From contig NZ_JACSQW010000018.1 of assembly GCF_014836425.1 (NCBI RefSeq), positions 1-39,396 on the forward strand: 39,396 nt of DNA, in the 5' to 3' direction. The stretch is from Limosilactobacillus avistercoris (GTDB lineage Bacteria; Bacillota; Bacilli; Lactobacillales; Lactobacillaceae). Shown piece by piece: positions 1 through 39,396 of this stretch (the stretch's first letter is position 1; the number at the start of each line of letters is the position of its first letter). Below the pieces are notes generated by a model. The model worked only from the letters and a program-made list of their open reading frames with translations, was not told the origin of the DNA and ran no database searches. Both the position numbers and the translations under genes were made by a program.

Positions 1-25
1 CACCCGCATAGCAGGTGGTTTTTTG
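1..25 (+). terminator. Probable intrinsic terminator cut by the left edge
   Basis: A short GC-rich hairpin (CACC-C-GC, loop ATA, GC-A-GGTG) is followed by TTTTTTG. It probably ends a gene lying left of the window. Its left arm may continue outside, so its full strength cannot be judged. Confidence 0.45.
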
Positions 26-79
26 TTTCGCACACTCGCTCTGCTCGCGTGCTCAACTAGGTCTAAAGACACTAATAAA

Positions 80-112
80 AAGCTTGGGAAAACAAAAATG
101 TTTCCCAAGCTT
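80..112 (-). terminator. Bidirectional terminator after the BI-1 gene
   Basis: A perfect 12-bp inverted repeat (AAGCTTGGGAAA / TTTCCCAAGCTT) with a 9-nt loop is flanked by T-rich DNA on both sides. It lies directly after the stop codon of the minus-strand Bax-inhibitor gene. Confidence 0.85.
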
Positions 113-119
113 TATTTTT

Positions 120-833
120 TTAATTTCTATCGCTCATCCCAAAAATTTGTAACAGGGAGATGAAGAGGTTAACAAAGTCTAAGTACAGTTGAAGAGCGCC
201 TAAAACGGCTAACCCAGTAACTGATACCTGGTCACCATAATTAACATAAATCTGCTTCATCTTTTGTGCATCCCATCCAGTTAAAACGGTAAAAATAATT
301 ACCGCAATAAAGGAGAAAATGTAAGCAATTGCTGGACTCTGAAGAAACATATTAATAATGTACGCAATAATTAAAGCAATCAAGGCTGCCATTGCGTGTG
401 AACCAAACTTAGTTAAATCACGCTTTGTTACTGTCCCGTAAACTGCCATTACAATAAAGATAACTGACGACGAAACAAATGCGGAAGCAATGCTTGCACC
501 AGTGTAAGCACCAGCAATTAATGCAAATTCAACACCGTAAATGATCGAAATCAACATCAACATTATAAAGGCACCAACTGGGTTTCTTGTAGCACTAAAA
601 CTAATTCCCATTGATAGGGCAATTGGTAATAAAAGGATAATCCACGTCATTCCCGGATGAGCACCAAAATAACCGAAAACTTGTTGACGGAAAGTGTTCA
701 TTGTTAAGTAGGCAGAAAACGCGGAAACCAGAATTGCTACTACCATGTTACCGTACATCCGGGTTAAAAACCGATTAAGCCCTGCGGCATCAGTAACAAC
801 CCGACGTCCCGGTTGTTCAGAAAAATTATTCAT
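120..833 (-). CDS. Bax inhibitor-1 (BI-1/YccA) family membrane protein
   Basis: The 237-residue protein is almost entirely hydrophobic, with about seven membrane segments, which is the size and topology of the BI-1/TMBIM family. A short polar N-terminus (MNNFSEQPGRRVVTD) precedes the first segment near residue 30, and the conserved-type stretch GWDAQKMKQIY sits before the last segments. Bacterial homologues such as YetJ are pH-sensitive calcium-leak channels; others interact with FtsH. The function here is inferred from the family only. The ATG start is preceded by AAAAGGAATG. The gene lies downstream of murC with an 81-nt gap holding no clear terminator, so partial co-transcription is possible. 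Expected location is the cytoplasmic membrane. Confidence 0.85.
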   Translation of the reverse strand: MNNFSEQPGRRVVTDAAGLNRFLTRMYGNMVVAILVSAFSAYLTMNTFRQQVFGYFGAHPGMTWIILLLPIALSMGISFSATRNPVGAFIMLMLISIIYGVEFALIAGAYTGASIASAFVSSSVIFIVMAVYGTVTKRDLTKFGSHAMAALIALIIAYIINMFLQSPAIAYIFSFIAVIIFTVLTGWDAQKMKQIYVNYGDQVSVTGLAVLGALQLYLDFVNLFISLLQIFGMSDRN

Positions 834-914
834 TTAATATCATTCCTTTTAATTTGACTATCTTTGACTTTTCAAAAATAATAACAAACTTAATGGTAAG
901 CTTCAACCCTTTAA

Positions 915-2222
915 CTACTTACTCAATAATTCTTTATACTTATCTTCATACTTCTCAATATCACCAGCGCCCATAAAGACGACTACTGCATCATGATAGT
1001 AAAGAAGCTTAGTCATTGTATCCATATCAATTCCTTCACTGTTAGGAATCTTGGCCTCAAGATCTTCACTTGAAACATGACCAGCATGTTCACGGATTGA
1101 ACCAAAGATTGGAGTTACAAAGACCTTATCTGCTCGTCTTAATGATTCTGCAAAGCCGTCAATATAAGCCGCTAACCGTGAATAGGTATGTGGTTGGAAA
1201 ACAGCAATTACTTGGCGATCTGGGTACTTTTGCCGTGCAGCATCAATAGTAGCCTTGATTTCGCTTGGATGGTGAGCATAATCATCGATCAAGGTTTCAT
1301 CAGCAATATCAGTTTCACTGAACCGACGCTTAACCCCAGTAAAGTTTGCCAATTCACGCTTAATGTCTGCCATATCAACATGTTCCATATAGGCAACTGC
1401 AATTACTGCTAAGCTATTAAGAACACTATGTTCACCATAAAGATGGATCGTGAAAGTCCCTAACTTTTGATCCTTAAAGTAGGCATCATAAGTTGAACCT
1501 GCAGGAGTCCGTTGAATATTTTCAGCACGGAAATCATCATTTTCACCAGTTCCGTAATAGTATACTGGAACATCAACATCTAATTTCCGGAGATTTTCAT
1601 CGTCGCCCCATGCAAAAATTGCCTTCTTAACTTGCTTTCCATATGTTTCAAAGGAAGCACGAACATCATCAATATCCTTAAAGAAGTCAGGGTGATCAAA
1701 ATCAATATTGGTCATAATTGCATAGTCGGGATGATAAGCCAAGAAATGATCCCGGTATTCGTCAGCTTCAAAAACAAAGAAACGATCCTTAGCATTTCCC
1801 TTACCAACACCATCACCAATTAGGTAACTAGTTGGTTCAACACCATCAAGAACGTGAGCTAAAAGCGCAGTTGTACTTGTCTTACCATGGGCACCAGCGA
1901 TTCCAATACTGGTATGACTAGTAACTTCATTCTCAACCGCTTCAGGATAGCTCATCACTGTTAAACCAAGTTCATGAGCTCTTTTCACTTCTGGATGCTC
2001 TTCTCCAAACGCATTTCCTTGAATAACGATCATTCCTGGCTTTAAGTTAGCAGGATCAAATGGAAGGATCTTAATCCCGTTTTTTAATAGTGGGCCTTGC
2101 GTAAATGTTTCCTTTTCAATATCTGAACCTAAGACTTCATTTCCCTTATCATGAAGAATCCGGGCGAGTGAGGCCATTCCTGTACCTTTAATCCCAATAA
2201 AATAATAAGTCTTCTTATCCAT
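915..2222 (-). CDS. murC: UDP-N-acetylmuramate--L-alanine ligase MurC
   Basis: MurC adds L-alanine to UDP-MurNAc using ATP, the first peptide step of peptidoglycan synthesis in the cytoplasm. The N-terminal Rossmann motif [11 protein letters not shown], the Mur-ligase P-loop [12 protein letters not shown], the DYAHHPSEI segment and a C-terminal [11 protein letters not shown] stretch are all present. The length of 435 residues matches Bacillus MurC. I chose the ATG at 2222 (MDKKTYYF), which has GAAAGGAACC eight nucleotides upstream. An in-frame upstream start at 2246 adds eight residues and has no better ribosome site. The order thioredoxin-ytpR-murC on one strand suggests a shared transcript. 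Confidence 0.96.
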
Positions 2223-2265
2223 TAATCTGGTTCCTTTCACAAACAATTATTAAAAAATTGACAAT

Positions 2266-2916
2266 TTAGTTTTCAGCTAGGAAGTAAGTATTGGCCCGAT
2301 CAAAGTCAACTGCTTCACCAGTTTCCTGCCAGTCATCAGGGATTATCCATAAGCCCTTCTTGTCAGGGGCGTTCTTTAGCCGTAATTCACGGAAGCCACA
2401 AAGCATTCCTTCACTCTCGACTCCCATTAACTTACCTGGCCAAATAATCTTACCATCTGGCATCATTGCACCGGGACGAGCAGCAACAACCTTAATGTGT
2501 TCCTTAACGTTAGGAGAACCACAGACAACTTGGATGGTCTTACCATCTTCTACACGGGTTTGGGTAATCTTAAGGTGATCTGACTTTGGGTGATCCTCAA
2601 TCTTTTCAACATAACCAACAACGAACTTTGGTGTGTGATCAGCTGTCAACTTCTCAGTAAAACCAGCTTCACTTAATACTGCATTTAATTTTGCAACTTG
2701 ATCATCACTTAAAAATACCTGACCCCGTTCATCTTTTAATTCAGGTAATAGTTCACTCGCATCAAAGAAATTGTAGCCAAGCAAGCTATCATCCTTAGTA
2801 TTCGTAATTTGCGTAACTGTTCCCTTTGAAGTTACAGTTTGGTCATCTACATCTGGACCAGTAATAACAACTAAAACATCCCCCATCTCTTGGGGGTTAT
2901 AACTAGAAATTAACAT
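2266..2916 (-). CDS. ytpR: YtpR-family tRNA-binding domain protein
   Basis: The protein has an N-terminal YtpR-type region (GDVLVV near residue 11) and then a Trbp/EMAP-II oligonucleotide-binding fold from about residue 90, with VVGYVEKIEDHPKSDHLKI, QVVCGSPNV and GMLCGFREL. This OB fold is the tRNA-binding domain also found in PheT and MetG; the cellular role of YtpR is not settled. I start at the ATG at 2916 with GGAGAAAGGAAAG upstream; a TTG one codon earlier is less likely. It is followed by murC after 43 nt and preceded by a thioredoxin gene, as ytpP-ytpR are neighbours in Bacillus. Confidence 0.88.
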   Translation of the reverse strand: MLISSYNPQEMGDVLVVITGPDVDDQTVTSKGTVTQITNTKDDSLLGYNFFDASELLPELKDERGQVFLSDDQVAKLNAVLSEAGFTEKLTADHTPKFVVGYVEKIEDHPKSDHLKITQTRVEDGKTIQVVCGSPNVKEHIKVVAARPGAMMPDGKIIWPGKLMGVESEGMLCGFRELRLKNAPDKKGLWIIPDDWQETGEAVDFDRANTYFLAEN

Positions 2917-2944
2917 CAAACTTTCCTTTCTCCATCAAAATAAC

Positions 2945-2987
2945 AATGAAGGTAATCGCGACCCATCACTTCACTGACCCCTTCATT
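2945..2987 (-). terminator. Weak hairpin between thioredoxin gene and ytpR
   Basis: An 8-bp inverted repeat (AATGAAGG / CCTTCATT) with a 27-nt loop is followed on the minus strand by TGTTATTTTG. It could be a weak terminator or attenuator in the 90-nt gap. The long loop keeps confidence low. Confidence 0.3.
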
Positions 2988-3006
2988 CTTTTTACCGTTT
3001 ACCATT

Positions 3007-3327
3007 TTACTTCAAATCATTTAAAAAATCTTCCACTTGTTGCTTTGTTTTCCGATCTTTATTCACAAAACGGCCAATTTCTTTACCATTACGATAAACA
3101 ACAAAGCTGGGAATCCCAAAAATATTTAGTTCAGCTGCAAGATCGATATTTTCATCACGATCAACTTCAATAAAGGTATATTCTGGAAAATCTTTTTCAA
3201 TTTCTGGCATTGCCGGCTTGATAAAGTGACAATCTGGACACCAACCGGCATCAAAAAACAGTACATAATCCCCATCACTGATCTTAGTTAGTAGTTGTTC
3301 TTCCTGCATTTGTGGTAACTTTTCCAT
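3007..3327 (-). CDS. Thioredoxin-family protein (YtpP-like)
   Basis: This is a 106-residue single thioredoxin domain. The active site is WCPDC near residues 33-37, followed by the cis-proline region GIPSFVVYRNGKE. WCPDC rather than WCGPC is typical of YtpP-type thioredoxins, which are thought to reduce low-molecular-weight disulfides or protein disulfides in the cytosol. The ATG at 3327 has an excellent GGAGGTAGGAAA site. A further-upstream start at 3357 would run through that site and is rejected. Gene order thioredoxin-ytpR matches Bacillus ytpP-ytpR, supporting the call. Confidence 0.88.
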   Translation of the reverse strand: MEKLPQMQEEQLLTKISDGDYVLFFDAGWCPDCHFIKPAMPEIEKDFPEYTFIEVDRDENIDLAAELNIFGIPSFVVYRNGKEIGRFVNKDRKTKQQVEDFLNDLK

Positions 3328-3467
3328 TTTCCTACCTCCATAATTTATTTGAAGCAATTATATCATTAAGAAGCTAAGACTGCGTCTAATTAGCTTTTTT
3401 ACCTCGTTAATGTTAGAATTAATATTATCAATTTTGATACTAACTAACAAAGGAAGCAATTAATTAA

Positions 3468-3815
3468 ATGAATGATTCTAATAGTTCACTTAACCCATGG
3501 TTATTACCCGTTACCCTCGGTGCATCTGGAGTAGTTGGTTTCCTTGCTGGAAAGTTGTTTGGTCAACGACGTATTTCAGCTGACCAGATTCTCAAAATAA
3601 TTCGTGATGATTTCAAGCGTGAAGGAGAGGTTACTGGCAGTTGGATCAACCAACACCGGATCCCCTACCAATGTTTTGCAGTTAAAACCGAGGCTTACGA
3701 AGGTGGTATCACCCGTTTAGAAGATGATCAACCAGTTGACTATCAATTTATTGCAGATGCAAAAACTGGAAGTCTTCTTTCACTAAAGCGGATTGAACAG
3801 TCATTAAACAATTAA
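3468..3815 (+). CDS. Small membrane-anchored protein (PepSY-like, COG5584-type)
   Basis: The 115-residue protein has one N-terminal hydrophobic segment (about residues 13-30, PWLLPVTLGASGVVGFLAG). A soluble part follows (FKREGEVTGSWINQHRIPYQ ... DYQFIADAKTGSLLSLKRIE) that resembles small PepSY-like domains called predicted small secreted proteins in lactobacilli. I recognise the family only loosely and no function is known to me. AAAGGAAG lies upstream of the ATG. It diverges from the thioredoxin gene and faces the HesB-like gene across a shared terminator. Confidence 0.7.
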   Translation: MNDSNSSLNPWLLPVTLGASGVVGFLAGKLFGQRRISADQILKIIRDDFKREGEVTGSWINQHRIPYQCFAVKTEAYEGGITRLEDDQPVDYQFIADAKTGSLLSLKRIEQSLNN

Positions 3816-3830
3816 AAAATTTTCTGATTA

Positions 3831-3866
3831 AAAAGGGACTGGAGAGTTACTTCTCCGGTCCCTTTT
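3831..3866 (+). terminator. Bidirectional terminator between convergent genes
   Basis: A 15-bp stem (AAAAGGGACTGGAGA / TCTCCGGTCCCTTTT) with a six-base loop carries its own A/T tracts. It serves the plus-strand small membrane protein gene and the minus-strand ecs operon end. Confidence 0.9.
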
Positions 3867-3872
3867 ATTACA

Positions 3873-4262
3873 TTATTCCCAATAATCTTCAAATTTACTT
3901 GAAGCACTGGTAATCGCATCAACATTTTCAGCGCTAAAATCACTTTCATTCATAGTTGAATCTGATCCTTCCCGCTGAAAATAAAATGAAGGTTGTTCGT
4001 CACCAGAGTGAAAATCGACCAATGTTACTAAGCCAGAAAAGAACCAGGCATCATCAAAATTAATATGATAGTTAATTCCATCCTTTTTCCTTATTAGTGT
4101 CGCCCTTCCAAGGTCCTTTTCGGGGCTAAACCCTTGGCGAGAGCTATGCTTAACATTATGTGGTTGAACGGTCTTTCCGTAAAATTTAATTCCGTCACCG
4201 GCTTGGAGGATATACGTATTTTTGAACCACTTATTCGCAGCCGCTGTAACGATTAGTTTCAT
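3873..4262 (-). CDS. HesB/YneR-like protein without cysteines
   Basis: The first 95 residues follow the pattern of Bacillus YneR and the HesB/Fe-S biogenesis fold: an N-terminal helix (TAAANKWF), GDGIKFYGKT, GFSPEKD, and a strand pair ending in FDDAWFFSG. The protein contains no cysteine at all, so it cannot carry an Fe-S cluster like IscA; the YneR branch is known for this. A 30-residue acidic tail follows. Its function is unknown. GGGGTGATT lies before the ATG and the gene starts 20 nt after trmB, so it is the last gene of the ecsA-ecsB-trmB transcript. Confidence 0.7.
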   Translation of the reverse strand: MKLIVTAAANKWFKNTYILQAGDGIKFYGKTVQPHNVKHSSRQGFSPEKDLGRATLIRKKDGINYHINFDDAWFFSGLVTLVDFHSGDEQPSFYFQREGSDSTMNESDFSAENVDAITSASSKFEDYWE

Positions 4263-4282
4263 CGAATCACCCCTATACCGAT

Positions 4283-4933
4283 TTATTTTTGCAATGGCAT
4301 CGTTGCCGTCAACTTATAAATTGGCTGACCCTTAGAAGCAAATTTATGTTCATATTCAGTTTCAACGTTATGTTCATTCTCATCGCTATTATGAAGATCG
4401 AGCCAGAGACCATCAAACTTCATTCCAAAGTTATTCATACTTACAACAGAGAATTCAAAGAATCCCATATTATCAGTCTTTAATTCTACTTGACCTTGGG
4501 GTTGCAAAATCAATTGGTATTCACTAAGAAATGTATGATACGTTAACCGTCGTTTTGCATGGCGCTTTTTTGGCCATGGATCAGAGAAGTTTAAATAGAG
4601 CTTATCAATTTCATGTGGTTCAAAGTATTCGGTCAGTTCTTCTCCTTCACCACAAATCAATTGTAAGTTAGGTAACTTTTCAGGAAGTGCTTTTTTCAAA
4701 GCAATTGCTGCAACAGTCCGTTGAATCTCCAAACCAATAAAATTGATTTCTGGGTGAGCTTTTGCCATTCCAATAATGAATTGGCCTTTCCCCATCCCCA
4801 CTTCAAGGTGGAGCGGTTGCTCTTTAGAAAAACGGGATTGCCACTTTCCCTTAAATTGTGTTGCATCATCAACTAGTAATTCAGGATGCTCCGCCATTAA
4901 CGGATCAGCCCATTTTTTATGTTTTACACGCAT
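4283..4933 (-). CDS. trmB: tRNA (guanine46-N7)-methyltransferase TrmB
   Basis: TrmB makes m7G46 in tRNA variable loops using SAM. The SAM-binding motif [10 protein letters not shown] and the family signature [16 protein letters not shown] are both intact, and the protein is 216 residues long, as in Bacillus. The start is the ATG at 4933, placed five to six bases after GTGAGGA. A GTG at 4945 reads in frame, but it overlaps this ribosome site and the end of ecsB. The gene begins 8 nt after ecsB and is followed by the HesB-like gene after 20 nt, so it is embedded in the ecs operon. Confidence 0.96.
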
Positions 4934-4941
4934 AATATTCC

Positions 4942-6144
4942 TCACTTTGTTATTTTTTTAATTCGACTTTGAAAATAAAACTTAATTAGAAGATAGCTTT
5001 CGCCTAACCCCAAGATAAGATTTATGATTAACCGTTGCCAATTAAGATCACGACCAACACTTGCCAATACAATTAATAACATCTCAAGCACAATCACCTT
5101 ACTCAACAGTCGCTGGAAGTCCTTAACTTGAGCTTGATGAGCAATTGGATAAATATGGGTAAAGACATTATTTTGGTATTGCTCATAAAACGGCATCATT
5201 TGGATTGCCACCAAGTACACAAACAGGAGCACAACAACTGTATTTAACCAGTTAACCGGAATAAAGAAAGCAATTAGCATCCCCACAATCGTCAAGCGAA
5301 TTACTAAACCACTTACTTCTGTGTTTCGGATAAAGCCATGCGCATACAGGTAAGCCCACGGCCGATTACCATTCTCAAGCAAACTGATTAATCCAGTTGC
5401 CCACTTTCGTCGCTTAACGTTCCCTTGAACACTTGGAACATCAGTAAAGAGATTAAAGAAACGGTAAATGCTGTACATGCGATCTTGTTCTGCCCGTACG
5501 GCTAGCCGCCAGTCAATTGCTACATTTCTATAATAAGCAACCATTGCGCCCAGTAAAACTACGGATACCAATAACCCCCAGACTGGCCCGACAAGCCAAG
5601 TAAAAAGCCAGACGATTAGAGGATTTACCCAATATTCAGCAGTTGTTCGTCGGTGCTGCTCACCCCACCGAATACTAATCGCCTTTCTAGCGGTCCAAAG
5701 CCAGGTTACTTTAGTAATCAACGCTGTGATAAGGATCAAACTAATGTCAATTCCAGTCAGGCGTTCAGTGGTTAACGCAAACGGAAGTGCCACTGCGGAA
5801 AGTGCCAGCATCATTAACACACCTAAAATCATACTATAGGTTGTTGCTTGTTTAAGATAATTTTTAATTGCAGTCACTTGCGGTAACAGGAAAACGGGAT
5901 CCGGTCGCCTAATCAACGTTGCAAGCCTGCCCACCTGAGTAATCAAGACAAACCAGAGCACGAGTAGCCAACGAGACCACCACAAGTGACTATTCAACTG
6001 TGGCAACCATTGCGAATAACCATAAGCTAATGCACCGAAGAGGAAGAATAAGGCAATCACAAAATGATCATTAAACACTAATCGCCAATACTTTAATAGT
6101 TCCATAAAGTGTCTTTGACGACGTTGACTAAATAAATTATTCAT
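4942..6144 (-). CDS. ecsB: ABC transporter permease EcsB
   Basis: This is a 400-residue membrane protein with about ten hydrophobic segments and arginine-rich cytoplasmic loops. It is the permease partner of EcsA. In Bacillus, Ecs affects protein secretion, intramembrane proteolysis by RasP and sporulation; the transported substrate is uncertain. The ATG at 6144 sits nine bases after AAGGA. Another ATG at 6153 directly abuts that site and is too close for good initiation. Either way the start overlaps the end of ecsA, so the two are translationally coupled. Context (ecsA-ecsB next to hit and prsA) matches Bacillus. Confidence 0.9.
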
Positions 6145-6874
6145 TTTGATCATTCCTTGCTAAGCTTAGATAAATATCATCCAGCGATTCATCCGGTCGA
6201 TCCGCTTTTTGTCGTAATTCTTCTAAGGTTCCGTGAGCACGAACTTTCCCATTAGCTAAGAGAACAAAGCGATCACAATAACGTTGAGCAGTATCAAGAA
6301 CATGGGTCGACATTAATACAGCTGTTCCAGCCTTTTTCTTTTCTTCAATTAATTCCAATAAATCATGAACTGCTAGAGGATCAAGACCATAAAAAGGTTC
6401 ATCAACAATCAATAATTTAGCATCGATCATCAATGCACAGCAAATCATTACCTTCTGTTTCATCCCCTTTGAAAAATTAGCCGGGAACCAGTCAAGTTTG
6501 TTATCTAGTCGAAAAATTTTTAACAACTTGTGGGCTCTTTTCCAAGCATCATCATGCTTTAATTCATAAGCCTTAATTGTCAATTCAATATGTTCCCGAA
6601 GTGTTAACTCATCATAGAGGATCGGTGTTTCTGGAACATAAGCAATTTGCTTTTTATAATCAACTGGATCTTTTTGGATATTAACGCCATTTAACGTAAT
6701 TTCGCCAGAAAAAGGCCTTAATAAATCAATAACGTGATTAATCGTTGTTGACTTTCCGGCCCCATTAAGGCCAATTAAGCCAACTAATTCTCCAGCTTTT
6801 ACCTGGAAACTAATATCTTTTAATACTGGAATTCGGGAATATCCTCCTACCAGATTTTTAATTTCAAGTGCCAT
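6137..6874 (-). CDS. ecsA: ABC transporter ATP-binding protein EcsA
   Basis: This is a 245-residue ABC ATPase. It has Walker A GLNGAGKST near residues 35-43, a Q-loop region AYVPETPILYDELT, the signature NFSKGMKQKV, Walker B KLLIVDEPFYGLDP and the switch histidine in STHVLDTA. It drives the EcsB permease. The start ATG has GAGGAAAAATA upstream. The gene is divergent from hit, as in Bacillus, with a promoter in the shared 127-nt region. It opens the operon ecsA-ecsB-trmB-HesB-like. Confidence 0.93.
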   Translation of the reverse strand: MALEIKNLVGGYSRIPVLKDISFQVKAGELVGLIGLNGAGKSTTINHVIDLLRPFSGEITLNGVNIQKDPVDYKKQIAYVPETPILYDELTLREHIELTIKAYELKHDDAWKRAHKLLKIFRLDNKLDWFPANFSKGMKQKVMICCALMIDAKLLIVDEPFYGLDPLAVHDLLELIEEKKKAGTAVLMSTHVLDTAQRYCDRFVLLANGKVRAHGTLEELRQKADRPDESLDDIYLSLARNDQNE

Positions 6875-6910
6875 TATTTTTCCTCTTTTTTATTGACTTA
6901 TCTAGCGTTG

Positions 6911-6937
6911 ATTATATCATAGGTCACTTATTGACAA
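6911..6937 (-). promoter_or_regulatory. Promoter of the ecsA operon
   Basis: On the minus strand TTGTCA and a perfect TATAAT (preceded by TGA, an extended -10) are separated by 15 bp. The -35 hexamer shares bases with a plus-strand TTGACA, because TTGACAA reads TTGTCAA on the other strand. Confidence 0.55.
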
Positions 6938-6956
6938 CTCTTTTTTAGAATACTTT

Positions 6957-6965
6957 TGGTATACT
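6957..6965 (+). promoter_or_regulatory. Extended -10 promoter element of hit
   Basis: TGGTATACT lies 37 nt before the hit start codon and fits TGnTATAAT with one mismatch. The nearest TTGACA (6931-6936) is 23 bp away, too far for a standard -35, so the extended -10 would carry recognition. Confidence 0.4.
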
Positions 6966-7001
6966 TATGGTAACAATAAGTTTTAAAAGGAGCGATCACT
7001 A

Positions 7002-7439
7002 ATGGACAACTGTATTTTTTGCAAAATTGTTAAGGGTGAGATCCCAAGTTACACGGTATATGAGGACGATGTGGTAAAGGCGTTCCTTGATATTTCACAA
7101 GGCACCCCTGGTCATACCTTGGTTATTCCAAAGAAGCATGTTCCTGACCTATTCGCATATGACGAGGAATTAGCAGCAGCTGTCTTCTCCCGTCTTCCAA
7201 AGATTGCCCGGGCAGTTAAGGCTTCTAACCCTAAGATTAAGGGATTGAACGTCCTTAACAATAACGGCAAAGTTGCCTACCAATCCGTTTTCCACTCACA
7301 CATTCACTTAATCCCTCGCTACTCCGATCAAGATGACTTTAAGATGATTTTTAAAGATAATTCAGGTGAATACAATGACGCTAAATACAAGGAAATTCAA
7401 GAATCAATTAAGCGACAATTTGACAACACCAATAACTAA
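7002..7439 (+). CDS. hit: HIT-family nucleotide-binding protein Hit
   Basis: This is a 145-residue histidine-triad protein with CIFCKIVKGEIPS at the N-terminus and the triad HSHIHLIPR near residues 97-105. HIT proteins hydrolyse nucleoside phosphoramidates or related AMP conjugates in the cytosol. The paired cysteines in CIFC may bind zinc, as in Bacillus Hit. AAAAGGAGCG precedes the ATG. It is divergent from ecsA and overlaps a small downstream gene. Confidence 0.93.
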   Translation: MDNCIFCKIVKGEIPSYTVYEDDVVKAFLDISQGTPGHTLVIPKKHVPDLFAYDEELAAAVFSRLPKIARAVKASNPKIKGLNVLNNNGKVAYQSVFHSHIHLIPRYSDQDDFKMIFKDNSGEYNDAKYKEIQESIKRQFDNTNN

Positions 7440-7641
7440 TTATTTTCAAAAAGATATCAATAATATCAAATTTCTTCTCGGCTCACTTAAACAATTACAA
7501 TCAAGTGTGCAACGTTTACAAGGCGCCACTAAGGGAGTTATCCACTATCTGGACAGCGCTAAACATGATGTGGAGCAATGGCAATTCAAAAGCCAACCTC
7601 GCCTTGAAAAAATCCAACAAATTATTGATAAAATGAAATAA
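7375..7641 (+). CDS. Small coiled-coil protein downstream of hit
   Basis: This frame runs from inside hit to 7641 with coding-like content and a terminator right after its stop. The best start is the ATG at 7375, five bases after a perfect AGGTGA, giving 88 residues and a 65-nt overlap with hit. A TTG at 7420 would give about 73 residues but has no visible ribosome site. The part after the hit stop (QKDINNIKFLLGSLKQLQSS, then heptad-like leucines and isoleucines) is predicted helical. It has no membrane segment. I do not recognise a family; YtxH-like small proteins occupy this place in Bacillus. Confidence 0.6.
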   Translation: MTLNTRKFKNQLSDNLTTPITNYFQKDINNIKFLLGSLKQLQSSVQRLQGATKGVIHYLDSAKHDVEQWQFKSQPRLEKIQQIIDKMK

Positions 7642-7689
7642 AAGGAAGTTCCCGCATCCGACTAAATCGGATAGCAGGAGCTTCCTTTT
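7640..7689 (+). terminator. Bidirectional terminator between the hit operon and prsA
   Basis: Outer arms AAAAGGAAG / CTTCCTTTT enclose an inner hairpin ATCCGA / TCGGAT. A- and T-tracts on both sides allow use by the convergent prsA gene too. Confidence 0.8.
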
Positions 7690-7701
7690 ATTTATATTAA
7701 A

Positions 7702-8634
7702 TTAGTTACTTCCTAATGAAGAACCATTATTTGACTTAGTAGTAGTTGCATTACTGTTTAAGTAATCATCCATAATGTTCTTCAGGTCATTATCCTTAAT
7801 CGAAACATTCCCCTTCTTCAGAACATTTGAAACAACCTTGTGTAAGAACTTCGGATCGTTCATCTTTTCTTGGACGATTTGGGTTCTTAAGTCGTTAATG
7901 TGTTGGCTCTTCTTTCCCTTAGCAGGGTGTTCAATCATGTAAATAACAACGTAGCCATCATCTGTCTTAACTGGTTCAGTAGTAAATTCACCAGTCTTTA
8001 ACTTAAAGGCTGCCTTCTTGTAAGCTGAATCAACAGAAGTAGAAGTATTATCAAAGGCAGCAACCTTTCCACCGGCTTCCTTAGTAGAAGCATCGGTTGA
8101 CTTAGACTTAACTAACTTCTTAAAGGTCTTATAAGGGTGATTAGAGTTATTCAATTGATCAATGATTTCTTGAGCATCATCCTTACTTCCAACAAGAATT
8201 TCAGCAGTTTGGACCTTTGGCTCATACTTCTTCCATTGCTTATTAATCTGAGCATTAGTGATATGAGTATAACTCCGAACAGCAGCTTCCAAACATAAGT
8301 TAGAGCGAATCTGTTGCTTTAGCTTTTTCTCGGTTAAACCTTGTTGTTGCAATACCGCACTAAATTGTGAACCATACTGGTTTTTGTAAGTGTTATATTG
8401 AGCGTTAACCTGCTTATCGGAAACTTGCTTCCCGTATTCCTTATCCAAGACCTTATCCAAGATCATTTGTTGAAGAACTTGTTTCCCGTTTGTAGTGGTC
8501 TTCATTTCGTTGTAGTACTCTTCTTGAGTAATCTTTCCACCACTAGTTGTTGCAACAGCCTTGCTTCCACAAGCAGCTAAGGGAAGAGCCAATGTTGCAC
8601 AAGCAATGATTGCAATTAATTTTTTCGACTTCAC
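7702..8634 (-). CDS. prsA: Foldase lipoprotein PrsA
   Basis: PrsA is a membrane-anchored peptidyl-prolyl isomerase that folds exported proteins outside the cell. A lipoprotein signal peptide ends in the lipobox LAAC (Cys22). The N-terminal part ([20 protein letters not shown]) is the SurA-like chaperone region, and a parvulin-like domain covers roughly residues 138-235 ([17 protein letters not shown], then [10 protein letters not shown]). Several parvulin active-site positions look degenerate, as in other lactobacillar PrsA proteins. The start is GTG with AAGGAAG upstream. The serine/asparagine-rich tail is likely disordered. The neighbouring Ecs transporter and YhaN genes match the Bacillus arrangement. 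Confidence 0.9.
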
Positions 8635-8683
8635 AAAAACACTTCCTTGATTTATTTATAATTCTCACAAAACTTACCAATCT

Positions 8684-8692
8684 AATATACCA
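8684..8692 (-). promoter_or_regulatory. Extended -10 element upstream of prsA
   Basis: TGGTATATT on the minus strand lies about 50 nt before the prsA start. No good -35 is visible 17 bp upstream, so this is a tentative extended -10 promoter. Confidence 0.4.
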
Positions 8693-8740
8693 CACTCGAT
8701 ATGTGATGCGCTGTCTTGATAAAGAATGTTTAAATGATTT

Positions 8741-11212
8741 TCAAACTTTATTCTTATTTAATCGATCAAGGTCAATCACTGGTGAACCCAATTCTTTAAT
8801 TTGATCATTTGCGGTAAAGTAAATCACCTGATTTTCCGTGGCCATTTGCTTTAATAATTCAAGCATTCGACCACGACGAACATTGTCAAAGTTAACAAAG
8901 CCATCATCTACCATTATTGGTAATTTAATTTGATCACTAATGACCGCAATAAAGCCAAGGCGGAGTGAAATAAACAATTGCTCAGCCGTACCAAGTGACA
9001 ATTCAGGTACCTGAAAGACCTGCTGTTCTTGACTCAAAGTACTAATCCCATCATCATCTACCATTATTTTTTGGTAACGATCATTAGTCAAAATAGCAAA
9101 AAATTTTTCTGCCTGCTGAAGGATCTTCGGATAACGATCTTGAGAGGCAAGCTTTAAAGCACCATTAATCCACCGAATAGCAAATTGTTCACTTAACCAT
9201 TGTTTTGTCTCGTGCCAGATTGTTGTTTGTAAATTGGCTAATTGCTGGTTTAATTCACTAAACGAACCATCCTGAACTAGCGAGTTAATCTGAACCTTAA
9301 GCTGAGCTAATTTTGTTTCAATTTCTGTCTGCCCCTGTTCATTAGCTGCCAATTCCTGGTGAGCCATTGAAACATCCTTGTCTAGGAGAGCTTTATCAGT
9401 ATAATTTGCCAACTGCTTACGATCATTATTGGTTAATTGCTGTCCGTAAACCTCAGTGGTGACCTTTCTTGTCTGCTCCGTAACTTTTTGTGTCTGGAGT
9501 CGTTTGAAATCATCATCGTTTTTAATATTAAGGGACTTATATTCAGCTTCCTTATTTTTGAGCTCGGTTGTTAGCTGGACCTTTAACTGGTCAAAGCGAT
9601 TTTGTAGTCTAGTTTGTTCTTGTTCTGCACCAGCTAACTGTTGTGAACGATCTTGCATTTCAACAAGCCAACGATTATAACTATTGATTAACTCGTTAAT
9701 TGAGTCAGCTACCATCTTAATTGGTAACTGACGTTTTAAGCTTTCCAATCGTTGATTAAACTCACTTTTACTTTGATCAACTTGTTCTAATTGAACTTTT
9801 AAATCCTGATAACGATGAAGATCAGGCTGCATCATTAACCATTTATCAGTGGGAAACGAAGATAAACCATACCGTTCTCCAAATTGCCGTAATTGTGAAT
9901 GCTGTTCTTCAGCGAGTTGTTTTTTATGCTGTTGTTGCTTAAACCATAAACCACCCGCTGCACAAAGAGCAATTATTCCTAAAATCCATATCAGCGGCTG
10001 GTGAAGAATTAGTCCAATGATGAAAAGGACAATCCCAATTCCAGGAATAAATAGACTTTGATTATTTGCCTCATAAGAAATAGCATTGAGCAATCCCTCA
10101 AGCTCACTAACAGCCCGTTCAGAAAGCGGTGCTGGTAAATTAGAATTCCCGTATCGTTCTTCTAATTGTTTAAGCTCGTTTTGCCATTTGGCTTGCCGAT
10201 CTGTTCCCTGGTTATTGCCTTGAATTTGCAATGTCAACAATTGATCCTTCAACTGTTGGTAGTGGACTCTTTGTTGTCGATAGTCATTTACTTCAGGAGT
10301 AGAAAGTTCCTTAATAACTGCTTGCTGTTCAAGTAATTGTGGCTCAAGTGCTTGAATTTGTTTTCGCAGTCCCCGTTCTTGACTTTGAATTTCCTGAACC
10401 TTAACTATTTTCTCATCTGTTAACTTTATTCCTGCCTCTGACTTTTGCTGTTGACTACGCCATTGTTCAAACACAGGCCATAACCGTTGAAGACGTTCTA
10501 CTTTTTCAACTTTGTCTTTAAGTTTAGGTTGTTCCTGTTGGAGTTTCTTTAGCTTAAACTGCCCTTTGGCCTGTTCCTCAACTAGTCGATGATAGTCACT
10601 ACTTTGCAACTGGGCTTGATTAACTCGTTCATGGAGTTCATCGTATTCCTTTAAGTGACGGTTTAAGCTTAGTTTTCTACCACGTGGCTTATATAGTGAG
10701 TCAGCGCTTTTTTCTAAACGGGCAATTTGCTGGAGCCACTCTTGGCTACCAACTGCTCCCAGTCGTTGTAACTGTTGCGCAAGTTGTTCTCGGTCAAGTT
10801 CATCATTTAAGATATTATTCTGGTTAAAACTATAAATTGCTTGATAAAGTTCTCGATCTAACGGACCAATTAATTCAGTGAGGAAATCAGCTCTTTCCTT
10901 TTTCCCTTCTTCATTAGTGATCGTTACCTTGCCACCATTTTTCCCCTTAACCCGTTTAATAACGTACTGGTGTTGGTTTGCATCAACCGTCAGTGAACCA
11001 CCATAACCTGAGCCATCCTTAGGAAGGTATTGTTGGTACTTATTCTTTCCGCGACCATCCGCAAAGCCAAAAAGAATACTCAATATAAAGGCAGCTAAGG
11101 TTGTCTTCCCTGTCTCATTTGCTCCGTAAATCAATACTGGATTATCAGTAAATTTAAAATCTTGATCATGCCACTTTCCAAAGCCATCAATGTGAACCCT
11201 TTTAATCTTCAT
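8741..11212 (-). CDS. yhaN: SbcC/Rad50-like AAA ATPase YhaN
   Basis: This is an 823-residue ATPase with Walker A GANETGKTT (residues 30-38), long coiled coils, and a C-terminal ATPase lobe with the signature LSLGTAEQLFISLRLGF and Walker B LPIMVDDGFVNFD. A hydrophobic pair of segments (about residues 385-435) interrupts the coiled coils and may anchor it to the membrane, as predicted for Bacillus YhaN. It presumably works with the neighbouring nuclease YhaO as an SbcCD-like DNA end-processing complex. The ATG has GAGGAGGACC upstream and overlaps the yhaO end by 11 nt, so translation is coupled. The exoribonuclease gene yhaM, which follows yhaN in Bacillus, is absent here. Confidence 0.88.
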   Translation of the reverse strand: MKIKRVHIDGFGKWHDQDFKFTDNPVLIYGANETGKTTLAAFILSILFGFADGRGKNKYQQYLPKDGSGYGGSLTVDANQHQYVIKRVKGKNGGKVTITNEEGKKERADFLTELIGPLDRELYQAIYSFNQNNILNDELDREQLAQQLQRLGAVGSQEWLQQIARLEKSADSLYKPRGRKLSLNRHLKEYDELHERVNQAQLQSSDYHRLVEEQAKGQFKLKKLQQEQPKLKDKVEKVERLQRLWPVFEQWRSQQQKSEAGIKLTDEKIVKVQEIQSQERGLRKQIQALEPQLLEQQAVIKELSTPEVNDYRQQRVHYQQLKDQLLTLQIQGNNQGTDRQAKWQNELKQLEERYGNSNLPAPLSERAVSELEGLLNAISYEANNQSLFIPGIGIVLFIIGLILHQPLIWILGIIALCAAGGLWFKQQQHKKQLAEEQHSQLRQFGERYGLSSFPTDKWLMMQPDLHRYQDLKVQLEQVDQSKSEFNQRLESLKRQLPIKMVADSINELINSYNRWLVEMQDRSQQLAGAEQEQTRLQNRFDQLKVQLTTELKNKEAEYKSLNIKNDDDFKRLQTQKVTEQTRKVTTEVYGQQLTNNDRKQLANYTDKALLDKDVSMAHQELAANEQGQTEIETKLAQLKVQINSLVQDGSFSELNQQLANLQTTIWHETKQWLSEQFAIRWINGALKLASQDRYPKILQQAEKFFAILTNDRYQKIMVDDDGISTLSQEQQVFQVPELSLGTAEQLFISLRLGFIAVISDQIKLPIMVDDGFVNFDNVRRGRMLELLKQMATENQVIYFTANDQIKELGSPVIDLDRLNKNKV

Positions 11213-12407
11213 GATGGTCCTCCTCGCCTAATTCTTGACTAGCCTCACGACGCAATTCTTCAATCATTGAAGGTTCTGTAAGATGTTCAGCAATAAAATC
11301 ATACTTTGATAATTTCCCCACTAACTCTACCATTGCCGATTGATTAAAAACTTCTTTAGCGGCTTGATCCCAATATTCTTGATCTAAATCAGTCATCTTG
11401 GGAAGATTAGCCTCCCCAAGAAGGTTAATTTGATAAGGCCACCATTTTGGCGAATCATCTTCTGCAATTTGTTCCTGAAACCGTTCTAAAATTGTCCCGT
11501 TAGTAATTAACTGTTTTGTTAGAGCACTCATTTCACCAGTTGACTGGACATTTAACGCAATCATTTTAAACTGCTCACCCGGCTTAACTTGCTGTCGTAA
11601 TCCTTTAATTATGATATCAGCAGCTTGCAAGTGATCTAAATTAGCGTTAACCGTACACCACTCAATTGGTGCAATGGCCTTAAATTCTGCCTTTAGCTTA
11701 CTTAAATCACTTTGAACAAGGTAATAACCATGTTGGCCATCCTCATTTTTATGCCGACCTTGGGGATCACCAGGATAAACAACCGGAGGATTATCATTAA
11801 GTACTTGGTGTTTATGAATATGACCTAATGCCCAGTAATCATAGTTCTTTTGCAAAAGCTCTGCTACCGTAAATGGAGCATAGTGGTCCTGTTCGGAATT
11901 ATTTTGAGCAAGTGCCCCATGGAGCATCCCAATATGCCAATCAGTGGTTGCCTTACTTGGAAAACCGCTTACCTGATCAGCTGATAACCAGCGCTTCCCG
12001 TAACTAAATCCAGTAATCGATACCGTTTCTTTATTCGAAAGTGTTAATGTTTTGGTTTCAACCTGATTGCCGAAAACATGAACGTTCTGGGGAAGTGAAG
12101 TTACTCCTTCACTAACTATTTGGTAATCATGGTTACCGTAACTTAGGTACACTGGAATCTGATGTTCATTTAAGCGTTGACACTGACGAACAAAAAAATC
12201 TTCCGCTTCAGCACTATGGTGATCCCGATCATAGATGTCACCAACAATTAAAACAAAATCGACTTGTTCTTTAATGGCATTATCAACAATTCGTTCAAAT
12301 GCTGTAAAAGTTGACCGATGAATCTTTTGCCAAATCTGCGTTGGCATATCAGCAAGTCCCCGAAATGGACTATCTAAATGTAAATCTGCAGTATGAATAA
12401 ACTTCAT
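11202..12407 (-). CDS. yhaO: SbcD/Mre11-like metallophosphoesterase YhaO
   Basis: This is a 401-residue calcineurin-like nuclease subunit with the ordered metal-binding motifs HTADLHLD (residues 5-12), VGDIYDRD, YGNHDYQ and ALGHIHKHQV. These are the phosphoesterase motifs I-V of SbcD/Mre11. It likely supplies nuclease activity to YhaN for DNA repair. The C-terminal 120 residues are less conserved and may bind the YhaN coiled coil. It overlaps yhaN by 11 nt and follows a YheA-like gene beyond a terminator. Confidence 0.88.
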   Translation of the reverse strand: MKFIHTADLHLDSPFRGLADMPTQIWQKIHRSTFTAFERIVDNAIKEQVDFVLIVGDIYDRDHHSAEAEDFFVRQCQRLNEHQIPVYLSYGNHDYQIVSEGVTSLPQNVHVFGNQVETKTLTLSNKETVSITGFSYGKRWLSADQVSGFPSKATTDWHIGMLHGALAQNNSEQDHYAPFTVAELLQKNYDYWALGHIHKHQVLNDNPPVVYPGDPQGRHKNEDGQHGYYLVQSDLSKLKAEFKAIAPIEWCTVNANLDHLQAADIIIKGLRQQVKPGEQFKMIALNVQSTGEMSALTKQLITNGTILERFQEQIAEDDSPKWWPYQINLLGEANLPKMTDLDQEYWDQAAKEVFNQSAMVELVGKLSKYDFIAEHLTEPSMIEELRREASQELGEEDHHED

Positions 12408-12428
12408 CTTTTCACCCTTTGAATAAAA

Positions 12429-12475
12429 AACGAGAAGAGTGTTCAGACACGACCGTCATCATTCATCTTCCCGTT
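12429..12475 (-). terminator. Terminator between the YheA-like gene and yhaO
   Basis: On the minus strand the arms AACGGGAAGA and TCTTCTCGTT (one G-U pair) close a hairpin that holds a second small hairpin GTGT/ACAC, followed by TTTTTATTC. It lies between the two genes and could terminate or attenuate. Confidence 0.65.
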
Positions 12476-12500
12476 ATCATTTTTATAACTAAATTAACAG

Positions 12501-12875
12501 TTACTTGTCAGCTGGTTGTGGGCCTTGTGGCATAACGTCCTTGTAAATGTCTTGAATAGGACTAGTAATTGTCCGGTTGAGTTGTTGGAGCATGTTATCA
12601 ACAGCCCGTTCTTGGTTCATTAAAGTTTGTACTTCAGGTTTAGAACTCATTTCCTTAGCAATTGTTTGGATTGCGTTAATTTCGTCTTGAGTTAACTTTT
12701 GGCCAGCCATTTGCTTTTGTTGAGCGTTAGCTTGCATTTGTTGGAACTTCTTGAAAGTATCAAAAGTATCCTTTTGGGCCTTTAAGTTATCAAAAGCCTT
12801 CTTCAAGCCTTGATATTCTTGTGTTTCTTTTAGTTGATTACTAAGTTCATTAGCGGTGTCATAAATATTAACCAT
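12501..12875 (-). CDS. YlbF/YmcA (YheA) family protein
   Basis: This is a 124-residue all-helical protein. The N-terminal half (MVNIYDTANELSNQLKETQE) and the FKKFQQMQANAQQKQ segment fit the YlbF/YmcA/YheA family. In Bacillus, YlbF and YmcA with YaaT form an RNase Y accessory complex, but YheA itself is not well defined. It is glutamine- and lysine-rich, with no cysteine or membrane segment. AAAGAGGTTAC precedes the ATG. It sits before yhaO-yhaN, like yheA near the same genes in Bacillus. Confidence 0.82.
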   Translation of the reverse strand: MVNIYDTANELSNQLKETQEYQGLKKAFDNLKAQKDTFDTFKKFQQMQANAQQKQMAGQKLTQDEINAIQTIAKEMSSKPEVQTLMNQERAVDNMLQQLNRTITSPIQDIYKDVMPQGPQPADK

Positions 12876-12942
12876 TTTTGTAACCTCTTTTCATTTATTC
12901 AACAATTTGATTGTATCATACTATCGCCTAATCATCATTTTT

Positions 12943-15105
12943 TCAGAATAAAGAACGAACATCATTCCATAACTGACCTGCACGATTACCAAAATCATTT
13001 ACCGATTGGTTAAAGCGATTCATTAAGTCGCCACCATTCTTCAAGAAGGAGCCCCAACCTTTACTACTCTTTCCGCTATTAGCATTTGCACGCGTCTGAG
13101 CATCTTGAACATTAAACTTCGTATTTGGCGTATTTTTCAAGATACCAGTCATTTCTACTTTGTAAAGGCTATTAACATTCTTCATTGAAATATCCTGGAG
13201 GGCATGCGCTGAATTAGTGTCATCATACCCTTCCCAAGTAGCAACCACCACATCAGGAGTATAACCAACAATCCACTTATCACGATCATCGGCACTATTA
13301 CTCTTAACCGCAGATTCGGTTGTCCCTGTTTTCCCGGCTAACGTATAACCTGCTGGACGAGCTGATTCTCCGGTCCCGTGTTCAAACACCCCAATTAACA
13401 TACTGGTCATGTTTTTGGCAGTATTAGCAGTCACAACCCGCTTGGGCTTAGCCGGTTTGGCAGTAACAATGGTTTTCCCAGAAGCATCTTTAATTTTTGT
13501 AATATAGTGCGTATCCGGCATTTTTCCTTCATTCGCAAATGTCGAATAAGCCCGGGCAACTTGTTCTGGAGAAACCCCCTTAGTCATTCCACCAAGGGCA
13601 AGTGCCAAGTTTTTGTCGCTTTTCTCAACCGGTAAGTCAAACTTCTGGGCCATCTTATACCCAGTATTAACACCGATCTTATTCAGTAACCAGACCGCTG
13701 GAGCATTCAAGCTTTCATAAACCGCTTTATACATTGGAACACTTCCGGCATACGTATCGTCATAGTTCTTTGGCGTATAATCATTAGTTCCGTATGATTG
13801 CTTTTTATCCTGAAGTGTTGAATCATAGAAGTAGCCATGTTCCAATGCTGGCGCATAAACGACCAATGGTTTAATTGTTGAACCTGGTTGTCGCCGCATC
13901 TGTGTTCCCCGGTTAAAGCCACGAAAAACATGCTTCCCTCGGCCACCGATAATTGCTGTAACTCCACCAGTCTTGGGATTCATAGCTACTGATGCTGACT
14001 GCACTTTAGTTCCGTCAACCGAGTCACTTGGGAAGTTATCGTCATCTTCATAAGTTTGCTGCATGGAACGTTGCTGATCCTGATCTAACGTTGTATAGAT
14101 CTTATAACCATTATTCATGATTTCCTTTTCTGAAAGATGGTATTTACTAATTGCCTCAGAAATTACAGCATCAAAATAGTACGGATAACGGTAAGTATTT
14201 GGTGTAACATACCCGTTCCTAACCTCCAATGGCGTTTTCTTATATTGGTTTGCCGCAGATTGGCTTAGTTGATGATTTTCAACCATTAATTGTAAAACAA
14301 GGTTCCGTCGTTGCTTCGTTGCGTCAGGATGGGCAACCGGATCGTAAATTCCCGGTGATGTTAACATCCCCGCTAACGTTGCTGCCTGAGGAACGGTTAA
14401 TTCATCAGCATCACAGTCAAAATACCGCCTTGCCGCATCTTGAACACCCCATACACCGTTACCAAAGTAAGCATTGTTGAGGTACATCGTTAGAATCTTC
14501 TTTTTACTATATTGATTCTCCACCTCTACCGCAATAAAGATTTCACGAGCCTTCCGGGAGAAGGTTTGTTGCTGAGTCAAAAAGGCATTTTTAACTAGCT
14601 GTTGCGTTAAAGTACTTCCCCCACCAGAAATATAGTTCCGGTGGAGCAGCTTATTTTTAATTAACAAGAATCCGGCCCGGCCGAGACCCTTAATTGAGAA
14701 ACCGTGCTCATGGTAAAAATTACGGTCCTCTGTAGAAATCACTGCTGCTGGAACGTTCGGTGAAATTTTATCCAAGGATACATAGGTTCCCTTTTGTGAA
14801 TAAAGGCTACCTGCTGAATCACCATTACGGTCATAAATCATGGTTGGCCGTTGCAAACGATCCTCAAGATTTTTAACATCTGCCGTTTTAGCAACAAACG
14901 TCAGGTAAATACTGGTTACTAAAAACAGTGATAAACAAATAACAATTAGCCACCGTGTTATCTGATATCGGTGCCAAAATTGTTTTAACCAACGTATAAA
15001 ACGTTGCCATAATTCTTTTAAAATTTCCTTTATCCGTTGCCAAAGTTGCTTTAGCCAGATCTGTAACCGTTCACGGAAAGGAGGCTTTTCTGGTTCTCTT
15101 CTCAT
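12943..15105 (-). CDS. Class A penicillin-binding protein (PBP1A family)
   Basis: This is a bifunctional peptidoglycan synthase of 720 residues. A positively charged, tryptophan-rich cytoplasmic leader (residues 11-51) contains three 11-residue repeats, followed by one membrane anchor (about 52-72). The GT51 glycosyltransferase has EDRNFYHEHG (catalytic Glu126), GGSTLTQQLVKN, RKAREIF and LNNAYFG. The transpeptidase has QPGSTIKPL (Ser about 408), SLNAPA and GKTGTTES (Lys about 590). The C-terminal 60 residues are low-complexity, rich in Asn, Ser and Gly. The start ATG follows GGGGATTAATAA. It is downstream of argS, separated by a strong terminator. The protein acts at the outer face of the membrane. 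Confidence 0.93.
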   Translation of the reverse strand: MRREPEKPPFRERLQIWLKQLWQRIKEILKELWQRFIRWLKQFWHRYQITRWLIVICLSLFLVTSIYLTFVAKTADVKNLEDRLQRPTMIYDRNGDSAGSLYSQKGTYVSLDKISPNVPAAVISTEDRNFYHEHGFSIKGLGRAGFLLIKNKLLHRNYISGGGSTLTQQLVKNAFLTQQQTFSRKAREIFIAVEVENQYSKKKILTMYLNNAYFGNGVWGVQDAARRYFDCDADELTVPQAATLAGMLTSPGIYDPVAHPDATKQRRNLVLQLMVENHQLSQSAANQYKKTPLEVRNGYVTPNTYRYPYYFDAVISEAISKYHLSEKEIMNNGYKIYTTLDQDQQRSMQQTYEDDDNFPSDSVDGTKVQSASVAMNPKTGGVTAIIGGRGKHVFRGFNRGTQMRRQPGSTIKPLVVYAPALEHGYFYDSTLQDKKQSYGTNDYTPKNYDDTYAGSVPMYKAVYESLNAPAVWLLNKIGVNTGYKMAQKFDLPVEKSDKNLALALGGMTKGVSPEQVARAYSTFANEGKMPDTHYITKIKDASGKTIVTAKPAKPKRVVTANTAKNMTSMLIGVFEHGTGESARPAGYTLAGKTGTTESAVKSNSADDRDKWIVGYTPDVVVATWEGYDDTNSAHALQDISMKNVNSLYKVEMTGILKNTPNTKFNVQDAQTRANANSGKSSKGWGSFLKNGGDLMNRFNQSVNDFGNRAGQLWNDVRSLF

Positions 15106-15208
15106 TTATTAATCCCCATATTGAATAACATTAAATCTAAATCATTTTAACACAGGATATTTTTACCATAGTTTCTTTTTATTGAGCATAACTAAATTTT
15201 AAAATAAT

Positions 15209-15253
15209 AAAGCAACCTAAGATTAGTCCTCGATGATAATCTTAGGTTGCTTT
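15209..15253 (-). terminator. Terminator after argS
   Basis: A perfect 17-bp stem (AAAGCAACCTAAGATTA and its complement) with an 11-nt loop lies 19 nt after the argS stop and is flanked by A/T tracts. Confidence 0.9.
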
Positions 15254-15272
15254 TATCTAGCTACGACATTTA

Positions 15273-16973
15273 TTACATTTCGTCAGGAGCCTTAACATCA
15301 AGAAGAGCTAATGCTGACTTCAAAACGTGACTAACCGTTTGAGTTAATGCCAACCGTGCTGGTTGTTGTGGATCATCATTTAAAATCCGGTTATGAGCGT
15401 AGTATTGGTTAAACTTCTTTGCAAGTTCCAAAGCATACTTTGCAACTACTGATGGATCATAGTTAAGTGCAGCCCGCTTTACAGCTTCACCATATTGACC
15501 CAAGAAGCTAATTAATTCCCAAGCACCATCGCCAACTTGAGTTAAGTCAACATTACTGAAGTCACGGATACCGCCCTTCCGTAAAATACTCTCAGCACGT
15601 GCCCGAGCATATTGAACATAAGGACCGGTTTCCCCTTCAAACTTAACAACGTCTTCAAGCTTGAAATTAACCGCATTCCGCCGGTAGTTCTTTAAATCAT
15701 GGAAAATTACGGCACCGATACCAACTTGCTTAGCAACTTCATCGGCGTTCTTCAAATCAGGGTTCTTTTCTGCAATTTGCTTCCGTGCCAAGTCAACGGA
15801 GTCATTAAGAACGTCTTCAAGAGAAACAACATTTCCTTTACGAGTTGACATCTTTTGACCATTCAAGTTCATCAAACCAAATGAAATGTGTTCAATTTGG
15901 TCCCACCAGTTAAAGCCAAGTTCCTTCAATGCCATCCGTAATTGCTTAAAGTATACTTCTTGTTCAGCACCAACAACGTAAAGTGACTTAGCATGGCCGT
16001 ACATCCGCTTCCGGAACAATGCAGTAGCCAAATCACGAGTAATGTAAGTAGTCGTTCCGTTGCTCTTGATAATTAACAATGGTGGCAAGTTGAATTGATC
16101 AAGATCAACAATTTCAGCACCACGACTCTTCTTTAATAATCCCTTGTCACGGAGAAGTTGGATTGGTTCTTCCATCTTTTGTGCTGAGAATGCTTCACCA
16201 TTAAATGAATCAAACTTAACATCCAGCATCTTGTAAACCCGTTGGAACCGTTCCAGGGAGATTTCACGGAACCAGTGCCAAAGACGCCATGCTTCTTCAT
16301 CACCGTGTTCCAACTTTGCAAACCATTCACGACCAGCATCTGTGTATTCTGGGTGTTCATCGGCTTCAGTGTTAATCCGAACATAAAGGTGAAGGAGAGT
16401 ATTAATTGGGTCATTCTTTAAACCTTCTTGGACTTCTTGACTGTCACCCCACATTTCGTAGGCAGCCATCATCTTACCAAATTGAGTTCCCCAATCACCA
16501 AGGTAATCAATCCGAATCAAATTGTAGTTAACCTTTTCAAGGATCCGAGCAATTGCTTCACCGATCATGGTTGAACGAAGGTGTCCCATCCCCATTGGCT
16601 TAGCAATGTTAGGTGAAGAGTAGTCAATTGTTACGTTAGCCTTATGACCAAGATCACTTTCACCATAGTGTTCAGGATCGTTCAAAATTGACTTAAGGAC
16701 ATCAGCACCAACATTGGCCTTATCAAGGAAGAAATTAATGTATGGTCCAGCAACAACAACCTTATCAAAGCCACTTTGATCAATCTTCTCTATTAGTTCA
16801 CTAGCAATCATTTGAGGAGCCTTGTGTAAGCTCTTGGCTAAGAAAAATGTTGGGAAAGCATAGTCCCCATTATTTGAATCCTTTGGCCGTTCAATTTTTT
16901 CTTCGATTTCATTTAACTCTAAGTCTGGTAATGCAACAGCTAAGGCATTGGCAACTTGTAATTTTTCGTCCAT
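15273..16973 (-). CDS. argS: Arginine--tRNA ligase ArgS
   Basis: ArgS is a class I synthetase charging tRNA-Arg. The N-terminal Add1 domain comes first, then the HIGH-like motif in [17 protein letters not shown] (about residues 118-134), the KMSKS-like motif [10 protein letters not shown], and the anticodon-binding DALR domain with [11 protein letters not shown] near the end. The length of 566 residues is normal. The upstream leader is a T-box riboswitch, so expression should rise when tRNA-Arg is uncharged. GAGGAA precedes the ATG. Confidence 0.97.
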
Positions 16974-16988
16974 AAATTAATTCCTCCT

Positions 16989-17196
16989 ATACAAAAAATC
17001 CCCAGTAAATAAGTAATATTTACTAGAGACGAGATTTTCCCGCGGTACCACTCTAATTGAATTAGAATTCCACTCATTTATTAAGTTTTGCCTATGAAGC
17101 ACGCCTTCATAAAAACGAAATTCCTGACTCCCACCATCACAGGATCGCTGACAAACCGTTTCTTACTACTACTCTTCAATCATTGGTTTCTTGTCT
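16989..17196 (-). promoter_or_regulatory. T-box riboswitch controlling argS
   Basis: The minus-strand leader contains the T-box core GTGGTACCGCGG (17040-17051). Its bulge would pair with the tRNA 3' end. It also contains the competing terminator (arms AGTAAATA / TATTTACT, extended by GGGGATTTTTT) directly before argS. Stem I elements AGTAGTA, AGCGA and GGTGGGAG are visible, and stem III is ATGAAG/CTTCAT. A CGT arginine codon at 17115-17117 sits in the expected specifier region, matching the gene. The leader is compact, with no obvious stem II. Confidence 0.88.
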
Positions 17197-17224
17197 AGTG
17201 TATCATAATTCATTCGTTTGTAAA
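17197..17224 (-). promoter_or_regulatory. Promoter of argS
   Basis: TTTACA and TACACT are spaced 16 bp on the minus strand, with TGA before the -10 (extended). It lies directly upstream of the T-box leader. Confidence 0.6.
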
Positions 17225-17257
17225 CAAGAATTTTTTCAATTCATTTTAGTACAAATA

Positions 17258-17283
17258 CTTGCAATAATTCTTGTTCTTGCAAG
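17258..17283. repeat. Inverted repeat in the argS/pdxK divergent region
   Basis: CTTGCAA (17258-17264) and TTGCAAG (17277-17283) form a 7-bp dyad with a 12-nt spacer between the argS promoter and the pdxK-like gene. An extended -10 TGTTACAAT follows at 17314-17322. It may be an operator; no matching regulator is known to me. Confidence 0.35.
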
Positions 17284-17358
17284 CCCTTTATTGAGTCACC
17301 ACCGATTCTTTTATGTTACAATTTTCCCAAACATGTTATAGAAAGGTTGCTGATAGAC

Positions 17359-18186
17359 ATGATTAACCAACAAGTACAAGCAGTAACAATCGCTGGTCAT
17401 GACTCAGACGGTAGTGCAGGGATGCCCGCTGACCTTCACGCATTTTTCGCAGATGGTGTTTATGGTCACGGCCTTCTTACCGCAGCGGTTTCCGGTAATT
17501 CTTACGGAATCGATGCAGCACAAGTAATGCCAAAGGACTTTATTGAACAACAGTTTAAGACCTTATCCGCTGATTTTAAAATTTCAGCTGCCAAAACAGG
17601 GATGCTGGCTAATGATGACGTAATCAATGTTGTCGCTGATCAGTATACGAAGGTTGACTTTGGCCCATTGGTGGTTGATCCAGTAATCATCACTAAACAC
17701 GGTGCAATGCTCCTGGAACAGTCAGCATACGAACTCTTCCGTGAACGAATTATTCCGCTTGCTACCGTGATTACACCTAATTTCTATGAAGCACAAAAGT
17801 TAACTGGCCTTGAGTTAAAGGACACTCAAGAAATGTTTATTGCCGCAAAGAAACTCCAAGAAATGGGAGCAAAGAACGTGGTAATTAAGGGGGAACATAA
17901 TGACCCTAACCAAAAAGAAGTAGTTGACGTTGTCTTATTAGAAGATGGCTCACACTTTGAATTAAGTAAGCAATTTTTTGATACCACCCATGTTAATGGT
18001 ACCGGTGATACTTTCTCTGCCGTTATCGCTGCTGAATTAGCTAAGGGAACAGACGTTAAGAATGCCGTTCTCCGGGCTAAAGATGCGGTCTATGCTGCAA
18101 TTTCACACCCAATTGAAGTTGGCCATAAATTTGGTCCAATTAATCACTGGGCGGCACAACGTGAATTAAAGAAGAAGGAATTATAA
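17359..18186 (+). CDS. Pyridoxal kinase / HMP kinase-like protein (PdxK/ThiD family)
   Basis: This is a ribokinase-fold kinase of 275 residues. It has the N-terminal AGHDSDGSAGMPADLHAF motif of PdxK/ThiD proteins, FVVDP-type strand PLVVDPVIITKHG, TPNFYEA, VIKGEH, and the catalytic anion-hole GTGDTFSA near residue 220. It resembles the Staphylococcus PdxK/ThiD2-like branch more than classical ThiD. The substrate is pyridoxal/pyridoxine or hydroxymethylpyrimidine; sequence alone does not decide. The start ATG at 17359 has AAAGG 12 bases upstream; a TTG at 17347 is an alternative. Its stop overlaps the next start by one base. Confidence 0.82.
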   Translation: MINQQVQAVTIAGHDSDGSAGMPADLHAFFADGVYGHGLLTAAVSGNSYGIDAAQVMPKDFIEQQFKTLSADFKISAAKTGMLANDDVINVVADQYTKVDFGPLVVDPVIITKHGAMLLEQSAYELFRERIIPLATVITPNFYEAQKLTGLELKDTQEMFIAAKKLQEMGAKNVVIKGEHNDPNQKEVVDVVLLEDGSHFELSKQFFDTTHVNGTGDTFSAVIAAELAKGTDVKNAVLRAKDAVYAAISHPIEVGHKFGPINHWAAQRELKKKEL

Positions 18187-19121
18187 TGATTAACCATTAT
18201 CGTCATAAAGTTGTCTTAGTTGGGGATGGTGCTGTCGGCTCTGCCTTTGCGTTCTCCCTCCTTCAATCAAATCGTGAAGTTGATGAACTTGTTATTGTTA
18301 CTCGAAACCACGATAAGGCCATTGGAGATGCGCTTGACCTTGCTGATATTACTCCTTTAACTGGACCAACCGATGTTTTTGCTGGTAATTATGAGGACGC
18401 CCATGATGCGGATGTCGTAGTTATTACCGCTGGTATTCCACGGAAGCCTGGCGAAAGTCGCCTAGACCTAATTCACAATAATATTAAAATTCTCAAGGGA
18501 ATTGTTGAGCCAATCGTTGCTAGTGGTTTCAATGGTGTTTTTGTTATTTCTAGTAACCCCGTCGATCTCCTAACAACACTTACCCAGCAAATTTCTGGTT
18601 TCCCAAAAGAACGGGTTATCGGTACCGGAACCTCTCTGGATACGATGCGCCTACGATTAATTCTTAGTCAACGTCTAAATATTTCAGTAAATGCGGTCGA
18701 TTCACAAGTTCTTGGTGAACACGGTGACTCTTCATTTGTCACTTTTGATGAAACCATGATTAATGGGCGCCCACTAGATGAAATCATCCAATTAACACCA
18801 GAAGAAAAGGATGAAATTGAGAAACAAGTTCGGCAGGCTGGTGCAAAAATCATTCAACATAAAGACGCCACTTTCTATGGAGTCGCCAAATGCCTCTCAA
18901 CAATTGTGTCCGCGATTGTTGAAAACCAAAACACAGTCATTCCAGTTTCGGCTCCCCTCACTGGGCAATACGGGATCAATGGCCTTTACCTTGGTTCACC
19001 AGCAATTATTAACCGTCAAGGAATCGGTCAAGTAGTTGAATATCAACTATCGCCTACTGAACTAGCCAAAATGCAAGCATCAGCAAAACAACTTACCGCG
19101 GTCCTCAAAGAGGTTCAGTAA
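18186..19121 (+). CDS. LDH/MDH-superfamily 2-hydroxyacid dehydrogenase
   Basis: The 311-residue protein has the LDH/MDH Rossmann motif VGDGAVGSAF (residues 12-21), a substrate loop AGIPRKPGESRLDL (82-95), SSNPVD and the catalytic EHGDSSF. It is usually annotated L-lactate dehydrogenase. Two features are odd. The acidic residue that normally ends strand beta-2 and binds the NAD ribose is replaced by T39-R40, hinting at NADP(H). The substrate loop carries Arg86 before KPGESR, an MDH-like pattern. The exact substrate is therefore open. It is translationally coupled to the preceding kinase (TAATG overlap, AAGGAATT ribosome site) and ends at a strong terminator. Confidence 0.82.
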   Translation: MINHYRHKVVLVGDGAVGSAFAFSLLQSNREVDELVIVTRNHDKAIGDALDLADITPLTGPTDVFAGNYEDAHDADVVVITAGIPRKPGESRLDLIHNNIKILKGIVEPIVASGFNGVFVISSNPVDLLTTLTQQISGFPKERVIGTGTSLDTMRLRLILSQRLNISVNAVDSQVLGEHGDSSFVTFDETMINGRPLDEIIQLTPEEKDEIEKQVRQAGAKIIQHKDATFYGVAKCLSTIVSAIVENQNTVIPVSAPLTGQYGINGLYLGSPAIINRQGIGQVVEYQLSPTELAKMQASAKQLTAVLKEVQ

Positions 19122-19160
19122 AAAAATAACCTTCAAGGCTTACCTTGAAGGTTATTTTTT
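19121..19160 (+). terminator. Terminator after the dehydrogenase gene
   Basis: A perfect 18-bp stem (AAAAAATAACCTTCAAGG and complement) with a 4-nt loop starts at the stop codon. It is symmetrical and could also serve the opposite strand. Confidence 0.92.
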
Positions 19161-19174
19161 CAATCCAATTTTTA

Positions 19175-19245
19175 AGCGGGTAACGAGAATCGAACTCGCG
19201 ACGCAACCTTGGGAAGGTTAAGTTTTACCACTAAACTATACCCGC
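19175..19245 (-). tRNA. tRNA-Gly (anticodon CCC)
   Basis: The minus strand folds as a full cloverleaf: acceptor GCGGGTA/TACCCGC, D arm GTTT/AAAC, anticodon stem TAACC/GGTTG with loop TTCCCAA, and T arm GCGAG/CTCGT with TTCGATT. Positions 34-36 are CCC, reading GGG. The first stem pair 27-43 is U-G. The discriminator is U and no CCA is encoded. Confidence 0.93.
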
Positions 19246-19292
19246 ATGAACTAAGTAATAACAATTACTTAGTAAGTATATCGCTAATTTAA

Positions 19293-19622
19293 CTATTTGT
19301 CAGCCTTTTTTGATGATTTTTTTGTTGTCTTTTTATCATCAGATGACTTTGAAGATTTCTTGTCAGTATCTTTACTACTGTCTTCATCTTCGTCATCACT
19401 CTTTTCGGTACGTGGAACAGCCTTGATCATCTTGGCTTCACTTTGCCGAATAACTGCACGGCCATTTAATTCATTAACCCCGTTCTTATCACTGGGTTCA
19501 AAATCCTGGATCGAAATCATTACAGAGTTATTGTATACTTTTTCAACAATTCCGGTAAAATCATGTTCCATTGGACCAAACTTCTTTGCCTTAACAAGAT
19601 CACCAATTTCAAAATCAGCCAC
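19293..19622 (-). CDS. DUF2187 (YkvS-like) protein with charged tail
   Basis: Residues 1-70 form a small beta domain (FEIGDLVKAKKFGPMEHDF, TGIVEKVYNNSVMISI) typical of the DUF2187/YkvS family, which resembles KOW/SH3-like barrels. The remaining 35-40 residues are a low-complexity tail of Asp, Glu, Ser and Lys, likely disordered and possibly nucleic-acid- or protein-binding. The start is GTG, eight bases after GAGGTG. No function is established for the family. It is a monocistronic unit upstream of tRNA-Gly on the same strand. Confidence 0.78.
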   Translation of the reverse strand: MADFEIGDLVKAKKFGPMEHDFTGIVEKVYNNSVMISIQDFEPSDKNGVNELNGRAVIRQSEAKMIKAVPRTEKSDDEDEDSSKDTDKKSSKSSDDKKTTKKSSKKADK

Positions 19623-19761
19623 AGGCTATCACCTCTTCATTAATTTAGTAAACACAGTAATGTACGATACACTTTTTTTGCCATTTTTTCAAGCAAAGTA
19701 CTCGTTTCACTCCCATGAATTCGCATCAGTGTTACAATCAAATTCTGAAAGGAGCTTCCCG

Positions 19762-20103
19762 ATGCTAAATCTGTTAATCCCATTTGCGATCATTATTCTC
19801 TTAATTTTTTCCACTACTGGTCTCCACGCCAAGATGGAAAAACATGTTAATGATTGCTTAATTATTACCCGATGTTTTTTCTTCATTCTGTTAACATGCC
19901 AGATCATTCAGCTATTTCTCACCTGGAAAACTCAGCTACTCGTTAACCTGATATGGTTAATCTTTTCTATTGTTCTCTTTGCTTTTACTGCAAATGCTTT
20001 TCGAGAAAAGATCGTAACGTTTGGTAATCCACGTCACTCACGATTAGTATTCGGAGGAATGATCATCAACCTCTGCTTATCTTTAATTGTGATCTTCTTT
20101 TAG
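19762..20103 (+). CDS. Small four-helix membrane protein
   Basis: This is a 113-residue protein with four hydrophobic segments separated by short polar loops (MEKHVNDCL, TWKTQ, FREKIVTFGNPRHSR). The size and topology resemble the DUF1516/YisL group, but I cannot confirm membership. AAAGGAG lies 8 bases before the ATG, and TGTTACAAT (19730-19738) is a plausible extended -10. The same frame stays open far upstream, antisense to the DUF2187 gene; that part is a shadow. Its last 21 bases overlap the end of the convergent RdgB-like gene. Confidence 0.68.
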   Translation: MLNLLIPFAIIILLIFSTTGLHAKMEKHVNDCLIITRCFFFILLTCQIIQLFLTWKTQLLVNLIWLIFSIVLFAFTANAFREKIVTFGNPRHSRLVFGGMIINLCLSLIVIFF

Positions 20104-20673
20104 AAAGCGATCAAGTTCCTCAGCGGCTCGCGCACGTGTCAAGTAAGGGTAAGATTCATCAAACGTCATCTGTGCTAGTGTTTTTCTTGAACCTCCAGGA
20201 ATTAAGATTCTACTAAATCCTTCTCCAGCAGTTCCCCGTTCTGTTCTTGCAATCTCGCCTTCTAAAATCCCACGTGCCACTTTCAGGATTTTTCCTTGGT
20301 AAGCACAGGCAAGTACCGTTTCCATCTTAAATGAACGATCTTTTCCCTGAACAAGCTCAATAATATGTTGGGCATATTCACGGGGTGTTGGGTAAGCAAC
20401 TAAATCACGTGCGGTCCGAACACCAAGAATTTCAGGTTGGGACGTTAAAGTTAACCCAGAATCATCAGCAATTACTAATTGTTCCGGAAGAAATTTACTA
20501 ATAAAAAGTGCTTTCCTACTTGCATTCTCCGTATATGAACGGTTGCCTTCAGAGGGAAAGTGCTTTTTTTCAACCAATTCTGTATACTGGATTGCGTCAT
20601 TTTTGCGAACACGCAGGATTTGTTGAAGCTCTTTAATTTTATCCTGATTATGACTAGCAATGACAAATTGCAA
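20083..20673 (-). CDS. Diverged RdgB/HAM1-like NTP pyrophosphatase
   Basis: HAM1/RdgB proteins hydrolyse dITP, XTP and similar non-canonical purine nucleotides. The N-terminal part fits: ASHNQDKIKEL, SYTENASRKA and the metal-binding ADDSGL. The C-terminal base-recognition part does not. The usual GFGYDPIF is replaced by GEGFSRILIPGG, and the SHR(G/A) motif by LTRARA. The protein may have altered specificity or another role. The start is TTG, preceded by a near-perfect AGGAGGGTGA site. It follows the ASCH gene after 11 nt, so the two are one operon. Confidence 0.78.
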   Translation of the reverse strand: MQFVIASHNQDKIKELQQILRVRKNDAIQYTELVEKKHFPSEGNRSYTENASRKALFISKFLPEQLVIADDSGLTLTSQPEILGVRTARDLVAYPTPREYAQHIIELVQGKDRSFKMETVLACAYQGKILKVARGILEGEIARTERGTAGEGFSRILIPGGSRKTLAQMTFDESYPYLTRARAAEELDRFLKEDHN

Positions 20674-20684
20674 TTTTCACCCTC

Positions 20685-21080
20685 CTAATAACGAAGTGGT
20701 GCGACTACTTTCTCAAGCCACTCTTTGGCACTTCTACTATGAATTTCTGCAAACGGAGCGCGTTTAATTAACCGATCATCCACATTAAAAAGTCCTAATT
20801 GACCCTTAATTGGAAGTGGGTCTATCCAGTACGATCCATTCTTTGTAAATGGCGCTATTTTCCAAGCATAATACCGGCCATTATCATCTTCTCGTTGCTC
20901 AACGTCAATAATCTTAGCAACACAAAGAGCATAACCAGGAACAAAGCCGCGAATCTTCTTTGCAGTGTTACAAATTAGAAGATCACCCCGGTACTTAGTC
21001 GACCAGGTACGGTATTCTTCAGTTTTCGTGCCATGCATTATCTCAGCTGCGTAATCTGAACGAATGGATAAGGCCTTCAT
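20685..21080 (-). CDS. ASCH-domain protein
   Basis: The 131-residue protein is a single ASCH domain. It opens with MKALSIRSDYAAEIMHGTKT, followed by EEYRTWSTKYRGDLLIC, the hallmark K-T-E-x-R-x-W-x-T-x-Y-R-G pattern, and has a beta-barrel core to about residue 100. ASCH folds are related to PUA and are predicted or shown to bind RNA; some members cleave nucleosides or RNA. No catalytic assignment is possible here. AAGGAGG is placed seven bases before the ATG. The next gene, an RdgB-like protein, starts 11 nt after its stop. Confidence 0.8.
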   Translation of the reverse strand: MKALSIRSDYAAEIMHGTKTEEYRTWSTKYRGDLLICNTAKKIRGFVPGYALCVAKIIDVEQREDDNGRYYAWKIAPFTKNGSYWIDPLPIKGQLGLFNVDDRLIKRAPFAEIHSRSAKEWLEKVVAPLRY

Positions 21081-21137
21081 GGCGGTGCCTCCTTGGTAAA
21101 TAGGTTCTCTATATTAATTTTGTGTCAAAATAAAAAA

Positions 21138-21161
21138 CTCGGTAAATCAATGTTTACCGAG
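21138..21161 (-). terminator. Terminator after tRNA-Leu
   Basis: A 9-bp stem CTCGGTAAA/TTTACCGAG with a 6-nt loop is followed on the minus strand by TTTTTTATTTT, just after the tRNA-Leu 3' end. Confidence 0.85.
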
Positions 21162-21169
21162 CTAATTTA

Positions 21170-21253
21170 TGCCCCAAACAGGATTCGAACCTGTACATGG
21201 AAACCCATACAACGACCTGAACGTTGCGCGTCTGCCAATTCCGCCACTGGGGC
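21170..21253 (-). tRNA. tRNA-Leu (anticodon CAG)
   Basis: This is an 84-nt type II tRNA. The acceptor is GCCCCAG/TTGGGGC with discriminator A, the D region GCGGAATTGGCAGAC, the anticodon stem CAACG/CGTTG with loop TTCAGGT (anticodon CAG, codon CUG), a long variable arm, and a T arm ACAGG/CCTGT. CCA is not encoded. Confidence 0.95.
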
Positions 21254-21313
21254 ATCGTTATTAAAGAAATAACAACAAGTTTATTATACCGGAATCCTAC
21301 TGAATTACAAGTC

Positions 21314-21598
21314 CTATTTATCCTCAATGAACTGAATCATTGTCCCATATCCCGTTAGTACTAAAAACTTTGGGGCCACTTGAACGTTTGCCACATTGGT
21401 ATTAAAACGGACACCAACGATTCCATCTGCATCCTTTTCTGCAGCCCGTTCACGCAATTTCTGTTGAACTTCAGTAAATAATTGATCTAGCGATTCAAAC
21501 AAATCAATTGCATCACTTGGTAACATTAAATGAGCCGTTGCGTTAACAACTCCTAGAACCTTATGTGCTTGTGGGTAATCCTCAGTTGAAAGAAACAT
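21314..21598 (-). CDS. YbjQ-like (UPF0145 / heavy-metal-binding domain) protein
   Basis: The 94-residue protein fits the YbjQ_1 fold: an N-terminal strand, a long helix (SLDQLFTEVQQKLRERAAEK), then DADGIVGVRFNTNV and a last strand with TGYGTMI. The family forms pentamers and its function is unknown; the heavy-metal-binding label is a prediction. The N-terminal half is more divergent than usual. GGAGGTGG lies before the ATG. It stands alone between tRNA-Leu and the structured RNA, about 55 nt after the RNA terminator. Confidence 0.7.
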   Translation of the reverse strand: MFLSTEDYPQAHKVLGVVNATAHLMLPSDAIDLFESLDQLFTEVQQKLRERAAEKDADGIVGVRFNTNVANVQVAPKFLVLTGYGTMIQFIEDK

Positions 21599-21653
21599 CC
21601 AACCACCTCCAAAACAATTATACCAAATTTAACTATCATTAACCGATACAAGA

Positions 21654-21986
21654 AAAGGCTCCAACACTTAGAAAACTAAATGTTGGAACCCAACTTTTAC
21701 TGATGAGGGGAACGATCAATTAGTCTTATCGTCCACTTCCTCATAGTGCTTACGGAAGGAGTCTTACCACTTTGCACTGGAACTTTTAATTACTAAATAC
21801 AAACTTTTGATTCTCATCTTCCGCAAAGTCGCTTTTTATTCGTTACCGTCCAGATAGTGCACCCTGGTAACCACCATTTAAATTAAAATCTTTCCGGTTA
21901 CTCTTATGTTGCTTCTAGCCTACTCCGTAACTTCCTTCGGCTCTATTGGAACGGGAGGTTTACTTTTACCTCATTTCCTTCCTCAT
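21654..21986 (-). ncRNA. Structured non-coding RNA of about 330 nt, family not recognised
   Basis: A 424-nt gap holds no plausible gene, but it has all the parts of an independent RNA on the minus strand. There is a consensus promoter (21991-22019) and a strong terminator (arms 21657-21671 / 21676-21690). The predicted 5' end TTGATGAGG pairs with CCTCATCAG near the 3' end, extended by GGAA/TTCC. Internal helices include TTACGGA/TCCGTAA, ACTTTGC/GCAAAGT and the nested GTTACC/GGTAAC with CCAG/CTGG. The terminator stem pairs fully only on the minus strand, through G-U pairs, which fixes orientation. It does not match RNase P, tmRNA, SRP RNA, T-box or common riboswitch cores as far as I can tell. 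Confidence 0.72.
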
Positions 21987-21990
21987 CAAT

Positions 21991-22019
21991 AATATATCAT
22001 TTTTAGCAAGCGCTTTCAA
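21991..22019 (-). promoter_or_regulatory. Promoter of the structured RNA
   Basis: TTGAAA and TATATT are spaced exactly 17 bp on the minus strand, with TGA before the -10. Transcription would start about 21984-21987, at the 5' strand of the closing helix. The -35 begins 4 bp after the upstream protease stop codon. Confidence 0.75.
22005..22018 (-). promoter_or_regulatory. cre-like site over the -35 of the structured RNA
   Basis: TGAAAGCGCTTGCT matches the CcpA cre consensus TGWAANCGNTNWCA except at positions 12 and 14, and contains the palindrome AAGCGCTT. Its overlap with the -35 would fit repression. This is a motif match only. Confidence 0.4.
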
Positions 22020-22022
22020 GAA

Positions 22023-22697
22023 CTAACTAAAAATCCGTGAAAGCATTAATAACATTGCAACCAAGTTATTTAATCCGTGCAATAGCATTGAGTTTCGAAT
22101 ATCGCCATTCTTTCGGTAAACGTAAGCTAAAGTCATCCCCATTACACAGTACAAAAGGAAACTAATGATATTAGTACTTATATGACCAGCAGAAAAGACC
22201 ACTCCAGATAAGATTACTTTGGGCCAAAAAGTATTCGGCTTAAAGAACAAGTTCATTAATACACCACGAAAGACTAACTCTTCTGCTATCGGTGTTAAAA
22301 CTACCGCTGAAACTGCAAAGACAACAGTTACTAGTGGATTACGTCCTAAAATTGTCATTAGGCTTTGGTTATTAGCTGTTTCTGCCTGGTGATAAATTAC
22401 AATGTCTAATATCTCAAGAATATATTCACTAGCTAATATCACTAAGTAACCACCAATAATTAGTTTCAGGTTAATTTCTTTCCTAATCGGTAATTGATTA
22501 TGGTTATGGTATTCCTGACGAGCCCACATGATTATAAAGTAATAAAGGAGTAAAGAAATTACGATTAAGATTATCGTTTTTATCGTAACTTGATGACTAC
22601 GATCTGCAATTCGCATTGCGGTTAATGGTAAACCAACACACACGAAAAGGACGGCTACTAAGCCACCCCGCCTAATGAGGGAAAAGACTTTACTCAT
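22023..22697 (-). CDS. CPBP-family (CAAX/Abi) intramembrane metalloprotease
   Basis: The 224-residue protein has six or seven membrane segments. The three family motifs are intact: EELVFR (EExxxR), FSAGH (FxxxH) and HGLNN (HxxxN). Bacterial members include bacteriocin-immunity proteins and regulators of envelope proteins; the substrate is unknown. AAAGGGGAAG precedes the ATG, which overlaps the stop of the upstream 76-residue membrane protein by 8 nt. The pair is thus translationally coupled. The structured RNA begins directly downstream on the same strand. Confidence 0.85.
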   Translation of the reverse strand: MSKVFSLIRRGGLVAVLFVCVGLPLTAMRIADRSHQVTIKTIILIVISLLLYYFIIMWARQEYHNHNQLPIRKEINLKLIIGGYLVILASEYILEILDIVIYHQAETANNQSLMTILGRNPLVTVVFAVSAVVLTPIAEELVFRGVLMNLFFKPNTFWPKVILSGVVFSAGHISTNIISFLLYCVMGMTLAYVYRKNGDIRNSMLLHGLNNLVAMLLMLSRIFS

Positions 22698-22920
22698 TCT
22701 TCTTCCCCTTTTTCTTTTCTTGAAGGCGCAGTTGCTTCCGTCGTTGGTAACTCCACTTTGCTGTTACCCTTGTTACTAATAAGTTAGCAATCACAAATCC
22801 TAAGATCCATAAAATATACATTGACCATCCGGAAATCACTTTACAAATAGTCAATGCCACTAAAATTGCGAAAATAATTAATGGCGGCAAAACCACCTTT
22901 AAAACTAATTCTGCTTTCAC
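22690..22920 (-). CDS. Two-helix small membrane protein upstream of the CPBP protease
   Basis: The 76-residue protein has two hydrophobic segments (about residues 8-26 and 33-50) and then a strongly basic cytoplasmic tail (KWSYQRRKQLRLQEKKKGKK). The start is GTG, ten bases after GGAGGG. It overlaps the CPBP protease gene by 8 nt, so the two are probably made in a fixed ratio. It could be a partner or substrate of the protease; no family is recognised. Confidence 0.65.
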   Translation of the reverse strand: MKAELVLKVVLPPLIIFAILVALTICKVISGWSMYILWILGFVIANLLVTRVTAKWSYQRRKQLRLQEKKKGKKNE

Positions 22921-22970
22921 TTTCTAACCCTCCGCACTCATTTCAAGAAATTCATAAATACTTTAGCAAA

Positions 22971-23579
22971 CTAATCTTGGTGAAAGACATCTTCTAATAT
23001 CTGTTTAGTCGTTGCCATTTGCGTTCCCCGAGATCGCACATAGTCAATCTGCGAAATAAGGATATCATACGTCCACATAGAAGATAAATCTTTTTCGTTG
23101 AAATAATGGAGATTCAATGTAATTTCATTTAAGTCGTGAATCATTCCCGAAAAATCATCCACTCCTTGATATTTTTTTGTCCCAATAACTACCGGTAAGT
23201 GGTTATCAGCAGAATCTCTCAATACATTCATTAAAATATTTCCGGTTGTGATCTCTGGATGATCATCCAAGAATTGTTGCACCCGCCAAATATCAAAATA
23301 GTGGTTCTCATGAGCTACCTTAGTCTTTTCCGAAACTGTTGTTAAATAATCTGTTTGATCATTAACCGCACTGATACTTTCGATCCGGATGGCAATTAAG
23401 CCATTGATCTTACCATCCCAATCAATACTAATCATTAAGCAAAAATAATTATCGAGTCCAACTATAAAGCCAACGTTAAAATATTCGTCTCCCTTAATAT
23501 TATGCATTTCAACCAGTTTCCCTTGTTGCTTGGCAATGGTTAACTGAATTTTAACATCTTGCTTATTTGGCTGTTCCAA
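22971..23579 (-). CDS. Unknown conserved-looking protein of 202 residues
   Basis: No family is recognised. The N-terminal 75 residues alternate strands (GKLVEMHNIKGDEYFNVGFI, NYFCLMISIDWDGKINGLI, IRIESISAV), suggesting an Sm/SH3-like barrel. A middle part with HYFDIWRVQQFLDDHPEI and VVIGTKKYQG could be a second beta-rich domain. It has no signal peptide or membrane segment. The start is TTG with TAGGGGGCAATGA upstream; no ATG in frame lies near. It is divergent from the deoxynucleoside kinase gene and ends 50 nt before the small membrane protein gene, possibly in one transcript. Confidence 0.65.
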   Translation of the reverse strand: MEQPNKQDVKIQLTIAKQQGKLVEMHNIKGDEYFNVGFIVGLDNYFCLMISIDWDGKINGLIAIRIESISAVNDQTDYLTTVSEKTKVAHENHYFDIWRVQQFLDDHPEITTGNILMNVLRDSADNHLPVVIGTKKYQGVDDFSGMIHDLNEITLNLHYFNEKDLSSMWTYDILISQIDYVRSRGTQMATTKQILEDVFHQD

Positions 23580-23700
23580 ATCATTGCCCCCTAATTGTCA
23601 TTCGATTAGTCAAATAAAAATTCGCCAAAAACAGTCTATCAGGAAAAGCAAAGTAAATTCAATTAATAGAACCTTACAAGTTGATAAACGATTAAATTCT

Positions 23701-23749
23701 ACTACAGAATATATCAAAATTTGATTAGGAATCCACTATATTTTGTAGT
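23701..23749. promoter_or_regulatory. Dyad upstream of the deoxynucleoside kinase, NrdR-box-like
   Basis: ACTACAGAATATA and TATATTTTGTAGT form a 13-bp inverted repeat with one mismatch and a 23-nt spacer. The right half contains CCACTATATTTTGTAG, 12 of 16 matches to the NrdR box. A weaker copy (8 of 16) starts exactly 31 bp upstream, the spacing of paired NrdR boxes. It could equally be another dimeric repressor site. Confidence 0.4.
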
Positions 23750-23792
23750 AAGATAATTCTTGTGTTTAAAAATATAGTAAAGAGGGGCCAAC

Positions 23793-24428
23793 ATGGTGAT
23801 AATTACTGCAGGAATGATTGGTGTCGGAAAAACCACCTTAACTGGTAAGATTGCGGAACATTTACATACAACAGCCTACTATGAACCAGTAGGCGAAAAC
23901 CCAGTATTACCACTTTATTACGCAAATCCAAAGCAATATGGATTTCTATTACAAATTTATTTTCTTAATAAGCGTTTTTCAATGATTAAGCAAGCACTAT
24001 CCGATGATAATAATGTTTTAGATCGGTCAATCTATGAAGATGCATTATTCACCCGTGAAAATAATGCAGAAGGAAATATCAGTGATACCGAATTAGAAGT
24101 TTACTTGAAGCTATTGGATAATATGATGGCAGATCTTGAACGGTTACCAAAAAAGGCACCTGACCTAATGGTTTATTCTGAAACCGACTTCGAAACAATC
24201 CTTTATCGGATCAAGAAGCGTGGTCGGGATTACGAACAAATTGATAAGAATCCCGAATTAAAAGACTACTACTACAAGATGTGGTGTGCTTACAAGGATT
24301 GGTACCGGGACTATGATGCAAGTCCAAAAATGAAAATTGATCTTGAAAAGTATGACCTAGAAAATCCACGCAATGTCGATGCTGTTTTGGCAATGATTGA
24401 CGAACGCTTGAAGGATATTCGGCATTAA
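23793..24428 (+). CDS. Deoxynucleoside kinase (deoxyadenosine/deoxyguanosine kinase family)
   Basis: This is a 211-residue salvage kinase that phosphorylates deoxynucleosides for dNTP supply. The P-loop GMIGVGKTT (residues 7-15), YEPVGENP, the DRS motif LDRSIYEDALF near residue 78, and the lid RIKKRGRDYE are the hallmarks of the dNK/dGK family known from lactobacilli. GAGGGGCCAAC precedes the ATG. Only one copy is present here, not the tandem dak-dgk pair of L. acidophilus. An upstream dyad resembles paired NrdR boxes, which would tie it to ribonucleotide reductase control. Confidence 0.9.
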   Translation: MVIITAGMIGVGKTTLTGKIAEHLHTTAYYEPVGENPVLPLYYANPKQYGFLLQIYFLNKRFSMIKQALSDDNNVLDRSIYEDALFTRENNAEGNISDTELEVYLKLLDNMMADLERLPKKAPDLMVYSETDFETILYRIKKRGRDYEQIDKNPELKDYYYKMWCAYKDWYRDYDASPKMKIDLEKYDLENPRNVDAVLAMIDERLKDIRH

Positions 24429-24457
24429 TATTTGAGTAATTAATTTAATACGAAGGT

Positions 24458-24497
24458 AAGCTCCTCAGATTGGCTAAGAAGTCAATCTGGGGAGCTT
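24458..24497 (+). terminator. Bidirectional terminator between dNK and glucosaminidase genes
   Basis: A 15-bp stem (AAGCTCCTCAGATTG / CAATCTGGGGAGCTT, one G-U) with a 10-nt loop is followed by CTTTTTCTCTT, between convergent genes. Confidence 0.88.
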
Positions 24498-24509
24498 CTT
24501 TTTCTCTTA

Positions 24510-25580
24510 TTAACTAATAAGTATCTTTTTCAATCCCGTAAGCATTCCCGCTGATGCGGCACCTCCAATAACCGAAATTACTGGCGAAATTTTCTTATGT
24601 TCAGAAACTGTACGGTGAGAAGAAGCTTTTACATGCTTTTTAGGCGGTAATCCTAATTGTTGATACCCCCTAGTAAGGCCGCTCTCACTTCCATCTTTTT
24701 TCAATTCATCATATCTTGTTAGCTGGTAGCTCTCAATAATTTGGTTTAATTTCTTATCATAATTTGGATCGGTTGCATAACGTCCGACAAGCGCTCGTGT
24801 TGCTTCCCGGTAATTCTTAACCGCTGAACGGTGGACCTGATTGTACAAAGGCTGCTGTAGTGTTTCAGCATAATCACGTAATGACTGAATATCACTAGCA
24901 TACGAACGGAAAATATCTTGAACTTGTCTTGGTTGTCCATTAATAAATTCAGTTGTTGGTTTTAATGTTCCCTGACCACCAAAATGTCCTTTAACTCCAA
25001 ACAGGTTATGGTGTGGTGCAAGGCTTAAGTCGCTCGAACCCCAGTTACTTTCTAAGGCTGCCTGAGCAATAATAATGGATGGGTATAGGTCAAAATCCTT
25101 TCCAACTTGTTGCGCATGCTTAGCGATTCTTGCAATAAAACGCGCTTGGTTTGGTAATGGTTGTCGGTGTGGGTACTTCTCCTGATCAAGGGAATGCCCA
25201 CTTGTGGCACCACTTTTTATTTGTGGTTCTTCTTGTTTATCGTTTTCCTTGCCCCACTGTTTTCCTTGTTCTCGTCCCTTCTGATAAGCAGCTTGCTCAA
25301 CCTGGTTGTCAAATGAATGTGTTTGTCCTGCTGCTTGATCCGCTATCCCTAATTGAAAAGCTTGCCGATACTTTTGGGTAGCATTATGGAACTGAATGAG
25401 AAATTCACGTGTATACTCATCACCTTGGCTGCGTAATCTTTGCGCACTTACTTCTTCCTGGTTAATTACCGCAACTTCAGCGTCATTCCGTGCCTCATCC
25501 ACCTGACTAGCCAATCCAGTTAACGATGTATTAAGTGATACTAGCATTACCACCGTTCCTAAAATCACTTTATCTTTCAT
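24510..25580 (-). CDS. Secreted glucosaminidase-domain peptidoglycan hydrolase
   Basis: This is a 356-residue exported protein. The signal peptide (MKDKVILGTVVMLVSLNTSL) is likely cleaved near residue 25. A charged linker follows, then a GH73/FlgJ-like N-acetylglucosaminidase domain at about residues 140-300, with the catalytic Glu in QAALESNWGSS, HHNLFGVKG and the ATDPNYDKKL end motif. The last 25 residues include a short hydrophobic stretch (VISVIGGAASAGMLTGLKK) that may re-anchor it in the membrane. The family trims peptidoglycan glycan strands. GGGAGTGAG lies before the ATG. A linker segment containing DQAAGQTHSF and QAAYQKGREQGK is unusual. Confidence 0.85.
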   Translation of the reverse strand: MKDKVILGTVVMLVSLNTSLTGLASQVDEARNDAEVAVINQEEVSAQRLRSQGDEYTREFLIQFHNATQKYRQAFQLGIADQAAGQTHSFDNQVEQAAYQKGREQGKQWGKENDKQEEPQIKSGATSGHSLDQEKYPHRQPLPNQARFIARIAKHAQQVGKDFDLYPSIIIAQAALESNWGSSDLSLAPHHNLFGVKGHFGGQGTLKPTTEFINGQPRQVQDIFRSYASDIQSLRDYAETLQQPLYNQVHRSAVKNYREATRALVGRYATDPNYDKKLNQIIESYQLTRYDELKKDGSESGLTRGYQQLGLPPKKHVKASSHRTVSEHKKISPVISVIGGAASAGMLTGLKKILIS

Positions 25581-25656
25581 TTATCTCACTCCCGATTTAA
25601 CTCTCTAACTAATAAATACGGGATAATTTGGAAATCGCACTTTTAAATTTTAAAAA

Positions 25657-25690
25657 GACGCCAAAATTCGGAAAACCGAATCTTGACGTC
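25657..25690 (-). terminator. Terminator after the L,D-transpeptidase gene
   Basis: On the minus strand GACGTCAAGATTCGG and CCGAATTTTGGCGTC pair around a TTTT loop and are followed by TTTTTAAAATT. A smaller hairpin GGGGACACGTCTCC lies just upstream at 25705-25718. Confidence 0.88.
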
Positions 25691-25727
25691 CTATTCATAC
25701 TCTTGGAGACGTGTCCCCTTTATTTAA

Positions 25728-27116
25728 TTAATAAACTATAACCGGTTCATTAACTTCAAGGCTATTATATGCTCCTGCCGCATCGCTCGGGTGCATGTTT
25801 GCACAACCATTAGAACCATCATTTAAGTAAGCAGTCTTAGACCAGTTATGCCGCCATGAAGCATCATGGAAACCACAACCACTATCAGTAAATTGAGCCC
25901 AATATTGAACCTTACTGCTGTACTTAGAACCATTATCACTTGTTCCGCGTAAAACCGATGGTGATTGCTTGTACATGATATACCAGACTCCCTTTGGTGT
26001 TTGGTCAGCCTTATTACTCATCTTACCAGTAACAACATCAACTTCATCTACGCATTTACCGTCCTTATAGAACCAAGCATGCTGTGAAGCAATTGAAATA
26101 ACGGCATAGGTATTACCGATTCCGTCATTTTCTGTTACACCATAACCAGTTCCACGGCGGTTATAACCAATTCCGTAAATATCAGCCTTCGCATTAACCG
26201 AAGATTTACCAGCTGCAATCGCATCAGCTAAAGTCTTTCCGGCACGTTCTGCGCTAATTTTCCACCCGTAACTACCATCTCTAGTAGTTGTTATTTCTTT
26301 ACCCTCAGGTGTTTTAAACTTGAATGCTTTTCCTAGTGTTGCCTGTTTTTGATTAATTTGCTTAATTTTTTTATCAACCGCAGAAGTATCATAGTGGTAT
26401 TGACCATCTTTATAGGTAGCACTAGTGATCACATCAGCCGTTGTTAAATGATAAGTCTGCTTCTCAACCTGATAGTTAACCTTTTTCCCGATTAACTTTT
26501 GCAACTGTTTCTTTTCATTTTGAACTGTTTTACTATTCGTTGAAAGTGGTTGCTGTTGTTTGGCACTAAGAGAAATTTTACTATTAGAGGCCTGAGAACT
26601 TAGTTGTTTGAGAACGTGTTGCTCATCAATTCTCGTTCCCCGTTGTCCCTTATGGACTGTTACTTTACCATTACGTAATTCCGCATAGGCATCAACCGGT
26701 GCTTGACGGTCCTTATTCATCCGTTGAAGTGTCGTTTGAACAATTGCTTTTTTGGCATCATATTGGCTGAGATCCTGCTTAGTTAGCTTAATTTGTAACG
26801 AATAAGCTTTCCGTGAAGGGAAAAACGAAAATTGCTGATGAAAAACATTCTTCATCTTTGCTTCATCTGTTGCAGTTAATGATGAACCACTATCTGGGCC
26901 ATCATAAATCAAATCACCATTTAGATAAACACGATTGGTGTTCTTAGCTGCTTTAACCTTCTGAAAAGCTTGCTTAGTCGTCAAGCCACCAACATTAATC
27001 CCGTTAACAGTAACATTTCGGTTAAAATGGTGTGCTTGATGCCACCAATTTATACCAATTACAATCACTAATAATCCAATAATTGCTAATAATACGTGTT
27101 TTAATTGAAACCGCAT
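25728..27116 (-). CDS. Membrane-anchored L,D-transpeptidase (YkuD domain)
   Basis: The 462-residue protein has an N-terminal anchor (HVLLAIIGLLVIVIGINWW). Then come two YoaR/PG_binding_4-like regions (VNGINVGGLTTKQAF onward, and NYQVEKQTYHLTTADV), and a C-terminal YkuD catalytic domain (about 330-462) with a histidine in GFHDASW and the nucleophile Cys in GSNGCANM. It would form 3-3 crosslinks or attach amino acids to peptidoglycan outside the membrane. The ATG at 27116 has AAGGAGTATTTAACG upstream; an in-frame start at 27167 would add 17 residues and lacks such a site. Confidence 0.9.
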   Translation of the reverse strand: MRFQLKHVLLAIIGLLVIVIGINWWHQAHHFNRNVTVNGINVGGLTTKQAFQKVKAAKNTNRVYLNGDLIYDGPDSGSSLTATDEAKMKNVFHQQFSFFPSRKAYSLQIKLTKQDLSQYDAKKAIVQTTLQRMNKDRQAPVDAYAELRNGKVTVHKGQRGTRIDEQHVLKQLSSQASNSKISLSAKQQQPLSTNSKTVQNEKKQLQKLIGKKVNYQVEKQTYHLTTADVITSATYKDGQYHYDTSAVDKKIKQINQKQATLGKAFKFKTPEGKEITTTRDGSYGWKISAERAGKTLADAIAAGKSSVNAKADIYGIGYNRRGTGYGVTENDGIGNTYAVISIASQHAWFYKDGKCVDEVDVVTGKMSNKADQTPKGVWYIMYKQSPSVLRGTSDNGSKYSSKVQYWAQFTDSGCGFHDASWRHNWSKTAYLNDGSNGCANMHPSDAAGAYNSLEVNEPVIVY

Positions 27117-27273
27117 CGTTAAATACTCCTTACGTCGAATCAGTAATAATAAAGTATCGACTGTCATATTTTACCACGATCTGTCCCAATTAGCATATTT
27201 TGCCGAACATACGTTATACAAAATGTGAATTTCTTCATTTTCTATATTTCTTTACTAAAATAAGTATTTACTA

Positions 27274-27315
27274 AAAAGGCTCCAAGGTCCGAAAAACTAG
27301 ACTTTGGAGTCTTTT
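27274..27315 (-). terminator. Terminator after the universal stress protein gene
   Basis: A 16-bp stem (AAAAGGCTCCAAGGTC / GACTTTGGAGTCTTTT) carries two G-U pairs on the minus strand and is followed by TTTTTAG. It belongs to the GGCTCCAA hairpin group seen several times in this window. Confidence 0.85.
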
Positions 27316-27333
27316 ACTTCAAGCAGCGTCCTG

Positions 27334-27831
27334 TTAAATTTCTGGGTAACTACTTTCTTTAATATCCAACTTTTTATTATCTAAATCGGTTTTTACTACC
27401 GTTACATCACATGGAGCGACCCGAACGGTATAGGCTGCAGTAGACCCAACAATTAACCGTCCAATTGCGTTTAGGCCAGTAGCGCCAATTACAACTAGAT
27501 CGATTCCATTATTCTTTGGGAACTTCTCAGCTAATTCAACCTTTGCATTTCCAATCTCAACGTCAGTGTGAACTTCCTTAACCCCGGCTTTTTCGGCCTT
27601 TTGTTTGTCTTCAGCTAAGCGTTTGTTCATCGCTTGAATTGCAGAATTATAAATACTCTTGTCAACAAAACCAAAGCCACTTGGACTGGTTGTTGGGTAG
27701 CGCTCCCCATTGATTACACTAAGTAAATATAAAGCTGCATTATTTTTCTTTGCAATATCGACGGCCTTAGTAAAAGCCATTTCTGATTGTTTTGAACCAT
27801 CAATCCCAACAAGAATCTTTTGGTAACTCAT
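27334..27831 (-). CDS. Universal stress protein (UspA family)
   Basis: This is a 165-residue cytosolic Usp with the N-terminal ILVGIDGSKQSEMAF and the ATP-binding motif GATGLNAIGRLIVGSTA (G-2x-G-9x-G-S/T), so an ATP-binding member is expected. Usp proteins support survival under stress and starvation; the specific role is unknown. The ATG at 27831 follows GGAGGTGTCAATT; the longer reading from 27849 has no such site. It lies between pepV and the L,D-transpeptidase gene on the same strand. Confidence 0.92.
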   Translation of the reverse strand: MSYQKILVGIDGSKQSEMAFTKAVDIAKKNNAALYLLSVINGERYPTTSPSGFGFVDKSIYNSAIQAMNKRLAEDKQKAEKAGVKEVHTDVEIGNAKVELAEKFPKNNGIDLVVIGATGLNAIGRLIVGSTAAYTVRVAPCDVTVVKTDLDNKKLDIKESSYPEI

Positions 27832-27905
27832 AATTGACACCTCCAACAATTAAGTTAACCCTTAACGGATTTCACCTTTATTTTACCATAATGCTAGCTA
27901 ACTGC

Positions 27906-29306
27906 TTAATCAGTTACCAAGTCATTAATTGCCTGCATATAGATTGCCATTGAAGTAATCAAGTCATCGACTGGCTGGAATTCATTTGCTTGGTGCATGG
28001 TATTTGGCGTATTTGGCATCAGTGCACCAAAAGCAACCCCACGCTTCATTAACCGGCCATATGTTCCGCCTCCAACTACTTCTGGCTTAGCGCCTTGATC
28101 CCCACTAATATCGGTGTAGGCCTTCATTAACGTTTTAACAATTGGATCTTCAGGATCAACATAGTGTGGTTCTTGACCTTCCCCTTGCTTAACCATGATT
28201 TTCAATGGTTTCGTTACTTGCTTAACCTTTTCCTGAATTTCATCTGGGGTAATTCCCTTAGGATAACGGAAATTCATGTTGATTTTGCCACCATTTTCTT
28301 CAGTAAAGTTTAAGATTCCGGCATTCATTGTCAATTCACCCATTACGTCATCCGTAAATGCACTATTAAACTTCTTCATCCTAGTATCAAGATGGAGGTA
28401 TTCAGCAAGGAATTTAATAAAACTAGCGGCACCACCAGCAAAATCATACTGGTTTAGGAATAAGGCCAGATAAGTTCCCGCATTAATTCCCTTTTCCGGT
28501 TCCATTCCGTGAGCAGCTTTCCCAATCACGGTTATCTTTAAGCCATCCATTGTTTCCTCAATTTGGCCAGTAACCGGATTTTCATCAATGAATTGGCCAA
28601 ACGCGCTCATAACCTTTTCCTTATCTGAAGTGGTAATTTCCGCTACAGCTTCTCGTGGTACCATATTAAAACGCAAGCCTGATTGGAAACTCTTCAACCG
28701 TGCTGTGCCCTCGTCTCCTGCTGGAACATCTAGAAGAAGTGAAAATTGTCCCTTCTCACCATTAATTACTGGGAATTCCGCATCAGGTGAAAAGCCAAGT
28801 GTTGGTGCTGGTTCAACCTCAAAGTAGCGGTGCATCCCCGTCCAGTTGCTTTCCTCATCTGTTCCAACGATAAACCGCACTTTCTTGTTAAATTTAACTC
28901 CCTGATCCTTTAAATATTTAAGGGCATAGTAGCAGGCCAATCCAGGTCCCTTATCATCAGAGGCACCACGAGCATATAACTTTCCGTCCTTAATAACCGG
29001 CTTAAACGGATCAGTCTCCCAGCCTTTACCGGCAGGCATTACATCGAGGTGGGCTAAAATAGCAAGTGTTTCATCACTCTCACCCCATTCTGCATAACCA
29101 ACGAGGTTATCAATATTTTTTGTACGGAAGCCGTCATTTTTTGCCATCTTTAAGAATTCTTGTAATGCCTTGGCTGGCATTGGTCCTAAAGGATATTCGT
29201 CAGTTGCTGCCTGATCATCACGAACACTGGGAATCTCCAATAGAGTAGTCAGGTCTTTTAAGTAACTTTCTTCCTGACTTTGTGCCGCCTTCATCCAATC
29301 TGTCAT
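27906..29306 (-). CDS. pepV: Dipeptidase PepV
   Basis: This is an M20-family dinuclear zinc dipeptidase of 466 residues that cleaves dipeptides in the cytosol, important for peptide use in lactobacilli. Metal and catalytic motifs appear in order: AHLDVMPAGKGW, ARGASDDKGPG, VGTDEESNWTG, FSPDAEFP, and GGGTYGRLMKRG near the C-terminus. The ATG at 29306 (MTDWMKAAQ) sits seven bases after GGAGG; a start at 29321 would include that site. The gene is divergent from the NAD(P)H-hydrate dehydratase gene. Confidence 0.95.
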   Translation of the reverse strand: MTDWMKAAQSQEESYLKDLTTLLEIPSVRDDQAATDEYPLGPMPAKALQEFLKMAKNDGFRTKNIDNLVGYAEWGESDETLAILAHLDVMPAGKGWETDPFKPVIKDGKLYARGASDDKGPGLACYYALKYLKDQGVKFNKKVRFIVGTDEESNWTGMHRYFEVEPAPTLGFSPDAEFPVINGEKGQFSLLLDVPAGDEGTARLKSFQSGLRFNMVPREAVAEITTSDKEKVMSAFGQFIDENPVTGQIEETMDGLKITVIGKAAHGMEPEKGINAGTYLALFLNQYDFAGGAASFIKFLAEYLHLDTRMKKFNSAFTDDVMGELTMNAGILNFTEENGGKINMNFRYPKGITPDEIQEKVKQVTKPLKIMVKQGEGQEPHYVDPEDPIVKTLMKAYTDISGDQGAKPEVVGGGTYGRLMKRGVAFGALMPNTPNTMHQANEFQPVDDLITSMAIYMQAINDLVTD

Positions 29307-29402
29307 TTTATCGACCTCCATTAATCTTTTCGTTAAAATAATGATACCATGAAAGTAGTCGTTTTCAGCTTGAAAGCACCCAATATAAAGGAGTTCTTAA
29401 AA

Positions 29403-30263
29403 ATGAAAGAATTAACTGATCAAATTCTTTATGATGTCATTAAACCGCGGCCCAATAATAGCTTTAAAGGAACATATGGAAAGGTCACCCTTGTTGGTGG
29501 TAACCGTAATTTTGGCGGAGCAATTATTATGGCTTCCACTGCTGCCGTCTGCTCAGGGGCTGGATTAGTCACTACCGCAACTGATCCAAGCAATTCCGGT
29601 GCCCTCCACTCCCAACTACCAGAAGCAATGTTTGCCGATTTTAACGATGCCGACCAAGTTGCTTCATTGGTTGAACCCGCAACGACTGTCGTAGTTGGTC
29701 CTGGGCTAGGGGATGATGAAACAAGTCTTGCAATCCTCAAAAATGTCTTCGCACATACTAATGAAAAGCAAAATGTCGTTATCGATGGTTCAGCAATTAC
29801 CCTTATGGCCCGTGAAGACTTAGCCCAACCACAGGGAAATATTATTTATACCCCTCACCAAATGGAATGGCAACGCCTCTCAGGAATTAAGATCACTGAC
29901 CAAAGTGAAGAACGCAACAAAGCAGTTCAAGCTAAATTAGGTGCTACCGTTGTTCTTAAAAAGCATCATACCGAAATTTATACCAATGATGAAGTTTACC
30001 AATTAACGATCGGTACTCCTGCCCAAGCCGTTGGTGGAATGGGTGATACATTGGCAGGAATGGTCGGCGGCTTTACGGCTGAATTCTCAAAGTCACCATT
30101 AAAAGCCACCCTGGCAGCTGTGTATTCCCACAGTGCAGTTGCCGAACAGATTGCAAAAAACCAATACATAGTTCTCCCTCACCAAATTAGTAGATCACTA
30201 CCAGTATTCATGAAGAAAATGGAAGCTGGAAAAACGGAACACCAAATTGGCTTTTTAAATTAA
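29403..30263 (+). CDS. nnrD: ADP/ATP-dependent NAD(P)H-hydrate dehydratase
   Basis: This is a 286-residue ribokinase-fold enzyme (YjeF C-terminal domain) that repairs hydrated NADH and NADPH. It has GTYGKVTLVGGN, VVVGPGLGDDE, the TPHQMEW segment (usual TPHxGE) and the catalytic GGMGDTLAGMVGG. The N-terminal epimerase domain NnrE is absent here, as in other stand-alone enzymes. The ATG at 29403 follows AAAGGAGTTCTTAAAA; the longer reading from 29349 is not supported. It ends at a strong bidirectional terminator. Confidence 0.92.
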   Translation: MKELTDQILYDVIKPRPNNSFKGTYGKVTLVGGNRNFGGAIIMASTAAVCSGAGLVTTATDPSNSGALHSQLPEAMFADFNDADQVASLVEPATTVVVGPGLGDDETSLAILKNVFAHTNEKQNVVIDGSAITLMAREDLAQPQGNIIYTPHQMEWQRLSGIKITDQSEERNKAVQAKLGATVVLKKHHTEIYTNDEVYQLTIGTPAQAVGGMGDTLAGMVGGFTAEFSKSPLKATLAAVYSHSAVAEQIAKNQYIVLPHQISRSLPVFMKKMEAGKTEHQIGFLN

Positions 30264-30288
30264 ATTTTTCTATTTACCTTAGATCCAA

Positions 30289-30333
30289 AATAGGCTCCAA
30301 GGTTCGGACATTTTCCGAGCTTTGGAGCCTATT
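30289..30333 (+). terminator. Bidirectional terminator between nnrD and the flippase gene
   Basis: A 20-bp stem (AATAGGCTCCAAGGTTCGGA / TCCGAGCTTTGGAGCCTATT) with few mismatches and a 5-nt loop lies between convergent genes. Confidence 0.9.
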
Positions 30334-30355
30334 GATATTTTAAACTATTTTTTAT

Positions 30356-31987
30356 TTAACTAATATGGAATATCTGCCGTAATCCTCGTGCTTTTGTCCC
30401 CAAGAGCTTATCAGCAAGACGGAAGTGGAGTGCTAAGTAACCATAAACACCTGCACCAACAAAGACACCAATTATTAAGGTGATAAAGGAAGTGTATCGA
30501 CCGTATGGACTAATGAACAATCCTAATAAAAGCATAATTCCCTTAGTTACGACCAGCATAACAAGTGAGTATGCCAAAATTTGGTTAGTTGGAAGTGCCA
30601 TCTGTTCAAAATTCAGCCGGAATTCCCGGTTAAATGAACGAATAATGAGACAATTAATTACCATCATCGCAATTCCCGTAGCCAAAAGGGGTCCTAATCC
30701 TTGAGCTAACCAAATACATGGGAATTGAATTAGCAATTTGATCACTAAACCTATTCCTAAGTACTTCATCATCCGGCGATTTTCTGAGATCCCCTGCATC
30801 ATTGCGGCTGCTACAGTGTAAAGTCCCAGTGGAATTGCCATAAATGCCGCAAATTCAAGAACAATAACACCAGCATGATTATACCGATAAAAAACTGTAT
30901 ATATCTGTTGGGCTACCGCATATAAGCCGAGAACAGCCGGAATCATTACAAAATAGAATAACATCAGGACGTTTTCAATTTGGTTTCTCATCCCTGCATG
31001 ATCATTCTTTGCTCGAGCCATTGCCAGTAATGGAATTGCGGTAACAGCCAACGCATTCGCTAACGCAATAATAATCATATACAATTTGTTAGCATTAAAC
31101 GCGAACAAGGCATATAAAACATCAATTTGGTACTTAGTAAAGTGTCCAACTAGCGGCATCATCCGTTTAAAACTGTATTGATCAACTATTTGGAAAAGGT
31201 TAATTCCTGATTCAATAATGATAAATGGAATTGATTGGTAAACAATCTTCAGAATTAATTCAGTCGTTGAAACTTCTTCAGCAGGTTGCTTAATCGTTCC
31301 TGGTCCCTGCATAACGCCTCGATATTTAACCCATGCAAAGAATAGAACTATACATGCACCAATTGCACCAATAAATGCAGCAAAGGTCGATTGGCTAACT
31401 GCACTCACCCAGTTTCCTTTCTGAATCTTCATGATGAGGTAAGTGGCCCCTAACATGTAAATAACCCGAAGAAGCTGTTCCACAAATTGTGAAATTGCCG
31501 ATGGTGCCATCATGCTATAACCTTGAAAGATCCCTCGACTAATCGCCATCAACGGGATAATAAAAATCGCCCAAGCTAGCGAACGTAATACCGGAATCAG
31601 GTTGGTATCACCGTTATAAACAATCGGCCACGAGGCAATATACATCATGACCGTCCCACAAATAACCCCTGACGCCAGAGCCATGTACAGCGCTGAACGG
31701 TTTAATTTTTGACTAACCCCGTACTCATTCAATCCATTATAGTGCGCGACAAGCTTTGAAATAGCAGATGGTATTCCTGCTGTTGAAATTGTAATAAAAA
31801 GACTATAAATATTATACCCTTGAGCATATAAGGCATTGGCTTCATCACTATATGCCCCTAACCAAGTAACCCAGGGAATAATGTAAATGGCCCCAAGAAT
31901 GCGTGAGGTGATATTCCCCGCCGTCATCCATGCTGAACCATTCAGCATTTTTGAACGAGCAGTATCCTTTTGCTGTCCTTCACTCAT
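30356..31987 (-). CDS. MurJ/YtgP-type lipid II flippase (MOP superfamily)
   Basis: The 543-residue protein has about fourteen membrane segments. The opening GSAWMTAGNITSRILGAIYI and the STAGIPSAISKLVAHYNGL segment are typical of the polysaccharide transporter/MVF branch that includes Bacillus YtgP, the MurJ lipid II flippase, and SpoVB. I favour YtgP/MurJ because this is a single core-gene copy of the right size. A polysaccharide-unit flippase cannot be excluded. AAAGGTAGG lies upstream of the ATG with a rather long spacer. The gene is monocistronic, preceded on the same strand by the HicB-like gene. Confidence 0.83.
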   Translation of the reverse strand: MSEGQQKDTARSKMLNGSAWMTAGNITSRILGAIYIIPWVTWLGAYSDEANALYAQGYNIYSLFITISTAGIPSAISKLVAHYNGLNEYGVSQKLNRSALYMALASGVICGTVMMYIASWPIVYNGDTNLIPVLRSLAWAIFIIPLMAISRGIFQGYSMMAPSAISQFVEQLLRVIYMLGATYLIMKIQKGNWVSAVSQSTFAAFIGAIGACIVLFFAWVKYRGVMQGPGTIKQPAEEVSTTELILKIVYQSIPFIIIESGINLFQIVDQYSFKRMMPLVGHFTKYQIDVLYALFAFNANKLYMIIIALANALAVTAIPLLAMARAKNDHAGMRNQIENVLMLFYFVMIPAVLGLYAVAQQIYTVFYRYNHAGVIVLEFAAFMAIPLGLYTVAAAMMQGISENRRMMKYLGIGLVIKLLIQFPCIWLAQGLGPLLATGIAMMVINCLIIRSFNREFRLNFEQMALPTNQILAYSLVMLVVTKGIMLLLGLFISPYGRYTSFITLIIGVFVGAGVYGYLALHFRLADKLLGTKARGLRQIFHIS

Positions 31988-32080
31988 AATTTTAAAATCC
32001 TACCTTTTACTTTCTAAAATCAATACTAACCATTCTATCCTTAATACACCATCGTCGCAAATTATTTTAGGAAATCTTAG

Positions 32081-32344
32081 TTAATACTGCTCTAAATCAA
32101 CCGTTACCATCTTCACTATCGCGTCAGGATGAGCGGCTTGAACTTCAGCTAAGTCGCTAACTTGAGGGGCCTTTTCAAAATGGCCGAGTTTATCATTTAG
32201 TGTAATTGCCAATCCCAATTTGGCAAAGTCCATCGCACTCGCCATATCTTTTCCCTGAGTAAATGCTTCAGGGAGATCCGGAAAGTCAACTTCAATCTGA
32301 TCATTTTTTTGTTGAAAGATTGCTGGATAGCTTACGATTTCCAC
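32081..32344 (-). CDS. Orphan HicB-like protein
   Basis: The 87-residue protein starts like HicB antitoxins (SYPAIFQQKNDQIEVDFPDL, PEAFTQGKDMASAMDFAKLG). It is a HicB_like fold without a C-terminal ribbon-helix-helix DNA-binding domain. No HicA toxin gene is present on either side. It may therefore be a stand-alone relative with another job. The GTG at 32344 lies eight bases after AGGA; a GTG at 32359 reads in frame but overlaps that site. TGGTAAAAT near 32387-32395 is a possible extended -10. Confidence 0.75.
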   Translation of the reverse strand: MEIVSYPAIFQQKNDQIEVDFPDLPEAFTQGKDMASAMDFAKLGLAITLNDKLGHFEKAPQVSDLAEVQAAHPDAIVKMVTVDLEQY

Positions 32345-32435
32345 TTCTTTATTCCTCACTTTTTCTTTTATTAAAACACCCAGTATTTTACCACGACCTA
32401 AATGTTGACGAAACTTTTAGTGTAATCTACAAAAG

Positions 32436-32470
32436 GCCCCAAAGCCTGGCAACACCAAACTCTGGAGCCA
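32436..32470 (-). terminator. Terminator after leuS leader-distal gap (minus-strand specific hairpin)
   Basis: On the minus strand GGCTCCAGAGTTTGG pairs all along with CCAGGCTTTGGGGCC when G-U pairs are counted, then TTTTG follows. The plus strand has mismatches, so the hairpin serves leuS, whose stop is 71 nt upstream. Confidence 0.75.
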
Positions 32471-32540
32471 TATTTGTATCTGCAGGAGTGTAGACTGCCG
32501 CCATACTGTCTCCTAGATAATATTATCTCAACGTAACTTA

Positions 32541-34961
32541 CTACTTAGCAACAATATTAACAATCTTGTTTGGCACAACAATAACCTTCTTAATGTCTTT
32601 GCCATCAGTAAACTTTTGCACGTGTTCATCAGCAAGTGCTAGTTTCTGGGCTTCTTCACGGTCAATGTCTTTTGCCATCTTGATCTTTGAACGAAGCTTT
32701 CCGTTAACTTGGATGATCATTTCAACTTCGTCTTCTTCTAATGCCTTTGGATCATAGGTTGGCCATGGTTGATAAGCGATTGTATCACTAACGTTAAAGT
32801 GACTCCATAATTCTTCGGCAACGTGAGGAATTACTGGTGAAATCATCTTAACGAAGCCTTCCATGTATTCGACTGGAAGATCATCAGCCTTGAATGCTTC
32901 ATTAACAAAGACCATTAATTGAGAGATGGCAGTGTTAAAGTGCATCCGTTCGTAATCTTCTGTAACTTTCTTTACGGTTTGGTTGTAAACCTTAGTTAAC
33001 TTACCGTCATTGAAAGTTGAAACCCGATCACGGAGGTGGTTATTTTCATCCATCAATAACCGCCATACACGTTGAATCCACTTATATGAACCATGAAGGC
33101 CTTCTTCATCCCATGGAACAGATTCAGTTAATGGACCCATGAACATTTCGTAAAGGCGAAGGGTATCAGCACCATACTTTTCAACGATGTCATCTGGGTT
33201 AACAACGTTTCCTTTAGACTTAGACATCTTTTCATGGTTAGCACCAAGAATCATTCCTTGGTTAACCAACTTCATAAATGGTTCCTTAGTTGGAACAAGT
33301 CCCAAGTCGTATAAGACCTTGTGCCAGAATCGGGCATAAAGAAGGTGGAGAACTGCGTGTTCAGCCCCACCAACATATAGATCTACTGGTGACCAGTAAT
33401 CAAGGGCTTCCTTTGATGCAAACTCCTTACTGTTATGTGGATCAGTATAACGGAGCCAGTACCAAGATGAACCAGCCCATTGAGGCATTGTGTTAGTTTC
33501 ACGGAGACCGTGCCGACCTTGATCGTCATAAACATTAACCCAATCTTCAACGTTAGCCAACGGACTTTCACCGGTACCTGATGGTTCAATATTATCGGTA
33601 TCTGGCAATTTCAGTGGTAATTCATCTTCTGGTACCAAGGTTGTCCGCCCATCGTCCCAGTGAATTACCGGAATCGGTTCACCCCAGTAACGTTGCCGAC
33701 TAAAGATCCAGTCACGAAGACGGTAATTAACTTTCTTATGGCCAGCATTATGTTCGTCAAGCCATTCAATCATCATCTTCTTGGCATCCGCAATGTTTAA
33801 CCCATCCAAGAAGCCAGAATTAATGTGTTTACCATCACCATCAAAAGCACCTTCTGAAAGATCAGCCCCTTCAATGATTGGTTTAATTGGCAAATCAAAC
33901 TTCTTGGCAAAATCGTAGTCACGTTGATCGCCAGATGGAACTGCCATTACAGCACCAGTACCGTAAGAAGCTAAAACATAGTCACTGATCCAAATTGGTA
34001 ATTTTTCACCATTAACTGGATTAATAACGTATGAACCAGTAAATACCCCAGTCTTATCCTTATTCAAATCAGTCCGTTCAAGATCAGAACGACGGGAAGC
34101 TTCTTCTTGATACTTCTTAACTGCTTCCTTATTTTCTGGAGTAGTTAATTGATCAACTAATTCTTGTTCAGGGGCAAGTACAACATAGGAAGCTCCAAAT
34201 AAGGTATCTGCACGAGTAGTAAAGACTTCAATCTTAGTATCTTCATCACCAGCAACTGGGAAGTAAACAGAAGCACCTTCTGAACGACCAATCCAGTTGC
34301 GTTGCATTTCCTTAACACTCTCTGGCCAATCAACCAAATCAAGATCATCAATCAAGCGGTCAGCATAGGCAGTAATCCTCAAAACCCATTGCTTCATTGG
34401 CTTTCGGTAAACTGGGTAACCACCACGCTTGGTCTTTCCATCTTCAACTTCTTCGTTGGCAACAACGGTTCCCCCCATAAAGTCTGGTGCCCAGTTAACC
34501 ATGATCTCACTTTCGTAAGCCAAACCCTTCTTATAGAGTTGTTCGAAAATCCATTGAGTCCACTTGTAGTATTCAGGATCCGTTGTGTTAACTTCCCGGT
34601 CCCAGTCATATGAGAATCCGAGTGATTGAATTTGGTTACGGAAATGATCAATATTCTTATTAGTAAAACTCTTTGGGTTATGGCCAGTCTTCAATGCATA
34701 TTGTTCTGCTGGTAAACCAAAGGCATCCCAACCCATTGGGTGTAAAACATTGTATCCTTGCATCCGCTTCATCCGTGACATTACATCAGTAGCGGTATAA
34801 CCTTCTGGGTGACCAACGTGGAGTCCCTGACCTGATGGGTAAGGGAACATATCTAAGGCATAGTACTTCTTTTGATCTTTGTTCAAATTAGCCTTAAATG
34901 TTTCATTCTTTTTCCAGAAACGTTGCCACTTATTTTCAATGGCAGTATGATCGTAAGCCAT
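32541..34961 (-). CDS. leuS: Leucine--tRNA ligase LeuS
   Basis: This is a class I synthetase of 806 residues. HIGH appears as HVGH in [16 protein letters not shown], followed by the CP1 editing domain ([18 protein letters not shown]), the zinc/WIIxxW region with [15 protein letters not shown], and KMSKSKGN in the C-terminal half. Then come the anticodon-binding and C-terminal domains. The ATG at 34961 has AAAGGAGAGAAAGAT upstream. The frame stays open for 38 more codons upstream, but this runs into the T-box terminator and is not coding. Expression should respond to uncharged tRNA-Leu. Confidence 0.97.
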
Positions 34962-35008
34962 ATCTTTCTCTCCTTTATTTAATAAACAATTTTCCTGTTT
35001 GATCGTAT

Positions 35009-35243
35009 TAAAAAAGTCCCGTAGAAAATTTATTCTACGAGACGAAATAATTCCGCGGTACCACCCGAATTCCATGAATTAATCATGACACTTCACGCCA
35101 TAACGCGGCAAACGTTACTACCTACTCCAATTTCAGCAGTAATTTTCTTGGACGAGTTCATTGCTAATAATTCCCGTGTTCACAGCACCACACGATCTCT
35201 GAAGAATTAAGTAACAACTACTATTTCCAATTCGATCAAATAT
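35009..35243 (-). promoter_or_regulatory. T-box riboswitch controlling leuS
   Basis: The T-box GGGTGGTACCGCGG is at 35053-35066 on the minus strand. The terminator (GTCTCGTAGAA / TTCTACGGGAC, TTTTTTT) spans 35009-35043. Stem I contains AGTAG on its 5' side and GAACTC on its 3' side, giving a CTC leucine specifier at 35154-35156. A long stem II region is present, unlike the compact argS leader. Confidence 0.92.
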
Positions 35244-35251
35244 TTAATGAT

Positions 35252-35280
35252 ATTCTAACAATCAATATTCTTAAATGCAA
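35252..35280 (-). promoter_or_regulatory. Promoter of leuS
   Basis: TTGCAT and TAGAAT are spaced 17 bp on the minus strand with TGT before the -10 (extended). It begins only 9 nt after the metK stop codon. Confidence 0.65.
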
Positions 35281-35288
35281 GCACTAGC

Positions 35289-36476
35289 TTAGCCGAGAAT
35301 CTTCTTTAATTCATCAACCTTATCTAGTTGTTCCCATGGTAGTTCAACATCCGTCCGACCAAAGTGACCGTAAGCAGCAGTTGGTTCATAAATTGGCCGC
35401 TTCAAGTCAAGCATCTTAATAATCCCTGCAGGACGAAGATCAAAGACTTTACGTACTGCGGCAATTAATTCTGCTTCACGCCGCGTACCAGTGCCATAAG
35501 TATCAATTGAAATTGATACTGGTTCTGCAACACCAATAGCATAAGCAACTTGGATTTCAAGCTTCTTTGCATAGCCAGCAGCAACCAGGTTCTTAGCAAT
35601 ATACCGGGCAGCATAACTAGCTGAACGGTCAACCTTGGTAGCATCCTTACCAGAGAAGGCCCCACCACCATGGTGAGCAGCACCACCATAAGTATCAACA
35701 ATAATCTTACGACCAGTTAGACCGGCATCCCCTTGAGGGCCACCGATAACAAAACGACCGGTTGGGTTAATGAAGTACTTAGTTTGATCATCAAGGTATT
35801 CAGCAGGAATCACAGCTTTAATAACTTGTTCCATAACATCCTTCTTGATTTGATCAAGTGAAACTTCTGGATCATGTTGAGTACTCAAAACAACAGTGTC
35901 AACACGTAAAGGCTTATCATTTTCGTCGTATTCAACGGTAACTTCAGCCTTTGCATCTGGACGTAAGTAAGGAATTACTTTATCCTTCCGTAACTTAGCA
36001 ATCCGTTGCATTAACTTATGACTAAGCATCAATGTCAATGGCATGTACTCTGGTGTTTCATCAGTAGCATACCCAAACATTAACCCTTGATCACCAGCAC
36101 CAATTTGATCAAGCGGATCGGCATCCCCTTCGCGGGTCTCAAGGGAGTCATCTACCCCTTGAGCAATATCAGGTGATTGTTCATCGATTGCCGTAATCAC
36201 AGCACAGTTATCAGCATCAAAGCCATACTTACCGTCAGTATAACCAATGCGCCGAATAGTATCACGAACAACCTTTTGAATGTTGACGTAAGCCTTGGTT
36301 GACACTTCACCAAAGACTAGGACAAGGCCAGTCGTGACAGAAGTTTCAACAGCGACCCGTGAATCCGGATCTTGTTCAAGCATTGCGTCTAAAATTGCAT
36401 CACTGATTTGATCAGCAATCTTGTCAGGATGTCCTTCAGAAACAGATTCTGAAGTAAATAAATGTTTTTCTACCAT
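35289..36476 (-). CDS. metK: S-adenosylmethionine synthetase MetK
   Basis: MetK makes SAM from methionine and ATP. The 395-residue protein has [17 protein letters not shown] at the N-terminus, [12 protein letters not shown], and the phosphate-binding GGGAFSGKD, all intact. The ATG at 36476 follows GGGGGAATTAATACAC, and this ribosome site is part of the SAM-III riboswitch, which settles the start. An in-frame start at 36500 would lie inside the riboswitch. No terminator is seen before the leuS promoter, so some readthrough into the leuS leader is possible. Confidence 0.97.
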
Positions 36477-36483
36477 GTGTATT

Positions 36484-36566
36484 AATTCCCCCATATGCAA
36501 ATTGCAATTGAAACATTTAGTGGTTACAAGGCATCTTCACAACAATTGTGAATCCTATCGGGAATT
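36484..36566 (-). promoter_or_regulatory. SAM-III (SMK box) riboswitch of metK
   Basis: The leader contains the SMK core: AATTCCCGATAGGAT, a variable hairpin TTCACAA/TTGTGAA, and GATGCCTTGTAACC. The metK Shine-Dalgarno GGGGGAATT follows and can pair with AATTCCC at 36560-36566. SAM binding should sequester the ribosome site and stop metK translation. A 29-nt linker separates GTAACC from the SD. Confidence 0.93.
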
Positions 36567-36584
36567 TGCTTTATAACGAGAACC

Positions 36585-36614
36585 ATCTTAGCATAATTCA
36601 CTCGTTAGATTCAA
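36585..36614 (-). promoter_or_regulatory. Promoter of metK
   Basis: TTGAAT and TAAGAT are spaced 18 bp on the minus strand with TGC before the -10. A dyad AACGAG/CTCGTT surrounds the -10 region (about 36576-36607). Confidence 0.55.
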
Positions 36615-36625
36615 ACATAAATTCT

Positions 36626-37162
36626 TTACTCTTCACGAGCATTAACCATTCCAACTGCCGTCATAAACGAATAGGCTGTCGTCGGTCCAATAAATTGAAA
36701 ACCATCCTTTTTCATTTTCTGGGCCATTTTCTTTGATTCCGCTGTTTGTGCAGGAACTCGTTGACCGTTTAGGTGTAAACGTTGCGGCTTAAAATTAACA
36801 AATGACCATACATAGTTATTAAACGTTTCACCGTTTGCCAATAGCTCTTGAATTATTTTTGCGTTGTTAATCGTCGCCATAATCTTTCGCCGGTTTCGAA
36901 TAATTATTGCATCATTCATTAAGCGTTCAAAATCATCATGACCAAATTTAGCAACCTTTGCTGCATCAAAATGAGCAAATGCAATATCAAATGCTTTTTC
37001 TCGTTTCCAAATTGTCGACCATGACAACCCAGATTGAAAGAGTTCTAGTGTCAACATTTTAAATAGTTCGCGATTATCATGTTCGGGAAGTCCCCATTTT
37101 GTATCATAATAATCACGCATTAATTCAGACGTTTCAGCCCATAAGGGACGTTTCACAGTCAT
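36626..37162 (-). CDS. DNA-3-methyladenine glycosylase I (Tag family), zinc ligands missing
   Basis: The 178-residue protein follows E. coli Tag over its length: YYDTKWGLPEHDNRELF, LELFQSGLSWSTI (containing the conserved Glu and Trp of the base pocket), IIRNRRKI, YVWSFVN and AYSFMTAVGMVN. Tag removes 3-methyladenine from DNA. The zinc-binding residues of E. coli Tag (Cys4, His17, His175, Cys179) are all replaced, and the C-terminus is about ten residues shorter. It is likely still a glycosylase, as the pocket is kept, but this is inference. GGGGTGATTAA precedes the ATG. Confidence 0.85.
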   Translation of the reverse strand: MTVKRPLWAETSELMRDYYDTKWGLPEHDNRELFKMLTLELFQSGLSWSTIWKREKAFDIAFAHFDAAKVAKFGHDDFERLMNDAIIIRNRRKIMATINNAKIIQELLANGETFNNYVWSFVNFKPQRLHLNGQRVPAQTAESKKMAQKMKKDGFQFIGPTTAYSFMTAVGMVNAREE

Positions 37163-37205
37163 TTAATCACCCCATTAAGTTTCCTATATATACAGGACGA
37201 GATAA

Positions 37206-38645
37206 TTAGGCTTTTGCATCTTTTTTAGCGGTATTTTTCAAGGCTAAGGCCATAAACAAACCAACTATTTCAACAAAAAGCATTGTCAAAAACACGTAAT
37301 GGTAACCATTTAGAGCAGCACTTAGGCTCCCCATCCCCCGGCTAAGGTTATGACTTGTTACCGTCGTTAAAATAATCGTTGAAACAGCAACCCCAGTAGA
37401 ACCAAGGACCTGACGAACCGTAGTAATAACAGCAGTCCCATGAGGAACAAGTTCATTTGGTAATGAATTAGCCCCTAAAGTAACAGCAGGCATCATAACA
37501 AAGGCATTCCCACCTTCAATTACCATGGCACAAAGAATCATGATCCATAAACTCATTCGGTTAATTAAGAATAAGCCAGCGAACCAACCAGCAACAATCA
37601 TTACCATCCCTACTAGCATTGTTGGCTTAAAGCCAATCTTATCGGCTAATTTCCCTGTCAACGGGTTAAGGATACTTAATAATGCTGCTCCAGGGACTAG
37701 TGACATTCCGGAAACAAATGGGCTAACTTTAAGAACCCCTTGATAGTAAAGCGGGAAAATAATTGTTGTCACGATCAGGGCAATGTAAGAAATTGAAGTT
37801 AGCAAAATCGCTAAATCGTAGTTAAAGGTCTTCATTACCCGGAGCTCTAACAATGGTTCCTTAAGGTGCAACTGACGAACGCAGAACCAAATAATTGCCA
37901 AAATACTGATAATTAAGATAATTCCACTAATTCTCCAGTTAGCTTTTGCCTTTCCAAATTGGTCAATAACATACATAATCCCAATTAACCCAATTGATAG
38001 GAAAACAGAAAGCCAATCAAGGCTACTTTCGTGTCGTTGCATAACATCGCGAATAAGGCCAGAACCAGCCATGATAATAATCACGGTGATGATAATCATA
38101 AAGAAGATAAATAAACTCTTCCAAGTAAAGAATTTAAGGATAATTCCGGAAACAATTGGACCACAAGCCAGTGCTGAGCCCATTACCAAGCCAGCGATCC
38201 CCATCGTGGTTCCCCGTGCATTACGCGGCGTTATTTCCAGCAATACTGATTGATATGACGGGAAGAGCACTCCTACCGCGAAGGCTTCCATCGCCCGACC
38301 AATCATCATAAACCAGAATCCAGAAACTCCCCAATTAGCTGGAGTTAAAATAATCATCAATGAACCAATGTCAAACAAGGCTAACGCACCAATAAACATG
38401 GTCTTAAAATTAAGATTATTCAACATCCACGGACTAATTGGCATACTAACGCACATCACGAGCATGAAACCAGTAGTTAACCACTGAACCGTTGATGCTG
38501 AGATCCCGAACGCCCTCATTAACGTTGGATAAGCTGTTGACAATGAAGATTGACTAATCGACATTGTAAACGTCCCAATTAATAGTGTAAAAATAAACCA
38601 GAACCGACTATATGGTCGGCCATTTTGATCAATTGACTTTCTCAT
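37206..38645 (-). CDS. MFS multidrug exporter (DHA2/EmrB-QacA family)
   Basis: The 479-residue transporter has about fourteen membrane segments. Segment 1 carries the family-typical SISQSSLSTAYPTLMRAFG, the loop 2-3 region is IGRAMEAFAVG, and antiporter motif C is in VMGSALACGPIVSG. It is a proton-driven drug or metabolite exporter; the substrate is unknown. The ATG at 38645 follows AAGGGGATTTG; the longer reading from 38681 crosses that site. The gene is divergent from a PerR-type regulator and their promoters overlap, suggesting co-regulation. Confidence 0.88.
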   Translation of the reverse strand: MRKSIDQNGRPYSRFWFIFTLLIGTFTMSISQSSLSTAYPTLMRAFGISASTVQWLTTGFMLVMCVSMPISPWMLNNLNFKTMFIGALALFDIGSLMIILTPANWGVSGFWFMMIGRAMEAFAVGVLFPSYQSVLLEITPRNARGTTMGIAGLVMGSALACGPIVSGIILKFFTWKSLFIFFMIIITVIIIMAGSGLIRDVMQRHESSLDWLSVFLSIGLIGIMYVIDQFGKAKANWRISGIILIISILAIIWFCVRQLHLKEPLLELRVMKTFNYDLAILLTSISYIALIVTTIIFPLYYQGVLKVSPFVSGMSLVPGAALLSILNPLTGKLADKIGFKPTMLVGMVMIVAGWFAGLFLINRMSLWIMILCAMVIEGGNAFVMMPAVTLGANSLPNELVPHGTAVITTVRQVLGSTGVAVSTIILTTVTSHNLSRGMGSLSAALNGYHYVFLTMLFVEIVGLFMALALKNTAKKDAKA

Positions 38646-38686
38646 CAAATCCCCTTCTTTAGAATTATTATCAATAATCAAAGACC

Positions 38687-38715
38687 ATTATAAAGTTTGA
38701 ATTCACAATTGTAAA
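38687..38715 (-). promoter_or_regulatory. Promoter of the MFS exporter
   Basis: TTTACA and a perfect TATAAT are spaced 17 bp on the minus strand. Its -35 lies between the -35 and -10 of the divergent perR-like promoter, so RNA polymerase can occupy only one at a time. Confidence 0.72.
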
Positions 38716-38724
38716 TGTTATACT
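38697..38724 (+). promoter_or_regulatory. Promoter of the PerR-like gene
   Basis: TTGAAT and TATACT are spaced 16 bp with TGT just before the -10 (extended -10). It overlaps the divergent exporter promoter. Confidence 0.65.
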
Positions 38725-38732
38725 TAATGTAA
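38718..38732 (+). promoter_or_regulatory. PerR-box-like operator
   Basis: TTATACTTAATGTAA matches the PerR box TTATAATNATTATAA at 11 of 14 defined positions. It covers the -10 of the regulator gene, consistent with autorepression. Confidence 0.55.
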
Positions 38733-38764
38733 ATTAAATCTTCTAAACTAGTGAGGTGAGTAAT

Positions 38765-39220
38765 TTGGCTGAAGCAGAATTTGATCGTGCAATTGAGCAA
38801 TTAAGAGAAAATCACGTAAGGGTTACTCCCCAACGAAAAACGATTCTAAACTATTTAATAACACATCATACCCACCCAAGTGTGGAAATGATCTACGAGG
38901 ATCTCAAAGATAGTGTTGACAATATCAGTATGGCAACCGTTTATAACACGTTAAAATTATTTGTCGACTATAACTTAGTAATCGAACTAAAGAATGGCGA
39001 TGGCAGCACCCATTATGACTATTTTGGTCATCCTCACTACCACGTTATCTGTGATAATTGTGGTCAGATTACCGACGTTTTTGATCCTCACTTTACCGAG
39101 ATTAGTAAGGAATTAGCACTCATGACAAGCGATAAAACTGGTTACCTTGTTACTGGTAATAATATCGAGGTCCATGGAATCTGCCCCAATTGTCAAAGAA
39201 AACTGCATTTAAATCGCTAA
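38765..39220 (+). CDS. Fur-family peroxide-type regulator (PerR-like)
   Basis: This is a 151-residue winged-helix metalloregulator. The DNA-binding part has VRVTPQRKTILNYL, THPSVEMIYEDL and SMATVYNTLK. Regulatory-site residues match PerR: a His in THPS, NGDGSTHYDYF, HYHVICDNCG and an Asp in QITDVF, the Asp that distinguishes PerR from Fur. The two zinc CxxC pairs (CDNC, CPNC) are present. PerR senses peroxide by histidine oxidation and represses stress genes. The start is TTG, five bases after GAGGTGA; a GTG at 38756 lies within that site. A PerR-box-like operator overlaps its promoter. Confidence 0.87.
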   Translation: MAEAEFDRAIEQLRENHVRVTPQRKTILNYLITHHTHPSVEMIYEDLKDSVDNISMATVYNTLKLFVDYNLVIELKNGDGSTHYDYFGHPHYHVICDNCGQITDVFDPHFTEISKELALMTSDKTGYLVTGNNIEVHGICPNCQRKLHLNR

Positions 39221-39260
39221 ACAATTAATAGTATGACGATTTTATCTAATCAAAATTAAA

Positions 39261-39308
39261 AGTGTCTCCCAATTAGAAACCACTTCAGGCTTCTGATTGA
39301 GAGACACT
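39261..39308 (+). terminator. Bidirectional terminator after the PerR-like gene
   Basis: An 18-bp stem (AGTGTCTCCCAATTAGAA / TTCTGATTGAGAGACACT) with two mismatches and a 12-nt loop is flanked by AAAA and CTTTTTATTT. It also closes the minus-strand frame entering from the right. Confidence 0.85.
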
Positions 39309-39323
39309 CTTTTTATTTCGGCT

Positions 39324-39396
39324 CTACGTCAAGTAGTGTTGATCAGGAAATTTCTGCTCTACATTGTAAAATTGGTCTAAAGGAATCATCTGCGAG
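39324..39396 (-). CDS. C-terminal end of a gene entering from the right edge
   Basis: One minus-strand frame reads from the window edge to a TAG at 39324, ending ...MIPLDQFYNVEQKF and PDQHYLT, with a terminator 16 nt downstream. Only 23 residues are visible, so identity is unknown. The other two frames stop sooner. The position before a bidirectional terminator supports it as the true end of a gene. Confidence 0.45.
   Translation of the reverse strand, partial: SQMIPLDQFYNVEQKFPDQHYLT

Follow-up and report, generated by a model that had tools for sequence, protein, structure and literature searches.

A predicted stand-alone structured RNA with a conserved cre-box promoter in Limosilactobacillus and Paucilactobacillus

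The 424-bp intergenic gap between two minus-strand genes of Limosilactobacillus avistercoris, encoding a CPBP (Rce1-like) membrane protein (22023–22697) and a YbjQ-like protein (21314–21598; Pfam score 22, curated cut-off 23), very probably harbors a genuine structured RNA gene. All coordinates refer to the window, that is, the whole stretch of DNA analyzed (39,396 nt of contig NZ_JACSQW010000018.1). The predicted RNA of ~335 nt lies on the minus strand (21650–21987) and is supported by a promoter, a terminator, and matches to two covariance models, R1 (21751–21986, 206 bits) and R2 (21844–21962, 99.2 bits), whose training sets both include the window copy. By the searches made here, it would constitute a new RNA family, with members so far in Limosilactobacillus and Paucilactobacillus; in kind, it joins the stand-alone structured RNAs, several families of which are already known. 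Our explanation as a whole, to which we assign a rough probability of 45%, is that of a new family of stand-alone RNAs that is controlled by CcpA and acts through a protein bound at a helical junction.

A sequence-only reading of the window had already proposed an autonomous structured RNA of ~330 nt, flanked by a promoter of the form TTGAAA, 17 bp, TATATT and by a terminator specific to the minus strand, and both signals were confirmed. The −35 element TTGAAA (22019–22014) is followed by a 17-nt spacer and an extended −10 element TGATATATT (21999–21991) that includes an extended TG and the hexamer TATATT (21996–21991), and transcription is predicted to start at about 21984–21987. Promoter-like sites show no excess over chance in this region (4, compared to a mean of 4.4 in shuffles), so that the significance of this promoter derives from the similar elements conserved in relatives and not from the single sequence. 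The intrinsic terminator (21691–21646) consists of a 16-pair hairpin (21691–21656) and a T-rich tail; terminator-like sites number 8 in the region against a mean of 1.2 in shuffles. The minus-strand RNA folds at −94.8 kcal/mol (z = −4.0 versus shuffles). We also considered the plus strand as sense and rejected it: it folds better than shuffles as well, but less strongly (z = −2.7), and the conserved promoter and terminator both lie on the minus strand. Within the window genome, the RNA sequence is present once. No ORF of at least 30 amino acids was found inside 21654–21990, and no reading frame is conserved among 37 copies of the RNA. It is thus hardly credible that the locus produces a short coding transcript, or that it is a DNA element merely resembling an RNA. 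ORFs do occur in some homologous copies, the longest encoding 79 amino acids (L024), but the four start-codon columns common to at least 22 of the 37 copies open frames that differ in length and stop; moreover, sequence changes are compensatory in pairs, and insertions and deletions are frequent.

The existence of the RNA and its predicted fold are well supported by comparison with relatives, in which covariation exceeded both the shuffled and the slid controls. Across 23 Limosilactobacillus sequences, 89.8% of cells were paired (83.2% in shuffles), and 79 cells carried double changes, compared to 32.2 in shuffles and 9–43 when the pairing partners were slid. Among 43 core sequences from both genera, these values were 86.6% (74.0% in shuffles) and 117 (47.6 in shuffles, 10–46 slid). 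An alignment of 37 sequences yielded 91.4% of cells paired (80.3% in shuffles) and 211 double-changed cells (67.7 in shuffles, 36–83 slid); this alignment (A3) was made with the model and is biased towards the structure by construction. A damaged copy, L013, is included in alignment A2 and left out of A3 and A4. The number of further pair types did not rise above shuffles, 95 of 500 of which reach the observed value for the 23 sequences and 61 of 500 for the 43 sequences.

Comparison with relatives also revised the helices that had been proposed from the single sequence. The complementary stretches are real, yet only ACTTTGC/GCAAAGT, corresponding to helix P5, is conserved as written, while the other three are not. 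An outer closing helix had been suggested, and the lowest-energy fold of the window copy does contain it, with an advantage of 2 kcal/mol over P1 plus P6; the conserved closing helix, however, is P1, and in relatives L009 and L011 P1 with a local hairpin is favored over the outer helix. Its strand CCTCATCAG is better read as part of the local hairpin P6. GGAA was correctly recognized as belonging to the 5' strand of the closing helix, but its partner is UCCUUCC (21760–21754) and not TTCC (21712–21709). The pairing TTACGGA/TCCGTAA overlaps bases of P1 and, with gaps counted as unpaired, is formed in 128 of 161 cells, but only 8 of the 23 relatives have it complete. GTTACC/GGTAAC is paired in 68 of 138 cells by the same count, and the conserved partner is GUAACC, within P4.

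In the revised model, P1 joins GGAAGGA (21982–21976) with UCCUUCC (21760–21754). It is paired in 95.6% of cells (37 sequences) and shows double changes in three of eight pairs, with variants such as GGAAAGA/UCUUUCC and GGAAGAAC/GUUCUUCC in relatives; half of the helix does not vary. Inside P1 follows the 5' hairpin P2 (GAGG...CCUC, 21972–21955), which is variable in relatives, and then P3, which in the fold of the window copy pairs 21954–21943 with 21857–21846. As a family helix, P3 is paired in 75.9–83.8% of cells and varies strongly with many compensatory double changes; the Paucilactobacillus rows viewed require a register shift of one base. P3 opens into a three-way junction with the small hairpin P3a (AGCC...GGCU, 21942–21917) and with P4, which pairs GUAACC (21901–21896) with GGUUAC (21872–21867). 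Both vary across the family in a compensatory manner: P3a is paired in 88.5% of cells (43 sequences) with double changes in three of four pairs (e.g., AGCC/GGCU and AGUC/GACU), its outermost pair being open in 14 of 36, and P4 is paired in 96.9% of cells (43 sequences) with double changes in four of six pairs (GUGACC/GGUCAC or GUAACC/GGUUAC). On the 3' side, P5 pairs GCGACUUUGCGGAA (21832–21819) with UUCC-AGU-GCAAAGUGGU (21782–21766); the pairing of GCGACUUUGCGGAA with UUCC...GCAAAGUGGC is formed in 97–99% of cells, and its pairs hardly vary wherever P5 is present. L064 and L065 carry a different hairpin at this position, entered as gaps in the count. Beyond P1, the window copy has a 3' extension with the hairpin P6 (AUGAGG...CCUCAU, 21744–21703). 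This stretch before the terminator also occurs in L009, L011, L082, L098, and the damaged L013, but not in L012; the local hairpin is part of the minimum-energy folds of L009 and L011, but not of that of the window copy. In most relatives whose sequences were compared, the terminator follows directly after P1, giving a shorter RNA.

The most conserved unpaired parts of the molecule are the strands at the junction of P3, P3a, and P4. They comprise the joining strand AGAAGCAACAUAAG (21916–21903; family form AGmAGCArCrUAAG) and the stretch CCAGGGUGCAC (21867–21857), the first base of which ends P4 and the last of which starts the 3' strand of P3; AGmAGCArCrUAAG and CCrGnGUGC are near-invariant in both genera. 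Together with the lack of a conserved frame and the inconstant gene position described below, this fits a junction that is presented to a partner. Strands of such constancy are typical of active sites and aptamers, and the RNA might accordingly act by itself, as a ribozyme, as a metabolite sensor in trans, or as a self-assembling particle like ROOL or GOLLD. We recognized no ligand or cleavage signature, though, and the RNA is smaller than ROOL and GOLLD, which leaves a self-acting RNA distinctly improbable.

To place the RNA among known families, we scanned the region 21400–22300 against Rfam 15, which returned at E ≤ 10 two matches only, with E near 1, and none to 6S RNA. The same scan over 18 homologous loci gave nothing above a curated gathering threshold on the RNA and no 6S match at E ≤ 5, in keeping with the original impression that no recognized family applied, be it RNase P, tmRNA, SRP, T-box, or a riboswitch. 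The best sub-threshold candidate was ncr1015 (39.3 and 34.7 bits with a gathering score of 60; E = 0.032 and 0.29) in L022 and L029, where it spans the 3' end together with the terminator, and was taken as chance. At gathering scores, a scan of the whole window reported hits only outside the RNA region, namely two tRNAs, a T-box leader (35035–35245), and a SAM-III riboswitch (36474–36581), the latter two on the minus strand. In the open-access literature searched, the family is not named. The ornate noncoding RNAs ROOL, GOLLD, and OLE likewise have conserved folds, but they are longer and differ in structure, and the RNA region has no Rfam match. Little is known about the function of the raiA motif RNA, to which we noticed no resemblance. 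At 205 nt, raiA is comparable in size and likewise a structured noncoding RNA; it was resolved as a monomer (PMC12286853). The same source notes that GOLLD was named after lakes and Lactobacillales, and cites a long RNA of Lactobacillus salivarius.

Homologues were found in two genera. A plain DNA search located the RNA in 38 of 50 Limosilactobacillus genomes. Using R1, which was built from 23 Limosilactobacillus sequences only, we searched 396 sampled genomes of the family and obtained 26 positives in 2 of 40 genera (19 Limosilactobacillus and 7 Paucilactobacillus), the latter scoring 40.8–86.4 bits although the model had been trained without them. The core model R2 was built from 43 sequences, some of them from Paucilactobacillus, after R1 had found all seven Paucilactobacillus genomes independently. 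With E < 1e-9 as the limit for a strong match, it identified the RNA in 40 of 50 Limosilactobacillus genomes, including 34 of the 41 that are of high quality, and it also matches 7 of 7 Paucilactobacillus genomes; at E ≤ 0.05, the Limosilactobacillus counts are 43 of 50 and 37 of 41, which include three weak matches judged by eye to be chance. A credible copy is therefore missing from 10 of 50 Limosilactobacillus genomes (7 of 41 of high quality), indicating that the RNA is not essential. A core-pattern scan of 84,980 species genomes, which may omit records of the window's own or a near-identical genome, returned 37 stretches, all from Limosilactobacillus, Paucilactobacillus, or records labeled only Lactobacillus or Lactobacillaceae. 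Carriers identified here include the type strains L. vaginalis ATCC 49540 and L. pontis DSM 8475. Outside both genera, R2 produced 15 weak matches (17.9–24.2 bits) in 395 sampled genomes of the order, with about 15 expected by chance from E-values that are rough and calculated per genome, and none of the 8 that were viewed was convincing: by eye, none combines a complete core with a cre promoter, although the intergenic match L122 (23.8 bits) has part of the core sequence in common with the RNA. Because searches beyond 40 genomes used stricter filters that lose some weak matches, absence outside the two genera is provisional. We also dismissed by eye, as chance, the weak matches in G015, G017, and G044 and an additional one in G039; one more weak match lies on G049:C45 (18.5 bits). 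Two core-pattern matches on viral contigs were rejected, as each lies inside an apparent coding gene with no other RNA features nearby.

The genomic surroundings vary while the transcription signals persist, which together with the covariation bears out the proposal of an autonomous RNA. Counted by eye, the CPBP gene is directly upstream in 38 of the 40 RNA-bearing Limosilactobacillus genomes, and it lies 1.2 kb away in the remaining two. On the other side, a YbjQ-like gene follows directly and in the same direction in 24 of 40 (by eye) and ~1.2 kb off in one, two loci are at contig ends, and in 13 the gene either lies far away or on another contig, or has no match. In three Paucilactobacillus genomes it stands at 6 kb, far off, or on a different contig, and at the five Paucilactobacillus loci with the downstream side covered (L071 is not) the gene that comes next differs and in two of them is convergent. 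The frequent YbjQ-like neighbor is what a cis-acting leader would predict, in which the RNA senses a signal and the terminator attenuates the gene downstream; given that this association is inconstant in Limosilactobacillus and that the downstream gene is variable or even convergent in Paucilactobacillus, we consider such a leader very improbable. Upstream, P. vaccinostercus (L071) and P. suebicus (L079) have a CPBP-like gene ~2 kb from the RNA, with MarR-like and acetolactate-decarboxylase-like genes in between, and still further upstream L071 has, like the window, deoxynucleoside-kinase-like and Hfq-like genes (names by sequence reading in each case); the neighbors in the remaining Paucilactobacillus genomes are different again. 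Two loci show what the absence or loss of the RNA looks like. At an empty site in one relative (L135; G034:C1, ~811750), TAA, the stop codon of CPBP, runs straight into the ATG that starts YbjQ, and the cre promoter, RNA, and terminator are all missing. In the decaying copy L013 (G011:C39, 28482–28748), the cre box and −10 element are mutated and the 3' strand of P4 is deleted, although its flanking proteins share 88 and 98% identity with those of the window. The empty site, the decaying copy, and the changing neighbors argue that the RNA is a discrete, dispensable unit, and its inheritance is most simply explained as vertical.

A feature absent from the sequence-only description is a cre box, TTGAAAGCGCTTGCT (22019–22005, minus strand), which overlaps the −35 element and the first part of the spacer. 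It is the single match to the consensus WTGNAANCGNWWNCW in the window; shuffles contain 0.46 matches on average, and 39 of 100 have one or more, so this site proves nothing alone. Of 48 distinct homologous promoters drawn from both genera, however, 45 carry the consensus, the exceptions being the damaged L013, L050, and L056. Because the surrounding genes differ between and within genera, the box is part of the RNA gene. The window genome encodes ccpA (TIGR01481, 459.5 bits; cut-off 442.35). CcpA thus probably controls the RNA. The direction of its effect is less certain than control itself, and repression in both genera is accordingly inferred with lower confidence. According to PMC8414754, about one-third of lactic acid bacteria have a cre box on the −35 element of their 6S gene, and these boxes are held to be inhibitory. 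A study on P. oligofermentans (PMC4972977), a species that carries the RNA (L091), reports 109 upstream regions with predicted CcpA sites similar in form. At the level of transcripts, however, it detected no catabolite repression by glucose, and among the differentially expressed genes with such sites the majority had higher expression on glucose or xylose. These results speak against simple glucose repression in Paucilactobacillus and lower our confidence in the overall explanation.

The parallel with 6S RNA (RF00013), likewise a stand-alone RNA gene, raises the prospect of a second 6S-like RNA, which would mimic an open promoter and hold RNA polymerase when the preferred sugar is lacking. 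By eye, we saw no cre box upstream of the 6S gene in the window genome, and the RNA could occupy the same regulatory slot. A lactobacillar 6S RNA had indeed been named at the outset as a threat to novelty, yet the RNA differs from it in sequence and fold and has no match to the 6S model, while the true 6S gene lies elsewhere in the genome (G000:C55:8573–8760, L038; 63.5 bits). 6S RNA is a single long hairpin with a central bubble, in contrast to a molecule in which P1 surrounds several helices and a three-way junction, and we therefore give a 6S-like role very little weight.

We propose the following mechanism for a CcpA-controlled RNA with a protein partner. P1 would close the molecule, and P3, P3a, and P4 would meet at the junction, beside the hairpins P2 and P5. 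According to established knowledge of CcpA, the protein in complex with HPr-Ser-P would bind the cre box; as the box covers the −35 element, RNA polymerase would be blocked while a preferred sugar is being used, and the RNA would be made once this sugar is exhausted. The two junction strands would then serve to dock a partner, most likely a protein, whose activity the RNA would alter in cells short of preferred carbon, both steps being suggested purely by the anatomy. Protein binding as the mode of action is a tentative part of this model. Somewhat more doubtful is the broader proposal that the junction core either binds and controls a housekeeping protein or catalyzes a reaction, as part of a global response to the loss of preferred sugar in heterofermentative lactobacilli.

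The main rival is base pairing to mRNAs: a trans-acting small RNA whose unpaired strands, or UCCUUCC, pair with mRNAs and alter their translation in the absence of preferred sugar. We rate this unlikely, albeit ahead of every other alternative. Small RNAs of this kind usually come from a stand-alone gene with a terminator and a regulated promoter, and the 3' strand of P1 is rich in C and U, resembles an anti-Shine-Dalgarno sequence, and is complementary to purine-rich ribosome-binding sites. Spot 42 of Escherichia coli, a small RNA of 109 nt under the global sugar regulator CRP, pairs with mRNAs; it is unrelated in sequence and serves as a comparison of possible function only. However, the compensatory changes that keep UCCUUCC in P1 argue for intramolecular pairing, and a conserved multi-helix fold of 230–340 nt exceeds the needs of a seed. 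A scan of 10 genomes for exact occurrences of GAAGCARCRTAAG found 0–2 sites each and 10 in total, of which 8 were the RNA itself; since exact matching misses most real targets, this result weighs little against base pairing.

Bacterial RNAs that combine independent transcription with a conserved complex fold are few, and several of them have proved to be central regulators or new kinds of molecules. The RNA described here occurs in most sampled genomes of Limosilactobacillus, a genus with probiotic and food bacteria among its members. A ready hypothesis for the timing of its expression, the absence of preferred sugar, and natural knock-outs in the form of the clean empty site (L135) and the decaying copy (L013) make its function directly testable. 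The conserved cre promoter suggests that Limosilactobacillus and Paucilactobacillus brought a structured RNA under the control of CcpA, just as 6S RNA was in other lactic acid bacteria. If the junction core does control a housekeeping protein, the RNA would represent an arm of carbon catabolite control without a known counterpart in other bacteria.

Two further observations concern the neighboring genes. Six of the seven high-quality Limosilactobacillus genomes without the RNA also lack a YbjQ-like gene, but 10 of the 40 genomes with the RNA are likewise without a match, and we therefore claim no functional link. G008, G012, G015, G016, G017, and G044 have neither the RNA nor a YbjQ-like match, possibly by loss of a block. 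Upstream in the window (22971–23579, minus strand), a 202-amino-acid protein gives a sub-threshold match to Phage_Hfq (PF23874), and a similar-looking protein is encoded in the L071 region.
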